A stretch of 64,000 bases of DNA from Claveliimonas monacensis (GTDB lineage Bacteria; Bacillota; Clostridia; Lachnospirales; Lachnospiraceae). The notes under the pieces are model-generated. The model was not told the DNA's origin, searched no databases, and saw nothing but the letters and a program-made list of their open reading frames with translations. A program made the position numbers and the translations under genes. The stretch covers positions 1 through 64,000 of the forward strand of contig NZ_JADCKL010000010.1 of the NCBI RefSeq assembly GCF_014982975.1, in the 5' to 3' direction. Positions 1 to 64,000 of this stretch are shown here, in pieces. The first letter of the stretch is position 1. Each line of letters opens with the position of its first letter.

Positions 1-150
1 GTTGTTTTGGTCGATGACATTATACACGAAAAGGGAGGTCAATGCTCTTTTTATTTGCAAACCTCCAAAAGATCAAGGTAAAACGTAACTTTAACCAATA
101 AAAAGCATGGTAGTTTTGGACACTACCACGAGAAATATGGAGGAATACGT
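1..150. other. Left-edge non-coding stretch
   Basis: No convincing gene is visible. A plus-strand frame runs from base 1 to a stop at 79-81 and could be the last 26 codons of a gene cut by the window edge, but it is too short to identify. Positions 109-131 can form a small hairpin (TGGTAG and CTACCA arms) just upstream of the aminotransferase ribosome site (ggagg, 139-143). Confidence 0.3.
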
Positions 151-1251
151 ATGAAAAACACGAACCGCCCCGCCTTCCACGGCAGTGATCTGGAACAGAT
201 CGAGGCATATTACCATATCAAAAAGGAGGACATCATAAGCTTTGGAGCCAATGTCAATCCTCTGGGGCTGTCCCCCTCTGTCAAAAAAGCTCTGGCAGAA
301 AATCTGGATGTCATCAGCCGCTATCCTGACCGGGACTATGTTTCCCTGAAAGCCGCCATCTCCGACTACTGTCAGATCCCTGCCTCCTTTGTCGCCGTGG
401 GGAACGGCTCCACAGAGCTGATCTCTCTGCTCATCAGCCAGCGCCGGGCCCGCCATGCCGTGGTCATCGGCCCCACCTACTCAGAATACCAGCGGGAACT
501 GGCCCTGACCGGAGGGCTGGTCACCGCCTACAACCTGAAGGAGGAGGACGGCTTTTTGCCGGACACCGCGGATCTGCTGCGCTTTCTCCCGGAAGACACA
601 GATCTTGTCATCCTGTGCAACCCCAACAATCCCACCTCCTCCGCCATCAGCCGGGACGATCTCACATCTCTTGTCAGCGCCTGCCGGGAGCGGGACATCT
701 TCGTCATGGTGGATGAGACTTACGCCGAGTTCGCCCCGGATCCGCGCCTGATCACGGCCATCCCTCTGACTCTTCGCTTTGACAATCTCATGGTCATCCG
801 GGGCGTGTCCAAATTCTTTGCGGCTCCGGGGCTTCGCCTGGGCTACGGGGTCACTGGAAACCAGGACTTTCTCGCGTCACTCAAGATCCACCAGAACCCA
901 TGGAGCGTCAGCAGCATTGCTGCTCTGGCGGGAGAGCTGATGCTGCAGGATGCCGGCTACATTGAGAAGACCTGGCAGCTCATAGACTCTGAGCGCACCC
1001 GCCTGACTGAGATCCTCTCCGGTTTCCGCCATGCCCGGGTCTACGCCCCCTACGCCAACTTTATCCTGGTGCGGATCCTGAAAGAGGGACTCTCCTCCTT
1101 CCAGGTCTTCGAGGCGGCCATCCGCCAGGGCATGATGATCCGGGACTGCTCCTCCTTCGAGAGCCTGCCAGGAGAGTACATCCGCTTCTGCGTCATGCTG
1201 CCAAAGGACAACGACCGGCTGATGAAGTGCCTGGCAGAGCTGCTTGCCTGA
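151..1251 (+). CDS. PLP-dependent aminotransferase, CobD/HisC-like
   Basis: Cytosolic fold-type I PLP enzyme of 366 aa, the usual length for the histidinol-phosphate aminotransferase / threonine-phosphate decarboxylase (CobD) group. Visible motifs are the NPNNPT loop at residues 157-162, Asp188 and Tyr191 around the cofactor, the Schiff-base Lys221 in GVSK, and the phosphate-binding GLRLGYG at 227-233. The N-terminal FGANVNPLG (31-39) resembles the NxNPLG of CobD proteins. The start follows TATGGAGG. No cobalamin or histidine genes are adjacent, so substrate is undecided: threonine-phosphate, histidinol-phosphate or another phosphorylated amino acid. It converges on metA and shares a terminator hairpin with it. 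Confidence 0.85.
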   Translation: MKNTNRPAFHGSDLEQIEAYYHIKKEDIISFGANVNPLGLSPSVKKALAENLDVISRYPDRDYVSLKAAISDYCQIPASFVAVGNGSTELISLLISQRRARHAVVIGPTYSEYQRELALTGGLVTAYNLKEEDGFLPDTADLLRFLPEDTDLVILCNPNNPTSSAISRDDLTSLVSACRERDIFVMVDETYAEFAPDPRLITAIPLTLRFDNLMVIRGVSKFFAAPGLRLGYGVTGNQDFLASLKIHQNPWSVSSIAALAGELMLQDAGYIEKTWQLIDSERTRLTEILSGFRHARVYAPYANFILVRILKEGLSSFQVFEAAIRQGMMIRDCSSFESLPGEYIRFCVMLPKDNDRLMKCLAELLA

Positions 1252-1271
1252 CGGACACCGGACGATATAGA

Positions 1272-1309
1272 ACGGGGCCGGACCGCTTTTTACCGCTGTC
1301 CGGCCCCGT
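1272..1309. terminator. Shared hairpin between convergent genes
   Basis: A 12-bp perfect stem (1272-1283 with 1298-1309, GC-rich) sits between the stop of the aminotransferase and the stop of metA. T-tracts are short on both sides, so efficiency is uncertain; position fits a bidirectional terminator. Confidence 0.65.
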
Positions 1310-1358
1310 ATGTTTTGAATATTGCTCTATCCTTTTACATCCTCGAAAATCCGGTCTT

Positions 1359-2279
1359 TTAGAAGGGTGTCCCGATCATATTGTAGGGCGTCACCTGGTA
1401 CACGTAGTAATTCAGCCAGTTTGTGTACAGATTGTTCCCGTGGGCCCTCCATGTCAGAAGCGGCCTGTTCTGGGGATCATTGTCCGGGTAATAGTTCTCC
1501 GGGATCTCAATGGGCAGTCCCTTGGCAAGATCCCTCTTGTACTCCCCGTCCAGCGTAACCCTGTCGTACTCCGGATGCCCCATGACAAAGATCTGCCGGC
1601 CATCCTGGGCCATGGAGAGGAAGGCACCTGCCTTTTTGGACTCTGCCAGGATGGTGATCCTTCCGTCCTGCCGGATCTTCTCCGCCGGTACATCTGTGTG
1701 CCTGGAGTGAGGCGCCAGAAAGACATCGTCAAACCCTCTCACCAGGGGGATCTTCCGATTCAGCACTTTGTGGCTGAAGACGCCGAACAGCTTTTTCTCC
1801 AGGGGCACTTTGTTGATCCCGTAGTGGTAGTAGAGGGCTGCCTGGGCTCCCCAGCACAGGTGAAGGGTGGAGGTCACATTGGTCTTCGTCCACTCCATGA
1901 TCTGGGTCAGTTCCTCCCAGTAGTCCACTTCCTCAAAGGGCATCTGCTCCACCGGGGCGCCGGTAATGATAAATCCGTCAAATTTCTGGTCCTTTACCTC
2001 ATTAAAGGGCAGATAGAATTTATTCAGATGGCTGGTGGAGGTGTTCTTGGACTCGTGGCTGGACACGTTGATGAACACCACGTCTATCTGCAGAGGTGTG
2101 TTGGACAAGGACCGCAGGATCTGAAGCTCTGTGTCCTCCTTGAGCGGCATCAGATTCAGAAGCCCGATGCGGATGGGCCTGATATCCTGGTGGGTGGCAC
2201 GGTGATCGTCCATCACAAATATATTCTCCTGCTCCAATATCTCTTTTGCTGGCAGGTCATTCTGTACTCGAATTGGCAT
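1359..2279 (-). CDS. metA: Homoserine O-acyltransferase, predicted acetyl-specific
   Basis: 306 aa, full length for MetA. It activates homoserine for methionine synthesis. The nucleophile Cys142 (LCWGAQ) and the His235/Glu237 pair (GHPEY) are present. Residue 111 is Glu (GAPVEQM); in this family Glu111 is linked to acetyl-CoA use and Gly111, as in E. coli, to succinyl-CoA. I therefore predict O-acetylhomoserine as product despite the usual label homoserine O-succinyltransferase. The start has AAAGGAG upstream. It lies 27 bp after the AI-2E permease gene, likely in the same transcript; no SAM riboswitch is visible in that gap. Confidence 0.96.
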   Translation of the reverse strand: MPIRVQNDLPAKEILEQENIFVMDDHRATHQDIRPIRIGLLNLMPLKEDTELQILRSLSNTPLQIDVVFINVSSHESKNTSTSHLNKFYLPFNEVKDQKFDGFIITGAPVEQMPFEEVDYWEELTQIMEWTKTNVTSTLHLCWGAQAALYYHYGINKVPLEKKLFGVFSHKVLNRKIPLVRGFDDVFLAPHSRHTDVPAEKIRQDGRITILAESKKAGAFLSMAQDGRQIFVMGHPEYDRVTLDGEYKRDLAKGLPIEIPENYYPDNDPQNRPLLTWRAHGNNLYTNWLNYYVYQVTPYNMIGTPF

Positions 2280-2306
2280 AGTCTCTTCTCCTTTAACTTT
2301 TATCTG

Positions 2307-3647
2307 CTATGGTTTGTCTGGGCCTGTCTTCTCTTCTGCTTCCCCGTCGTCCCGGGGAGCCTTGTCTCTGTGTATATAGGTGCCTTCATCGTCCACATAG
2401 CTCAGCTCATCATAATAGTCAGACTGAACAGGGAGATCTTTTTTCTCCAGCCGCCTGTTGACAATACTCTGGATGATATAGTAGATCACTGCAAAGGTGG
2501 GCACACCCATGAGCATTCCCGGGAATCCGAACAGTCCACCTCCCAGAAGGATGGAGAAAATAACCCAGAAAGCGGAAAGCCCTGTGCTGTTTCCAAGGAT
2601 CTTAGGTCCAATGAAATTGCCGTCCAGCTGCTGCAGAAGAAAGATAAAGATAATAAAATACACACCCTTCAGCGGATCTGCGAGCATGATCAGGAGGGCT
2701 GATGGGATCGCTCCTATGTAGGGGCCGAAAAACGGGATCACATTGGTCACGCCCACGATCACGCTGACCAGCACCACATACGGCATCTTGAGTATGGAAA
2801 TGCCGATAAAGCACAGCACTCCGATGATGGCGGAGTCGATGATCTTCCCGATGATAAACCCTCCGAAGATCTCGTTGCTCTTTCTTGTCAGGTGAAGGAT
2901 AGCGTTGGCGTTCCTGCTGGAAAATGCCGCGTAGACGGTCTTCTTTGTCTGGGACACAAATTTCTCTTTGCTGAACAGCACATACACCGAGACGATGATG
3001 CCGATCAGTGCGTTAAAGACTTCGCTGAGGAATCTGATCACTCCCTCTGTCAGGCTGGCCATCAGGTCGTTGATCCGGGCCAGAAGGTCTGTGCGCAGCC
3101 AGTTCTGCAGCATGTCTGTTCCTTCACTGAGTGCCCGCTTTATGATATCCCCGATGGCTGAATCATCAGCGTAGATCCGGTTCAGCTGTTTTCCCAGACC
3201 GTTCAGCTGCCCCGGCAGGGTCATGATCAGGTCCCGGATACTCTTGTACAGCTCCGGTATCAGCATATTAAACAGGGCCGCGATCAGAAAGAGCAGGAAC
3301 ACCACCGCCAGGGCGATCCCGGCTGCCCGTGAGAACTTCTCCGCCTTCTCGTCATTTTTCATTTTCCTCTTCAGTGCGGGGACGAGATAGCGGTCCACCT
3401 GCTTTACAATAGGATTCAGCAGGTAGGCGATGACGAGCCCGTACAGGATCGGCTTCAGCACATCTACTACTGTCCACATCACATCCGTCAGATTGGTGGC
3501 CCGGAGCAGCGCAAAATAAAACATGATGCCGGCTGCCACCACGAGGAAATAGGTAATTCCCCTGCCGAACTGCTGCCGGATCCAGGATGTCCCCCTGCCG
3601 CTCCTTGCCCTGTCCTTGTTCTCTCTTTCTGTCTCCTTCTCTGTCAT
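2307..3647 (-). CDS. AI-2E family (UPF0118) transporter
   Basis: About 446 aa integral membrane protein of the AI-2E/PerM permease family. Hydrophobic segments lie near residues 25-50, 58-80, 105-130, 205-230, 255-300 and 310-400, with a soluble loop after the third and an acidic, charged tail. Family hallmarks include the GVTNVIPFFGPYIGA segment and GPKILGNSTGLS. Members export small molecules or ions; the substrate here cannot be read. Of the clustered start codons at 3656, 3653 and 3647, the last has the best distance (9 nt) from AAAAGGA, so I chose it. First gene of a probable operon with metA. Confidence 0.9.
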   Translation of the reverse strand: MTEKETERENKDRARSGRGTSWIRQQFGRGITYFLVVAAGIMFYFALLRATNLTDVMWTVVDVLKPILYGLVIAYLLNPIVKQVDRYLVPALKRKMKNDEKAEKFSRAAGIALAVVFLLFLIAALFNMLIPELYKSIRDLIMTLPGQLNGLGKQLNRIYADDSAIGDIIKRALSEGTDMLQNWLRTDLLARINDLMASLTEGVIRFLSEVFNALIGIIVSVYVLFSKEKFVSQTKKTVYAAFSSRNANAILHLTRKSNEIFGGFIIGKIIDSAIIGVLCFIGISILKMPYVVLVSVIVGVTNVIPFFGPYIGAIPSALLIMLADPLKGVYFIIFIFLLQQLDGNFIGPKILGNSTGLSAFWVIFSILLGGGLFGFPGMLMGVPTFAVIYYIIQSIVNRRLEKKDLPVQSDYYDELSYVDDEGTYIHRDKAPRDDGEAEEKTGPDKP

Positions 3648-3683
3648 ATCCATCATTCCTTTTCCATTCTGCGCATATAAATC

Positions 3684-3712
3684 ATTATATCAATGCCCTT
3701 CTGAAAAAGCAA
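3684..3712 (-). promoter_or_regulatory. Promoter of the AI-2E permease-metA operon
   Basis: -35 TTGCTT (3707-3712), 17-bp spacer, -10 TATAAT (3684-3689) preceded by TGA, giving an extended -10. Confidence 0.7.
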
Positions 3713-3720
3713 CGAAGAAA

Positions 3721-3749
3721 GGAAGGACATTGCTGTATGCTGTCCTTCC
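3721..3749 (-). terminator. Terminator after the DUF1540 gene
   Basis: A 9-bp stem (GGAAGGACA with TGTCCTTCC) with an 11-base loop, followed on the minus strand by TTTCTTC. It separates the DUF1540 gene from the permease promoter. Confidence 0.65.
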
Positions 3750-3812
3750 TCTCTCTTTCCTGTTCTGTTATCCTGTGCGCGTCGTCTTCTATCCGCACTG
3801 ATCTTATTCGTC

Positions 3813-4181
3813 TCAGCAGGTAAATGTGGCGCACTCTGTCTGACTGCTCTGACTGGCATTTCCGCCCTCCACGCTGATCTTTCCGGCATGGCACTGGCAG
3901 TTGTCGTTGTACTTGCACTGAACGGCCTGGCAGTCCACACAGCTGCAGGCTGAAGCGCTTGCCGCGCTGTCAGTCATTCCCATGCCGGATGCTCCGCTGT
4001 AGGAATTGCTGTAGGAGCTGCCGGATGCATTTGTCTGGGCGTTTCCTCTCTCCTGGAAACTGTCACAGCAGGTCTCGTCCGCTCTTTTTGCAGAGTTTCC
4101 TCCCACCTGGATCTTGTCCAGGGTACAGTAGTAATTCTGGTTGTGCATGCAAGTCTGCACTGTGCACTTCAATTCTGGCAT
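3813..4181 (-). CDS. DUF1540 protein with two Cys-rich modules
   Basis: 122 aa, Cys-rich small protein. Two DUF1540 modules are seen: residues 3-43 (Cys at CTVQTC, YYC and CC) and about 82-122 (CSC, CQAVQC, NCQC, C, C), joined by a Ser/Gly/Asn-rich linker. DUF1540 proteins are common in Clostridia; their role is not established, though the Cys pattern suggests metal binding. An upstream in-frame start exists at 4286, but the start at 4181 has a strong AAAGGAGG ten bases before it and opens directly with the first module. It follows the thioesterase gene by 67 bp and has its own terminator. Confidence 0.85.
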   Translation of the reverse strand: MPELKCTVQTCMHNQNYYCTLDKIQVGGNSAKRADETCCDSFQERGNAQTNASGSSYSNSYSGASGMGMTDSAASASACSCVDCQAVQCKYNDNCQCHAGKISVEGGNASQSSQTECATFTC

Positions 4182-4248
4182 TGATACTACCTCCTTTATC
4201 CGTTTATCGGAAATAGTATCTGCACTTTTTTGAAAAATATTCTGGCTT

Positions 4249-4677
4249 TTACTTCTCCTGTCCCATGACTCCCACAAAGAGCGCATGGATGTCGGGATAG
4301 TCTTTCTTCAAGGATACAGGGCGCCCCTTTTCATTTAAAAAACAATGCTTTGTCAGCCCCCGGCAGTGGACCATGCCGGTGTTCTCATCTGTCACCTCAT
4401 ACTCCAGGGTCAGCTTGATGCCGTTGTACTCCTTCATCCTGGTTCGGATGGACACGGTGTCCCCAAAGCGGACCATACGCAGATAGTCCGCCTCTACGCC
4501 CAGGACGGGGCTGGCTATCCCCAGCTCCTCCATCCGGTCATACCCCATGCCCATCTGCTCCATAAGGTCGACCCTGGCCTCTTCAAACCACCGGATATAG
4601 TTGGAGTGATGAACGACTCTCATCTGATCCGTCTCATAGTACTGCACTTTATGTATGTATTTCTGTATCTCTCTCAT
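4249..4677 (-). CDS. Acyl-CoA thioesterase, YbgC/FadM-like hotdog fold
   Basis: 142 aa, single 4HBT hotdog domain. The conserved N-terminal block with Asp17 (ETDQM, then VVHHSNYIRWFEEAR) is the catalytic signature of the YbgC/FadM group, which cleaves acyl-CoA or related thioesters in the cytosol. Start and stop codons overlap with the upstream aldo/keto reductase as TAATG, so translation is probably coupled. Last gene of the SEC-C/YdcF/AKR/thioesterase run. Substrate chain length cannot be deduced. Confidence 0.9.
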   Translation of the reverse strand: MREIQKYIHKVQYYETDQMRVVHHSNYIRWFEEARVDLMEQMGMGYDRMEELGIASPVLGVEADYLRMVRFGDTVSIRTRMKEYNGIKLTLEYEVTDENTGMVHCRGLTKHCFLNEKGRPVSLKKDYPDIHALFVGVMGQEK

Positions 4678-5543
4678 TATCTCTCACTCCCTCTTATGGA
4701 TCCGGTGTCCGGATGCTGCCCCGACCAGCCGGTCTGAGGTATGGTCCCCAGCCTGTACATATCCTCCTCTTCTATCTCAAACCCGAACACATCCTGATTC
4801 TGCTTCATCCTCTCCATGGCGGAGGACTTAGGCAGGGGCACAACGCCCCGCTGGATGGCATAGCGGATACACAGCTGCGCCACAGAGACGCCGTAGCGGC
4901 CCGCCATCTCCTGCAGCATCTCATTGTCCAGGAGGGCTCTCCTTCCAATGGGGCTCCAGGCCTGTACCAGGATCCCCTTCTCCTGACAGTACCGGACCGT
5001 CATCTCCTGGGTATAGCCGGGGTGGAACTCGATCTGGTCCACCGCCGGACGGACACGGCAGTCCTCCAGCAGGTTATCGATGTGGTGGGGAAGGAAGTTG
5101 CTCACGCCGATGGCTCTGACCTTTCCCTCCTCGTACAGTTCCTCCAGCCCCTTCCATGTCTCTTTGTCCAGCTGTTTCCAGTCCTCGTATCCTTCCTCAG
5201 GCAGGGGCCAGTGGATCAGATAGAGATCCAGGTAATCTGTCTCCAGCATCTCCAGAGACTGCCGGAATGCTTTTTTAACATTCTCATATCCCATCTGGGT
5301 CTTCCACGCCTTTGACGTGATAAAGAATTCCTTCCTCGGGACGCCGCTTCTGCGTATGGCCTCCGCCAGGTACTCCTCCGTTCCGTAGAAGGAGGCCGTG
5401 TCAAAATACCGGTACCCGGCTTCAATGGCCATTTCTATTATATCCGCGCTCTTACCGTCCGCCGCCTTGTAGGTGCCGTAGCCAAGGCAGGGATTTTTCA
5501 CTCCGTTGTTTAACGTGTAGCAGTCGTACATATTCTTCATCAT
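4677..5543 (-). CDS. Aldo/keto reductase
   Basis: 288 aa NADPH-dependent reductase of the AKR superfamily. The catalytic tetrad is complete: Asp48 (FDTA), Tyr53, Lys78 (TSKAW) and His111 (LIHWP). The cofactor end PLPKSSAMERMKQN near residue 241 matches the AKR5-type 2,5-diketogluconate reductase group. The start at 5543 has AAAGGAG four bases upstream; the next in-frame ATG (5540) is equally possible. It lies 9 bp after the YdcF gene. The carbonyl substrate is unknown. Confidence 0.93.
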   Translation of the reverse strand: MMKNMYDCYTLNNGVKNPCLGYGTYKAADGKSADIIEMAIEAGYRYFDTASFYGTEEYLAEAIRRSGVPRKEFFITSKAWKTQMGYENVKKAFRQSLEMLETDYLDLYLIHWPLPEEGYEDWKQLDKETWKGLEELYEEGKVRAIGVSNFLPHHIDNLLEDCRVRPAVDQIEFHPGYTQEMTVRYCQEKGILVQAWSPIGRRALLDNEMLQEMAGRYGVSVAQLCIRYAIQRGVVPLPKSSAMERMKQNQDVFGFEIEEEDMYRLGTIPQTGWSGQHPDTGSIRGSER

Positions 5544-5552
5544 TTCTCTCCT

Positions 5553-6266
5553 TTATCTGAAAATCCACATCTTCCAGACCGCAAAGAACTCTCTTACCGC
5601 ATAGTTAAGGAACAGTACTGCGCTGCTGGAAGCCGGGATGGCCCGGGGATTTTTATAACCTGTTCTCCTGGCATACTCCTTAGCCCTGTACATGTGGAAG
5701 TTGTTAGTCACAACTCCAACCGGCTCTGTCTTGTCCGGTATGAAGGCGCTGGAGAAGGCAAAGTTCTCCCTGGTGGACGTAGAACGGTCCTCCTTTAGGA
5801 TCCGCTCCGGACTGATCCCTCTTGCCCGCAGATACGCCTCCATCGCCCCCGCCTCGGTGATCGCCTCCCCTTTTCCCATGCCGCCGGACACGATCACCGC
5901 CGTACCTGGATGAGACTCCAGATAAGTGACCGCCGCCTCCAGGCGGCGGCTCAGGGAGCCTGTCACTTTCGTTCCCTGGATATGGGCCCCGAGGACGATG
6001 ATAAAGGGACAGTCTGCCTCCCGATCCGGGCGCATCCCCAGAAGGATCCGCATCTCCACCACCGCAAATACAAAAAGGGCAATGGAAAAAGAACTCTCCA
6101 CTGCCAGTTCCAGCCAGGAAGGCCCCGCAAGGGCGGCCGCATGTCCCAGAAGACACACGGCCCCGGCCCCTGGCCAGAACCAGGCAAAGGTAGATTTCCA
6201 CTTTCCCATCGCCATACAGATGATCAGATAATATGCCAGACAGAAAACCGCTGCTGCCAGTATCAT
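5553..6266 (-). CDS. YdcF/ElyC-like DUF218 membrane protein
   Basis: 237 aa. Three hydrophobic stretches (about residues 2-19, 28-48 and 55-77) precede a DUF218 domain from residue 88, with VLGAHIQG, SGGMGKGE, the STRENF motif near 164 and TNNFHMYRA at 187-195. Family members act at the cell envelope (ElyC is linked to peptidoglycan or lipid-carrier metabolism), but function is not settled. I place the start at 6266, one base past the SEC-C gene stop, because the protein then opens with a membrane helix; a longer upstream extension reads as non-homologous Arg/Pro-rich sequence. Confidence 0.85.
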   Translation of the reverse strand: MILAAAVFCLAYYLIICMAMGKWKSTFAWFWPGAGAVCLLGHAAALAGPSWLELAVESSFSIALFVFAVVEMRILLGMRPDREADCPFIIVLGAHIQGTKVTGSLSRRLEAAVTYLESHPGTAVIVSGGMGKGEAITEAGAMEAYLRARGISPERILKEDRSTSTRENFAFSSAFIPDKTEPVGVVTNNFHMYRAKEYARRTGYKNPRAIPASSSAVLFLNYAVREFFAVWKMWIFR

Positions 6267-6267
6267 C

Positions 6268-6771
6268 TTATCTTCCGCAGCAGTGTTTGTATTTCTTTCC
6301 GCTTCCGCAGGGGCAGGGATCATTGCGCCCGATCTTCTTCGGCTTGCGGATCGTGCCTGACTCCTTCTGCTCTTTGTAGAGAGCCTTTCTCTCCTCCTCG
6401 GTGAAAATAGCATCCCACTGGGGAAGATTGTAAAGCCAGTCAGCCTTGGCGGCCACCATGTTCTTATATAACAGGGCTTTGTCGTACACAAGGTTTACCT
6501 GTGTGTCCTCGTCCATGGTCTCAATGGGGTTTGGCACCTTCAGGCTCTCGTCAATGCCATCCAGAAAGCCCACCATCGTCATAACGCTGTGTCCGAATCT
6601 GTCTGCCAGCTCTTTGACTGTGCCGCGGACTTCCTCCTCCGGGTTGGAGAGCAGTTTCTCATAGATCTCCTTCTCGATCTGGAAATAGGAAGCCCAGAAC
6701 TTCTGAAGCTGGCCTCTGTCTGCCTTCTCATTGTAAGCGGTAGCCCGCCACTGTTCCAGTAATGTACTCAT
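6268..6771 (-). CDS. SEC-C zinc-binding motif protein
   Basis: 167 aa. The last 20 residues are a canonical SEC-C motif ([16 protein letters not shown]), a zinc site also found at the SecA C-terminus. The remaining helical region has no recognised fold. The start at 6771 is preceded by AAAGGAG at the right distance; a longer in-frame start 16 codons upstream lacks a ribosome site. It heads the operon with YdcF, AKR and thioesterase. Role unknown; SEC-C tails often mediate metal-dependent protein or ribosome contacts. Confidence 0.85.
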
Positions 6772-6824
6772 TTTTATACTCCTTTGTGCTCCTGCCTGCG
6801 CAGGTTTTTTTCTGTGCAAGCCCT

Positions 6825-6892
6825 ATTATATACTATTTTCCCCGATTTTCAAAGAGGATGGATTTGATTTTTTAACTGTTTCCCTATATAAT
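6825..6892. promoter_or_regulatory. Divergent promoter pair
   Basis: Plus strand: TTGATT (6864-6869), 17 bp, TATAAT (6887-6892), for the 92-aa membrane protein. Minus strand: TTGAAA (6847-6852), 16 bp, TATAAT (6825-6830), for the SEC-C operon. The two are interleaved back to back. Confidence 0.75.
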
Positions 6893-6933
6893 ACTGGAAT
6901 ACAGCAATATGTTTCTGAAAGGAGTCTTCTCAT

Positions 6934-7212
6934 ATGGAAAAGATCAGGCGGATCCTGGCAGCCTGCGGGGCTGTTCTTCTCCTCGCCATGTACGGCAGCA
7001 CGCTCTTCTTCGCCATCACTGACCATTCACAGACAATGGGTCTTCTAAAAGCCTCCATTGCATGTACCTTTATCATCCCTGTCCTTCTGTACGCCTACAC
7101 ACTCGTGTACAGGAACATCCGGAACAGCCGCCCGGCCTCCGGCGAGGAGAGCGCCTGTGAAGATATGACGGATCTGGCAGGGGAAGAAGATCCCGGCAGT
7201 GATCAGACGTAA
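6934..7212 (+). CDS. Small two-helix membrane protein
   Basis: 92 aa, unrecognised. Two transmembrane helices (about residues 10-29 and 39-58) are followed by an acidic tail rich in Glu and Asp. It has a consensus promoter, GAAAGGAG before the ATG, and its own terminator, so it is very likely expressed as a single gene. Family not identified; the short basic N-terminus suggests a cytosolic N-terminus and cytosolic acidic tail. Confidence 0.75.
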   Translation: MEKIRRILAACGAVLLLAMYGSTLFFAITDHSQTMGLLKASIACTFIIPVLLYAYTLVYRNIRNSRPASGEESACEDMTDLAGEEDPGSDQT

Positions 7213-7358
7213 AGTCCGGCCCACATCCAGGCCGGGCTTTTTTCTTTTACCTGACCTTTTCTACTCTGCTGCGCCTCTTTTATCTTCTGTCTCTTATTTA
7301 AGTACTCTTCCATGGAAATTGCTTCCTGGCTGATGTCTTTTCTCTCGCTGTTTCTCAT
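7203..7358 (-). CDS. Small charged protein, 51 aa
   Basis: Unrecognised. The frame opens at 7358 with GGAGG eight bases upstream and encodes a highly charged, Glu/Lys/Arg/Gln-rich helical peptide (SMEEYLNKRQKIKEAQQS in the middle) ending in a Trp-rich tail. Its 3' end overlaps the tail of the convergent membrane-protein gene by 10 bp and reads through the complement of that gene's terminator. The ideal ribosome site and ordered, charged composition argue for a real gene; shortness and the odd 3' end argue for caution. Confidence 0.5.
   Translation of the reverse strand: MRNSERKDISQEAISMEEYLNKRQKIKEAQQSRKGQVKEKSPAWMWAGLYV
7213..7248 (+). terminator. Rho-independent terminator
   Basis: Stem 7213-7221 with 7230-7238 (one G-U pair), then a T-rich run to 7248. 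Starts directly after the stop of the 92-aa membrane protein. Confidence 0.9.
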
Positions 7359-7365
7359 GCTGCAT

Positions 7366-7539
7366 ACCTCCACTTCTATTTATTTATACTCCATACTCCG
7401 ATTTCCCGGCTTTATTATTATATTGCCGGTCTTCTGTTTTTATGACTTTTTCTGCTATGCTGTTACTATACTTCACAAATGTGTCTTCTGTATGGAGAGA
7501 AGCTAAAATAAAAGTAAGGAATTTCTTAAAAAAATATTG
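7366..7539 (-). other. AT-rich gap downstream of the symporter gene
   Basis: Holds the 3' end region of the symporter transcript and the 5' region of the 51-aa gene. A CCGGC/GCCGG hairpin lies around 7400-7425 without a clear T-tract. At 7510-7530 is a 21-bp motif that recurs at 17527-17547 with 19 matches. No other coding frame with a ribosome site was seen. Confidence 0.4.
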
Positions 7540-9069
7540 TCACTCCTCCTCGAGAGAATGCTTTTTCTTTATAACAACCGTCTCGTCATAGCAGGCAAAG
7601 ATCCTGTCAATATGTTCTCCGGAGGGCTTGGGTGTCAAAAGGCTTACCACCGGCACAATGATCATGCCTGCCACCATCGCCAGCGCACCTGCATTGATAG
7701 GCGAGTCAATATATCCTATGAGCATGTTGGACACAGTAATGCCTATCCCTGCCGCAAAACTGGCCCACACAGACAGCCTTGTCGTCCGCTTCCAGTACAG
7801 GCCATACAGGAAGGGCGCCAGGAACGCACCTGCCAGAGCGCCCCAGGAAATTCCCATGAGCTGCGCGATAAAGGCCGGGGGATCCAGAGCCAGCACAACA
7901 GACAGGAGGATAAAGAACACGATCAGAAGCTGCATGACTATGATCTGCCCTCTCTCGCTCATCTTCTTCATCACCGTATCCTTCAGGAAATCCAACGTCA
8001 GCGTGGAGCTGGACGTAAGAACCAGGGAAGACAGGGTAGACATGGACGCGGACAGCACAAGGATCACCACAATGCCCACCAGAATGTCCGGAAGCCCTGA
8101 CAGCATAAAGGGGATAATACTGTCGTACACAACCGATCCGTCTGTCCCGTAGATCTCCGGCGAATCAAAGAGCCTGCCAAAGCCTCCCAGGAAGTAGCAT
8201 CCGCCGGACACGATGATAGCGAACACTGTGGAGATAATGGTGCCGGTCTGAATGGACTTCTCATCCCGGATGGTGTAGAACTTGTGGATCATCTGGGGCA
8301 GTCCCCACGTCCCCAGGGAAGTCAGGATCACCACACCCAGCAGATTCAGCGGGTCCGGTCCAAAGAAGGAGGTGAAGGCGCCGGGCTGCCCCATCGTCAC
8401 TTCCACGTCACTTGGAATCTGGGCCATCTTTCCCACTGCCTCCATGAAACCTCCCTGTCCTGCCAGCACTGCCGCAATGACTGCCACAATGCCGGCCAAC
8501 ATGATGATCCCCTGTATAAAGTCATTGATGGCTGTGGCCATGTAGCCTCCCAGGATGACGTACACGGCTGTGATCACTGCCATGAGGATAACGCACCAAT
8601 GGTAGGGAATGTTGAAAGCCATCCCGAAAAGCCTGGAAAGCCCGTTGTAGATGGACGCCGTGTAAGGTACAAGAAAGATAAATACAATGGCGGACGCCGC
8701 AATCTTCAGTTCCCGGCTCCCGTATCTCTCCCCGAAAAAGTCCGGCATGGTCCTGGAGCCAAGGTGCTGGCTCATGACCCGTGTCCGCCTCCCCAGGATG
8801 ACCCAGGCGAGAAGGCTGCCAATGACCGCGTTTCCTATCCCGATCCAGGTGGAGGCGAGGCCGTATTTCCACCCGAACTGTCCGGCATACCCCACAAACA
8901 CGACTGCTGAGAAATAGGAGGTTCCGTAGGCGAAAGCTGTCAGCCACGGTCCCACTGACCGCCCTCCCAGCACAAATCCGTCCACACTGCCTGCATGTCT
9001 TCTGGCATAGATCCCCACTGCCACCATTACCACAAAAAACAACAGCAGGATCGTAAGCTTGATGATCAT
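7540..9069 (-). CDS. Sodium:solute symporter (SSS, PutP-like)
   Basis: 509 aa, about 13 hydrophobic helices across the whole length, typical of the SSS family. These proteins import a solute with Na+; the closest pattern is the PutP/proline or pantothenate group (SVDGFVLGGRSVGPW at 28-42, then the helix-2/3 region GTSYFSAVVFVG). Start has AAGGAGG eight bases upstream and a clear promoter. Single gene, flanked by the purA terminator upstream. Substrate cannot be named from sequence or neighbours. Confidence 0.92.
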   Translation of the reverse strand: MIIKLTILLLFFVVMVAVGIYARRHAGSVDGFVLGGRSVGPWLTAFAYGTSYFSAVVFVGYAGQFGWKYGLASTWIGIGNAVIGSLLAWVILGRRTRVMSQHLGSRTMPDFFGERYGSRELKIAASAIVFIFLVPYTASIYNGLSRLFGMAFNIPYHWCVILMAVITAVYVILGGYMATAINDFIQGIIMLAGIVAVIAAVLAGQGGFMEAVGKMAQIPSDVEVTMGQPGAFTSFFGPDPLNLLGVVILTSLGTWGLPQMIHKFYTIRDEKSIQTGTIISTVFAIIVSGGCYFLGGFGRLFDSPEIYGTDGSVVYDSIIPFMLSGLPDILVGIVVILVLSASMSTLSSLVLTSSSTLTLDFLKDTVMKKMSERGQIIVMQLLIVFFILLSVVLALDPPAFIAQLMGISWGALAGAFLAPFLYGLYWKRTTRLSVWASFAAGIGITVSNMLIGYIDSPINAGALAMVAGMIIVPVVSLLTPKPSGEHIDRIFACYDETVVIKKKHSLEEE

Positions 9070-9155
9070 TTTTGTTTCCTCCTTTTCTCTGCACTTCCTT
9101 TTTTCTACATCACTTTAAACCGTAACGCTTTAAAGCACTAAATCATTTCTCTAAA

Positions 9156-9185
9156 AGAATACCACAGTGCAGCGCGCCCTGTCAA
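9156..9185 (-). promoter_or_regulatory. Promoter of the symporter gene
   Basis: TTGACA (9180-9185), 18-bp spacer ending in TGG, TATTCT (9156-9161). About 35 bp downstream are two TTTAAAG repeats of unknown meaning (near 9112-9136). Confidence 0.8.
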
Positions 9186-9198
9186 CTGCAAAATAAGT

Positions 9199-9233
9199 AA
9201 AAAAGCCCCACAGGCATTGACCTGTGGGGGGGC
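9199..9233 (-). terminator. purA terminator
   Basis: GCCCCACAGG stem (9205-9214 with 9221-9230) followed on the minus strand by TTTTTTAC. Lies 42 bp after the purA stop. Confidence 0.9.
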
Positions 9234-9274
9234 AAAACATAACATCTTTTTGAGGCTGCTCCTTCGCGAACCTG

Positions 9275-10555
9275 CTATTTATTTCTGTAGATAATATCTT
9301 TTCTTCCCGGTCCGTTGGAGATCATAGTAATCGGATAGCCGATCTCCTTCTCGATAAACTCGATGTAATTCCGGCAGTTCTCCGGGAGATCCTCGTACTT
9401 CTTGATGCCCCGGATATCACATTTCCATCCCGGCAGCGTCTCAAGAACCGGTTTTGCTTTCTCCAGAAGATGTGTGGTGGGGAAGTCTTTTGTCACTTTT
9501 CCATCGATCTCGTAACCTACGCAGACAGGGATCTCATCCAGGTATCCCAGCACGTCCAGAACTGTGAACGCCACGTCCGTGGTTCCCTGCAGCCTGCATC
9601 CGTACCTGGAAGCAACACAGTCAAACCATCCCATACGCCTCGGACGTCCTGTCGTGGCGCCGAACTCTCCGCCGTCTCCTCCGCGTCTTCTCAGTTCATC
9701 TGCCTCCTCGCCGAAGATCTCACTGACAAAAGCGCCTGCTCCCACTGCGCTGGAGTATGCCTTGCAGACAGTGATGACCTGTTTGATCTCGTAAGGCGGG
9801 ATGCCGGCTCCGATGGCGCCGTAACCTGCCAGTGTGGAGGATGATGTGACCATGGGGTAGATGCCGTGATCCGGATCCTTCAGGGAGCCAAGCTGTCCCT
9901 CGAGAAGGATCTCCTTTCCTTCCTTCAGCGCATTGTAAAGGAAGAGAGACACATCACACACATAGGGTTCGATCATCTCTTTGTATTCTTTCAGTTCTTT
10001 ATAAAGGTCAGCAGGATCGATCAATGGCTTATGGTACAGATGTTCCAGCAGTACGTTTTTCTGCTCTGCAACGCGGACCGTCTTCTCTTTCAGCAGCTCG
10101 TCATCGAAAAGCTCACTTACCTGGAAGCCGATCTTGGCATATTTGTCTGAGTAGAAAGGAGCGATCCCGGACTTTGTGGATCCGAAGGATTTTCCGCCCA
10201 GCCTCTCCTCCTCGTACGCATCAAAATTTTTGTGGTAGGACATCACGATCTGCGCCCTGTCGGACACAAGGATCTTTGGCATGGGAACTCCCTTTTCCAC
10301 GATGGACTGGATCTCACCGAAAAGGCGCGGAATGTCCAGAGCAACTCCGTTGCCGATAATACTTGTCGTGTGACTGTAGAACACGCCGGAAGGCAGTGTG
10401 TGCAGCGCAAATTTGCCATAGTCATTTATGATGGTGTGTCCTGCATTGGCGCCTCCCTGAAAGCGGATGATTATATCCGCGCTCTCGCCAAGCATGTCGG
10501 TAATCTTTCCCTTACCTTCATCGCCCCAGTTGGCACCTACTACTGCTTTTACCAT
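9275..10555 (-). CDS. purA: Adenylosuccinate synthetase
   Basis: 426 aa. Joins IMP and aspartate with GTP, the first step from IMP to AMP. The GTP/IMP loop GDEGKGK is at residues 11-17 and GHTI follows near 39; RPRRMGWFD and the C-terminal GPGRKD are family blocks. I start at 10555: AGGAGG is seven bases from that ATG but touches the ATG at 10561, and family proteins begin with the same MVKAVVGANWGDEGKGK context. Monocistronic, with its own promoter and terminator; no purine riboswitch is visible in the 45-base leader. Confidence 0.97.
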   Translation of the reverse strand: MVKAVVGANWGDEGKGKITDMLGESADIIIRFQGGANAGHTIINDYGKFALHTLPSGVFYSHTTSIIGNGVALDIPRLFGEIQSIVEKGVPMPKILVSDRAQIVMSYHKNFDAYEEERLGGKSFGSTKSGIAPFYSDKYAKIGFQVSELFDDELLKEKTVRVAEQKNVLLEHLYHKPLIDPADLYKELKEYKEMIEPYVCDVSLFLYNALKEGKEILLEGQLGSLKDPDHGIYPMVTSSSTLAGYGAIGAGIPPYEIKQVITVCKAYSSAVGAGAFVSEIFGEEADELRRRGGDGGEFGATTGRPRRMGWFDCVASRYGCRLQGTTDVAFTVLDVLGYLDEIPVCVGYEIDGKVTKDFPTTHLLEKAKPVLETLPGWKCDIRGIKKYEDLPENCRNYIEFIEKEIGYPITMISNGPGRKDIIYRNK

Positions 10556-10608
10556 ATCCATTCCTCCTGTGTATCATTTACATTACTGGCTCACAAACAG
10601 CCATATGC

Positions 10609-10638
10609 ATTATACTATATTTTCCCCTCAATGTACAA
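10609..10638 (-). promoter_or_regulatory. purA promoter
   Basis: TTGTAC (10633-10638), 18-bp spacer, perfect TATAAT (10609-10614). Confidence 0.8.
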
Positions 10639-10658
10639 TACTATTTTCCCGAAGCCAC

Positions 10659-12218
10659 CTACATAAGGGGAGCAAAGAGCCTGAGCACCTGTCCTGTGAT
10701 CTTGGAGAACAGACTCCTGTTACGCAGCTCCACAAGGCTCACCTTGTGGCACTTCATAAGCGTCTCCTGGAAATCTCTCTCCACCCGGTCCACCACGGAA
10801 TTGTTATAGATGAACACCCCGCACTCGAAATGCAGGTAAAGGCTCCTGTAGTCCAGGTTGATGGTGCCCACGGTGGCCGTGTCATCGTCTGACACGAAAA
10901 CTTTGGCGTGGACAAACCCCGGCTTGTACTCGTAGATCTGCACGCCCGCGCGGATCAGTTCCCGGTAGTAGGTCTTGGCCACCACGAAGGCATACCACTT
11001 GTCCGGGATGTGGGGCATGATGATGATCACCTCGATGCCGCTCTTGGCCGTCCTTGTCAGGGTGGTGATCATCTCGTTGTCCAAAATGAGATAAGGGGTC
11101 ATAATATGCACGTACTTTTTCGCGTGATTCAGTATATGGAAATATACTTCCTCCCCCACATTTTCATTGTCAAAGGGGCTGTCTCCGTAGGGCAGCACGT
11201 ACCCCAGCTCCCGCCTGAGCCCCTGGCGTCTCGGCGTGAGATAGCGGGTATAGTGCCCCTCCTCTTTCTCGTCCACATTCCACATCTGCAAGAAGAGCAT
11301 GGTGAGGCTCTGGACCGCGTCCCCCTTCAGCATGACAGCTGTATCCTTCCAGTGTCCGAAGCGCTCTTTCCGGTTGATGTACTCATCTCCCAGATTGATG
11401 CCGCCTGTGAAGCCCACTCTCCCGTCGATCACGCAGATCTTGCGGTGATCCCTGTTGTTCTGCACCGTAGACAGGAAAGGCCTGATGGGGTTCATCATCT
11501 TGCACCGGATCCCTTTTCGCTCCAGCTCCTGGGGATACTCGTAGGGAAGATTGGAGATGGCGCAGGTGCCGTCGTACATGAACCGCACTTCCACTCCCTC
11601 CCTGGCCTTCTGCACGAGGATCTTCAGGATGGTGTCCCACATATATCCCTTCTCCACGATAAAATATTCCATGAAAATGTATTTCCGCGCTTTTTTCAGC
11701 TCAGGAACCAGCGCATCAAATTTATCCTCCCCAAGAGGGAAGTAGGTCACCTCCGTGTTGCGGTATGTGGGGAATCCCATGTGGTGGGCCAGATAGTAGG
11801 CCAGGTTGGCATTGGCCGGCTTGCTGGCACGCAGAGCGTCCACCACGTCCATATCCTGCATCATATAGGGATCTGTCTCTATCTTCAGGGTTGCCAGCCT
11901 CTTTCCCATCCAGCGGACGCCCACCTGACTCTTCACATATATATAAAACAATGTGCCCACTGCAGGAAAAGCCATGACGCAGAGCATCCACGTCATCTTG
12001 AACGCGGGGTTGCCCTCTGCGTTGATGATGTAGATCAGCACCACGACTCCTACTACCCTGAGCGTACCGTTGATAAACAGTGCGTATGACTGTAGCAGAT
12101 TGGTTGTCACTATAAAAAGTCCAAGCTGTATCAGGATCAGAAGAAGAATAAATCCTGTACGGCTGAATATGATCCTGGAAAGTCCTGATTTCGCCTTTCC
12201 CGGTTCGTTCTTTCCCAT
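10659..12218 (-). CDS. cls: Cardiolipin synthase (phospholipase D family)
   Basis: 519 aa membrane enzyme that condenses two phosphatidylglycerols to cardiolipin. Two hydrophobic helix pairs occupy residues 18-65 and 75-97, then two PLD domains with HKD motifs: His258-x-Lys260-x4-Asp265 and His437-x-Lys439-x4-Asp444. Length and order match bacterial ClsA. The start has AAGGAGG. Own promoter; no partner gene adjacent. Confidence 0.95.
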   Translation of the reverse strand: MGKNEPGKAKSGLSRIIFSRTGFILLLILIQLGLFIVTTNLLQSYALFINGTLRVVGVVVLIYIINAEGNPAFKMTWMLCVMAFPAVGTLFYIYVKSQVGVRWMGKRLATLKIETDPYMMQDMDVVDALRASKPANANLAYYLAHHMGFPTYRNTEVTYFPLGEDKFDALVPELKKARKYIFMEYFIVEKGYMWDTILKILVQKAREGVEVRFMYDGTCAISNLPYEYPQELERKGIRCKMMNPIRPFLSTVQNNRDHRKICVIDGRVGFTGGINLGDEYINRKERFGHWKDTAVMLKGDAVQSLTMLFLQMWNVDEKEEGHYTRYLTPRRQGLRRELGYVLPYGDSPFDNENVGEEVYFHILNHAKKYVHIMTPYLILDNEMITTLTRTAKSGIEVIIIMPHIPDKWYAFVVAKTYYRELIRAGVQIYEYKPGFVHAKVFVSDDDTATVGTINLDYRSLYLHFECGVFIYNNSVVDRVERDFQETLMKCHKVSLVELRNRSLFSKITGQVLRLFAPLM

Positions 12219-12249
12219 AAAGTCCTCCTTATCTTGTCTGACGCAATAT

Positions 12250-12278
12250 AGTGTAACACACTTTCCTGCCCTCTACAA
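12250..12278 (-). promoter_or_regulatory. cls promoter
   Basis: TTGTAG (12273-12278), 17-bp spacer, TACACT (12250-12255), 31 bp before the cls start. Confidence 0.65.
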
Positions 12279-12393
12279 CCGGACGCATGCCCTGAATTTC
12301 GCCAGTATTTGCATGTTTCCCCTTTCTTTTTTTGTTCAAAAGTATTACAATGTATCATATCATACACGCAGTCTGCAGAAAGGAGTCATGGAT

Positions 12394-12678
12394 ATGTCTA
12401 AATGGATAAAACGCGTGCTTGGTCTGGCTGCTGTAGGAAGCGCCGCTGCCGGACTTTACTATTATCTGAAAAAATCTTCTTCAGATAACACAGATGACGA
12501 TATGGATGATTTTGAGGATGAGGATTTTGATCTCGACAACGACCTGAAGCCTGTAGGCGACAGGGAGTATGTGCCCCTCAACACACCTCCCAAGGGCGGC
12601 AGCGATGCCGGGGAGACGGACGCGGAGGAAGAGGCCACTGCAGAACCATCCGCAGACGAGGATAAAAAAGACGCATAA
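12394..12678 (+). CDS. Small acidic single-helix protein
   Basis: 94 aa, unrecognised. A short amphipathic/hydrophobic N-terminal helix (WIKRVLGLAAVGSAAAGLYY, residues 4-23) is followed by a strongly acidic, low-complexity tail with many Asp and Glu. It looks like a membrane-anchored acidic protein. The ATG at 12394 has AGGAG eight bases upstream; the in-frame ATG at 12388 is only two bases away. A strong terminator follows. Function unknown. Confidence 0.75.
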   Translation: MSKWIKRVLGLAAVGSAAAGLYYYLKKSSSDNTDDDMDDFEDEDFDLDNDLKPVGDREYVPLNTPPKGGSDAGETDAEEEATAEPSADEDKKDA

Positions 12679-12705
12679 AACGTCCTGTCAAAACAGGCAT
12701 AACAG

Positions 12706-12763
12706 AAGCGGGAACCCCCCGGATGATCTGCAAAGATCTCCACAGGCGGGTTCCCGCTTTTTC
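12706..12763 (+). terminator. Rho-independent terminator
   Basis: 12-bp stem AAGCGGGAACCC (12706-12717) with 12748-12759, carrying an inner GATCT/AGATC helix, followed by TTTTCG. Confidence 0.85.
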
Positions 12764-12782
12764 GTAAAGATTTCTCTTTTTT

Positions 12783-14186
12783 CTATTTTTTCCATATCCT
12801 GCAAAGGATACTGCAGGCCTCTTTGATCTTATCTTCCGGCATATTGGCGTAGCCCAGCAGGATAACCGCTTCCCTGCCAGGTTCTCCCACGATGTAGTCC
12901 GACATGCCGTACACCCTTATATCGCAGGCCGACGCCTTCTCGATCAGCTCCCTCTCCGATCTGCCGTCATCAAAGTGGAGAAGAAGATGGACTCCCGCAT
13001 TCTCGCCGGATATCCTGCATGTATCCGCAAGGGGCTTCAGCCCCGCTATGAGCTGGTCGTGCCTGCCCCTGTACAGAGCACGGGTCTTGTTGAGATGCCG
13101 CTCATAGTATCCTTCTTCAAGAAAGCGGCACATGATGAGCTGATCCACCTTGGACACAGTGGAATTGATAAATCCCAGTTTCCTTTCATACTCTTCGCAC
13201 AGCGTCTCCGGAAGGACCATATAGCTGAGACGGATGGCGGGGGCGATGGACTTGGAAAAGGTTCCCAGGTATATGACTTTCCCCCTGGCGTCAAATCCCT
13301 GCAGCGCCGGGATAGGCTTGCCCTTGTATCGGAATTCACTGTCGTAATCATCCTCTACAATGTATCTTCCCCTGCCCGCCTCGGCCCAGGCAAGCAGCTC
13401 CATCCGCCGTTTGATGGGCATGACGATCCCTGTGGGATACTGGTGGGAGGGGGTCACATAGGCAATGTCCGCCCCTGCCTCCTCCAAAAGCCGGGTGTCC
13501 ATTCCCCTTTTGTCCATCCGGATCGGGCAGACCTGAAAGTCCAGGCTGCAAAAAAGCCGGTATGCCTGTTTGTAGGTAGGGTTCTCCACAGCGATCACAT
13601 GATCCCGCCCAAGCAGAGAACTAAGAAGCATGAGCAGATAGTCGCTGCCGGCACCCACGATCACCTGCCTGGGCGTACAGCTCACCCCTCTTGCCTGGTA
13701 GAGATAGCTGCATATGGCTCTGCGGAACGCATATTCCCCCTGGGGATCCCCCAGCCGGAACAGCTCTGTCCTGTCGTCCAGCAGCACTTCCCGGGACAGC
13801 TTCCTCCAGATATTGTAGGGAAAACTGTTCAGATCTACTCCATTGGGGGTAAAGTCAAACCGGTACGCTTGTCTCTTCTTCTCCTTAGGCCCTGCCTTCT
13901 CATCTCTGGCAGGAGCCGTCTCCAGATGCCATAGGTCCTCCACCTGGGCCACAAAATACCCTCTGCAAGGGACCGCCTCGATATACCCCTCTGACAAAAG
14001 CTGTTCATAGGCCATCTCCACCGTGCTCCTGCTGACCTCCAGATAGCGGCACAGGGAGCGGGTGGAAGGCAGTTTCTCCCCGCAGGAGATCCGGCCCGTC
14101 CTTATATTCTCTTTGATATAACCGTAAATCTGCTCGTACAGGGACGTGCCGCTGTGGGGCTGCAGATGGATCGTCAGTTCGTTCAT
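12783..14186 (-). CDS. MocR/PdxR-type regulator (GntR HTH + aminotransferase domain)
   Basis: 467 aa fusion typical of MocR regulators. Residues 11-80 form a GntR winged helix-turn-helix (LPSTRSLCRYLEVSRSTV). From about 110 a fold-type I aminotransferase-like domain follows, with Asp279/Asp280 and PLP Lys312 (GTFSKS), so PLP sensing is likely. Family members often control vitamin B6, GABA or taurine genes, but no such gene is next to it. It begins 7 bp after the glnS stop without a clear ribosome site, which suggests translational coupling to glnS. Confidence 0.93.
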   Translation of the reverse strand: MNELTIHLQPHSGTSLYEQIYGYIKENIRTGRISCGEKLPSTRSLCRYLEVSRSTVEMAYEQLLSEGYIEAVPCRGYFVAQVEDLWHLETAPARDEKAGPKEKKRQAYRFDFTPNGVDLNSFPYNIWRKLSREVLLDDRTELFRLGDPQGEYAFRRAICSYLYQARGVSCTPRQVIVGAGSDYLLMLLSSLLGRDHVIAVENPTYKQAYRLFCSLDFQVCPIRMDKRGMDTRLLEEAGADIAYVTPSHQYPTGIVMPIKRRMELLAWAEAGRGRYIVEDDYDSEFRYKGKPIPALQGFDARGKVIYLGTFSKSIAPAIRLSYMVLPETLCEEYERKLGFINSTVSKVDQLIMCRFLEEGYYERHLNKTRALYRGRHDQLIAGLKPLADTCRISGENAGVHLLLHFDDGRSERELIEKASACDIRVYGMSDYIVGEPGREAVILLGYANMPEDKIKEACSILCRIWKK

Positions 14187-14193
14187 GGCAGGC

Positions 14194-15861
14194 TTATTTA
14201 GGCAGCTTGAAAGAGCTCTTCAGGGAGACGATACGGTTGAACACAAGGGCATCAGGCTCTGAATCCCTGGCGTCGATACAGAAGTAGCCGTTTCTCACAA
14301 ACTGGAAGCTGTCGTAGGCCTTCGCATCCTGGAAGCTGGGCTCCACATAACAGTTTTTCCGGATTTCCAGGGAGTGCGGATTCAGATTCAGGGAACCATC
14401 CTCCTTGTTGTACACACCCTTCTCCTCGTCGATCAGGTTCTCATAGAGGCGCACTTCCGCCTTCTGTGCGCAGGAGGCCGGTACCCAGTGAATAGTACCT
14501 TTGACCTTTCTTCCTGTAAAGCCGGAGCCGGCCTTTGTCTCCGGGTCGTAGGTGGCATGGACCACAGTCACATTGCCCTCCTCGTCAGTCTCATAGCTCA
14601 CGCACTTTACGAAATAAGCGTGCATCAGGCGCACCTCATTACCCGGGAAGAGGCGGAAATACTTCTTCGGGGGCTCGATCATGAAATCCTCCCGCTCGAT
14701 GTACAGCTCCCGCTCAAAAGGAAGCTGGCGCATTCCCAGTTCTTCGTTCTCCAGGTTATTGGCTACATCCAGGTACTCTCTTTCTCCCTCCGGATAGTTG
14801 TCAATCACCAGCTTGATGGGATCCAGCACGGCCATCATGCGGGGACGTTTCATCTTCAGATCCTCACGGATGCAGTACTCCAGCATCGCATAGTCCACAG
14901 AGCTCTGGCTCTTGGACACACCGCACATCTCCACAAACATCTTGATGGACTCCGGCGTAAATCCTCTCCTTCGCAGCGCCGCGATAGACACAAGGCGGGG
15001 ATCATCCCATCCGTCCACAATGCCCTCCTGCACCAGCTTCTTGATGTAGCGCTTGCCAGTCACCACGTTGGTCAGGTAGAGCTTGGCAAACTCAATCTGG
15101 CGGGGCGCCGGGTCAAACTCACACTCTCTTACCACCCAGTCGTAGAGTGGTCTGTGATCCTCAAATTCCAGCGTACAGATAGAGTGGGTGATCTTCTCCA
15201 CTGCGTCCTCGATCGGGTGAGCGAAATCATACATGGGGTAGATGCACCACTTGTCCCCTGTATTGTGGTGGGTCATATGGGCTACTCGGTAGATGATGGG
15301 GTCGCGCATGTTGATGTTGGGCGACGCCATGTCGATCTTGGCGCGCAGCACTTTCTCCCCATCTTTGTACTCCCCGTTCTTCATAGCCTCAAACAGGGCC
15401 AGGTTCTCCTCCACAGAGCGATCCCTGTAAGGGCTGTTCTTTCCGGGCTCTGTGAGGGTTCCTCTGTACTGCCTTATCTCCTCCGGGCTCAGGTCACAGA
15501 CATAGGCCTTCCCCTTTTTGATCAGCTTCACCGCGCACTCGTACATGATGTCAAAATAATCAGAGGCAAAGTACAGATGTTCCCCATACTCTGCACCCAG
15601 CCACTGCACATCTGCCTTGATGGACTCCACAAACTCCATATCTTCTTTCATGGGGTTTGTGTCGTCGAAGCGCAGGTGGAATTTTCCGCCGTACTTCTTC
15701 GCCAGCCCGTAATTTAAAAGGATGGACTTGGCATGTCCGATGTGGAGATACCCGTTTGGCTCCGGCGGGAATCTGGTGCACACATTGTCGTACACTCCCT
15801 CTCTGAGATCTTTGTCGATCTCCTGCTCAATAAAATTTTTAGAAACCACTTCTTCTCCCAT
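14194..15861 (-). CDS. glnS: Glutaminyl-tRNA synthetase
   Basis: 555 aa class I synthetase charging tRNA-Gln. The HIGH motif is intact at residues 40-43 after [14 protein letters not shown] (285-290) and the C-terminal beta-barrel anticodon-binding region are present, separating it from GluRS. The second class I signature is unusual: where E. coli has VMSKRK this protein reads VTGKRY (residues 267-272), keeping only the lysine and arginine. Start has AGGAGG five bases upstream. A MocR regulator follows at once. Confidence 0.96.
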
Positions 15862-15964
15862 GTCAACCTCCTGATAACAATAATTCCTCTGGTCATGAAG
15901 AATATCTTACCATACTTCCCGTCAATCCACAAGCACAAGACACAAGGTCTTCCTTTAAGCCCTG

Positions 15965-17434
15965 CTAAAAATCCGTGTAACTCTTTCCGTTCACAAGGGC
16001 TGTGTTCTTTGCCGCCGCCAGCTCTGACACCGTCACAAGCTGATAGCCCGCCTCCTGGAGCTTTGGTATGAGCTCCAGGGCCGCATCCACAGACTCTGTA
16101 TGTATATCGTGCATCAGGATAATGTCGCCATCGTCCACAGAGCTCATAACCGTGTCCACCGTCTTTTTGGCATCCCTTGTATTCCAGTCCAGCGTGTCAA
16201 TGTTCCACAGGATCATGGGCATGCCCACATTCCCGGACACGGTGCTGTTGATGGCCCCGTAGGGCGGGCGCATGACTGTGGCGGAGGTCCCGGCCGCCTC
16301 CCGTATCCTGTCGTTCGTCCTCTGGACCTGGGAGGACACGGCCCCCGCGTCCAGCTTAGTCAGATCCGCGTGGTCATAAGAGTGGTTCCCCAGCTCGCAT
16401 CCTGTGTCCTTCATCCGCTTTACCAGCTCCGGATAGGAGGAGACCTTCTCCCCCAGCATGAAAAAGGTGGCGTGGGCGCCGTACTTTTTCAGCTGATCCA
16501 GTATTTCCCCCGTCCGCTTTCCCGGACCGTCGTCAAAGGTGAGCGCCACCATGGGCCGGGAGGGATCCACCATGCTCTCCTTCACGGAGAGGAATTTCCC
16601 GTCCCCGCCAAAGGAATAGAGGGAGAGGCCCATGTAGACATCCCCCACGGCCATCTTTCCCTTCTGGTCAAAATAGTACCTGCTCCCCTCTATCTCCTGC
16701 CAGCCGGTGAGCGCGCGGCCGTCCTCTCCCAGGTAATATCTGCCGTCCTCCCCGTCCTTCCACTGGCCGGCCTCCATGGCGCCGCTGTCGTCAAAGAAGT
16801 ACCTGGCCCCGGCAATTTCCCGCCAGCCAACCGCTTTCTCCCCGGCGGAGTCAAAATAGTAGCTCTTTTTCTGCCAGGTGACAAATCCGTCCGTGACCCA
16901 GGAACCGTCGTAGCGCTGAAATCTTTCATCCTTCCACCTGCCCACCGGGTTCTTGACCGTCAGTGTGCCTTCCCGCACCTGGAGCTGTACTTTCTTTCTC
17001 CAGTCCTTCCCCAGCTTTTCCTTCAGCTCTCCGTCCAGCTCGATCCGCACAGGATAAGTTCCCTCCATGGACAGGTCCGCATCGCACACAAGGGAAATCC
17101 CCTCCCCTTTCTCCAGCCGGCTCACCAGCTCCTCTGCCGTGAGCTTCTTCTTTTTGTCCAGGCGTATCCTCTTATTGTACCTTTCCGTGTCCGAGGTGAC
17201 CTCCGCGAGCAGGGGCGGCTGCTCCTCTCCTACATAGACCTCCCGGTCCGACGTCGAAATCTGTATCCTGGCACGCCGCCCAAAGCCGGACAGGGCAAAG
17301 ACAGCCCCCGCGGCTCCGGCACAGGTGAACAGGATGGCCGCAGCCACCAGCAGCCTGACCGCAAGACTCCTCCGTCTCCTCCTGTGCATACGCCCCCTCA
17401 ACTCTGTTCCTATGCTGTTCCTCTTCCTGTTCAT
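15965..17434 (-). CDS. Polysaccharide deacetylase with cell-wall-binding repeats
   Basis: 489 aa. An Arg-rich N-terminus and a hydrophobic helix (24-48) make a signal anchor, so it acts outside the membrane. Residues about 160-285 hold four or five 20-residue choline-binding-type repeats (aromatic-Gly pattern such as YYFDSAGEKAVGW). A NodB domain follows from 292: TFDDGPG with Asp302, HSYDH with metal-binding His351 and His355, RPPYGA (389-394) and ILMHDIH with His442. It probably de-N-acetylates peptidoglycan or another GlcNAc polymer while bound to the wall. All catalytic residues are present. Confidence 0.93.
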   Translation of the reverse strand: MNRKRNSIGTELRGRMHRRRRRSLAVRLLVAAAILFTCAGAAGAVFALSGFGRRARIQISTSDREVYVGEEQPPLLAEVTSDTERYNKRIRLDKKKKLTAEELVSRLEKGEGISLVCDADLSMEGTYPVRIELDGELKEKLGKDWRKKVQLQVREGTLTVKNPVGRWKDERFQRYDGSWVTDGFVTWQKKSYYFDSAGEKAVGWREIAGARYFFDDSGAMEAGQWKDGEDGRYYLGEDGRALTGWQEIEGSRYYFDQKGKMAVGDVYMGLSLYSFGGDGKFLSVKESMVDPSRPMVALTFDDGPGKRTGEILDQLKKYGAHATFFMLGEKVSSYPELVKRMKDTGCELGNHSYDHADLTKLDAGAVSSQVQRTNDRIREAAGTSATVMRPPYGAINSTVSGNVGMPMILWNIDTLDWNTRDAKKTVDTVMSSVDDGDIILMHDIHTESVDAALELIPKLQEAGYQLVTVSELAAAKNTALVNGKSYTDF

Positions 17435-17514
17435 CGGTCCTGCTTATCCTCCCCAGACATACTTTATCTTCGACAGAGTATAGCCTGATTCGACAGGAAC
17501 CACAAGAGGAGCAA

Positions 17515-17550
17515 AGAATACTTAAGAAAAGTAAAGAAATTCTTAAATTT
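17515..17550 (-). promoter_or_regulatory. Possible activator-type promoter of the deacetylase gene
   Basis: A -10-like TATTCT (17515-17520) lacks a -35; in its place is an inverted-repeat motif with TTAAGAA arms (17522-17546). The inner 21 bp recur at 7510-7530. This layout fits a response-regulator-dependent promoter, but no regulator is known. Confidence 0.35.
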
Positions 17551-17564
17551 TGGCACAAAAAAAA

Positions 17565-17637
17565 TGGAGCATACGGGACTTGAACCCGTGACCTCCACAC
17601 TGCCAGTGTGGCGCGCTCCCAACTGCGCTAATGCCCC
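17565..17637 (-). tRNA. tRNA-Ala (GGC)
   Basis: Cloverleaf of 73 nt with anticodon loop CTGGCAG (GGC). The acceptor stem carries G3-U70, the alanine identity pair, and discriminator A73. CCA is not encoded; an eight-T run follows directly and should end the transcript. Confidence 0.96.
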
Positions 17638-17669
17638 ATTCAATCATATGAACTCCATTTAATGGAAAA

Positions 17670-17742
17670 AGCTGCCTAGCGGACTTGAACCGCCGACCTC
17701 CGCCTTACCAAGGCGACGCTCTACCTACTGAGCCAAGGCAGC
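17670..17742 (-). tRNA. tRNA-Thr (GGT)
   Basis: 73-nt cloverleaf, anticodon loop TTGGTAA (GGT), acceptor GCTGCCT/AGGCAGC, discriminator U, no encoded CCA. It is upstream of tRNA-Ala with a 32-bp spacer, in one transcript. Confidence 0.96.
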
Positions 17743-17766
17743 ATATATTTCGTAAGCAACATGAAC

Positions 17767-17795
17767 AATATACAATATTAAGACGGACTTGTCAA
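17767..17795 (-). promoter_or_regulatory. Promoter of tRNA-Thr/tRNA-Ala
   Basis: TTGACA (17790-17795), 17-bp spacer, TATATT (17767-17772), 25 bp before tRNA-Thr. Confidence 0.8.
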
Positions 17796-17832
17796 TGACT
17801 TTTTAAAAAAACACAGCATCGGTTTCTGCCTC

Positions 17833-17877
17833 AAAAGTCGGCGGGGCATCCGCTCATTCTCCGGATGCCCTGCTGAC
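17833..17877 (-). terminator. Terminator after the CNNM transporter gene
   Basis: Core 9-bp stem GGGCATCCG/CGGATGCCC extended by GC and GTC/GAC pairs, followed by CTTTTGAG on the minus strand. Confidence 0.75.
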
Positions 17878-17902
17878 CCCTGCAAAAGTCTTGTCCCCGG
17901 TC

Positions 17903-19228
17903 TTATTTTCTCTCCTGGGAGTCCTCTTCCTCTTTTTCCTTCTTCCACACAACCGCTTCCTTGATCCGGTGGTTCTCCACAGCCAGAACACGGATCTCCA
18001 GGTCGTCCGTGCTGCACACAAAGGTCTCTCCATCCTCCGGGATCCGGTCTATGACGCCGCAGACGTAGCCGCCAAACGTATCGTAGTCCTGTGAGGGGAG
18101 CTCGATCCGCAGCTCCTCCGCCACATCCTCCACATCCGCGCCTCCCTGGATGCGCCACTGGTTATCAGAGATCTTCACAATATCATCAGGTTCTTCCTCC
18201 TCGTCCGGCTCGTAGAGGTCTCCAACAAGGGACTCCATCAAGTCGTGGAGGGTGATGATGCCGCTGACACCGCCGTACTCGTCCACCAGCACAGCAAAGT
18301 AGATCCTCTTCTTCTTCATATTCTGGAACAGCGTGTTGGCCTTCATGGTATCCGGCACAAAATAGGCTTTCTCCATGGCATTTGCCATAATGTTTTCACG
18401 GCTCTTGTCCTCAAGCCGGAAATAGTCTTTCGTGTCCAGCACGCCCACAATGTCTTCCTGATTTTCCTTGCACACCGGATAATGGGTGTGTCTGGTGGAG
18501 TGGATGACCGTCTCCCACTCCTTCATATCCTCGTCCAGATACAGGCAGTCCATGTCCACCCTGTGGGTGCAGATCTGTTCCACGGAAATATCGTCAAACT
18601 CGAATACATTGCGGATCATCTCGCTCTCCTCGCTGTCGATATTCCCCTGGGCATTTCCCTCCATAAGGAGCATGCGGATCTCCTCCTCCGTCACCTGCTC
18701 CTCCTCTTCCTCCGGGTTGATGTGCAGGAGACGAAGCACTCCGTTGGTGGATTTGGTCAGCAGGAACACAAGGGGGGCGAACGCCTTGGACACCCCGTAC
18801 AGAAGACCGGACAGCAAAAGGGAGAGCTGCTCCGACTTCTTCATGGCGATACGCTTTGGCACTAGCTCGCCGAACACAAGGCTGAAGTAGGCCAGTATGA
18901 CTGTGATGACAACAAGGGCAACCGTCCGCACGACCCGCTCCGGCACATCCACTCCCATGCTGATGATCCAGTCTGAGAGAGGTCCCGAAAAGCTGTCCGC
19001 CGCAAAGGCACTTCCCAGCTGTCCGGCCAGTGTGATGGCCACCTGGATCGTGGAAAGAAATTTGGCAGGCTGCTCTGTCAATGTGTAGAGATGGCGGGCT
19101 CTCCTGTCTCCGTCCTCCGCCATTTTTTTCAGTTTTGTCTCATTCATGGAGATCACGGCGATCTCCGCGCTTGCGAAGATAGCGTTGAGCGCTATCAGCA
19201 CAACCTGTAAAATCAATGGTCCAACCAT
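17903..19228 (-). CDS. CNNM/CorC-type (HlyC/CorC) divalent-metal transporter
   Basis: 441 aa. Residues 1-190 are a DUF21/CNNM membrane domain with about four helices; about 205-325 contain a pair of CBS domains (QICTHRVDMDCLY, FAVLVDEYGGVSGIITLHDL); the last 95 residues are a CorC_HlyC domain (DYDTFGGYVCG). Family members move Mg2+ or Co2+ and are often annotated as hemolysins. Start has GGAGGAG. The transcript appears to begin with a stable hairpin (see 19283-19340). No signs of damage. Confidence 0.93.
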   Translation of the reverse strand: MVGPLILQVVLIALNAIFASAEIAVISMNETKLKKMAEDGDRRARHLYTLTEQPAKFLSTIQVAITLAGQLGSAFAADSFSGPLSDWIISMGVDVPERVVRTVALVVITVILAYFSLVFGELVPKRIAMKKSEQLSLLLSGLLYGVSKAFAPLVFLLTKSTNGVLRLLHINPEEEEEQVTEEEIRMLLMEGNAQGNIDSEESEMIRNVFEFDDISVEQICTHRVDMDCLYLDEDMKEWETVIHSTRHTHYPVCKENQEDIVGVLDTKDYFRLEDKSRENIMANAMEKAYFVPDTMKANTLFQNMKKKRIYFAVLVDEYGGVSGIITLHDLMESLVGDLYEPDEEEEPDDIVKISDNQWRIQGGADVEDVAEELRIELPSQDYDTFGGYVCGVIDRIPEDGETFVCSTDDLEIRVLAVENHRIKEAVVWKKEKEEEDSQERK

Positions 19229-19538
19229 TCTTTTCTTACTCCTCCTGATTAATCATTCAAACATAAAACATATGGCAAAAGGGTATAACCCACAGGCCCC
19301 GCATCTCAACTGATGCGTGCCTGCAGGCTATACCCCTATCTATTCATGATACCACATGGATTCTTTTTTTCCCGCGCACACAAATATGACGCACACACTG
19401 TCATCTGAAAGCACTTGCACCTTTCAGTGTCACTGTCATCGTCCATGTATGTAATCACACCTTTCTTTTACGCATTTCCCGGTATTTGTCAGATTTATAC
19501 CAGATTGATTAATAAAATATCATACTTCGGGCTGTCTG
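19229..19538 (-). promoter_or_regulatory. 310-bp gap with two structured segments
   Basis: Between the sigH stop and the CNNM start. At 19388-19443 GACG/CGTC ends enclose a CTGAAAG/CTTTCAG hairpin and two direct copies of ACTGTCATC. Then an extended -10 (TGGTATCAT on the minus strand) is followed by a long near-continuous hairpin (about 19283-19340) with a TATACCC/GGGTATA base and a GATGCG/CGCATC tip, ending in TTTT. It does not match a riboswitch class I can recall (M-box, yybP-ykoY and NiCo were considered). Confidence 0.4.
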
Positions 19539-20165
19539 TCAATCTTTCTCCTGCTCGTTCTGTATGATCTTCTCTGTCTTAGCCTTGATCCTCTGGATCG
19601 CATTGTCCACTGTCTTGGGACTTTTATCCAGCAGTCTGGCGATGGTCCGGTAGTCTGTTCCCATGAGATGCAGGTAGAGGACCCTCCTCTCCAGATCGCT
19701 CAGAGCGCCCTCCAGCTCCTCCTCGATCCTTCTTGCATTCTCCTTGCCCAGAAAGGCCTGCTCCGGATCGCTCTCCCGGCCGGCCTGGATGGTGTCCATC
19801 AGCTTGGCACCCTCCCCCTCCTCCGGGTTCTCCTTCTCGTAGAAGGATATATAAGAATTCAGGGGACTGTGCTTCTTTCTCCTGGACGCCTCTATGGCCG
19901 TGTAGAGCTGTCTTCTCACGCACAGCCTGGCAAAACTGTAAAAAGACGCCTCCTGCTCCAGGTCATAATCCTGGACTGCTTTGAAAAGGCCTATCATTCC
20001 CTCCTGGATCAGATCATCGTTCTCTCCTCCCAGGAGATACATGGCTTTGGCTTCCTTCTTTACAAGTCCTTTATATTTCTCCATCAGGTAGTCCGTGATC
20101 GCCCGGTCTCCCTCCCGGAGCCTGCGTATCAGCTGTTCATCTGTCATCTGTTCATACTGGGGCAT
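19539..20165 (-). CDS. sigH: RNA polymerase sigma factor SigH
   Basis: 208 aa, Spo0H-type sigma-70 factor that in spore formers directs early sporulation and transition-state genes. Region 2 is clear (GGENDDLIQEGMIGLFKAV, then the SFARLCVRRQLYTAIE segment), and region 4 carries an HTH (YRTIARLLDKSPKTVDNAI). KKHSPLNSY is the usual SigH block. Start at 20165 has GGAAAGGAAG upstream; a longer frame into the rlmB 3' region lacks homology. It lies 37 bp after rlmB at the end of the cysteine T-box operon. The yacP gene often found between rlmB and sigH is absent. Confidence 0.94.
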   Translation of the reverse strand: MPQYEQMTDEQLIRRLREGDRAITDYLMEKYKGLVKKEAKAMYLLGGENDDLIQEGMIGLFKAVQDYDLEQEASFYSFARLCVRRQLYTAIEASRRKKHSPLNSYISFYEKENPEEGEGAKLMDTIQAGRESDPEQAFLGKENARRIEEELEGALSDLERRVLYLHLMGTDYRTIARLLDKSPKTVDNAIQRIKAKTEKIIQNEQEKD

Positions 20166-20202
20166 ACTCGCGCTTCCTTTCCTGATCCTGCTATTTTTGC
20201 CT

Positions 20203-20958
20203 CTATGACATCCGCTGCCGTACGATCTCGTAGGCCAGGACTCCCGCTGCCACCGACGCATTCAGGGAGTCAATATCTCCCTTCATGGGGATGGATGCTG
20301 TGAAATCGCAGTTCTCTTTCACCAGACGTCCCACGCCCTCACCTTCATTTCCAATGACCAGGCCGATGGGGCCTTTCAGGTCCAGGTTGTACATCAGCTC
20401 TCCATCCATGTCCGCGCACACGAACCACAGGCCTTCCTCCTTCAGCTCCTGCATGGTGCGGGCCAGATTCGTGACCTTTGCCACCGGCGTGTAGTTCACT
20501 GCTCCCGCGGAAGTCCGGGCCACTGTGGCCGTCAGTCCCACCGCCCGGCGCTTGGGGATGATGACCCCGTGGGCCCCGGCCAGGTTGGCAGTCCGGATGA
20601 TGGCCCCCAGATTGTGGGGATCCTCCACATTGTCGAGAAGGATAAGGAAGGGGGCCTCCCCCCTGCTCCTTGCCAGCTCAAGCATATCCTCCACCTGCGC
20701 GTATTCCCAGGCCGCAGCGTGGGCGATCACTCCCTGGTGATGCCCTGTCTCTGAGAGCTGTCCCAGGCGCTCCCTGGAGACAAACTGGATGATGGTGTCG
20801 TGTTTTCTGGCCTCCCGCAGGATGGTCTGCACAGGCCCGTCCTTGCAGCCGACCTGGACAAACAGCTTGTCAATGGTCTTTCCGGACCGGAAAGCCTCCA
20901 GAACCGCATTTCTCCCTTCTATCACCGTGCTGTTTTTCTCTGTCTCTCTCTCTTTCAT
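20203..20958 (-). CDS. rlmB: 23S rRNA 2'-O-methyltransferase, TrmH/RlmB family
   Basis: 251 aa SpoU/TrmH methyltransferase that methylates a guanosine ribose in 23S rRNA. An N-terminal substrate-binding domain (residues 11-75) is followed by the knotted SPOUT domain with DNVEDPHNLGAIIRTA near 110, LVIGNEGEGVG and SLNASVAAGV at the C-terminus, all cofactor-knot motifs. Its start overlaps the mrnC stop by 4 bp (ATGA). Confidence 0.95.
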   Translation of the reverse strand: MKERETEKNSTVIEGRNAVLEAFRSGKTIDKLFVQVGCKDGPVQTILREARKHDTIIQFVSRERLGQLSETGHHQGVIAHAAAWEYAQVEDMLELARSRGEAPFLILLDNVEDPHNLGAIIRTANLAGAHGVIIPKRRAVGLTATVARTSAGAVNYTPVAKVTNLARTMQELKEEGLWFVCADMDGELMYNLDLKGPIGLVIGNEGEGVGRLVKENCDFTASIPMKGDIDSLNASVAAGVLAYEIVRQRMS

Positions 20959-21467
20959 CGCTCTTCCTCTTTATCTTCATGGCCGGCCATTTCAAAGCCG
21001 CCTTCTGCCAGCTCCCCATACTCCAGACTCTCAAGTCCGGTCCGGATCAGGCTGAGCATCCTCTCCCACTCTTTCTCCAGATAGAGATATCCCATCAGCG
21101 CCTCAAATCCGGTGGCCCTCCTGTAATCTGTCACAGACTGGTTCTTTGCCGGAGATACGCTCTTGGCATTTCTCCCTCTCTTGTAGACCGCGTGCTCCTC
21201 CTCTGTCAGAAGACCCTGGAGAGTGCGCATCATCCTGGACTGGGCAGAGGCCTGCACAAGAGAGCTGGTCATCCTGTGCAGCTGGTTCACAGGCCGGTTC
21301 CCCCTGCTGATCACAAGGGTCTTGATGACAAGGTCATAGATGCTGTCACCGATGTAGGCCAGCGTGAGAGGCGAATACTCCCGGATATCCACCTCCTCCA
21401 TATGGAAGACCTGGCTCATATACTCCTCAAACTGCCACTGCACTTTCTGTTCTACGCTCTTTTCCAT
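20955..21467 (-). CDS. mrnC: Mini-ribonuclease 3
   Basis: 170 aa. An RNase III catalytic domain without the double-stranded RNA-binding domain. Metal-site acidic residues are visible in YIGDSIYD (Asp41 and Asp45) and FEALMGYLYL (Glu122). It matures 23S rRNA precursors in Firmicutes. It overlaps cysS by 16 bp and rlmB by 4 bp, a tightly packed operon. Confidence 0.95.
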   Translation of the reverse strand: MEKSVEQKVQWQFEEYMSQVFHMEEVDIREYSPLTLAYIGDSIYDLVIKTLVISRGNRPVNQLHRMTSSLVQASAQSRMMRTLQGLLTEEEHAVYKRGRNAKSVSPAKNQSVTDYRRATGFEALMGYLYLEKEWERMLSLIRTGLESLEYGELAEGGFEMAGHEDKEEER

Positions 21468-22858
21468 TTTACACCTTCACGCGTATCCTCAAGGATAATG
21501 CCCTTGGCTGCCAGCTCATCCCGGATGGCGTCCGCCCGCGCAAAATCTTTTGCCTTTCTGGCTGCCTGCCTCTCCTCGATGAGAGCCTCAATATCTCCGT
21601 CCAGCATCTGGGCTTCTTTCACCACGATCAGCCCCAGCACATCGCAGAGCTTCTCCAGGACTGCAAGGAGCGCTCCTGCGAACTCGGCTGAGCTTTCCTC
21701 TCCCGCTGTGGTGTTGCAGTATTTCACAAGGTCGAACACAGACGCGATGGCATCTGCCGTGTTGAAGTCATCGTCCATGGCCTTCTCAAATGCCTTTACA
21801 TACTCATCTGTCCTGGCCAGAGCCGCTTTCTCCTCCTCAGACATAGCGGAGGTCTTGGCATTTTCGCCCAGATATTTCAGATTTTCTGCCGCGTTCACGA
21901 TCCTCTCCAGCCCGTTTTTGGAGGCCTCCATCAGATCAGCGCTGAAATTCAAGGGGCTTCTGTAGTGGGCGCTGAGCATGAAGAAGCGGAGCACCTGCAG
22001 GTCATACTGCTCGCTGATCTCGCGGACTGTCCGGAAATTGCCCAGCGACTTGCTCATCTTATGGTTGTCAATATTCAGGAATGCATTGTGCATCCAGTAT
22101 TTTGCAAATGTCTTTCCGTTTGCCGCCTCACTCTGGGCGATCTCATTTTCGTGGTGCGGGAATACCAGATCCTCCCCACCTGCGTGGATGTCGATCTGCT
22201 CTCCGAGATATTTCTTTGACATGACAGAGCACTCGATATGCCATCCCGGGCGACCGTCGCTCCAGGGTGACTCCCAGGCCGGCTCTCCTTCTTTCTTCGG
22301 CTTCCAGAGCACGAAATCCAGGGGATCTTCCTTCTCATCCTCGCCGCTGACCAGCAGTGTCCTGTTGCCGGAGCGCAGGTCATCCAGATTTTTGTGGGAC
22401 AGTTTTCCATACTCTTTGAACTGTCTTGTCCGGAAATACACGGTTCCGTTCTTCTCATAGGCATAGCCCTTGTCGATGAGCTGCTGAATCATCTCCACCA
22501 TGCCGCAGATCTCCTCTGTGGCGAGGGGGTTTTTTGTGGCCGGCAGGATATTCATGCCATCCATGTCCTTCCGGCACTCTTCGATATATCTCTTGGAGAT
22601 CTCGTCTGCGGACACACCCTCCTCGATCGCTCTTTTGATGATCTTGTCGTCCACGTCCGTGAAATTGGACACAAAGTTCACATCATAGCCCTTGTACTGG
22701 AAGTATCTCCTGACTGTGTCAAACACGATCATGGGCCTTGCATTTCCGATGTGGATCAGATTGTAGACCGTAGGCCCGCAGACATACATCTTGACTTTTC
22801 CTTCCTCCAGCGGGATAAATTCTTCTTTTGTCCTTGTCATAGTGTTAAACAGTTTCAT
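21452..22858 (-). CDS. cysS: Cysteinyl-tRNA synthetase
   Basis: 468 aa. Class I signatures HIGN (36-39) and KMSKS (in KMSKSLGNF) are intact. Zinc ligands are expected from Cys27, the Cys of the HIECSVMSKK segment, and His/Glu of HHENEIAQSEA. It overlaps the cysE end by 14 bp and mrnC by 16 bp. Controlled with cysE by the upstream T-box. Confidence 0.97.
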   Translation of the reverse strand: MKLFNTMTRTKEEFIPLEEGKVKMYVCGPTVYNLIHIGNARPMIVFDTVRRYFQYKGYDVNFVSNFTDVDDKIIKRAIEEGVSADEISKRYIEECRKDMDGMNILPATKNPLATEEICGMVEMIQQLIDKGYAYEKNGTVYFRTRQFKEYGKLSHKNLDDLRSGNRTLLVSGEDEKEDPLDFVLWKPKKEGEPAWESPWSDGRPGWHIECSVMSKKYLGEQIDIHAGGEDLVFPHHENEIAQSEAANGKTFAKYWMHNAFLNIDNHKMSKSLGNFRTVREISEQYDLQVLRFFMLSAHYRSPLNFSADLMEASKNGLERIVNAAENLKYLGENAKTSAMSEEEKAALARTDEYVKAFEKAMDDDFNTADAIASVFDLVKYCNTTAGEESSAEFAGALLAVLEKLCDVLGLIVVKEAQMLDGDIEALIEERQAARKAKDFARADAIRDELAAKGIILEDTREGVKWKRA

Positions 22859-23555
22859 GTGGTTCCTCCTTAATTTCTTCCATCTCTATAGTATTGTCTT
22901 TCATGCATCTCATATGCTTCTCCAGCTCGCGCAGCTCTGTCTTCAGGCGCATGTTGTCCTTCTGCAGTTCGCGGATATCGTTGCTCACCGGGTCAGGCAG
23001 ATGTACCTGGTCCATGTCCTCCCTGGGGATCTTCTGGTCTCCCATCTTCACGATGCGCCCCGGAACGCCCACCACTGTACAGTTGGGCGGCACTTCCTTG
23101 AGCACTACTGCTCCGGCGCCGATCTTGGAGTTCTCACCGATGGTAAAAGATCCCAGGATCTTGGCTCCGGCGCTGACCATGACATTGTCTTTGAGCGTCG
23201 GGTGGCGTTTTCCCTTTTCCTTTCCTGTGCCCCCCAGAGTCACTCCCTGGTAGAGGGTCACATTGTTCCCGATGATGGTGGTCTCGCCTATGATGACACC
23301 GGTCCCGTGGTCAATGAAGAGCCCCTTCCCGATCCTGGCACCGGGGTGTATCTCAATCCCCGTCTTCCTGGCTGCCCGCTGGGATACCCATCTGGCCAGG
23401 AAATAATGCTTCTTCCTGTACAGTCTGTGGGCCACCCGGTAACTTAAGATCACTTTAAAACTCGGGTAGAGAAACACTTCCCAGTTGGATTTGATCGCCG
23501 GATCCCTCTCCCGGATAACCTGAATCTCTTCCCGTATATATTTCACAAGTCCCAT
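22845..23555 (-). CDS. cysE: Serine O-acetyltransferase
   Basis: 236 aa. Makes O-acetylserine for cysteine synthesis from serine and acetyl-CoA. The N-terminal helical domain (DPAIKSNWEVFLYPSFK) precedes a left-handed beta-helix with hexapeptide repeats (IHPGARIGKGLFIDHGTGVIIGE and onward). The C-terminal 60 residues form a probable coiled coil. First gene after the cysteine T-box terminator. Confidence 0.95.
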   Translation of the reverse strand: MGLVKYIREEIQVIRERDPAIKSNWEVFLYPSFKVILSYRVAHRLYRKKHYFLARWVSQRAARKTGIEIHPGARIGKGLFIDHGTGVIIGETTIIGNNVTLYQGVTLGGTGKEKGKRHPTLKDNVMVSAGAKILGSFTIGENSKIGAGAVVLKEVPPNCTVVGVPGRIVKMGDQKIPREDMDQVHLPDPVSNDIRELQKDNMRLKTELRELEKHMRCMKDNTIEMEEIKEEPHETV

Positions 23556-23670
23556 GCGTATCCTTTCCTTTCTTTTTATTTTCCGCCCGGCCTATCCCAC
23601 ACGCTGCAGCGCGCCTCTTCAGCCGGAGTTTTCTTTATACAGGCAGGTACGAAGAACTTTCCCGGAACAT

Positions 23671-23960
23671 AAAAAACGTCTCTTACACAATGCCATGTAA
23701 GAGACGAATGATGATCCGTGGTTCCACTCTTTTTGAGAACACCCGCCTGCCCCTGGCATGCACAGCTGCTCTCCACTTTCTGGCTGATAACGCCCGCCCT
23801 GGCGTACCCGGCTAATCAGGGCGGCTCTCCTGCCGTCTTCCTTTCGCCGGATCAACTCCCGGATGCACTTCACATCGAGCTCGCCCGGAACTGCTTTCAG
23901 CCGGTGACAGTTCCTCTCTGATGGCTCCCTTCCATGTTACTCTTTCCGTTCTCCGTTTTT
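23671..23960 (-). promoter_or_regulatory. Cysteine T-box riboswitch
   Basis: Leader of the cysE operon. The T-box core (GAGTGGAACCACG, 23717-23729) is followed by a rho-independent terminator (GTCTCTTACA stem and TTTTTT, 23671-23706). The bulge UGGA ends in A, which pairs with U73 of tRNA-Cys. In stem I a specifier UGC (Cys) lies at 23865-23867 in the GAAGTGCATC context, after an upper hairpin with GGAACTG/CAGTTCC arms. Uncharged tRNA-Cys should stabilise the antiterminator and switch on cysE, cysS and genes behind them. Confidence 0.93.
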
Positions 23961-23975
23961 ACCGCTATAGATACT

Positions 23976-24004
23976 ATAGTATGTGAAAAGACGGAATTTG
24001 TCAA
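23976..24004 (-). promoter_or_regulatory. Promoter of the T-box cysE operon
   Basis: TTGACA (23999-24004), 17-bp spacer, TACTAT (23976-23981), directly upstream of T-box stem I. Confidence 0.8.
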
Positions 24005-24037
24005 CCTCCGCCATGCAGAGTTTTTCTCTTTCCCCTG

Positions 24038-25036
24038 TCACACCACCTCATTCAGGTAAATAGGGGACAGCGGAACGATCTTTCTCAGCTCTTCCTTCAT
24101 TCTCTCTGTCACAGTGACGCCGGGCTCCCTCTCGATCTCGTCCGGAGACACACTGCCAAACACCAGCTTTGTCAGGGCCTCCACCGTCAAAGTCCCCTCG
24201 CTGTTCTCCGGCTTTCCCTCCATAAGCATCACGCCCGAAAACTCCGTCCCGGTCAGCATGAACACCTGGTTGTTCTCCGGGATAAGGGGATCTGTCACCC
24301 GAAAGCACACCGCAGTCAGATAGTTCAGCTCCAAAAGGAGCAAAAGCCGCCTGACATTTACCGGCCGCACCATGATCTTCGGCCTGTCCTTTGAAGTCTG
24401 GGGCACCGCAGGCAGACAGTCCACGATCTGCCCGTCCTTCTCGCAGATCATCAGACAGCCGCCGTCGCTCTCGTATTCCCGGATCAGCCTCTCATAGTAA
24501 GCCTCGTCCCGCTTTGCGTAGACTTTTGCGCGTCCCCTCAGGCTCTTCTCAGCCGCAGCTCCTATCCGGGTACCGTCTCCCGGGGCTGCCCTCTTTGCGC
24601 TCCATTCTTCAGGAAGATTTCCCTCCCCCTCAAAACAGCGCTGCTCCTGCTCATACACGGTAGAAAAACCGTGGGGAAGATAGATCTCCTCCGCCGCCGG
24701 CATAAGGAATGTGAAGGGCTCTCCTGCCTGATACATGTCCCCAAGCGCTGTCCTGATAAGGGCTGCCATATAGCCTCTCTTCCGGTATTCTTTTTCCGTA
24801 GCCACCGCCACAATGTAGTGGGAGGGCTCTTCCTTTCCGTTTACCATCAAGGTGTAGGGATTGAGGTGCAGCATAGCACGCACGGCCCCGTCCTCCTCCA
24901 CTACATAGATGGTGTTGTCCTTTGTCTTTTCTGTATAATAGTAATCCACAAACGAAACGCTGTCTTCAGAGAAAATCTCCTCATACAGCTTTCGGGTCTT
25001 TCCTTTTTCTGCATCGCTGATCTTTCTGATCTGCAT
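24038..25036 (-). CDS. GNAT acetyltransferase, Eis-like architecture
   Basis: 332 aa. Residues 1-125 form a GNAT domain with the acetyl-CoA loop in VATEKEYRKRGYMAALI. A second, degenerate GNAT-like part and a C-terminal SCP2-like region (about 225-325) match the Eis/enhanced intracellular survival type organisation. Substrate unknown. It lies 21 bp after ispF, so it is probably the last gene of the small operon starting at 25954. Confidence 0.8.
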   Translation of the reverse strand: MQIRKISDAEKGKTRKLYEEIFSEDSVSFVDYYYTEKTKDNTIYVVEEDGAVRAMLHLNPYTLMVNGKEEPSHYIVAVATEKEYRKRGYMAALIRTALGDMYQAGEPFTFLMPAAEEIYLPHGFSTVYEQEQRCFEGEGNLPEEWSAKRAAPGDGTRIGAAAEKSLRGRAKVYAKRDEAYYERLIREYESDGGCLMICEKDGQIVDCLPAVPQTSKDRPKIMVRPVNVRRLLLLLELNYLTAVCFRVTDPLIPENNQVFMLTGTEFSGVMLMEGKPENSEGTLTVEALTKLVFGSVSPDEIEREPGVTVTERMKEELRKIVPLSPIYLNEVV

Positions 25037-25057
25037 CTTCCTTCACCTGTCTTCTGT

Positions 25058-25627
25058 CTATCGTTCTTTTGCCCGCGGGCAGCCGCTGCAGGTGGCGCAC
25101 CCGTCTCCAGGCTGTCCGCCTTCCTCGGGAAGCCGGGGCTCATAACTGTAATTTTCCACCGTCTCAAGGCAGGCAGCCGCCTGGGCTGCGATCCCCTCGC
25201 CGCTCCCTGTAAAGCCAAGCCCTTCTTCTGTGGTGGCCTTTATATTGACCTGGTCCTTGCGGATGCCGAGAGTCTCCGCCACATTGTCCCTCATCTGTTC
25301 GATATAGGGGGCCAGCTTCGGGCGCTGGGCGATCACCGTGGCGTCAATATTTCCGATCACATAGAGTTCCTCTTCCACCAGCTCTCCCACTCTCTCCAGG
25401 AGCTTCAGGCTGGAAGCCCCTCTGTATACCTCGTCTGTGTCGGGGAAATGATTTCCGATATCCCCCAGGGCCGCTGCTCCCAGCAGGGCATCCATAATGG
25501 CGTGAAGGAGGACATCCGCATCAGAATGTCCCAGAAGCCCTTTTTCATAGGGAATCTCCACGCCTCCCAGTATCAGCTTCCTGTCCTCTGCCAGTCTGTG
25601 TACGTCATAGCCTGTTCCAATCCTCAT
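25058..25627 (-). CDS. ispF: 2-C-methyl-D-erythritol 2,4-cyclodiphosphate synthase with Cys tail
   Basis: 189 aa; the usual length is about 157-160. Acts in the non-mevalonate isoprenoid pathway. Metal ligands Asp8, His10 and His42 (GHSDAD) are in place, and the family core ends near residue 158. The extra 30 residues end in a C-x2-C-x2-C motif (Cys177, Cys180, Cys183). The reading frame is continuous, so this is not an obvious frameshift. Starts 3 bp after the upstream gene. Confidence 0.95.
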
Positions 25628-25630
25628 CCT

Positions 25631-25954
25631 CTATTCCCCGCTTTCTTCTTTATCCTGGAGCTGTTTTTCAACCTGCTCCTTTCCTGACTCCTCCTCGATC
25701 TCATCGATCTCCTGCTGCATATCCTCGTCAGCTGCAATCTCTTCCTCCGACGTTTCCTCCACCGGCTTTGTCATATTTCTGATAGCAAAGACGATCAGCC
25801 CCACACCAAACACCGCAAAGAGCACGCCTGCCACGACAAAGCCGATATATCCTTCCGGCTTCTGGTTCAGGACATCCATAACAAGCTGCACGCCTGTGTA
25901 GGTGAGATATCCTCCCACAATGATCCAGATCCAGTCTCTCGTTTTTCCATTCAT
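25631..25954 (-). CDS. Small membrane protein with acidic tail
   Basis: 107 aa, unrecognised. Two transmembrane helices (about 8-29 and 36-60) are followed by a strongly acidic Glu/Asp/Gln-rich coil. Start has AAGGAG. It precedes ispF with a 3-bp gap and is probably cotranscribed. Function unknown. Confidence 0.75.
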   Translation of the reverse strand: MNGKTRDWIWIIVGGYLTYTGVQLVMDVLNQKPEGYIGFVVAGVLFAVFGVGLIVFAIRNMTKPVEETSEEEIAADEDMQQEIDEIEEESGKEQVEKQLQDKEESGE

Positions 25955-26042
25955 AGTATTCGCTCCTTCATTTTTTCATATGTACAAGTATATAATTATC
26001 ACATCGAGCTTGTCAATGAGAGGGATTGCCGCAAGGCAAAAA

Positions 26043-26078
26043 TAAACGGCGCCGGAAGTTTTCCGACACCGTTTTCTG
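26043..26078 (-). terminator. Terminator of the tRNA-Val/tRNA-Met transcript
   Basis: 14-bp stem (26044-26057 with 26061-26074, two G-U pairs) followed by TATTTTTG on the minus strand, just after tRNA-Met. Confidence 0.85.
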
Positions 26079-26082
26079 GGAG

Positions 26083-26156
26083 TAGCGGGAACTGGATTCG
26101 AACCAGCGACACTACGGGTATGAACCGTATGCTCTAGCCAACTGAGCTATCCCGCC
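26083..26156 (-). tRNA. tRNA-Met (CAT), probably elongator
   Basis: 74-nt cloverleaf, anticodon loop TTCATAC. Acceptor GGCGGGA/TCCCGCT gives a G-U first pair, so it lacks the C1-A72 mismatch expected of an initiator. A tRNA-Ile2 with lysidine-modified CAT cannot be fully excluded. CCA not encoded. Confidence 0.9.
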
Positions 26157-26164
26157 ATATGATA

Positions 26165-26237
26165 TGGGGCCTATAGGGCTCGAACCTATGACCCTCTGCT
26201 TGTAAGGCAGATGCTCTCCCAGCTGAGCTAAGACCCC
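26165..26237 (-). tRNA. tRNA-Val (TAC)
   Basis: 73-nt cloverleaf, anticodon loop CTTACAA (TAC), acceptor GGGGTCT/AGGCCCC, discriminator A, no encoded CCA. Upstream partner of tRNA-Met, 8 bp apart. Confidence 0.96.
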
Positions 26238-26282
26238 ATATTTTCTGGTCTTGCAGGTTGCTTTCCCGCAACCCGCTTTGCT

Positions 26283-26312
26283 ATTATACAATCATTTTCA
26301 AGCAAATGTCAA
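26283..26312 (-). promoter_or_regulatory. Promoter of tRNA-Val/tRNA-Met
   Basis: TTGACA (26307-26312), 18-bp spacer, TATAAT (26283-26288). Confidence 0.85.
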
Positions 26313-26379
26313 CACTTTTTTTACATTTTTTTCAAAAGGGTTGCAAACGGCGTTTTTACGGCGTTTTCGGGCTGTGGAT

Positions 26380-26997
26380 TTACAAAAGATCCGGATCGAT
26401 CCGCCGTCCCCGGGAGTAAAATTCTCTGTCTTTCTCTCCGATGGGGCGCATCACCTGGCAGGGATTTCCCACCGCCACCACGTCCGCCGGAATATCTTTT
26501 GTCACGACACTGCCTGCTCCTATCACAGTGTTGTCCCCCACAGTCACACCGGGAAGGAGGATGGCTCCTGCTCCGATCCAACAGTTTCTCCCAATATGCA
26601 CCGGCAGGTTGAACTGGTACTCCTGCTCCCTGAGAGACGGAAACACCGGATGTCCGCCCGTGGCAATGATGACATTGGGGCCGATCATTGTATGATCCCC
26701 CACATAGATGTGTGTATCGTCCACCAGAGTCAGATTGAAATTAGCATAGATATGACTGCCAAAATGGACATGTTTTCCGCCCCAGTTGGCATAGAACGGT
26801 GTTTCAATATAACATCCCTCGCCTATCTCTGCAAACATTTTCTCCAGCAGCGCCCTCTTTTCCTCTCCCCTGGAGGGCTTCAGATGATTGTAGTCATAGA
26901 GAAGATCCAGGCAGACCGCCTGCTCCTTAAGAAGATCCCCGTCTGTGGGCAGATAGAGTCCGCCCCCGTGCATTTTCTCTGCTGTTTCCCTGTCCAT
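26380..26997 (-). CDS. Sugar O-acetyltransferase (maltose/galactoside type)
   Basis: 205 aa. Begins with the Mac domain (MDRETAEKMHGGGLYLP), then a left-handed beta-helix of hexapeptide repeats from about residue 60 to 190, as in LacA/Maa. Acetylates a sugar hydroxyl with acetyl-CoA; His in GGHP near 114 is the expected catalytic base. I start at the ATG at 26997, eight bases after GGAGG; a GTG five codons earlier would overlap that ribosome site. Single gene. Confidence 0.92.
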   Translation of the reverse strand: MDRETAEKMHGGGLYLPTDGDLLKEQAVCLDLLYDYNHLKPSRGEEKRALLEKMFAEIGEGCYIETPFYANWGGKHVHFGSHIYANFNLTLVDDTHIYVGDHTMIGPNVIIATGGHPVFPSLREQEYQFNLPVHIGRNCWIGAGAILLPGVTVGDNTVIGAGSVVTKDIPADVVAVGNPCQVMRPIGEKDREFYSRGRRIDPDLL

Positions 26998-27046
26998 ATC
27001 CTGTTCCTCCACTCGCGAATTTTCATAATATGATCATTATAGCAGA

Positions 27047-27072
27047 AAAAACGGCGCAGATGCGCCGTTTTT
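27047..27072. terminator. gdhA terminator
   Basis: Perfect 12-bp stem AAAACGGCGCA type (27047-27058 with 27061-27072) with T-runs on both strands; lies 52 bp after the gdhA stop and upstream of the acetyltransferase. Confidence 0.9.
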
Positions 27073-27123
27073 CCACTTATATATACCCTTATATATGTCC
27101 GGTCATACGCCGCCAGGAAAATC

Positions 27124-28659
<1,536 letters not shown>

Positions 28660-28713
28660 TTACAGAAACTTTGCAATATTGCACATGCAAGAATGCATTT
28701 TTATCCAGCTGCT

Positions 28714-31700
28714 TTATTTAAAATACTCCACGCCGGACTCAAAGATCTTCAGATCCTGCTCTCCGTAGATGTTCATGGCCACGCTCCGGCCCCGGCGCTC
28801 CACATGCGCCATCTTGCCCAGCACCCTTCCGTCCGGGCTCGTGATGCCCTCGATGGCAAAGTAGGAGCCGTTCACATTCCACTCCTCGTCATTTGAGATG
28901 TTTCCTTCCGGATCACAGTACCGTGTAGCCACCTGTCCGTTTGCAAAGAGCTGTGCAATGGTCTCGGCAGGAGCCACAAAACGTCCCTCTCCGTGGGAGG
29001 CAGGAGTGACATAGACGCCGCCAAGATCGGCTTTTGCAAGCCATGGGGACTTGTCTGTCACCACCTTTGTGTACACCATCTTGGAGATGTGCCGTCCGAT
29101 GGTGTTGTAGGTCAGCGTCGGTGCATTCTCTGTCTGCCCTGTGATCTTTCCATTTGGCACAAGACCCAGCTTGATGAGGGCCTGGAAGCCGTTGCAGATA
29201 CCAAGTGCAAGGCCGTCTCTCTCATTTAAGAGCTTCTCCACCGCCTCTTTCAGTTTCGCGTTCTGGAAAGCAGTGGCAAAGAACTTGGCTGATCCGTCGG
29301 GCTCATCGCCTGCGCTGAATCCGCCCGGGAACATGATGATCTGGGACTGGCTGATGGCTTTCTCAAACACATCTACAGAATCCACGATGTCCGCCGCGTC
29401 CATGTTTCTGAATACTTTTGTGATCACCTTTGCACCGGCCCGCTCAAATGCCTTTGCACTGTCGTACTCGCAGTTTGTGCCCGGGAACACAGGAATGAAC
29501 ACCGTGGGCTGAGCGATCTTGTGGCTGCAGATGTGGACTTTTGATGCATGGAAGCAGCCGTCTTCCTTAAGCTCTCCGTCCTCTTTCTTCTCAGACCTGA
29601 TAAACCAGCTTGTAGGGCCGTCCTGGGCGCCGGATCTGGTGGCAAACACTTTCTCCAGCGTACCTGTCCAGGCCTTCTCCGCCTCGTCAAGTCCGATGAC
29701 TGTATTTCCATAAGAGAAGGTCTGCTCCTCTGTCACCTCTCCGATGACTGTGTAGGCAATTTGCAGCTCTCCTACTTTCCCCTCCGGTACTTCCGCGATC
29801 AGATCGCCGAAGGCCGGGGCAAAGAGTTCTCTTTCATCCATGCTGTGCTCGATCTTCACACCCATGCCGTTTCCAAAGGCCATCTTGCTGACAGCGGCAA
29901 TGACGCCATGGCGGTCCGGCACGTAGGCGGAGATGATCCTTCCGGCCTTGATATCCTCCGCAAATTTTCCGTACTGCTCCATCACTTTCTCATATACAGG
30001 CAGGTCGTACTCATCCTTCGGGATGCGCAGCCACACAAGCTTGCTTCCCGCTTTCTTCAGCTCCGGCGTGATGATATCTTTTTCTTTTGCCACATCCACG
30101 GCAAAGGAAACAAGAGTAGGCGGCACATCGATGTCCTCGAAAGTACCGGACATACTGTCTTTGCCTCCGATGGAAGGAAGACCAAATCCAAGCTGGGCCG
30201 CATAGGCTCCAAGGAGAGCGGCAAACGGTTGGCTCCAGCGATGTGGATCCTCCGTCATCCGGCGGAAGTACTCCTGGAAAGTAAAGCGGATCTTCCGGTA
30301 GTCACCGCCTGCTGCCACGATCTTGGCCACAGACTCTGTCACAGCGTAGACCGCTCCGTGGTAGGGGCTCCAGCTTGACAGGTAGGGATCAAAGCCGTAG
30401 CTCATCATGGTCACTGTGTCGCAGTCCCCTTTCAGCACAGGGAGTTTTGCCACCATGGCCTGGGTCTCTGTCATCTGATATTTTCCGCCGTGAGGCATGA
30501 ACACAGATCCTGCTCCGATGGAACCGTCAAACATCTCCACAAGCCCTTTCTGAGAGCATACGTTCAGATCAGCCAGTGTCTCCAGCCATTTTGCTTTCAC
30601 ATCTGTCACTTCCACTTTATCCGTCAGCACCTTGCCTGCGCGGTCCGGGATGTCCACGGCCACGCTTGTCTCCTGGTGGGCGCCGTTTGTATCAAGGAAA
30701 GCTCTGGAGATGTTCACGATCTCTTTTCCTCTCCACACAAGGACAAGTCTTGGATCCTCTGTCACCACTGCCACTTCCACAGCCTCTAAGTTTTCCTCTT
30801 TCGCATAGCCCATGAAGGCTGCCACATCTTTTGGATCTACCACAACTGCCATACGCTCCTGGGACTCAGAGATAGCGATCTCCGTTCCGTCCAGTCCGGC
30901 GTATTTCTTCGGCACCTTATCCAGGTCCACCCTGAGGCCGTCTGCCAGCTCACCGATGGCAACGGACACGCCGCCTGCGCCAAAGTCGTTGCACTTCTTG
31001 ATCAGGCAGCTCACTTCCTCTCTGCGGAAGAGGCGCTGGATCTTTCTCTCTGTAGGCGGATTTCCTTTCTGCACTTCCGCGCCGCATGTCTCGATGGACT
31101 CCTCCGTATGCACCTTGGATGAACCTGTAGCGCCGCCGCAGCCATCCCGGCCCGTACGTCCGCCGAGAAGAATGATGATGTCTCCCGGATCTGAAGTCTC
31201 ACGGATCACTGCACGCCTGGGGGCTGCTCCTAAGACAGCGCCGATCTCCATGCGCTTGGCCACATAGTCGGGATGATAGATTTCCTTGACCGCCCCGGTA
31301 GCAAGACCGATCTGGTTGCCGTAGGAGCTGTATCCGTGAGCAGCCTCCCGCACCAGCTTCTTCTGGGGCAGTTTTCCTTTCATGGTGTCTTTCACAGAGA
31401 CAGTGGGATCTGCTGCTCCGGTGACACGCATGGCCTGATATACATAGGTACGTCCTGACAGGGGATCGCGGATAGCGCCGCCAAGGCAGGTAGCCGCCCC
31501 TCCGAAAGGCTCGATCTCCGTGGGGTGGTTGTGGGTCTCGTTTTTAAAGTTCACAAGCCACTCTTCCTCCACGCCGTCCACAGTCACCGGCACAACGATG
31601 CTGCAGGCGTTGATCTCGTCGGACTCCTCCTGATCCTCCAGCTTTCCTTCCTTCTTCAGCTTGCGCATGGCCATGAGAGCCAGATCCATCAGGCAGACAA

Positions 31701-32514
31701 ACTTGTCCTCCCGTCCTTTGAAGATCTCGCTGTGGTCCGCCAGATACTGGCGGTATGTGTCCTCGATAGGCTTTTTGTAATCTCCCTCTCCAAATGTAAT
31801 ATCCTTCAGCTCAGTGGAGAAGGTGGTGTGACGACAGTGGTCAGACCAGTACGTATCCAGCACACGGATCTCTGTCATAGAGGGATCTCTGTCCTCCTCG
31901 CCCTTAAAGTAGTTCTGGATGTGCTGGAAGTCCTTGAATGTCATGGCAAGTCCCAGGGAATCATAGAGCTCCCGGAGCTTCTCCTCTTCCAGATCCTTAA
32001 ACCCGTCAAAGACCTTGACATCTGCCGGCTCGTCAAATTTTGTCACAAGGGTCTCCGGCTTGTCCATACCGGTCTCCCTGGAATCCACCGGGTTGATGCA
32101 GTGATGTTTGACTGCCTCAAACTGCTCATCCGTCAGTTCTCCCCCGATCACATAGGTGGTTGCGGTGCGGATAACCGGCTTCTCATCTTCCTTTATAAAC
32201 TGTATACACTGCTCGGCAGAGTCCGCTCTCTGGTCAAACTGTCCCGGGAGGAACTCTACAGAAAAGATCCTGTCATCCTCCGCTGCCGGAAATGTCTCTT
32301 TATACAAAATGTCTACCGGCGGCTCCGCAAAAACACCTCTGCAGGCTTTTTCAAAAGTCTCCTCTGAAATGTTCTCCACGTCGTAGCGGATCAGCACCCT
32401 CACGCTGGTGAGAGTCTTTATCCCCAGGTAGCTTTTGATCTCGTGGAAGAGATCTTTCGCCTGGACTGCATACTCCGGTTTTTTCTCCACATATACTCGT
32501 CTTACATTGCCCAT
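28714..32514 (-). CDS. purL: Phosphoribosylformylglycinamidine synthase, single chain
   Basis: 1266 aa, the large fused form (PurL plus PurQ), unlike the three-protein PurSQL of Bacillus. Makes FGAM from FGAR, glutamine and ATP. The N-terminal PurS-like and linker region is followed by the duplicated AIRS/ATPase domains (DTYWSDHCRHTTF, FKNETHNHPTEIEPFGGAAT) and a class I glutamine amidotransferase from about residue 1003, with nucleophile Cys1107 (LGICNG) and the His1237/Glu1239 pair (HVER). Start has CGGAGG. No other pur gene is adjacent. Confidence 0.97.
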   Translation of the reverse strand: MGNVRRVYVEKKPEYAVQAKDLFHEIKSYLGIKTLTSVRVLIRYDVENISEETFEKACRGVFAEPPVDILYKETFPAAEDDRIFSVEFLPGQFDQRADSAEQCIQFIKEDEKPVIRTATTYVIGGELTDEQFEAVKHHCINPVDSRETGMDKPETLVTKFDEPADVKVFDGFKDLEEEKLRELYDSLGLAMTFKDFQHIQNYFKGEEDRDPSMTEIRVLDTYWSDHCRHTTFSTELKDITFGEGDYKKPIEDTYRQYLADHSEIFKGREDKFVCLMDLALMAMRKLKKEGKLEDQEESDEINACSIVVPVTVDGVEEEWLVNFKNETHNHPTEIEPFGGAATCLGGAIRDPLSGRTYVYQAMRVTGAADPTVSVKDTMKGKLPQKKLVREAAHGYSSYGNQIGLATGAVKEIYHPDYVAKRMEIGAVLGAAPRRAVIRETSDPGDIIILLGGRTGRDGCGGATGSSKVHTEESIETCGAEVQKGNPPTERKIQRLFRREEVSCLIKKCNDFGAGGVSVAIGELADGLRVDLDKVPKKYAGLDGTEIAISESQERMAVVVDPKDVAAFMGYAKEENLEAVEVAVVTEDPRLVLVWRGKEIVNISRAFLDTNGAHQETSVAVDIPDRAGKVLTDKVEVTDVKAKWLETLADLNVCSQKGLVEMFDGSIGAGSVFMPHGGKYQMTETQAMVAKLPVLKGDCDTVTMMSYGFDPYLSSWSPYHGAVYAVTESVAKIVAAGGDYRKIRFTFQEYFRRMTEDPHRWSQPFAALLGAYAAQLGFGLPSIGGKDSMSGTFEDIDVPPTLVSFAVDVAKEKDIITPELKKAGSKLVWLRIPKDEYDLPVYEKVMEQYGKFAEDIKAGRIISAYVPDRHGVIAAVSKMAFGNGMGVKIEHSMDERELFAPAFGDLIAEVPEGKVGELQIAYTVIGEVTEEQTFSYGNTVIGLDEAEKAWTGTLEKVFATRSGAQDGPTSWFIRSEKKEDGELKEDGCFHASKVHICSHKIAQPTVFIPVFPGTNCEYDSAKAFERAGAKVITKVFRNMDAADIVDSVDVFEKAISQSQIIMFPGGFSAGDEPDGSAKFFATAFQNAKLKEAVEKLLNERDGLALGICNGFQALIKLGLVPNGKITGQTENAPTLTYNTIGRHISKMVYTKVVTDKSPWLAKADLGGVYVTPASHGEGRFVAPAETIAQLFANGQVATRYCDPEGNISNDEEWNVNGSYFAIEGITSPDGRVLGKMAHVERRGRSVAMNIYGEQDLKIFESGVEYFK

Positions 32515-32562
32515 AAAACTTCCTCCGTTTTTTATATGTTCATTTTATGATACGCTAACTCT

Positions 32563-32591
32563 ATGATAGCATGGGGTTTGTTATTAGTAAA
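32563..32591 (-). promoter_or_regulatory. purL promoter
   Basis: TTTACT (32586-32591), 17-bp spacer, extended -10 TGCTATCAT with hexamer at 32563-32568. No purine riboswitch fold is seen in the leader. Confidence 0.55.
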
Positions 32592-32611
32592 GTTAATATA
32601 ACTAAACATTT

Positions 32612-33343
32612 TTATAAGTTCTTCTTATTTTCTTTGGCATCCCGTACCGGACTTGCCTTCCCAAGGAAGCGCTGCCACACAAGAAAGACGATCAGCAGGA
32701 TCAGAAGCGAGCCAATGAAAACGCCTCCGATCCGCATGACCATATCATAGAAAAATCCCTCCGGGAGCATTCGGATCATGTAATCCGTGGCCGGGTCAAA
32801 AAGCCACAGGTCATTGGTGAAAAATATCTCGTGAAAGATCGTAAAATACTTTGTGAAGTCCGAGGCGATCAGAAGCCCCAGCACCACAGTCAATGCCAGA
32901 AAAATACCCAGCGCTATAAAATATGCCTTTGGAAGGATCCGTTTCCAGTCTCCTTTCAGGATCACAAGGAGGATGATAAGCACTGCAGCTCCCCCCAGCA
33001 GCCACCACCGAAGAGACAGGCCTCCAAGGAACAGGTTCTTTACATCCGCCATGTGGAGCCGGTCCTGCTGGTTAAAGAAGTCCTGGGTCTGCCCCTCCGC
33101 TTCTGTGATCACTGACAGTTCTGGTCTCTCCCCGATGAGGTAATCCATCATCTTCTCTGTCACATCCATGACATCCTCCATCTCCATGCCAAGACTTTCC
33201 GTGACATTGTATTTCTCGTATTCCCTCTCATAAAATGCATAGTCCGGATCCCCGTAGATGGCGATCTGAAAGCTGGTGATCAGGAGGGCCAGCACAAGCA
33301 GGAACATGGCTGCCACGGCCAGTATGTGATGCAGTTTCTTCAT
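32612..33343 (-). CDS. DUF1461 / TIGR01906 membrane protein
   Basis: 243 aa. One N-terminal helix (7-27), a 75-residue extracytosolic segment (YEKYNVTESLGMEMEDV), then three further helices near 113-130, 143-163 and 205-228. Matches the TIGR01906 integral membrane family of Firmicutes, role unknown. Divergent from the LysR gene. Confidence 0.82.
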   Translation of the reverse strand: MKKLHHILAVAAMFLLVLALLITSFQIAIYGDPDYAFYEREYEKYNVTESLGMEMEDVMDVTEKMMDYLIGERPELSVITEAEGQTQDFFNQQDRLHMADVKNLFLGGLSLRWWLLGGAAVLIILLVILKGDWKRILPKAYFIALGIFLALTVVLGLLIASDFTKYFTIFHEIFFTNDLWLFDPATDYMIRMLPEGFFYDMVMRIGGVFIGSLLILLIVFLVWQRFLGKASPVRDAKENKKNL

Positions 33344-33380
33344 AAAGCAATCCTTCTTTCTGTTGTCTTGTTTTTTGTGA

Positions 33381-33409
33381 TTGTAATTTCCCTGATTTTC
33401 CCTTATAAT
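33381..33409 (+). promoter_or_regulatory. Promoter of the LysR gene
   Basis: TTGTAA (33381-33386), 17-bp spacer, TATAAT (33404-33409), 29 bp before the start. Confidence 0.75.
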
Positions 33410-33438
33410 ACTAATGATTTTTATTAGGAGGACTTATC

Positions 33439-34320
33439 ATGGATATTAACTATGAATTATATAAAGTATTTTACTATGTTGCCTCGACTTTAAGTTTTTC
33501 CGAGGCCTCCAAGCAGCTTTTCATCTCCCAGTCAGCGGTGAGCCAATCCATCAAGACGTTAGAGAGAAAGCTGGACCAGGTTCTCTTTATCCGGAGCACA
33601 AAGAGAGTCCAGCTGACACCCGAGGGGGAGATCCTGCTGCGTCACGTGGAGCCGGCCATGAACCTGATCCAGCGGGGAGAGTCCCAGCTTATGGAATCCG
33701 CCTCCACCGGAGGACAGATCCGCATCGGCGCCAGCGACACCATTTGCCGGTATTTTCTCGTGCCCTACATCAAGCGGTTCCACGAGGCTTTTCCCGGCGC
33801 TCACATCAAGGTGACCAACGCCACCTCCATCCAGAGCGTGGAGCTGCTGAAATCAGGACAAGTAGACTTTATCGTTGTCAACTCGCCCAACGCCTACTTA
33901 GGGAGCGCTGCCACGGTCAAACGGATCAAACTGTTTCAGGATGTCTTTCTGGCCAACCGGGACTTTGAGGAACTAAAAGGCCGCCAGCTCTCTTTTGCAG
34001 AGCTTCTTAAGTATCCCATCCTGATGCTGGACAAAAAAAGCACCACCAGCGAATTTCTCCACAGCCAGTTCCAGCAGCATCACCTCGACCTTGTCCCGGA
34101 GGTGGAGCTTAGCAGCAATGACCTGCTCATTGACCTGGCCAAGATTGGGCTGGGCATCGCCTTTCTCCCGGACTACTGCATTCCCAGGGAGGACGACAAT
34201 CTCTTCGTCGTAAAGACAAAGGAAGAACTACCTCAGAGGGAGCTGCTGGCTGTCCGGGGCACACGCATCCCTCTGTCCAAGGCTGCCGCTGCCTTTCTCG
34301 ACTATTTTGAGGAAGTCTGA
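33439..34320 (+). CDS. LysR-family transcriptional regulator
   Basis: 293 aa. N-terminal winged HTH (LSFSEASKQLFISQSAVSQSIKTLE, 19-43) and a type 2 periplasmic-binding-like effector domain from about residue 90. The CysL/YtlI-like subgroup is possible, but the effector is unknown. Start has TAGGAGG. Its last 19 bases overlap the convergent nuclease-helicase gene. The divergent DUF1461 gene is a candidate target. Confidence 0.92.
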   Translation: MDINYELYKVFYYVASTLSFSEASKQLFISQSAVSQSIKTLERKLDQVLFIRSTKRVQLTPEGEILLRHVEPAMNLIQRGESQLMESASTGGQIRIGASDTICRYFLVPYIKRFHEAFPGAHIKVTNATSIQSVELLKSGQVDFIVVNSPNAYLGSAATVKRIKLFQDVFLANRDFEELKGRQLSFAELLKYPILMLDKKSTTSEFLHSQFQQHHLDLVPEVELSSNDLLIDLAKIGLGIAFLPDYCIPREDDNLFVVKTKEELPQRELLAVRGTRIPLSKAAAAFLDYFEEV

Positions 34321-36689
34321 TCCCAGAACAGCCGCATTTTATCACCCGCATTTTTCACATTGCATATCTCCAGGCCTTCCCACTCTCTTGGGAAGGTCTC
34401 TTTGTATCTGGGCTCCCGGAAACGGTCGTCCAAAAGCAGGATCACCCCTCTGTCCTCCTCCGTGCGGATGACACGGCCCGCAGACTGGAGCACCTTGTTC
34501 ATGCCCGGATAGACGTAAGCATAGTCAAATCCCCGAAGCCCTTTTTTGTCGAAATAGTCTTTCAGAAGTTCCCGTTCCCTGCACACCTGGGGCAGTCCGG
34601 TCCCCACCACCGCAGCGCCTATAAGCCGGTCTCTGGACAGATCGATGCCCTCGGAAAAGATGCCGCCCATAACGCAGAACCCAAGCAGGCTCTCCTCTCT
34701 CTCCTCCTCAAATTCTTCCAGGAAAATCTCCCTCGCCTCCTCCGACATGTAAGGGGCCTGGATCACACACTGGATCCGACTTCCCTCCTTCTCAGCCAGG
34801 AGGAGGAACCGGTCGTATACTTCCTCCATGAACTTGTAGGAGGGGAAAAAGGCCATGTAATTGCCCTTTTTTTCCCGCACCATCTCCAGGAGATAGGAGG
34901 CATACTTCCGGTAGGTGGTTTCTCCCCTCGCCGTGTAGCGGGTGCTGACGTCATTTCCCAGGAGGAGAAGGCGGTTTTCCCTTGCGAAGGTGGACTCCGC
35001 ATACACAGCGTAGTCGTCACTTTTTGTGCTCAAGAGCTGCTTGTAATACCGGATAGGAAGGAGGGTGGCAGAAAAGAAGACCGTGCTCACCCCCTTTTCC
35101 AGCGCCTCATTTAAGTTCACCGCAGGGTTGACGCAGAACAGGCGGATGAGGAATTTTCCCTCCCCGTCAATCTCCGAGTAGATCATATAATTCTCATCCA
35201 GCTTCTCGTAGATCGTCTCGAACATCCGCACTTCAAAATAGAGGTCCAGCACCTCCTCCCGCACATCTTCTTCCTTGCACTCTTCCAGATATCTCTCCAT
35301 CTCCGCCATGACTGACAAAAGCTTCAGGTAGATGCCTCCGGCACTCTCCAGCACCTGGCAGCCGTCACACTCCCTCTTCAGGGCCAGGAGCTGGCGGTTG
35401 CACTCCTCCAGCTGACGGGCCAGCCGCCCATCTCTTGTCTTTACCAGGCGGCGCACCTTCATCACATCTTCCTTACAGAGGCTGGCGCTGAACATCTCCC
35501 GCCCCCGCTCCACCAGATTGTGTGCCTCATCGATCAGGAAAATATAGTCCCCTTTTACTCCCTCACCAAAAAAACGCTTCAGCTTTGCGTTTGGGTCAAA
35601 GACATAATTGTAATCGCAGATCACCGCGTCTGCCCACAAAGACAGATCCAGCCCCAGCTCAAAAGGGCACACCTGCCATTTCTTTGCCTGCTCCTCCACC
35701 GCCTGCCGGCTCATGTCGTCGGAGGTGGTGATCATCTCGTAGACCGCATCGTTGATCCTGTCAAAATGCCCTTTGGCGTAAGGGCAGTAGTCCGGGTTGC
35801 ACTCCGGCTTCTCGCAGAAGCAGATCTTCTCCTTGGCTGTCAGGGTGATGACTTTGTAGCAGAGAGCCCCCTTCTCATCCTCTTCTGAACAAGCGTGTTT
35901 CAGAATGTCAAAGGCCTGCTGGGCCACTGTCCTGGTGATAGTCTTGGCCGTGAGATAGAAAAGCTTATCTGCCAGCCCTTCGCCCACTGCCTTCACAGCA
36001 GGAAAGACCGTGGCCATAGTCTTGCCCACCCCCGTGGGTGCCTGGATAAACAGCTTTTTCTTCCGCTGGATGGTCCTGTAGACTGCGGCTGCCAGCTTTT
36101 TCTGCCCTTCCCTGTACTGATAGGGAAATTCCACCTGTTTGATGGAGGCATTCCGCTTTTCCTTCCACTCCACCTGGAAGAGTGCCCACTTCTCATAGGC
36201 ATCCGTGATGCCGTAAAACCACTCTCTCAATTCTTCTATCTTGTACTCCTGCCGGAAACGGCGGATCTCTTCAGTCTCCAGATGGCAGTAGGTCATCTGC
36301 ACGCCCATCTTCTCCTGCCCGTTCTGCTCCCCATAGATAAAAGCATAGCATTTGGCCTGGGCCAGATGCACCGGGACTGGCTCCTCCATCGTGTTCACAT
36401 CCTTGAACACGCCTTTGATCTCGTCAATTACCAGTCCCTCCTCTGTATCCATGACGCCGTCCGCCCGACCCTCCACCTGGAGGATGAACTTTTCGTACGG
36501 TACCTGGCACTTCACGGACACCTCCGGAGTGTACAGACTTCCCATCTGCCGCTGGATCTTCCGGTGGAGGCGGGCCCCCATCTGCATGGCCTCCTTGTCA
36601 GCTGAGGCAGTTCGATTGTCAAGGTCCCCGCTCTGGAGGATGAACTCCACCAGGGCGCGGACCGAAATTTTGATCAGTTGCTTTTCCAT
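34302..36689 (-). CDS. RecB/Cas4-like nuclease fused to Fe-S XPD/DinG helicase
   Basis: 795 aa. Residues 1-125 form a PD-(D/E)XK nuclease-like domain: Asp77 in EGRAD, then Asp89-Glu90-Ile-Lys92, and the Q-x3-Y motif (Gln111, Tyr115) typical of Cas4/AddB/RecB nucleases. A superfamily 2 helicase follows: Walker A APTGVGKT (217-224), a Cys cluster (290, 292, 297, 302) where XPD/DinG hold a 4Fe-4S cluster, and DEAH at 387-390; QSAGRVIRTEEDRG is motif VI. Probably unwinds and cuts damaged or structured DNA. No ribosome site precedes the ATG, and the promoter places the start of transcription at or next to it. Confidence 0.9.
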   Translation of the reverse strand: MEKQLIKISVRALVEFILQSGDLDNRTASADKEAMQMGARLHRKIQRQMGSLYTPEVSVKCQVPYEKFILQVEGRADGVMDTEEGLVIDEIKGVFKDVNTMEEPVPVHLAQAKCYAFIYGEQNGQEKMGVQMTYCHLETEEIRRFRQEYKIEELREWFYGITDAYEKWALFQVEWKEKRNASIKQVEFPYQYREGQKKLAAAVYRTIQRKKKLFIQAPTGVGKTMATVFPAVKAVGEGLADKLFYLTAKTITRTVAQQAFDILKHACSEEDEKGALCYKVITLTAKEKICFCEKPECNPDYCPYAKGHFDRINDAVYEMITTSDDMSRQAVEEQAKKWQVCPFELGLDLSLWADAVICDYNYVFDPNAKLKRFFGEGVKGDYIFLIDEAHNLVERGREMFSASLCKEDVMKVRRLVKTRDGRLARQLEECNRQLLALKRECDGCQVLESAGGIYLKLLSVMAEMERYLEECKEEDVREEVLDLYFEVRMFETIYEKLDENYMIYSEIDGEGKFLIRLFCVNPAVNLNEALEKGVSTVFFSATLLPIRYYKQLLSTKSDDYAVYAESTFARENRLLLLGNDVSTRYTARGETTYRKYASYLLEMVREKKGNYMAFFPSYKFMEEVYDRFLLLAEKEGSRIQCVIQAPYMSEEAREIFLEEFEEEREESLLGFCVMGGIFSEGIDLSRDRLIGAAVVGTGLPQVCRERELLKDYFDKKGLRGFDYAYVYPGMNKVLQSAGRVIRTEEDRGVILLLDDRFREPRYKETFPREWEGLEICNVKNAGDKMRLFWDQTSSK

Positions 36690-36695
36690 AGGTCT

Positions 36696-36724
36696 ATTAT
36701 AAGTGGGGACGTAATACTTTTCAA
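36696..36724 (-). promoter_or_regulatory. Leaderless promoter of the nuclease-helicase
   Basis: TTGAAA (36719-36724), 17-bp spacer, TATAAT (36696-36701). The usual start of transcription, seven bases on, is 36689, the A of the start codon. The spacer is part of a degenerate palindrome. Confidence 0.7.
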
Positions 36725-36740
36725 CAATGTTACGTCCGAA
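36703..36740. repeat. Degenerate REP-like palindrome, copy 1
   Basis: GTGGGGACGTAATA and TGTTACGTCC arms form an imperfect hairpin. The GGGGACGTAA core is shared with the near-perfect palindrome at 39118-39170. Confidence 0.55.
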
Positions 36741-36816
36741 ATCAAACCAACTGGTGGGGTATTGTGCATAGCAAAAAAATAATATCTGATTATTTTTTGG
36801 AATTGTCTATCCTGAA

Positions 36817-37593
36817 CTATCTAACAAATTCTGTCATGTTGGGGCGGTACCGAAGCGGAAGGTGAGTCCTCTGGCATTTGGGGTTTTCTCTTTCCTTAAT
36901 GGAAATGGTATTGCAAAACTCCCGCCACAGCTTCTGCATTTCTTCCTCCTGATCTGAAAGGCGGGACAGTCTCGCATCCAATCGGCCTTCCATATCTTCC
37001 TCCTGCACCAGGACCCAGCGCCGTCCCGACTCGTGAACAACGAACATATCCCGGTTTTTATCCCGTATCATCCAGTTCTCCAGTGGAAAGCGTTCTTGAA
37101 AATGAGCTCCCAGACAGGTCAGGACCTGATTTTTCGGTGTGATGTCCGCAAAAAGTATTCCATTTTCCAGTTCCTGAAAGCGCACAAACCCTGTCAGCAG
37201 ATGGGCTTCATTTCCCACAGCACGGCTTAACTCAAACACCTTTTCTACAGAAGGGTTTCCAAGATGCTCCATGATCTTCCGGGGCTGCCTGATCTTCCGG
37301 GCCGCAAGAAGGGTACCCAGGATCGCCTCGCCTTTTTGGTCGTCCCGCGAAAGAGCTGCATAGTAAATATGATGATAGACATCCTGACCAAGATTGCCCA
37401 GGATCATCCGCTCCACTGCCTCCGCTTTACTCTCCTTTTCCAGGATCTCCCGGTACTCGCAGAACAGCTCCGGCTCCACGCTGCCCTGGATCGCAATCCC
37501 GCTTGCCCCCTCCCGGCGCCGGTCTTTCCACGCCTCATACACAGCAGAAAAGATTCCTGTGATGCTGTCTGTGCAGATATAGATTGTTTTCAT
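36817..37593 (-). CDS. DUF4130 / TIGR03915 DNA metabolism protein
   Basis: 258 aa. Matches the TIGR03915 family (DUF4130 domain), annotated as a probable DNA metabolism protein. In other bacteria the same domain is fused to uracil-DNA glycosylase-like enzymes. The C-terminus RTHLPLRYRPNMTEF is a family signature. Its start overlaps the radical SAM stop by 4 bp (ATGA), so the two are made together. Exact chemistry is not established. Confidence 0.88.
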   Translation of the reverse strand: MKTIYICTDSITGIFSAVYEAWKDRRREGASGIAIQGSVEPELFCEYREILEKESKAEAVERMILGNLGQDVYHHIYYAALSRDDQKGEAILGTLLAARKIRQPRKIMEHLGNPSVEKVFELSRAVGNEAHLLTGFVRFQELENGILFADITPKNQVLTCLGAHFQERFPLENWMIRDKNRDMFVVHESGRRWVLVQEEDMEGRLDARLSRLSDQEEEMQKLWREFCNTISIKERENPKCQRTHLPLRYRPNMTEFVR

Positions 37594-38918
37594 ATGACGC
37601 CTCCCTCCGCCGCACTGCCAAATCTTACATCATCAAAAAGCGAGAGCTGTCTGAATGTCATGCCGCCGGCTCCCTCAGGCAGCCTCTCCTTTACATTCAA
37701 TAAATTCCGCGTGATATAGTCCTCCTCGATTTTTACCGGATACATCATCTTCCCGCTGCACGTCAGAAAATACAGAGCCCTTTTGAGCACCACCCCCATT
37801 TTCTTCAGATCGCCAAAATCCAGTTTTCCATACCGCCTGGCCTTCACGATCCTTCCAGCCGACTTGTAACCAATGCCTGGTACTCGCAGCAGAAGTTCAT
37901 ATCTTGCGGTATTGACCTCAACAGGAAATACATCCAGATTACGCAGAGCCCAGTTGCACTTGGGATCAAGGAAAATATTGAAGTTTGGATTTTCTTCTGT
38001 CAGGAGCTCCCCAGCCTGAAACTGGTAGTATCTGAGCAGAAAATCCGCCTGGTACAGTCGGTGTTCCCGAAGGAGTGGCGGCCCCTCCCCTGTTCTGGCC
38101 GGCAGGGAGGCGTCCTCATTTACGTGTACAAAAGCAGAATAGAACACTCGCTTTAACCCGAACTTCTTATAGAGAGCCTCTGCCACATGAATGATCTGAA
38201 AATCCGTCTCCGGTGTGGCGCCTATAATCATCTGGGTGCTCTGCCCGGCGGGCACAAATCTCTGGGCATTCCGGTACAGCTGGATCTCCTGCCTGTTTTC
38301 CTCCATTCTGTTCTGCACAAGCCGCATGGGTGCAAGGATCCTCTCTCTTGTCTTGTGGGGCGCAAGGAGGCGCAGTCCCTCTGCTGTAGGCAGTTCCAGG
38401 TTGACGCTCATCCTGTCCGCCAGAAATCCCAGCCTCTCCAGCAGCTCCTGACTAGTGCCGGGAATAGCCTTCACATGGATGTAGCCCTGAAAGCGGTACG
38501 TTGTCCGCAGCTTATAGAGCGCCGCGTAGATAAGGTCCATTGTATAATCCGGACTTTTCAGCACACCAGAGCTCAAAAACAGGCCTTCTATGTAATTGCG
38601 CCGGTAAAACTCCATCGTCAGCGTACAGATCTCATCCGGGGTAAAGGAGGCTCTTGGCACATCGTTGCTCCTTCGGTTAATGCAGTATTTGCAGTCGTAG
38701 ATACACTCATTTGTAAACAGGATCTTCAGCAGGGAAATGCATCTCCCGTCCGCAGAAAAGCTGTGACATATTCCCGCCTGAGCACAGCTTCCGATGCCCG
38801 TGCCGTCGTTGCTGCGCTGGGTGCCACTAGACGTGCAGGCCACATCATATTTGGCCGCGTCAGTCAGTATTTTCAGTTTGTCAGCTATGGATATAGACTG
38901 CTGAAGTTCCATGATCAT
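37590..38918 (-). CDS. DNA modification/repair radical SAM protein (TIGR03916)
   Basis: 442 aa. A radical SAM cluster motif C-x3-C-x2-C lies at Cys72, Cys76 and Cys79 (ECIYDCKYC), with further Cys at 28, 45, 51 and 60. The C-terminal part has a helix-hairpin-helix DNA-binding motif (RVPGIGYKSAGRIV, about 345-358), as in TIGR03916 proteins predicted to repair or modify DNA. I use the ATG at 38918 after GAGAGGAG; the one at 38912 is also possible. The gene is under an SOS-box promoter and is translationally coupled to the DUF4130 gene. Confidence 0.92.
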   Translation of the reverse strand: MIMELQQSISIADKLKILTDAAKYDVACTSSGTQRSNDGTGIGSCAQAGICHSFSADGRCISLLKILFTNECIYDCKYCINRRSNDVPRASFTPDEICTLTMEFYRRNYIEGLFLSSGVLKSPDYTMDLIYAALYKLRTTYRFQGYIHVKAIPGTSQELLERLGFLADRMSVNLELPTAEGLRLLAPHKTRERILAPMRLVQNRMEENRQEIQLYRNAQRFVPAGQSTQMIIGATPETDFQIIHVAEALYKKFGLKRVFYSAFVHVNEDASLPARTGEGPPLLREHRLYQADFLLRYYQFQAGELLTEENPNFNIFLDPKCNWALRNLDVFPVEVNTARYELLLRVPGIGYKSAGRIVKARRYGKLDFGDLKKMGVVLKRALYFLTCSGKMMYPVKIEEDYITRNLLNVKERLPEGAGGMTFRQLSLFDDVRFGSAAEGGVI

Positions 38919-38938
38919 ACATCTCCTCTCAACAATAT

Positions 38939-38987
38939 AGAACATATGTTCTTATCTCAGTATACAAACGTATGTTCTGCATGTCAA
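38939..38987 (-). promoter_or_regulatory. SOS promoter with two LexA boxes
   Basis: TTGACA (38982-38987), 17-bp spacer, TATACT (38959-38964). LexA box 1 AGAACATATGTTCT (38939-38952) is a perfect GAAC-N4-GTTC palindrome over the start of transcription. Box 2 (GAACATACGTTT, 38966-38977) lies inside the spacer with one mismatch. Centres are 26 bp apart. Confidence 0.88.
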
Positions 38988-39050
38988 GAGGCGATAAATA
39001 TGACTGTCCTTTTCTTTCGGTCCTCTCTTACTGCCATTATTTATTTTATG

Positions 39051-39114
39051 TGATACACAATTTCACACCAGTTTGTTCATTTTTCCGCAGGGGATGATAC
39101 AAAATTACACACCA
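39051..39114. repeat. Direct repeat of about 20 bp, two copies
   Basis: 39051-39070 and 39095-39114 match at 18 of 20 bases (shared TGATACA, AATT and CACACCA blocks), 44 bp apart. Copy 1 is followed by GTTTGT and copy 2 by its complement ACAAAC. May be ends of a decayed element. Confidence 0.55.
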
Positions 39115-39117
39115 ACA

Positions 39118-39170
39118 AACGTAAATGGGGACGTAACCCTTTTAAAAAGGGTTACGTCCCCATTTACGTT
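39118..39170. repeat. Near-perfect 53-bp REP-like palindrome, copy 2
   Basis: Arms of 26 bases (AACGTAAATGGGGACGTAAC and complement) around a T4/A5 centre, overlapping the Mrp stop codon by two bases. It could act as a transcription stop, but the length and the shared core with 36703-36740 suggest a dispersed palindromic repeat. Confidence 0.8.
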
Positions 39171-39999
39171 ATAACTTATTCACCACGTCCGCCAGGTACT
39201 GGTTGTCCGCCTCGTAGAACCGTTCTTCTTCCACGGACTCCGCCAGCTTCGGGTCAATGGGCATTTTCCCGAGGACCGGCACACCCAGTTCCCGGGCTGT
39301 CTCCTCGATGTGGCTCTCGCCGAACACGGAGATCTTCTTTCCGCAGTCCGGGCATACGAGATAACTGTAATTTTCCACAATGCCCAGCACCGGAATGTTC
39401 ATCTGCCTGGCCATGTTGCAGGCCTTGTCCACGATCATCTGCACCAGGTCCTGCGGTGAGGTGACGATGACGATGCCGTCCACCGGCAGGGACTGGAACA
39501 CCGTGAGAGGCACGTCCCCGGTTCCGGGAGGCATGTCCACAAACAGGTAATCCAGCTCCCCCCACATAACATCAGTCCAGAACTGCTTCACCACTCCCGC
39601 GATGATGGGACCTCTCCAGATCACCGGGTCAGACTCATGCTCCAGGAGCAGGTTGACGGACATGACCTTCGTGCCGTCCTTTGCCACGCTGGGGAAGATT
39701 CCCTCGTCGCTCCCCTTTGCCGTCTCGTGTATACCATACATCTTCGGGATGGACGGCCCTGTAATATCCGCATCCAGGATCCCCACGGAAAATCCCTGCT
39801 CCCGCATGATCCTTGCCAGGGAGGCCGTCACCATGGACTTGCCCACGCCGCCTTTTCCGCTGACCACGGCGATCACTTTATTCACATGAGAAAACGGGTT
39901 CGCCGGTTCCCTCATATCCTGGGGCTTGCTGCCGCAGGAGTCTGCATGGGCGCACCCCGCACAGTCGGAGGGGGAGCACCCGTTTTGCTGCTCTGCCAT
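39169..39999 (-). CDS. Mrp/NBP35-type Fe-S carrier ATPase
   Basis: 276 aa P-loop ATPase that helps assemble or carry Fe-S clusters. N-terminal Cys at 8, 13, 16 and 22 resemble the NBP35 cluster motif; the deviant Walker A GKGGVGKS is at 48-55; PPGTGD and the CPDCGKK pair (bridging cluster) follow. Start has AGAGG. Its stop codon abuts the 53-bp palindrome. Confidence 0.93.
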   Translation of the reverse strand: MAEQQNGCSPSDCAGCAHADSCGSKPQDMREPANPFSHVNKVIAVVSGKGGVGKSMVTASLARIMREQGFSVGILDADITGPSIPKMYGIHETAKGSDEGIFPSVAKDGTKVMSVNLLLEHESDPVIWRGPIIAGVVKQFWTDVMWGELDYLFVDMPPGTGDVPLTVFQSLPVDGIVIVTSPQDLVQMIVDKACNMARQMNIPVLGIVENYSYLVCPDCGKKISVFGESHIEETARELGVPVLGKMPIDPKLAESVEEERFYEADNQYLADVVNKL

Positions 40000-40049
40000 T
40001 TTTCACTCTACCTCTTTTCTTACTCTTCTGCCTTCCAGGGCTTTTGTTC

Positions 40050-40427
40050 TTACTCTTCCACTGCCGCGATGACTTCGATCTCACACAGCACATTCTTTGG
40101 AAGTGTCTTTACAGCCACACAGCTTCTGGCTGGTTTGGATGTGAAATATTTTGCATACACCTCGTTAAACGCACCAAAGTCTCCCATGTCTGCCAGGAAG
40201 CAGGTTGTCTTGATGACTTTGTCGTAGGTTGTGCCTGCTGCCGCCAGGAGCTCGCCGATGTTCTTGCACACCTGCTCTGTCTGTCCCTCGATGGTATCTG
40301 CCTCAACTGCGTCTGTTGCCGGGTTGATGGCGATCTGTCCTGCCGCGTAGAACACGCCGTTGTAAATGTATCCCTGTGAATACGGTCCAAGTGCTTTTGG
40401 TGCTTTCTCTGTCGCTACTAATTTCAT
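40050..40427 (-). CDS. RidA family enamine/imine deaminase
   Basis: 125 aa, full-length RidA. Hydrolyses reactive enamine/imine intermediates of amino acid metabolism. The substrate Arg of ARSCVAV and the Glu of CEIEVIA are in place. It starts 3 bp after the ornithine cyclodeaminase-like gene, a sensible partner since that enzyme makes imines. Confidence 0.94.
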   Translation of the reverse strand: MKLVATEKAPKALGPYSQGYIYNGVFYAAGQIAINPATDAVEADTIEGQTEQVCKNIGELLAAAGTTYDKVIKTTCFLADMGDFGAFNEVYAKYFTSKPARSCVAVKTLPKNVLCEIEVIAAVEE

Positions 40428-40430
40428 TTC

Positions 40431-41381
40431 TTATCTCTCCTTTGCTTTCTCCAGTAATTTCTGTGCCACACACACGTCAAAAAGACCCATGCCCACAGAT
40501 TTAAAATATGTGGTTTTCTTTGCGATCTCATCTTCGTCAGCCCCGGATGCCAGGAACTTATCCATAAGAACCACTCTGTCCATGGTGAATCTTCCCTCGG
40601 CAAGCGGCTGACTCAGATCGCCGCTCTCCTCACAGGCATAGGGAAGCTCGATGTACACGTTGTCCACCAGATCCCAGATCACATCCGGTATCTCCCGCAT
40701 CTGCGGAGTATAGGACCCAATGGCGATGATGCATTTTCCTTCCAGCAGCTCCCTGTCATTGGGAAGTACCGGCTCCTCCGACGGGGTGGCGGTGCAGATG
40801 ATATCGCTGGCCTTCACCAGTTCTTCCACTGTCTTACATTGTACTACTTCCACCGCCGGATCCGCAATAGTCTTCTTCAGTCTTGCCATGAAATCCGTCA
40901 GATCACGGTCGCTGTGGTTCCAGATGTAGACGGTCTCAATGTTCCTGGCCGCGCAGGCGTACACAGCCTGGTGGAAGCCCTGTGCTCCAGCGCCTACAAT
41001 ACCTACTGTGCGGGCATCCTTTCTGGACAGATGGCGGATCCCCACGCCGCCTACAGCCCCTGTTCTCCATGCCGTCACAGCCTGGCCGTCCATAATAGCC
41101 AACGGCGCGCCTGTTGTCCTGTCATTTAAGATCACAAGCCCGTCCAGGGAGGGCAGCCCCAGCTTTGCGTTCTCCGGGAAGATGGTCAGCATCTTTGTCC
41201 CGATCACATCTTCTGTAAAACAGGGCATATAAATAAGAGTCTTGTTCTCGTGCTCGATTACCGGCCGGGGCGGCATATAGTAGGCGTCTGCCCCGAAGAT
41301 CCGGTATGCCTCCTCGATCTGGTCCATGATCTCGTCCGGATCCACCAGTTTTTCAATCTCTTCTTTTCCTAAGAAAATCAT
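40431..41381 (-). CDS. Ornithine cyclodeaminase / mu-crystallin family enzyme
   Basis: 316 aa NAD(P)-dependent enzyme with a Rossmann GIVGAGAQG at about 128-136 and the substrate Lys/Arg region TKMLTIFP and AWRTGAVGG. Family members deaminate ornithine to proline or reduce cyclic or N-alkyl imino acids, so the reaction is not fixed. It precedes RidA and follows the alcohol dehydrogenase by 24 bp. Confidence 0.9.
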   Translation of the reverse strand: MIFLGKEEIEKLVDPDEIMDQIEEAYRIFGADAYYMPPRPVIEHENKTLIYMPCFTEDVIGTKMLTIFPENAKLGLPSLDGLVILNDRTTGAPLAIMDGQAVTAWRTGAVGGVGIRHLSRKDARTVGIVGAGAQGFHQAVYACAARNIETVYIWNHSDRDLTDFMARLKKTIADPAVEVVQCKTVEELVKASDIICTATPSEEPVLPNDRELLEGKCIIAIGSYTPQMREIPDVIWDLVDNVYIELPYACEESGDLSQPLAEGRFTMDRVVLMDKFLASGADEDEIAKKTTYFKSVGMGLFDVCVAQKLLEKAKER

Positions 41382-41405
41382 ACTGTTTACCTCTCTTTGT
41401 CTTCT

Positions 41406-42596
41406 TTATTTTGCGTTGTGGTTCGCCGCCTTGTAAATCTCGTAGGCGTCCTGCGCGTCTATCTTTTTAAAGGCACCAAGCAGGATGGTATCCCCCTTTG
41501 TGGCGCTGTCCGCCAGCTTCCGCAGCACCTCGTCCGACTGCACGCCTATCTCCAGCTCCCCGATGCAGACGGGCATATGGAGAGACCGAAAGAAATCTTC
41601 TGTCGCCTCAATAGCCGCCACAGCCGCCTTCTCCTCATCATCTTCAACAATGCCCCATACTTTCTCTCCATACCGGGCAAATCTTGCCGGATCGATCTTG
41701 TACACGTACCTTGCCCAGCTTCCCCAGATAGCGGACAAGGTTGCACCGTGAGCCACATCAAACATACCGCCGATCTCATGTCCCAGCTTGTGGCAGAGGA
41801 AATCCTTTGGCCGTCCAAGACCTGTCAGATTGTTGTGGGAAATGCTGCCGCACCACATGATCTCGCTCATGGCATCGTAGTCCGTCTGGTCTTCATATGC
41901 CTTTTTCCCACAGGTGATCATGGTCCTTAAGAGTCCCTCTGCGATCTCATCGGTCAGCATGTTGCCGTCCACCGGCGTGAAATACCGCTCCAGCGTATGC
42001 ATCATGATATCCACGATGCCGCAGGTAAGCTGGTATTTCGGCAGGGTGTATGTAAGCTCCGGGTTCATGATGGCAAACTTCGGTCTGTTAAAATCCGTGT
42101 TGATTCCCGCCTTTTTGCCGGTCTCCTCGTTGGTGATGACAGCGGAGTCACTTGTCTCGCTGCCCGCTGCGGAGATGGTGAGGATGACACCCACCGGCAG
42201 AGCCGCCTGCACCTGTCTCTCCCCGGCCCAGTAACTCCACACGTCCACAGAAGGATCCGCGGCACCGATGGCCACAGCCTTAGCCGTGTCAATAACACTG
42301 CCTCCGCCCACAGCAAGGATCAGGTGCGCCCCGAAATCCACCGCCATCTTCACGCCCTCCCGGACAAGGCCCAGGCGTGGGTTTGGCTTCACACCGCCCA
42401 GCTCCTGGAAGGACACACCTGCGTCCGCAAGCTCCGCCTTTACCCGGTCCAGGAGACCGCTCTTTTTCACACTTCCTCCCCCGTAGACAATGAGGACTTT
42501 ATCGCCGCCCCACTTTTTGGCAAGCCTTCCGGCTTCCTTTTCCGCATCCTTCCCGAACACGATCTCCGTGGGTGCGTACTGCATAAAATTTTTCAT
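41406..42596 (-). CDS. Iron-containing alcohol dehydrogenase (BdhA-like)
   Basis: 396 aa group III alcohol dehydrogenase. GGGSVIDTAK (97-106) binds NAD(P); the metal ligands are Asp196, His200, His269 and His283. The pattern matches NADPH-dependent butanol dehydrogenases of Clostridia. Start at 42596 is preceded by TAAGGAGG. A promoter overlaps the stop codon of the upstream permease gene. Confidence 0.94.
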   Translation of the reverse strand: MKNFMQYAPTEIVFGKDAEKEAGRLAKKWGGDKVLIVYGGGSVKKSGLLDRVKAELADAGVSFQELGGVKPNPRLGLVREGVKMAVDFGAHLILAVGGGSVIDTAKAVAIGAADPSVDVWSYWAGERQVQAALPVGVILTISAAGSETSDSAVITNEETGKKAGINTDFNRPKFAIMNPELTYTLPKYQLTCGIVDIMMHTLERYFTPVDGNMLTDEIAEGLLRTMITCGKKAYEDQTDYDAMSEIMWCGSISHNNLTGLGRPKDFLCHKLGHEIGGMFDVAHGATLSAIWGSWARYVYKIDPARFARYGEKVWGIVEDDEEKAAVAAIEATEDFFRSLHMPVCIGELEIGVQSDEVLRKLADSATKGDTILLGAFKKIDAQDAYEIYKAANHNAK

Positions 42597-42634
42597 AAAA
42601 CAAGACCTCCTTACGCTCCAATCGTACTCTAAAG

Positions 42635-42663
42635 ATTGTAACATAAGGAGGCCTCAAATTCAA
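42635..42663 (-). promoter_or_regulatory. Alcohol dehydrogenase promoter over an anti-SD arm
   Basis: TTGAAT (42658-42663), 17-bp spacer, TACAAT (42635-42640). The spacer holds a 12-base stretch (42642-42653) able to pair with the ribosome-binding segment (42604-42615). Confidence 0.65.
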
Positions 42664-43814
42664 TCGGTCTCCCGGTATCTGCTCACCGCCATCCCCACGC
42701 CGAAGATGGCCGCCGCAAAGAGAAGCTGCAGTCCCAGCCCCTGCAGCACCTCCGTTCTCTGGCTGGCCGTGAGGGAGGCCTGCTCTGAGAGGATGCCGTT
42801 CACCGCCTCATACCAGTACACGGGCAGGAATGCTGCCGCCCGCTTCACCCCTGCAGCCATGACGTCCATAGACACAAAGACACCGCAGAGGAAGCACATG
42901 CCCAGGGTCACCACATTGACTACACCGTTTACTGTCTCGGCTCTTTTCACACACATACTCACCACGTAGGCGATGGAGAGACTGACCAGGACCAGGGCGG
43001 TCACATTTGCCATATAATAGGGAAGATTTCCGTCTGACAGGAAGTCACCTCTGTAGAGGGTGACCGGCAAGATCAGGGAGATCACCCACACAACCGCCCC
43101 CAGGACCAGATATCCGGCCATCAGCCCCAGGTTCTGACGCAGCCTGGGTACAGGGGATACAAGGAGCCTTCGCCTCACCTCCTCCCTCCTGAAGGCGATC
43201 ATGATAAAAGCCGCCCCGTAGCACAGGATCGAGAGGACCATGTAGGGCAGATACTGAAAGAGAAAGGCGTGGGGCGCCGGCTCTCCCCCGTACCCGCTCT
43301 CGTCCAGCATCCGGACAGAGCCGGCCCCGCTCTGGGCCTGCAGCACAAGGGCGCAGGCCTCCTGGGTCCCGTATCCCGCTGCCAGCATGGCCTTCATCTC
43401 CCGAAGCCAGGCGCTGATCTGGCTGTCCACATAGTAAGCGCTGGTCGTCCCCGGGATTTTGGTCACCTCCAGCTTCTCCTGCCCCGCAAGGCAGGCAGCC
43501 TCAAAGTTCTCCGGTATCCGCACCAAATAATAGATGTCCCTGTAAAACATTTTTTCCTGCAGACCCGTCAGGTCCCCCTCCCACTCCGTCACACGGTGGA
43601 TCTGTCCCAGGTATTCCTTCAGCCCCTCTGCCGCCGCTCCCCCGTCCCGGTCCTCCACGGCCACAGGCAGAGAGGTCATCTCAAAGGTATCCGTCCCCTC
43701 CTCTCTCAGGGAGAGCTGGACAATAACAGCTATAGTCACAAAGACAGCCACATACAGGAGCAGCATGTGGAGCTGACGGAGCGCCAGCTTGATAAATCCT
43801 CTAAATACTGTCAT
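42660..43814 (-). CDS. ABC-2 type permease (second subunit)
   Basis: 384 aa. N-terminal helix, a large extracytosolic region to about residue 190, and five C-terminal helices, the ABC-2/YhgE-like export layout. Overlaps the first permease gene by 14 bp. Works with the ATPase at 44936. Confidence 0.9.
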   Translation of the reverse strand: MTVFRGFIKLALRQLHMLLLYVAVFVTIAVIVQLSLREEGTDTFEMTSLPVAVEDRDGGAAAEGLKEYLGQIHRVTEWEGDLTGLQEKMFYRDIYYLVRIPENFEAACLAGQEKLEVTKIPGTTSAYYVDSQISAWLREMKAMLAAGYGTQEACALVLQAQSGAGSVRMLDESGYGGEPAPHAFLFQYLPYMVLSILCYGAAFIMIAFRREEVRRRLLVSPVPRLRQNLGLMAGYLVLGAVVWVISLILPVTLYRGDFLSDGNLPYYMANVTALVLVSLSIAYVVSMCVKRAETVNGVVNVVTLGMCFLCGVFVSMDVMAAGVKRAAAFLPVYWYEAVNGILSEQASLTASQRTEVLQGLGLQLLFAAAIFGVGMAVSRYRETD

Positions 43815-44934
43815 ACTGTTCCCTCCTCACTGCGGCGAAGGCCAGGAGGATGCAGAGGATGCTCATGCCTCCCAGGATCGCCATATCCTCCAGCAGTCTG
43901 TCATAGTCCTCGTACACCGCCAGGCAGTAGAAGGCGTCGCTCAGCACTGCCGCAGGGTTGATCCGGTTAAGGACCGGGCAACGGGTCTCTATGACATATT
44001 TCATATTCCCGAACATAAGCCCTGCCAGGAAGGAGGGAAACAGGGTCGCACAGACGCAAAGCCCCATCTTGATGGAGAAGGAAAAACGGCTGATGCTCCC
44101 TGTCAGGATGCCAATGCCCACCCCGATCAGGGTTCCCGCAAGGTCCACAAGAAGGACCCATCCCGGGCTGCTGCCAAGGTCCACTCCCAGCACGAGCCAT
44201 ATAAATCCGGTCAGCACCAGCACATTTGCATAGTGGAGAAGGATCAGCACGGCAAAATCCGCCAGGATCCCCTTCAGCTTGTGCATGGGAGAGACACTCC
44301 GGCGGGCTCCCAGGGCAGACAGGTTGGCCTGCCCGTCGCAGCACGTCTTGATGCCAAGATAGGCGCCGGACAGGCAGGAGAAGGCGATGAGGGCAAAGAA
44401 ATACTGCACCCCTGTATTGGTGGTCCTTCCTCCAAGGCTCACCTCCCGCACCCCGCTCTCCTCGGACGCTTCCAGTGCGGCCGCGGCAGCTCGTTCCACT
44501 CCCTCCGGGTGGTCTTTGGCTGCCCGGGCAAGGAGATACGCCTGCTGCTCGTACCCCTCCATGAGTTCCCCAAGGATACTCTGTGCAAGCCCGGAGCCGT
44601 CCACTGTCAGCTCCGGCTCTTCCTTTACGGTGAAGACGCCTGTCACATCTCCTTCCCGCAGCGCGGCGAAAGCCTCCTGGCTGTCTTCATACTCTTTTAT
44701 TTCTATCACGTCCCCGTCCAGGGCTTCGAGGAAGGCAGAGAAAGGAGGGTTTTCCTCCGTGACCACCACGCCGGCCGGCACAGACTGCATCTTCTCTCCC
44801 ATGCCATCCCCTGCCGGGTTGCCGAAGGACACGTAGAAGAGGACCGCCAGGATCAGCGGAAAGGCAAGGGCCCAGAACATAAAGGACTTCTCCCGCACAA
44901 GGGTGAGAAATCTGTATTTCAGATAGGTTCCCAT
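43801..44934 (-). CDS. ABC-2 type permease (first subunit)
   Basis: 377 aa with the same layout as its neighbour: one N-terminal helix (18-38), extracytosolic domain to about 160 and about five C-terminal helices. Starts 1 bp after the ATPase gene. Likely forms a heterodimeric exporter for a drug, peptide or lipid; no substrate clue is visible. Confidence 0.9.
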   Translation of the reverse strand: MGTYLKYRFLTLVREKSFMFWALAFPLILAVLFYVSFGNPAGDGMGEKMQSVPAGVVVTEENPPFSAFLEALDGDVIEIKEYEDSQEAFAALREGDVTGVFTVKEEPELTVDGSGLAQSILGELMEGYEQQAYLLARAAKDHPEGVERAAAAALEASEESGVREVSLGGRTTNTGVQYFFALIAFSCLSGAYLGIKTCCDGQANLSALGARRSVSPMHKLKGILADFAVLILLHYANVLVLTGFIWLVLGVDLGSSPGWVLLVDLAGTLIGVGIGILTGSISRFSFSIKMGLCVCATLFPSFLAGLMFGNMKYVIETRCPVLNRINPAAVLSDAFYCLAVYEDYDRLLEDMAILGGMSILCILLAFAAVRREQYDSI

Positions 44935-44935
44935 T

Positions 44936-45901
44936 TTATCCCTCCTCCTCTTCCTTTCTGTCCCTGAGCCGCTTTCCCGTGATCTCCAGGAACACGTCGT
45001 TCAGCGTGGGGGGCTGGGACCAGACCCTCCCGAAGGGAATGTCCGCCTCCTCCAGCCTGTGCAGAAGCCCTGTCAGGTTGCCCGCCCCCTGGGTGCACTG
45101 CACCCGCAGGACTCCCTCCTGGCAGTCTGCCGACACCACGCCCGGGAGCAGCCTGACCTCCTCCACCTGCTCTCCTGTCATTCCGCCTGTCTCCACCGTG
45201 ATGGTCTCCCCGGTGCCGATCATGGCCTTCAGCTCCTCCTTTGTGCCTGTGGCCAGAATGCGGCCCCGGTCCATGATGGATATCCTGGTGCAGATCTTCT
45301 CCACCTCCTCCATGTAATGGGATGTGTAGATGATGGTGGAGCCCTGCTCATTGAGCTTTTTTATCCCCTCCAGGATGTGATTGCGGCTCTGGGGGTCTAC
45401 CGCCACCGTGGGCTCATCCATGAGGATCAGCTCCGGCCGGTGCGCGATGCCACAGGCGATGTTCAGTCTGCGCAGAAGTCCCCCGGAAAGCTTTTTGGGA
45501 TATTTTTTCAGATGGTCCTCCAGCCCGGTAAAGCGGACCGCCTCCTCCACAAGCTGCCTGCGCCGCTTTTTGTCCTTCACATACAGGCTGCAGAAATAGT
45601 CGATGTTCTCCCGCACGGTCAGCTCCTCGAAGACGGCCACATTCTGCATGACCACACCGATCCTCCTCTTGCTCTCATAGCTGTCCGGCTCCATATTTTC
45701 TCCGAAGACCCGGATGCTCCCCTTGTCATATCCAAGGAGAGCCAGAAGGCAGTTGATGGCCGTGGTCTTTCCCGACCCATTTGGCCCCAAAAGGCCGTAT
45801 ATCTCCCCCCTCTTTATTTCCAGATCCAGATGGTCAAGAGCCAGCACATCCCCGTATCTCTTCACCAGATTGTGTATGCTGACAATGGTTTTCTCCTCCA
45901 T
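44936..45901 (-). CDS. ABC transporter ATPase, drug-export type
   Basis: 321 aa. Walker A GPNGSGKT near residue 38, the signature LSGGLLRRL (Gly-Leu instead of Gly-Gln), Walker B LILMDEPT and the H-loop TSHYMEE are present. The C-terminal 90 residues match the DUF4162-like extension of DrrA-type exporters. First gene of the operon, divergent from the kinase gene. Confidence 0.94.
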   Translation of the reverse strand: MEEKTIVSIHNLVKRYGDVLALDHLDLEIKRGEIYGLLGPNGSGKTTAINCLLALLGYDKGSIRVFGENMEPDSYESKRRIGVVMQNVAVFEELTVRENIDYFCSLYVKDKKRRRQLVEEAVRFTGLEDHLKKYPKKLSGGLLRRLNIACGIAHRPELILMDEPTVAVDPQSRNHILEGIKKLNEQGSTIIYTSHYMEEVEKICTRISIMDRGRILATGTKEELKAMIGTGETITVETGGMTGEQVEEVRLLPGVVSADCQEGVLRVQCTQGAGNLTGLLHRLEEADIPFGRVWSQPPTLNDVFLEITGKRLRDRKEEEEG

Positions 45902-45987
45902 ACTGACCTCCCTCTCTTATTTTTGATTTCACTTGTAGTATAAAAGTTTCCGTCCTATAATGATAGTGTCACCTGTCAGCAGACCGA

Positions 45988-46001
45988 ATGACAATTGTCA
46001 T
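45988..46001. promoter_or_regulatory. Perfect 14-bp palindrome between exporter and kinase genes
   Basis: ATGACAATTGTCAT, in the divergent intergenic region, with GTCA half-sites also at about 45967-45978. A candidate operator for the adjacent NarL-type response regulator. Confidence 0.4.
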
Positions 46002-46035
46002 TTTTTATATCCATCAAAAAGAAAGGAGGCCCCTG

Positions 46036-47130
46036 ATGAAACGACTGAGCGACTGCCTTCTCCTGTTTGTCTGTTCCCTGTCCCTGACCCTCTTCTGTCA
46101 GGACCTGCCCCAGGCCGTCACCGGCTTCCTGGTAACGCTGATCTGCCTTTCCGCCGCCCTCCTCTTTCAGCGGAAATCCGTATATATCCCCGCCTTTCTC
46201 TGCTGGACTATTTCCGCTCTCCTTACGCCCTGGCAGCTTATCTTCCTTCCCCCTGTGCTATACACCGTCTGCACCTGCAAAAGTCCCCTTCTCTTTGCCC
46301 TGTGCCTCCTGCCCACAGCCTTCCACGTCCCCGCTGCCAGCCCCAGGCCCGCCGCTTTTCTTTTGTGCTTCTGCCTGGCCGCCCTGCTCCTTGCCAGGCG
46401 GACGCAGGAGGGACTGCGCCTGGAAAAAGAGGTCCATGCGGCCAGGGACACAGGCATGGAGAGAAATCTTCTCCTGGAAGAAAAAAACAGGGCCCTGTTG
46501 GAAAACCAGGACTACCAGATGTACACCGCGACACTGAAAGAGCGGAACCGGATCTCCAGGGAAATCCACGACAATGTGGGACATATGCTCTCCCGCTCCA
46601 TCCTCATGACAGGGGCCATCCGCACGGTAAGCCAGGACAGGGCTCTGGACAGACCGCTGGAGGAGCTGGAGGACACCCTCCACACCGCCATGACAAGCAT
46701 CCGGCGCAGCGTCCACGACCTGCGGGATGACTCTGTCAGCCTGAAGGAGGCGATGGAGGACCTGATCCGGGATTTTCAGTTCTGCAGCGCCTCCCTCTCC
46801 TACGAGGCAGGGCTGCCCATCCCGAGGGAGGTGAAGTACAGCGTGATCATGATCTGCAAGGAGGCCCTGAGCAATGTGATACGTCACAGCGACGCCTCCA
46901 GGGTCACCGTCTCCTTCCGGGAGTACCCCGGCTTCTACCGACTGTGCATCCAGGACAACGGCACCTCCGCCCCTCTGTCTCTCACGGACGGCATGGGGCT
47001 CTCAAATATGAAGGAGCGGATCCGCTGCCTGGGCGGCGTCATCCAGTTTAACACAGAGCAGGGATTTTCCATCCACGCCTCTGTCCCAAAGGCAGCGGCA
47101 AAAGACATGACAGAAAGGAAATCTATATGA
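46036..47130 (+). CDS. Sensor histidine kinase (HisKA_3, NarL/DesK type)
   Basis: 364 aa. Five or so N-terminal helices (1-120) with short loops, so it senses in or near the membrane. His178 in EIHDNVGHML is the phosphoacceptor; HATPase N-box (SNVIRHSD) and G-box (DGMGLSNMKERI) follow. Start at 46036 has AAAGGAGG; an earlier in-frame ATG lies in the palindrome and lacks a site. ATGA overlap with the regulator gene. Confidence 0.93.
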   Translation: MKRLSDCLLLFVCSLSLTLFCQDLPQAVTGFLVTLICLSAALLFQRKSVYIPAFLCWTISALLTPWQLIFLPPVLYTVCTCKSPLLFALCLLPTAFHVPAASPRPAAFLLCFCLAALLLARRTQEGLRLEKEVHAARDTGMERNLLLEEKNRALLENQDYQMYTATLKERNRISREIHDNVGHMLSRSILMTGAIRTVSQDRALDRPLEELEDTLHTAMTSIRRSVHDLRDDSVSLKEAMEDLIRDFQFCSASLSYEAGLPIPREVKYSVIMICKEALSNVIRHSDASRVTVSFREYPGFYRLCIQDNGTSAPLSLTDGMGLSNMKERIRCLGGVIQFNTEQGFSIHASVPKAAAKDMTERKSI

Positions 47131-47750
47131 ATATAGTGATCATCGACGACGATGCGCTCGTGACAACAGCGTTGAAGACCATACTGGAGGCAGACCCGCA
47201 TGTCACGGTCACAGGGACGGGGAGCGACGGCCGGGAGGCCCTTCCCCTCTACAGGTCCCTGCGGCCGGACGTGCTCCTCATGGATATCCGCATGGAGGGA
47301 ATGAGCGGCCTGGAGGCGTCAAAGGCTGTCCTTGCAGAGGACCCGGAAGCCCGCATCCTCCTTCTCACCACCTTTTCAGATGATGAGTACATCGTCCAGG
47401 CCCTCCGCTGCGGAGTCAAGGGGTATCTCCTGAAAGCCGACTACAACAGCATCCTTCCCGCCCTGCGGGCCGTGCAGACAGGTCAGACCGTGTTCGGCAC
47501 AGAGATCAGTTCCCGCATCCCAAAGCTCCTTCAGGAGGATAAAGTTTTTCCACAGGAGGCGTACGGTCTCACCGACAGGGAGTATCAGCTCATCAGTCTG
47601 GTGGCGGAAGGGCTCAGCAACCGTGAGATTGCCTCCCGCATGTTCCTGGGGGAGGGGACCGTGCGCAATTACCTGAGTGTTCTGCTGGAAAAGCTCTCTC
47701 TCAGAGACCGAACGCAGCTGGCCGTCTTTTTTTACCAGCATCTGCAGTAA
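47127..47750 (+). CDS. NarL/LuxR-type response regulator
   Basis: 207 aa. Receiver domain with Asp7-Asp9 and phosphorylated Asp53, then a LuxR-type HTH (LSNREIASRMFLGEGTVRNYL) in the last 65 residues. Cognate to the kinase in front; likely controls the divergent exporter. The glycogen debranching gene follows within 37 bp. Confidence 0.95.
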   Translation: MNIVIIDDDALVTTALKTILEADPHVTVTGTGSDGREALPLYRSLRPDVLLMDIRMEGMSGLEASKAVLAEDPEARILLLTTFSDDEYIVQALRCGVKGYLLKADYNSILPALRAVQTGQTVFGTEISSRIPKLLQEDKVFPQEAYGLTDREYQLISLVAEGLSNREIASRMFLGEGTVRNYLSVLLEKLSLRDRTQLAVFFYQHLQ

Positions 47751-47786
47751 CCCGTCTATTCTCCCCATCAGACAAAGGAGGCAGCT

Positions 47787-49868
47787 ATGATCCAAGAAAC
47801 ATTGCCATCTCACATGAAACCTCTTGCCACTATCAACGGCTTTCCCGTCCGTCCCGGCCTTTACGAGTATTTTGGCGCCTGGGCCATCCCAGGAGGAGTC
47901 AGCTTTACTGTCCATTCCCAGAATGCCACGTCCTGTGAGATCCTTCTCTATCACCGGGAGTCAGAGGAGCCCTATGCGGTCCTCCCCATTCCCGACAGCT
48001 ATAAGATAGGAAACGTTTTCTCCATGATCGTCTTTGGTCTGGATGTGGAAGAATTCGAGTACGCTTTCCGCCTGGACGGCCCCTGGGATCCGGAGAAAGG
48101 CCTTCTCTTCAGCAAAAAGAACATTCTCATTGATCCCTACGCCAAAGCCATCACCGGGCAGAGCACCTGGGGCAAAAAGGTCCTGGAAAAGGGGTACCGC
48201 GCAAGGGTCGTCAAAAATAATTTCTACTGGGGCGTGGCTCCCCAGCTCTGTACTCCCATCGAGGACCTGGTCATCTACGAGCTCCATGTCAGAGGCTTCA
48301 CCAAGATGGCAAAGGACGTGTCCGCCCCCGGCACCTTCCTGGGCCTAAAAGAAAAGATCCCCTATCTGAAGGCCCTGGGCGTCAATGCGGTGGAGCTGAT
48401 GCCTGTCTTTGAGTTCGACGAGCTCATGGACAAGCGCACTCACAACGGGAGGGAGCTCCTCAACTACTGGGGCTACAGTACGGTCAGCTTTTTTGCCCCC
48501 AACACCAGCTACGCCGCTGACGTGGAGTACAACAGGGAAGGCCTGGAGCTCAAGGAGCTGGTAAAGGAGCTCCACGACAACGGCATTGAGATCATCCTGG
48601 ACGTGGTCTTCAACCATACGGCGGAGGGCAACGAAAACGGACCCATTTTCTCATTCAAGGGCTTTGACAACAATGTGTACTATCTGCTCACTCCGGAAGG
48701 CTGCTACTACAACTTCAGCGGCTGCGGCAATACGATGAACTGCAACCACCCGGTTGTACAGCAGATGATACTCACCTGTCTGCGCTACTGGGTTACCTCC
48801 TACCGCATCGATGGCTTCCGCTTCGACCTGGCCTCCATCCTGGGGCGCAACGAGGACGGCTCCCCCATGGAGCATCCGCCCCTGCTCAAAAGCCTGGCAT
48901 TCGATCCCCTCCTCGGGAACACAAAGCTGATCGCTGAGGCCTGGGACGCCGGAGGACTCTACCAGGTGGGAAACTTTCCGTCCTTCAGCCGCTGGAGCGA
49001 GTGGAACGGGCGTTACCGGGACGACATGCGGGATTTCCTGAAGGGCGGCATCTCCCACACCAGCGCCGCGCTGCAGCGGATCAGCGGCTCACCGGACATC
49101 TACGACCCGAAGATCCGGGGCACCCACGCCTCCGTCAATTTTCTCACCTGCCATGACGGCTTCACGCTCTACGATCTGTATGCCTACAACGAAAAGCACA
49201 ATGAGGCAAATGGCTGGGAGAACACTGACGGTGCAAATGACAACCGGAGCTGGAACTGCGGAGCGGAGGGGGAGACAGACGACCCTCAGGTCCTCCTTCT
49301 GCGCATGAAGATGATCCGCAACGCCTGCGCTGTCCTTATGTGCAGCCGCGGGACACCCATGTTCTTTGCAGGAGATGAATTCTGCAACACCCAGTTCGGC
49401 AACAACAACCCCTACTGCCAGGACAACGAGATCTCCTGGCTGGACTGGTCCCTCCTGGAAAAGCACCAGGATATCTTCCGGTTCTTCCAGTATATGATCC
49501 ACTTCCGCATGGACCACCCGGTGCTGCGGGGATCTGCCAGGAGCTGCCGCTACACTCTGCCGGACATCAGCTATCACTCGGAGGAGCCCTGGAAGACTCC
49601 CCAGGATAACGGAAACGGGGTGGCCGGCGTCCTCTTTGCAGGCTACGATTCGGCCAAGTCCAGGGACGACATTGTCTATCTGGCGATCAATGTGCACTGG
49701 GAGGCCCACAGCCTGACCCTGCCCCACCTCCCCGGCGGCCTCCACTGGCACATCGCGGTCAACACCGGAGACGAGGAGCATATCCTCTTTGAGGCCCCCC
49801 TCCCCGTGCTGGCAGGGGACAGTCTGCTCATCGGAGCGCGGTCTGTCATTGTCCTTGTTGGCCGATGA
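47787..49868 (+). CDS. glgX: Glycogen debranching enzyme (GH13, isoamylase/GlgX)
   Basis: 693 aa. An N-terminal CBM48 (about 15-105) precedes the GH13 barrel. Catalytic residues are Asp347 (DGFRFDLA), Glu384 (LIAEAWD) and Asp457 (TCHDGF); DVVFNHT is region I. It hydrolyses alpha-1,6 branches in glycogen or limit dextrins. Start has AAAGGAGG. No terminator separates it from the two-component genes, so read-through is possible. Confidence 0.94.
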   Translation: MIQETLPSHMKPLATINGFPVRPGLYEYFGAWAIPGGVSFTVHSQNATSCEILLYHRESEEPYAVLPIPDSYKIGNVFSMIVFGLDVEEFEYAFRLDGPWDPEKGLLFSKKNILIDPYAKAITGQSTWGKKVLEKGYRARVVKNNFYWGVAPQLCTPIEDLVIYELHVRGFTKMAKDVSAPGTFLGLKEKIPYLKALGVNAVELMPVFEFDELMDKRTHNGRELLNYWGYSTVSFFAPNTSYAADVEYNREGLELKELVKELHDNGIEIILDVVFNHTAEGNENGPIFSFKGFDNNVYYLLTPEGCYYNFSGCGNTMNCNHPVVQQMILTCLRYWVTSYRIDGFRFDLASILGRNEDGSPMEHPPLLKSLAFDPLLGNTKLIAEAWDAGGLYQVGNFPSFSRWSEWNGRYRDDMRDFLKGGISHTSAALQRISGSPDIYDPKIRGTHASVNFLTCHDGFTLYDLYAYNEKHNEANGWENTDGANDNRSWNCGAEGETDDPQVLLLRMKMIRNACAVLMCSRGTPMFFAGDEFCNTQFGNNNPYCQDNEISWLDWSLLEKHQDIFRFFQYMIHFRMDHPVLRGSARSCRYTLPDISYHSEEPWKTPQDNGNGVAGVLFAGYDSAKSRDDIVYLAINVHWEAHSLTLPHLPGGLHWHIAVNTGDEEHILFEAPLPVLAGDSLLIGARSVIVLVGR

Positions 49869-49877
49869 TCACACAGG

Positions 49878-49906
49878 AAAAAGCCCACACAGGCTGCTGT
49901 GTGGGC
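49878..49906. terminator. Terminator between glgX and the sugar operon
   Basis: 10-bp stem GCCCACACAG (49883-49892 with 49897-49906), with TTTTT on the minus strand after the stem; ends the fructokinase transcript and perhaps glgX. Confidence 0.85.
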
Positions 49907-49973
49907 AAAATATTGTTTCAAATTAAATACCTTTTTGATCCCGGCTCGTTTTCAGGGCCTTGCCTGACCGGTC

Positions 49974-50939
49974 TTATCTCTCCCGGATCACTTTCTCGAT
50001 CTCCGCTTTTTCCGGCATGACTTTCAGAGCCCCTTTTCTCGTGGTGATAATAGAAGCCCCCGCATTTGCAAAGGTGAGCATTTCTTTTAAGTTCTCCTCT
50101 GTCAGGCCTTCCAGACCGTGCTCCAGAATGTAGTTCAGGGTGCACGCCTCAAAAGTGTCGCCTGCCCCGGTCGTCTCAATGGTATCTTCTCTCACAAAGG
50201 GGGCTGCCTCCACGATCATATCCCTGTAGTAGGCCCGGCTTCCCTCTTTTCCGAGAGTGACACAGATCAGGGGAATATCAAACTGCTCCCGCAGCATCTC
50301 CACCCCTTTTGTGTAATCGGAAGTCCCCGTCATAAACTCCATCTCATTATCCGAGATCTTTAAAATATCGCACTTGGACATACCGTACAGGATCTCCTCT
50401 TTCGCCTGGTCCAGGCTTTCCCAGAGGGGCTCCCGCAGGTTCGGGTCAAAGGAGACGAGAAGGCCGTTCTCCTTCGCCACGTCAATAGCGTAGCGTGTGG
50501 CCTCCCTCACGCCTGCATGGGTGGAGGAGAGAGTTCCGAAGTGGAAGATCCTTGCGTTTTTGATGATTTCCGGGTCAACCTCCTCCTTGGTCAGCATCAT
50601 ATCAGCGCCCGGATTGCGGTAAAAAGAGAATTCTCTATCTCCGTCCGGAAATGTGTGCACAAATGCCAGTGTCGTGTGTACCTGTTCATCCATGGCAAGG
50701 CCGGACACATCCGTGCCGCTTTCCTCCACCACTTCCTTCAGCATCTTTCCGAACTGGTCATTTCCCACCTTGCCGATAAAGGCTGTCTTTTTCCCCAGCC
50801 TGTTCAGCATGGCCAGCACATTGCAGGGAGCTCCGCCGGGATTCGCCTCCAGCAGAGGGTTGCCCTGGCCGCTCAGGCCATTCTCTGTAAAGTCGATCAA
50901 AAGTTCTCCGAGCGCCACCACATCGTATTTCCTATCCAT
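49974..50939 (-). CDS. scrK: Fructokinase, PfkB family
   Basis: 321 aa ribokinase-type kinase. N-terminal GELLIDF, GGAPCNVL near 35-42, and the C-terminal anion hole/catalytic GAGDTF with Asp261. It phosphorylates fructose released by the GH32 enzyme. Last gene of the locus, 143 bp after the GH32 gene, where a weak TATGAT-type promoter may add transcription. Confidence 0.9.
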   Translation of the reverse strand: MDRKYDVVALGELLIDFTENGLSGQGNPLLEANPGGAPCNVLAMLNRLGKKTAFIGKVGNDQFGKMLKEVVEESGTDVSGLAMDEQVHTTLAFVHTFPDGDREFSFYRNPGADMMLTKEEVDPEIIKNARIFHFGTLSSTHAGVREATRYAIDVAKENGLLVSFDPNLREPLWESLDQAKEEILYGMSKCDILKISDNEMEFMTGTSDYTKGVEMLREQFDIPLICVTLGKEGSRAYYRDMIVEAAPFVREDTIETTGAGDTFEACTLNYILEHGLEGLTEENLKEMLTFANAGASIITTRKGALKVMPEKAEIEKVIRER

Positions 50940-51082
50940 CTATACCTCTCCTCCTCGCATGTTTCGGTTGAATATCTCTGAATATCATATAACATTTCCC
51001 GCCATATTTCCATACTTTTCGTACTCTCCAAAACAGCAGCTTAAAAATGGTTGAGACAATCTCTTTTCCTCCTGCAAGGATG

Positions 51083-52414
51083 TCAGCGCTGTGCGCTGAA
51101 AATGTGCATCGTCATCTTCTTCCCCTCACCGCTGCACCCTATCTTGTCCTCCAGGCCGTACACGGCGTTGCTGATCACGCACTCTCCCTCGTTCACAAAG
51201 ACCTCCACCAGGTCTTTGTCCACCACCACGTCCAGGTGGCAGCCGCCCTTCAGGGCCGGCGTCTCCGAGCGGAGGTGGGCCCCCGGGAAGGAGGGGAACA
51301 CGGCGCTCCGGTCCGTGCAGATCCGGTCGCCCTCCCGGCGGATGACAAATCCGCCCACATCAAGCTCCTCCCCGTCCTCCAGGTCCAGTGAGACAAGGTA
51401 GCCGTCCTTCGCCCGCTGGGAGCCGGCCGGGATCTCCTGCGAGTAGGCGGCCCGCACGTTCGGGTGCATGGGGAAGAAGATGTGCCCGTCCCTTACCTCC
51501 ACCACTCTGGGGGTACAGAACATGCCGATCCATCCCTCGTCCGTGACCTTGGGCATCCGCACCCAGGCGGAGAGGATCCGCCGCCCCTCCGCGTCCAGTG
51601 TCGTCTGGGGCGCGTACAGGTCCAGGCCGCAGTCCAGGAACTGGTACACATCTGGGATCTCTATCCGGCAGGAGGACTGGTCAAACTCCACATGAAAGCA
51701 GATAGACTGGTTTTTCTCCTTCTCCCCGTTCTTAAGGAAGCCCATGGCGGAGAGGATCAGCACCTTGCCCCCTTTCGTCTCAAAGTAGTCCGGGCACTCC
51801 CACATCCAGCCGTACTCGGGTCCCTTGAATGCCTTGTCCACGTAGGTCCAGGTGTGGAGGTCATCGCTCCTGTAGAAGAGCACCTCCCCGTACTTTTCTC
51901 CCACCGTGCTCCCGAGGACGAGATACCAGTGGTCCCCGCTCTTCCAGACCTTGGGGTCCCTCGTGTGGGTCCGGTCGCCGATGGCCGGGTCCGTGATGGG
52001 GGGGATGATCACCTTTTTCCCGTTCTCGTTGTCAAAGTGAAATCCGTCCTCCGAGGAGATCATGAGCTGGGCGGACTCAAACTGATCGTCCAGGCATGTG
52101 TGAGGGTCCTCCGGGTTCACCACCTCGTACCGGACGCCGGTGTAGATAAGGTAGAGTTTGCCGTCCTTCTCCACCGCGCTCCCGGAGAAGCAGCCGTTCT
52201 GATCCTCCCTCATGGTAGGGTAGAGGGCCAGATCCCTGTGCTCCCAGGTTACCAGATCCCTGCTCACCGCGTGTCCCCAGTGCATGGTCCCCCACCGGGG
52301 ACCATAGGGAAAATACTGATAAAACAGATGGTAGTATCCTTTGTAGTATATAAAGCCGTTGGGGTCGTTTACCCAGTTGTCCGGCGCTTTTAAGTGTAGT
52401 CTCTGTGTTTTCAT
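51083..52414 (-). CDS. GH32 sucrose/fructan hydrolase, cytosolic
   Basis: 443 aa. Catalytic triad is complete: nucleophile Asp17 (WVNDPNG), Asp153 (RDPK) and Glu206 (ECPD). No signal peptide, so it cleaves imported sucrose, kestose or short fructo-oligosaccharides inside the cell. C-terminal beta-sandwich from about 310. Start has CGGAGG. Confidence 0.94.
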   Translation of the reverse strand: MKTQRLHLKAPDNWVNDPNGFIYYKGYYHLFYQYFPYGPRWGTMHWGHAVSRDLVTWEHRDLALYPTMREDQNGCFSGSAVEKDGKLYLIYTGVRYEVVNPEDPHTCLDDQFESAQLMISSEDGFHFDNENGKKVIIPPITDPAIGDRTHTRDPKVWKSGDHWYLVLGSTVGEKYGEVLFYRSDDLHTWTYVDKAFKGPEYGWMWECPDYFETKGGKVLILSAMGFLKNGEKEKNQSICFHVEFDQSSCRIEIPDVYQFLDCGLDLYAPQTTLDAEGRRILSAWVRMPKVTDEGWIGMFCTPRVVEVRDGHIFFPMHPNVRAAYSQEIPAGSQRAKDGYLVSLDLEDGEELDVGGFVIRREGDRICTDRSAVFPSFPGAHLRSETPALKGGCHLDVVVDKDLVEVFVNEGECVISNAVYGLEDKIGCSGEGKKMTMHIFSAQR

Positions 52415-52465
52415 ACTGCCTCCGTAATAAATGCTATTTTTTCTTTTTTCTGTCTAACAGCCTTT

Positions 52466-53569
<1,104 letters not shown>

Positions 53570-53575
53570 CTTCTC

Positions 53576-54427
53576 TTATCCTTCCTTTGAACCTGTTGAT
53601 GTCACACCCTCCACGATCTGTTTGGAGAACAGAGAGTAGATGATGATGACAGGGATTGTTACAAGCGTGATGACCGCGAGAGTCTGTCCCATCGTCGTGT
53701 TTTCATTGGACGTGATGGAGTTCAGACCGATCTGGGCTGTCAGCATGTCGCTGGATGTAAATACGAGCGCCGGCCACAGGTAGTCGTTCCACACATTCAG
53801 GAACGTGAATACGCTGACTGTCGCCACCACTGTCTTGGACATGGGGATGACCATGGTGAAGAAGTATTTCACAGGTCCGCAGAAGTCCAGCTGCGCCGCC
53901 TCGTACACGTCGTCCGGGAGGCTTACGAACACCTGCCGGAACAGGAAGATGTTGAAGGGGTTGACGATGGACGGCAGGATGTAGCCCAGGATCGTGTTCA
54001 AAAGTCCCGCTTTGGCGATGATCAGGAAGTGGATGGTGATGACCGTCTCTGTGGGCACGATCAGCAGCATCATGATGATCAAAAGCCACTGCTCCCGGAA
54101 GGGGAAATCGATCTTCGCCAAGGCGTACCCCGCAAGGCCGTTCACAATGATGCCAAGCACGATCAGGATGGCCGCGTAGAGGAGGGTGTTGCCCATATAC
54201 CGCAGGAAACTGGTGTTTGTGATGATCTCTATGTAGTTGTCAAAGAAATTTCCGTCCAGCGCCGGCGGGATGAAGGCCGCGATGGAATTCATGTCCGCCG
54301 TGATTGCCGCGTCCGGCTTGAAGGAGTTGGCCAGCATCCAGATCACCGGGAACAGGAAGAAGATGGAAAGGACCAGCAGCACAGCTACCAGGATCCAGTT
54401 AATTCGCCTTTGCTTTTTTGATACCAT
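53576..54427 (-). CDS. Sugar ABC permease, MalG type
   Basis: 283 aa with six helices. The EAA loop EAAQLDFCGPVKYFFTMVIP (about 175) contacts the ATPase. Overlaps the preceding permease gene by 29 bp. Confidence 0.93.
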   Translation of the reverse strand: MVSKKQRRINWILVAVLLVLSIFFLFPVIWMLANSFKPDAAITADMNSIAAFIPPALDGNFFDNYIEIITNTSFLRYMGNTLLYAAILIVLGIIVNGLAGYALAKIDFPFREQWLLIIMMLLIVPTETVITIHFLIIAKAGLLNTILGYILPSIVNPFNIFLFRQVFVSLPDDVYEAAQLDFCGPVKYFFTMVIPMSKTVVATVSVFTFLNVWNDYLWPALVFTSSDMLTAQIGLNSITSNENTTMGQTLAVITLVTIPVIIIYSLFSKQIVEGVTSTGSKEG

Positions 54428-55298
54428 GCTTTTTCTCCTCCTTGTCCTTAGTCAGTACATTCTGGATGATCGTGAGAATGACCACAAATACGGTGAATAC
54501 GATAGCCATTGTGGACGCCAGGCCCATCTCCCAGTTCACGGTGCCGGTCTCGTAAATGTCGTACACGATGGTGTAGGTCGAGTGGTCCGGCCCGCCTCCT
54601 GTCATGACCATGGGCTGCACCAGCATGCGGAACGCGCCGATGGTGACCGTGATGAACACGAACACGCAGAGGGGCTTCAGCTCCGGCAGGGTGATGTCCT
54701 TAAACTGCTGCCATGCGCTGGCGTGGTCCATCTCCGCCGCCTCGTAGAGGGCCGGGTTGATGTTCTGCAGGCCGCCCAGGAAGATGATCATCTGGTAGCC
54801 CACGCCCTGCCATACGCTCATGACGGCGATGGAGGGGAGGGCCTGGCTGGCGCTGTGGATAAAGGGCTGGGCGTCGATGCCAAAGTTTGCCAGCAGGGTG
54901 TTCAGGATACCCTCCGGGCTGTAGATCTGCATCCACAGGGTGGAGACGACCGCCAGGGACATGACTACGGGCACGAAGAACGCCACCTTGAAGTATTTCT
55001 TGCAGTGGGCCGCCTTGTTGATGGCCAGCGCCAGCACCAGAGCCCCGATGCACTGGCAGGGCACGATGATGACGACAAATTTGACTGTGTTCAAAAAGGA
55101 CTGTACAAAGAGCTCGTCCTTAAAAATATTAAAGTAGTTTTCCAGTCCCACAAAGTGGGTGAGCTCCGGGTTCAGCGCGAAGTAGTCGGTAAAGCTGAAC
55201 ACGAATGTGAGCGCCATCGGCAGAAAGAGAAAGATGGTCAGCAGCACGAGCGCGGGGCCGAAAAACGCCATTCCCAAAATTGAATTCTTCTTTTTCAT
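54399..55298 (-). CDS. Sugar ABC permease, MalF type
   Basis: 299 aa with six helices; the EAA loop is EAAEMDHASAWQQFKDITLP (about 190). Forms the channel with the next permease. Starts 3 bp after the binding-protein gene. Confidence 0.93.
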   Translation of the reverse strand: MKKKNSILGMAFFGPALVLLTIFLFLPMALTFVFSFTDYFALNPELTHFVGLENYFNIFKDELFVQSFLNTVKFVVIIVPCQCIGALVLALAINKAAHCKKYFKVAFFVPVVMSLAVVSTLWMQIYSPEGILNTLLANFGIDAQPFIHSASQALPSIAVMSVWQGVGYQMIIFLGGLQNINPALYEAAEMDHASAWQQFKDITLPELKPLCVFVFITVTIGAFRMLVQPMVMTGGGPDHSTYTIVYDIYETGTVNWEMGLASTMAIVFTVFVVILTIIQNVLTKDKEEKKHGIKKAKAN

Positions 55299-55301
55299 TC
55301 C

Positions 55302-56624
55302 TTACTCCCTTGTATAACGTTCCAGTTTCTGATCGATCCGTTCCACCTGCTTATCCAGCTCGGTCCGGGCGTCCTTGCCTCCCAGGGCCACGCTCTCCAG
55401 TACCTCCTGGAAGGAAGTGCTCACCTGGGGGTAGACCGGGGTCTTCGGCCTCGGGTGCCCGTAGTTGGTGAGCTGCTGGTACAGGGCGCTGTAATTTTCA
55501 TCTGTCTGGAACACGTCGATGTTTTCAAATGCCTCGTAGGTGGACGGGAAGTTCTTCGTCATATCCCAGATGCGGATCCCGCTGTCCACGCCGCTCATCC
55601 ACTTCACCAGCTCTGTGGCCGCGTCGATGTCCGTCGCCTCGGAGGAGGCAGCGAAGGCCCAGGAGCCCGTGGGCGTGTAGGTCCCGCCGTCCCAGTCGTC
55701 GCTGACCACATAGGGCGCCACCCCCAGGTTGAGATCCGGGTAGCTGGTGTACACGGTGTTGACCTCCCAGGCCCCGTCGAACTTGAAGGCCGCCCGCCCG
55801 CTCTCAAAGAGGTGGTCGATGGGGGCCTCGGACATGTAGCCATTTTCTACGACAGTCCGGAAGAACTCCATGGCCTCCTTAGTCTGGTCTGAGTTGAAAT
55901 ATCCGTCCACTGTCAGCCCGTCGTCGCTGACAAGCTCACCGCCGCCGGACCACACGAAGGGCGCGTAGTAGTAGATGCTCGTCTCGCCCACCGGGAAGGT
56001 CATATCCAGGCAGTACCCGTCCTTCTCCTCCATGAGGGGCTTCAACTCCTCCAGGATCTCGAGGAACTGGGACCAGGTCCAGGGATGGTCCGCATCCGGT
56101 ATCTCGATGCCCGCCTCCTCGATGATGTCCTTGTTATAGTAGAAGCCCACGCTGGACTCCATGACTCCCAGGGCGTACAGCTCATCGTTTACTGTCCCCT
56201 GCTCGATGATGGAGGGCAGATACTCGCTCTCCTCCTCCTCGGTCAGGTCCGCCAGGGGCTGGATGATCCCGTTGGCCGCGTAGGCCGAGATATTGGGCCC
56301 GTCCACAGTGAGCACGTCCGGCAGTCCCCCCGACATGACGGAGGCGTTGACTTTGTCCGAGTAGCCTCCCCCGCTGTCGTTCCTGGGCACGAACTCGATA
56401 TCCGCGAAATACTGCCCGTCGTAGGCCTCGTTGAAGGTGTCCACAGACTCCTTGTAGGCCTGTCCTTCCTCTGTGTCCTCGATGGAGTGGACCCATATGG
56501 AGAGGTATTCCTCCCCCTCATCGTAGCCTGCCACCTCCCCCGGCTGCGGGTCTTTCTGCTGACAGCCGGTGAGGCAGGCCGCCGCCAGGACCGCTCCGGT
56601 CAGGCACAGCCTCCATTTCTTCAT
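55302..56624 (-). CDS. Sugar ABC substrate-binding lipoprotein
   Basis: 440 aa. Lipobox LTGC with Cys21 after a basic and hydrophobic leader, then a type 1 solute-binding fold with the usual carbohydrate-binding tail. Start at 56624 has GGAGG seven bases upstream; a GTG one codon earlier is less likely. Linked GH32 and fructokinase point to sucrose or fructo-oligosaccharides. Confidence 0.92.
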   Translation of the reverse strand: MKKWRLCLTGAVLAAACLTGCQQKDPQPGEVAGYDEGEEYLSIWVHSIEDTEEGQAYKESVDTFNEAYDGQYFADIEFVPRNDSGGGYSDKVNASVMSGGLPDVLTVDGPNISAYAANGIIQPLADLTEEEESEYLPSIIEQGTVNDELYALGVMESSVGFYYNKDIIEEAGIEIPDADHPWTWSQFLEILEELKPLMEEKDGYCLDMTFPVGETSIYYYAPFVWSGGGELVSDDGLTVDGYFNSDQTKEAMEFFRTVVENGYMSEAPIDHLFESGRAAFKFDGAWEVNTVYTSYPDLNLGVAPYVVSDDWDGGTYTPTGSWAFAASSEATDIDAATELVKWMSGVDSGIRIWDMTKNFPSTYEAFENIDVFQTDENYSALYQQLTNYGHPRPKTPVYPQVSTSFQEVLESVALGGKDARTELDKQVERIDQKLERYTRE

Positions 56625-56656
56625 CACATCTCCTCCTTTATAAAACTCTTTTTGCG

Positions 56657-56693
56657 TGTAACCGTTTTAGTTACCGGTTAAGTAACCGGTTCC
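56657..56693 (-). promoter_or_regulatory. Three CCGG-centred operators, 12 bp apart
   Basis: Centres at 56663/64 (GTAACCGTTTTA, degenerate), 56675/76 (TTACCGGTTAA) and 56687/88 (GTAACCGGTTCC), each exactly 12 bp apart and downstream of the promoter, which suits LacI roadblock repression. Confidence 0.7.
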
Positions 56694-56702
56694 TTTAATA
56701 AA

Positions 56703-56731
56703 ATCATATCCCTCTGAAAGCCGGATGTCAA
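56703..56731 (-). promoter_or_regulatory. Promoter of the sugar operon
   Basis: TTGACA (56726-56731), 17-bp spacer, TATGAT (56703-56708), about 80 bp before the binding-protein gene. Confidence 0.85.
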
Positions 56732-56791
56732 CAGAAAAATGGGGTTTCGTCGCTTCTGCCATTTTTTATCCCTCCAATTTGTGCACCTTTC

Positions 56792-56851
56792 ACAAAACCG
56801 GTTTTGTTACCGGTTACTTTATTGATTATACGGTCTTTTTTCTGTTATACT
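56792..56851 (+). promoter_or_regulatory. lacI-family gene promoter with two operators
   Basis: TTGATT (56822-56827), 18-bp spacer, TATACT (56846-56851). Operators upstream: the perfect palindrome ACAAAACCGGTTTTGT (56792-56807, centre 56799/800) and GTTACCGGTTAC (centre 56811/12), again 12 bp apart. Fits autoregulation. Confidence 0.7.
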
Positions 56852-56911
56852 ACAAGCAGTATTTAAACCTGCTTCCTCCGGGGAGCCAAAGAAAAGGGGA
56901 TCGGAAATCAT

Positions 56912-57937
56912 ATGAAAGCGAAAAAAGTGACATTTGCAGACATAGCGGCCTACACCGGCTTTTCCAAGACGACCATCTCCCGCTACTTCAACAACCCGGA
57001 CTCCCTCACCCTGGAGAACCAGCAGAAGATCGCGGACGCCCTGGTGGCTCTTGACTACAAGGAGAACAAGGTGGGCAGGATCCTGGCCAGCGGCCAGACG
57101 GAGTTCGTTGGGGTCATCATCCCCAACCTGTACATGCACTACTACTCGGAGATGCTCAGCCAGATCCTCTCCACCTACGAGACATACGGCTACAAGTTCC
57201 TCGTCTTCTCGGGAAATGCCAAAGCTGATGTGGAGCGCAGATACATCGAGGAGCTGCTGGCCTACAATATAGAGGGCATGATCATCCTAAGCCCCACTAT
57301 CTCCTCCCGGGAGCTGGCCTCCTACCACGTCCCAGTGGTGGGTATCGAGCGGGAGGACGAGTTCATATCCAGCGTCAACACGGACAACTACATGGGCGGC
57401 GTCCAGGCTGCCGGGCTCCTGCGAAAAAGCGGCTGCGACATCCTGATCCACGTAAATGCCAAAATGCCCGACTCCGTCCCCGCCTCCGGCCGTGTCCATG
57501 GCTTTGAGGACACCTGCCGGGATTATCACGTCCCCTACGAGCTCATCCTGACTCACATGGGAAATACGTTCGATGAAAACAAGGCAAAGGTGCTGGAGCT
57601 GATAGACTATATGGAGGAGAAATATCCCGCCCAGAAAAAAGGTGTCTTCATGCCCAACGACACTCATGCAAACGTGCTCCTCAACGCCCTCATGCAAAAA
57701 TACGGAAAACTGCCGGACACCTACCAAATCATCGGCTTTGACAACTCTCCTATCTCGCGGGAGGCAGTCATCCCCATCAGCACAGTGGGACAGCAGATCT
57801 CCGTCATTGCAGACCAGGCCATGGAGCTCCTGTCTGAGCAGATGGCAGAGCGGAAAAAGAGAAGACCGGCGCCCCAGAGGGAACCGGTCCACAGGGTCAT
57901 CCCGCCGGTGCTGATCCGCAGGGACACGACCATATAG
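56912..57937 (+). CDS. LacI-family regulator of the sugar operon
   Basis: 341 aa. HTH at residues 6-25 (TFADIAAYTGFSKTTISRY) and hinge, then a periplasmic-binding-like effector domain. ScrR/MsmR-like role is inferred from the divergent GH32 and ABC genes. No damage seen. Confidence 0.93.
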   Translation: MKAKKVTFADIAAYTGFSKTTISRYFNNPDSLTLENQQKIADALVALDYKENKVGRILASGQTEFVGVIIPNLYMHYYSEMLSQILSTYETYGYKFLVFSGNAKADVERRYIEELLAYNIEGMIILSPTISSRELASYHVPVVGIEREDEFISSVNTDNYMGGVQAAGLLRKSGCDILIHVNAKMPDSVPASGRVHGFEDTCRDYHVPYELILTHMGNTFDENKAKVLELIDYMEEKYPAQKKGVFMPNDTHANVLLNALMQKYGKLPDTYQIIGFDNSPISREAVIPISTVGQQISVIADQAMELLSEQMAERKKRRPAPQREPVHRVIPPVLIRRDTTI

Positions 57938-57978
57938 AGCTGCCGTATAAGACGACTGCACAAAACGACTGTATAAAA

Positions 57979-58013
57979 GGGAGGCCCTGATGACTAATCA
58001 TCAAAGGCCTCCT
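57979..58013 (-). terminator. dnaJ terminator
   Basis: Stem GGAGGCC/GGCCTCC with inner TGATGA/TCATCA, ending in CTTTTAT on the minus strand; it spans the dnaJ stop codon and ends the heat-shock operon. Confidence 0.8.
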
Positions 58014-59178
58014 TCACTTTATCCATAAATCCCTTTTTCTTTTTCTTGTGGTTTTCCAGCTCCTCCGGTGTCTGGTTCAGCGTGTTGCCGGAGAGGGCAT
58101 CAAACTGGCGCAGGGCTTCTTTGGCTTCCGCGCTCAGGTGCTCCGGTGTCTGGATGACCAGCGTCACATAGTGGTCGCCTCTCACCTGGGAATTGCGCAC
58201 AGAGGGCACGCCCTTTCCGCGCAGGCGGACTTTTGTGTCTGTCTTTGTGCCTGCCTTTACGTTGTACACAACATCTCCATCCACTGTCTTTATTCGGATA
58301 TCACCGCCCAGTGCCGCCTGTGCAAAGGAGATAGGCACGGTAGAAAAGATGTTCATATCCTGTCGCATAAAAATAGGATGACGGGACACCGCAACCTCCA
58401 CGAGCAGATCGCCTCTGGGGCCTCCATTTACGCCGGGCTCGCCCTTCTCCCGGATGCGGACACTCTGGCCGTTGTCTATACCGGCCGGGATAGTCACAGC
58501 AATCTTCTTTTTGCTGGAAATATAGCCCGTGCCGCCGCAGTCCGGACACTTGTCCTTGATGATCTGGCCGCTTCCATGACAGTCCGGACAGGTCTGTACA
58601 TTCTGCACTGTGCCGAAGAAAGACTGCTGGGTATAGACAACCTGACCCTTCCCGCCGCACTTGGGACATGTCTGGGGTGATGTCCCCGGTTTCGCCCCTG
58701 TGCCGCTGCACTTGGGACAGGGATCCTTCAGAACAACATCAATCTCTTTCTCACAGCCAAATACCGCCTCCTCAAATGTAATGCGGACGCTCTTGCGGAT
58801 ATTCATTCCTTTCATTGGCCCCTGGTTTGCCCTGCCGGACCGGCGGCCCCCGCCAAACAGATCTCCGAAAATATCTCCGAAGATATCACTGAAATCAGCA
58901 CCGCTGAAATCAAATCCCCCGAAACCTCCGGCTCCGCCGGCGCCGCCCTCAAATGCAGCATGGCCAAACTGGTCATACTGACGGCGTTTTTCCGGGTCAC
59001 TTAAGATTGCATAGGCTTCTGAGGCTTCTTTGAATTTCTGCTCCGCCTCTTTGTCTCCGGGGTTCATATCAGGATGATATTTTTTAGCTACCTTCCTATA
59101 TGCTTTTTTCAGAGTTGCCTCGTCCGCATCCTTGCTGACGCCCAGCACCTCATAGTAATCTCTCTTTGACTCTGCCAT
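57994..59178 (-). CDS. dnaJ: Chaperone DnaJ
   Basis: 394 aa. J domain with HPD near residue 35, Gly/Phe-rich linker (about 75-115), four CxxCxGxG zinc motifs ([32 protein letters not shown]) and a C-terminal substrate domain. Stimulates DnaK. Confidence 0.97.
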
Positions 59179-59255
59179 TCTCTATCAACCTTTCGTTTTA
59201 TTCAGGAACATGCTGCCCACAAGGCCTCAGTCCGAAGCCTGTGTTTGCAGACAAA

Positions 59256-59309
59256 GTTCTGCGGGATCCGCAGGAAGTGGATTTCTTCCCCTTTCGGATT
59301 CCGCAGAAC
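59256..59309 (-). promoter_or_regulatory. Long hairpin between dnaK and dnaJ
   Basis: GTTCTGCGGGATCCG and its near-perfect complement (59256-59270 with 59295-59309), with an inner GGAAG/CTTCC arm and only three T after it. More like an attenuating or processing stem than a full terminator. Confidence 0.6.
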
Positions 59310-59339
59310 ATGTTTCCTTTGAGATCTTATCTCTTAGTC

Positions 59340-61244
<1,905 letters not shown>

Positions 61245-61272
61245 TTATATTTTAAATTTCGTTGTTTGCTTT

Positions 61273-61974
61273 TTAGTTGGCCACCTTCACCATGCTGTGT
61301 CTCACAACACTGTCACGGTACATGTAACCTTTCTGGAATTCTTCAGCCACAATGTTCTCACCAAAGCTGTCATCCTCCACATGCATCACTGCATTGTGGA
61401 AATCCGGGTTGAATTCCTGTCCCACTGCCTCGATCGGCTTGACACCAATCTCTGCCAGTGTGGTCATCATCTGTTTGTACACCTTATCCATGCCCTGCAT
61501 GAAGGGGTGGTCCTTCTCCTCCTCTTTCACTGCATCCAGCCCTCTCTCGAAGCTGTCCACAACGGGGAGGATCTTCTCTATGATATCTTTCGCTCCAACT
61601 TCATACATCTGGGATTTCTCCCTCTCTGTACGCTTGCGGAAGTTATCAAACTCAGCCATCTGTCTTGTGAGCTTATCTGTCAGCTCCTCGATCTTCTCAT
61701 CTTTTTTATCTTTCTTCTTTCTGCCAAAAAATTTCTTTCCCTCGGTCTTTTCCTCCTCGGAGGAAACTTCCTCGTCATCCTCTTTCGGGCTCTCTGTGCT
61801 GTCTTTCTCAGCTTTCTCCGCGTCTTCTGCGGAGGATTCGCCGCCTTCGCCCTGATCTTCCTGCTGGGCAGCGGTCTTCTTGGCCTCTTCCACAGCCTCT
61901 TTTACCATATCTTCCTGGCTTTTTTCCTGATTTACTTCTTTGCTGTTTTTATTTTCTTCCAAGGGTCCATCCAC
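61273..61974 (-). CDS. grpE: Nucleotide exchange factor GrpE
   Basis: 233 aa. A long acidic, low-complexity N-terminal 90 residues precedes the usual coiled coil and the GrpE beta domain (GVKPIEAVGQEFNPDFHNAV). Follows hrcA by 5 bp. Confidence 0.96.
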   Translation of the reverse strand: MDGPLEENKNSKEVNQEKSQEDMVKEAVEEAKKTAAQQEDQGEGGESSAEDAEKAEKDSTESPKEDDEEVSSEEEKTEGKKFFGRKKKDKKDEKIEELTDKLTRQMAEFDNFRKRTEREKSQMYEVGAKDIIEKILPVVDSFERGLDAVKEEEKDHPFMQGMDKVYKQMMTTLAEIGVKPIEAVGQEFNPDFHNAVMHVEDDSFGENIVAEEFQKGYMYRDSVVRHSMVKVAN

Positions 61975-61979
61975 CTTTC

Positions 61980-63023
61980 TTATTCTTTATTATGGAAAAT
62001 CGCATCCAACTCACCCTGCAGGTGTTTCAGCGATTTTAACACATGTTCGTAATCCATACGCTTCGGGCCAATGATACCTATCGTTCCCTTCATGCCGTCC
62101 CCCAATTCATACGTAGCTGTGACGACACTGCAGTCTTTCATGGTCTGCACCGGTGTCTCGTCTCCGATATACACCTGGATGCCTGTGTTGTCTTCCTGGG
62201 AAAGAGTCTGGGTAACCAGCTCTGTGAGCTGCTGCTTTTCCTCAAAGGCACTGATGATCTCCTGTGCGCTCTTCTTGTCGCTGAGCTCCGGATATTTGAA
62301 AATATTCGTGGCCCCGCTGGTGTAGATCTGCATATCTTCATCTAACTGGATGGCATCTGCCACCGCATCGAGCACATCGCTGATCACCGCGCTGTGGATG
62401 CCTGCCTGTTCCTTCAGCCTTGCTATCAGTCCCAGGTTGATCTCCTCAATGGACATACCGTTCAGTGTGGTATTGAGCAGCATGTTCAGCTTCAGAAGAT
62501 TTTCATTGCCAAGCGGCTCATCTACATTGATGATCTTGTTCTTGATAACATTTCCTCCAAGCACGATCACCGCAATGATCTGCTCATCGTCCACCTGGGA
62601 GAGCTGAATGAATTTCAGCTTATTGGCGCTGTTCATGGGAGTGGAAACCATGGTCGCATAGTTGGTGTTCGCCGCCAGAACTCTTGCGGCCTGCTTCAGG
62701 AGCTGATCCATCTTGTCTGCTTTATCCAGCATCTGCTCCTGCATCTCATTAAGCTCCTGTTCCTTCTCCTCCATCAGCATATCCACATATAGGCGGTATC
62801 CCTTGTCAGAAGGGATCCTTCCCGCTGATGTATGGGGCTGCAGGATATATCCCAGCTCTTCCAGATCCGCCATCTCATTTCGGATCGTCGCAGAGCTCAA
62901 ATTCAGGTCCGTGTACTTGGAAATGGTCCTGGAACCTACCGGCTCCCCTGTCTCCAGGTAGTTCTGGATGATCGCATGAAGGATTTTCAGTTTTCTCTCA
63001 CCCAGTCCGTCTCTGACCTGCAT
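61980..63023 (-). CDS. hrcA: Heat-shock repressor HrcA
   Basis: 347 aa. N-terminal winged HTH (LSSATIRNEMADLEELGY) and an IrrE-like dimer domain follow. It binds CIRCE to repress class I heat-shock genes. The start at 63023 has AAAGGAGG eight bases away; a start at 63056 would fall inside CIRCE and is rejected. Confidence 0.96.
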   Translation of the reverse strand: MQVRDGLGERKLKILHAIIQNYLETGEPVGSRTISKYTDLNLSSATIRNEMADLEELGYILQPHTSAGRIPSDKGYRLYVDMLMEEKEQELNEMQEQMLDKADKMDQLLKQAARVLAANTNYATMVSTPMNSANKLKFIQLSQVDDEQIIAVIVLGGNVIKNKIINVDEPLGNENLLKLNMLLNTTLNGMSIEEINLGLIARLKEQAGIHSAVISDVLDAVADAIQLDEDMQIYTSGATNIFKYPELSDKKSAQEIISAFEEKQQLTELVTQTLSQEDNTGIQVYIGDETPVQTMKDCSVVTATYELGDGMKGTIGIIGPKRMDYEHVLKSLKHLQGELDAIFHNKE

Positions 63024-63045
63024 CCTGGCTGCCTCCTTTTTATTG

Positions 63046-63072
63046 TTAGCACTCATTTAGTACGAGTGCTAA
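63046..63072. promoter_or_regulatory. CIRCE operator
   Basis: Perfect TTAGCACTC-N9-GAGTGCTAA, the HrcA binding site, downstream of the hrcA promoter. Confidence 0.98.
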
Positions 63073-63086
63073 TCTCTACGGTTACT

Positions 63087-63115
63087 AATGTATCACTCTG
63101 GTTTTTGTTTGTCAA
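63087..63115 (-). promoter_or_regulatory. Heat-shock operon promoter
   Basis: TTGACA (63110-63115), 17-bp spacer, TACATT (63087-63092), 14 bp upstream of CIRCE; a sigma-A-type promoter. Confidence 0.85.
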
Positions 63116-63175
63116 CAGGATTTATAAATTTTTTACACTTTACGTGAAATTTATGAAAATTCTTATTTTATATGC

Positions 63176-63209
63176 TATACTCTAGTTCTGACCTGGCCCA
63201 TGCGGCCAG
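63176..63209 (+). promoter_or_regulatory. Extended -10 and leader hairpin of the rlu gene
   Basis: TGCTATACT (hexamer 63176-63181) without a clear -35, then a small CTGGCC/GGCCAG hairpin (63193-63209) ahead of the ribosome site. Confidence 0.5.
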
Positions 63210-63234
63210 ATTCTGCCTGAAAGGAAGGACAAAA

Positions 63235-64000
63235 ATGGACAGAACCATAGACTATATAATAGGAAAAGAAGAAGACGGCCTACGGGTGGAACAGGTTCTC
63301 AGGCGAAAAGGCTACTCCCGCCAGAATCTCTCTGTCATAAAAAGGATGCCCCAGAGCATCCTTGTAAACGGTGTACATGCTTATATGCGCGGACAGGTAC
63401 AGACAGGAGACGCCCTGAGAGTCCAGATCCACGAGACCGGAGTCTCCGGGAAAATACCGCCCATACATCTGCCCCTGGATATCGTATATGAAGATGAAGA
63501 TATCATCGTCATCAACAAGGCGGCAGGCATGCCCATACACCCCTCCATGAACAACTACACCAATTCCATGGCAAACGCCCTTGCCTGGTACTACAAAGAG
63601 CAGGGCAAACCCTTCATCTTCCGCTGCTCCAACCGGCTGGACCGGGATACCTCCGGCCTGACTGTGGTGGCAAAGCACCTGGTCAGCGCCGGCATTCTCT
63701 CCACCATGACAGCAGAAAAGATCCTGGAGCGGGAGTATCTGGCCATTGTATCCGGACACGTATCTCCCTCCGCCGGCACCATCTGTGCCCCTTTAGCCCG
63801 CAAGGGCACCTCCATCATCGAGCGGATAGTGGATTTTGAAAAGGGGGAGGAGGCGGTCACTCACTATGAGACGCTGGGGCACTACGGCCCCCACAGCCTT
63901 GTAAAACTGAAGCTGGAAACCGGCCGCACCCACCAGATCCGGGTCCACATGCAGTATCTGGGCTATCCTCTCATCGGAGACTACCTCTACAATCCGGATA
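63235..64000 (+). CDS. RluA-family pseudouridine synthase, cut by window edge
   Basis: At least 255 aa, open to the end of the window. An S4-like N-terminal region (about residues 18-60) is followed by the RluA catalytic motif NRLDRDTSGL near 131-140 and GRTHQIRVHMQYLGYPLIGD at about 233-252. Makes pseudouridine in rRNA or tRNA. Start has AAAGGAAGG. Confidence 0.94.
   Translation, partial: MDRTIDYIIGKEEDGLRVEQVLRRKGYSRQNLSVIKRMPQSILVNGVHAYMRGQVQTGDALRVQIHETGVSGKIPPIHLPLDIVYEDEDIIVINKAAGMPIHPSMNNYTNSMANALAWYYKEQGKPFIFRCSNRLDRDTSGLTVVAKHLVSAGILSTMTAEKILEREYLAIVSGHVSPSAGTICAPLARKGTSIIERIVDFEKGEEAVTHYETLGHYGPHSLVKLKLETGRTHQIRVHMQYLGYPLIGDYLYNPD

Follow-up and report, generated by a model that had tools for sequence, protein, structure and literature searches.

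Several predicted SOS operons already include a relative of the gene studied here. In Bacteroidetes, COG1573-COG4277 operons were predicted as SOS members and a uracil-DNA-glycosylase base-excision role was proposed for them; the available part of that paper also cites earlier reports of SOS operons for Verrucomicrobia and Alphaproteobacteria (PMC8565304). CAC3343-CAC3344 of C. acetobutylicum was predicted to be a LexA operon in 2013 from footprint and expression clustering, and the accessible sections of that account mention neither a clamp motif nor extra cysteines, unlike the locus described below (PMC3828012). The LexA regulon table of S. venezuelae, as far as it is available, includes a radical SAM gene, not necessarily of this family (PMC9380542), and a term search of the main texts of a C. 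difficile LexA screen (PMC4234289) and a gut SOS study (PMC3998124) returned neither ‘radical’ nor ‘uracil’. Since LexA control of orthologues has been predicted in print before, the regulatory part of our results is a confirmed extension and not a discovery. SplB, too, is a radical SAM enzyme of DNA lesion repair, and the available text of PMC8565304 describes it as SOS-regulated in several species; the enzyme described here has, as features that may set it apart from SplB, an HhH motif, extra N-terminal cysteines, a clamp-type motif and a DUF4130 partner.

The locus lies in a 64,000-nucleotide stretch of Claveliimonas monacensis DNA (the window), and its features are collected in Table 1. 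Its radical SAM gene belongs to TIGR03916, which we take to be the same family as COG4277. With the Bacteroidetes operons, as covered by the available text on them, the locus shares the two-gene arrangement within a predicted SOS network; it differs from them in that the Bacteroidetes operons have other LexA motifs and include the UDG (COG1573), whereas the C. monacensis genome yields no TIGR03914 match.

Table 1. Positions of the genes, motifs and regulatory elements of the locus in the window
Feature	Position	Strand	Remark
Radical SAM/HhH protein, TIGR03916	37590..38918	-	442 aa from ATG 38918
DUF4130/TIGR03915 partner protein	36817..37593	-	258 aa
ATGA overlap of the two genes	37590..37593	-	
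AGGAG, likely ribosome-binding site ahead of ATG 38918	38923..38927	-	read from sequence
-35 hexamer TTGACA	38982..38987	-	
-10 hexamer TATACT	38959..38964	-	
Upstream LexA box GAACATACGTTT	38966..38977	-	one mismatch; within promoter spacer
Perfect LexA box GAACATATGTTC	38940..38951	-	0 mismatches; at predicted transcription start
CIYDCKYC	38682..38705	-	CX3CX2C radical SAM cluster motif
Stretch with C27, C50 and C59 (A1/A3 numbering)	38739..38837	-	three extra near-invariant Cys
Helix-hairpin-helix (HhH) LLRVPGIGYKSAGRI	37848..37892	-	
QLSLF, C-terminal tail of radical SAM protein	37635..37649	-	consensus beta sliding-clamp-binding motif
Mrp/ApbC-type ATPase gene (Fe-S carrier family)	39169..39999	-	directly upstream of Fe-S enzyme, same strand
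DinG/XPD-like helicase	34302..36689		downstream of pair
20-pair inverted repeat GTAAATGGGGACGTAACCC...	39121..39167		upstream of operon promoter
Similar GGGGACGTAA...TTACGTCC stretch	near 36700-36750		before helicase

The radical SAM protein matches TIGR03916 with 684.5 bits (cut-off 343.5) over model positions 1-414 of 415 in NCBIfam, and the adjoining partner matches TIGR03915 with 247 bits (cut-off 112.25) and PF13566 (DUF4130) with an E-value of 7.2e-50. These scores bear out the gene identities given by the initial annotation, as the shared positions of the two frames do its ATGA coupling; its coordinates (37590..38987), however, do not include the DUF4130 gene. Translation of the radical SAM gene likely starts at ATG 38918, or at 38912: position 38945, given as the start of the ORF, is inside a LexA box and an AGGAG precedes 38918, which makes the latter the likelier start.

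The promoter (TTGACA-17-TATACT, 38987-38959) agrees with the consensus at 11 of 12 bases and has a 17-nt spacer. As the first base of the perfect box lies 8 nt past the last base of the -10 hexamer, this box sits about at the start site. All three elements that had been described before, namely a consensus promoter, a perfect box at the start and a second box with one mismatch within the spacer, are thus found in the sequence. Box counts alone were rejected as evidence: matches with one mismatch number 20 in the window against 22.55 expected, and the 3.0-Mb genome holds 19 perfect boxes against 47 for the reversed control pattern, so that in neither does the motif exceed chance. The boxes of the locus are therefore significant because of their position and conservation, not through motif enrichment. 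Fifteen of the 19 perfect sites were looked at as loci and four were left out. Five of these 15 precede lexA/yneA, recA, uvrB, a Y-family polymerase and the radical SAM pair, respectively, all with the same motif; seven lie within a longer ORF and three are unclassified.

Conservation was examined in the 350 nt upstream of 110 TIGR03916 genes (112 genomes of the family minus two fragments), with six control palindromes. A GAACN4GTTC box with at most one mismatch is present in 108 of the 110 regions, the controls in 7–19; perfect boxes occur in 57 (controls 0) and two or more boxes in 83 (controls 0–1). Of the two regions lacking a box, one is cut to 66 nt by a contig end and the other comes from genome G115. 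At the four unspecified positions in the centre of the box, the bases tend to be ATAT or AAAT. The initial annotation had placed the pair under tight LexA control and had proposed boxes before TIGR03916 orthologues in Lachnospiraceae as a check; this prediction holds strongly, and the conserved boxes together with the same motif at SOS genes of the own genome support the interpretation as SOS control. In a wider sample, the best 80 of 593 confirmed genome-contig loci, a box was found in 65 and missed in 15, and phylum-wide loci gave 21 of 29 and 25 of 36 (missing in 8 and 11). GAACN7GAAC, the alphaproteobacterial type of LexA box, stands just upstream in all three alphaproteobacterial operons read (Thioclava, Azospirillum and Leisingera); in two Bacteroidota operons, inspected by eye for this type alone, no such box was seen. 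That one gene is found behind LexA boxes of different types speaks for a functional SOS link. Among the family orthologues, the two boxes closest to the gene tend to lie about 25–30 or 56–58 nt apart (13 cases at 57), which suggests a preferred LexA geometry.

Pairing of the two genes is near-constant, not absolute. Among 200 Lachnospiraceae genomes, TIGR03916 scores over its cut-off in 112 and TIGR03915 in the same 112. Clusters of DUF4130-type ORFs are represented in 74 of 81 loci (the window's own included); an ORF of 244–293 aa directly follows the radical SAM gene in 58 of 60 loci from the genome search, and in 31 of 36 further loci the next ORF measures 235–330 aa. Contig ends or errors in ORF calling account for some of the exceptions. 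The radical SAM gene also occurs in Bacteroidota and Alphaproteobacteria, and 158 plasmid records carry it, many of them from genera that we take to be alphaproteobacterial. Orthologues were also seen in 10 records of phage collections (8 of them labelled Bacteriophage sp. and derived from human faeces) and 2 IMG/VR contigs, including loci L161, L241 and L242, all of which may be host DNA. A defence library gave no match for either protein of the pair.

The surroundings of the pair are less constant. The helicase gene was not accepted as a third operon member: it lies downstream in only 18 of the 68 loci whose downstream sequence reaches 2.6 kb or more, and in 15 of these 18 the 300 nt ahead of it are free of boxes even when one mismatch is allowed (single matches in 3). 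A short similar ORF occupied the gap between pair and helicase in all 12 gaps read of these 18 loci, and the one scanned is HPr-like. The N-terminal region of the helicase matches the CRISPR-associated phage family phrog_1706. The Mrp/ApbC-type ATPase is not among the neighbours recurring in at least five loci. The inverted repeat upstream of the promoter and the similar stretch before the helicase look like copies of a dispersed palindromic element.

A new observation here is the tail of the radical SAM protein, which carries what appears from its sequence to be a sliding-clamp tag. QL[S/D]LF is the consensus published for clamp binding, and a QLSLF peptide from B. subtilis PolC binds DnaN weakly, with a KD of 3.8 μM, according to the available part of PMC12309361. 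The likeness to clamp-binding polymerases and repair proteins such as PolC comprises the same pentapeptide and the C-terminal position; the difference is that our protein is a radical SAM enzyme and not a polymerase, and that its clamp binding is a prediction. The PolC of C. monacensis itself ends in NQLSLFDAW. The Y-family polymerase behind an SOS box of this genome (L009:181-1470) shows the clamp-type motif QYDLF near its end. A strict regular expression found the motif in 101 of 145 tails, compared with a mean of 0.27 and at most 2 in shuffled tails, and a broader one in 136 of 145 tails, with a single match in 55,282 other residues; this broader and a hexapeptide expression had been widened after inspection of the misses. 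When 181 radical SAM proteins were reduced to 134 at under 80% identity, 122 of the 134 had a clamp-type motif (117 in the pentapeptide and 5 in the hexapeptide form), placed 15–65 residues after the last conserved block; among the 12 with neither form, several show near variants. Divergent members (337–431 bits) bear QLELW, QLSWDF, QLSFDF and similar. Most of the tail (413–426 and 433–441) has a pLDDT below 50 in the model and is probably disordered. Of 80 ORFs called as partner, just 1 shows the strict motif. Among the open-licence PMC papers listed, none was seen to connect the TIGR03916 enzymes with the sliding clamp.

The CX3CX2C motif and the fold place the enzyme in the radical SAM superfamily, and the HhH motif is recognised by Pfam with 29.6 bits (cut-off 27). 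Three extra N-terminal cysteines are near-invariant: a regular expression for them matches 132 of the 134 non-redundant proteins, and a 133rd (L132) differs only in a flanking tyrosine. Their conservation suggests a second Fe-S cluster, for which this stretch, partly of low confidence in the model, is a candidate site. C386 was rejected as a fourth ligand, since it is not universal and is absent from three alphaproteobacterial rows. A fold search matched lipoyl synthase (LipA), HydE, MqnE and HydG to the model about equally, within about 1 Z, and hence does not indicate the substrate. No LipA family match was obtained in Pfam or NCBIfam at E-values up to 0.001; unlike LipA, the enzyme also has the HhH, the tail motif and LexA boxes. 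Solved relatives by sequence were two of ComE type and one weak radical SAM match. The earlier claim that the pair acts on DNA gains strength from the HhH and the clamp-type motif; that this action is repair is still presumed.

The structural model of the partner shows a tentative resemblance to proteins of the DHH type (RecJ, Cdc45). Profile comparison by hhalign of DUF4130 with RecJ/NrnA-type proteins gave a probability under 1%, with a mixed RecJ set contaminated by other DHHA1 proteins and an NrnA-like set of 3 rows, and no solved relative was found by sequence at E-values up to 1. Residues 3–92 match phrog_6306, a phage family of unknown function, with an E-value of 2.4e-6. DUF4130 has been termed a predicted mutagenesis-related enzyme (PMC3765255).

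Other readings of these features were weighed. QLSLF could be a conserved tail for another partner and not a clamp tag; the evidence is of sequence only and short motifs can mislead, yet the exact consensus, the low-confidence tail, the variable linker and the identity to the motif of the own PolC speak against this, and we consider it unlikely. A role in installing a DNA modification, or in assisting translesion synthesis, instead of repairing lesions appears similarly improbable. The NCBIfam name of TIGR03916 speaks of modification/repair, a clamp motif under SOS control would also suit a polymerase accessory, and the mutagenesis-related prediction for DUF4130 points the same way; damage-specific regulation, however, argues against constitutive modification, and no polymerase was recognised by eye among the 14 gene clusters recurring in at least five loci, each judged by the N-terminal 50 residues of a single member.

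A 2013 in-silico study grouped the enzyme as SplB-like; on this view it would resemble spore photoproduct lyase and undo a thymine lesion caused by UV. TIGR03916 is its only NCBIfam match at E-values up to 0.001, in a library searched without the SplB model TIGR00620, and the three extra cysteines, the HhH motif and the partner protein set it further apart, all compatible with a photolyase all the same. The gene's occurrence in Bacteroidota and Alphaproteobacteria, neither of which is known to form endospores, also counts against such a function, to which we give a slim chance; the absence of SplB among the 50 fold matches listed carries no weight here. Quite improbable, finally, is that radical SAM protein and DUF4130 serve UdgX as an arm of uracil base excision. 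All three alphaproteobacterial operons read (L156, L158 and L159, plasmid records) encode a DUF4130-UDG fusion, and these fusions keep GEQPG and an R-loop histidine, one of the three with the exact KRRIH. Against this stand the family genomes: TIGR03914 exceeds its cut-off in none of 200, although 112 of them hold the pair, and has no match in the own genome; weaker matches of up to 140 bits occur in 12 of the 200. UdgX is hence dispensable in Lachnospiraceae and was rejected as the core activity there.

We favour, as somewhat better than an even bet, an SOS-induced, clamp-tethered, two-protein radical enzyme that acts on DNA lesions at or behind replication forks. From the pairing, the promoter with its conserved boxes, the motifs and the tail we infer LexA binding, clamp binding, a DNA substrate, the chemistry and the role of the partner. 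LexA would repress the operon at both boxes, in the spacer and at the start site, and upon damage RecA-driven LexA cleavage would derepress the pair. The radical SAM enzyme would then bind DNA through its HhH and dock on the replication sliding clamp through the QLSLF tail, and a lesion or an abnormal nucleotide in DNA at the fork or behind it would be the target of its 5′-deoxyadenosyl-radical reaction. DUF4130 would be a near-constant partner, probably a subunit that positions nucleic acid or the lesion, and in Alphaproteobacteria a UdgX-type uracil-DNA domain fused to it may serve as an accessory. A fuller version is possible but doubtful: the clamp-tethered radical SAM enzyme would hold two Fe-S clusters, its partner would have a DHH fold like that of RecJ or Cdc45, and the pair would perform a new radical reaction on fork DNA lesions, a function at the core of the SOS response in many gut anaerobes.

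The clamp-type tag and the widely conserved SOS boxes indicate where and when the pair probably acts, and a label of ‘putative DNA modification/repair’ is thereby turned into specific, testable predictions. In the fuller version, DNA would receive this chemistry in the way it receives polymerases. If the favoured reading is true, the replisome would have a radical enzyme linked to it and bacterial SOS repair would gain a further chemistry, through a pair that is common in the Lachnospiraceae sampled (112 of 200 genomes).
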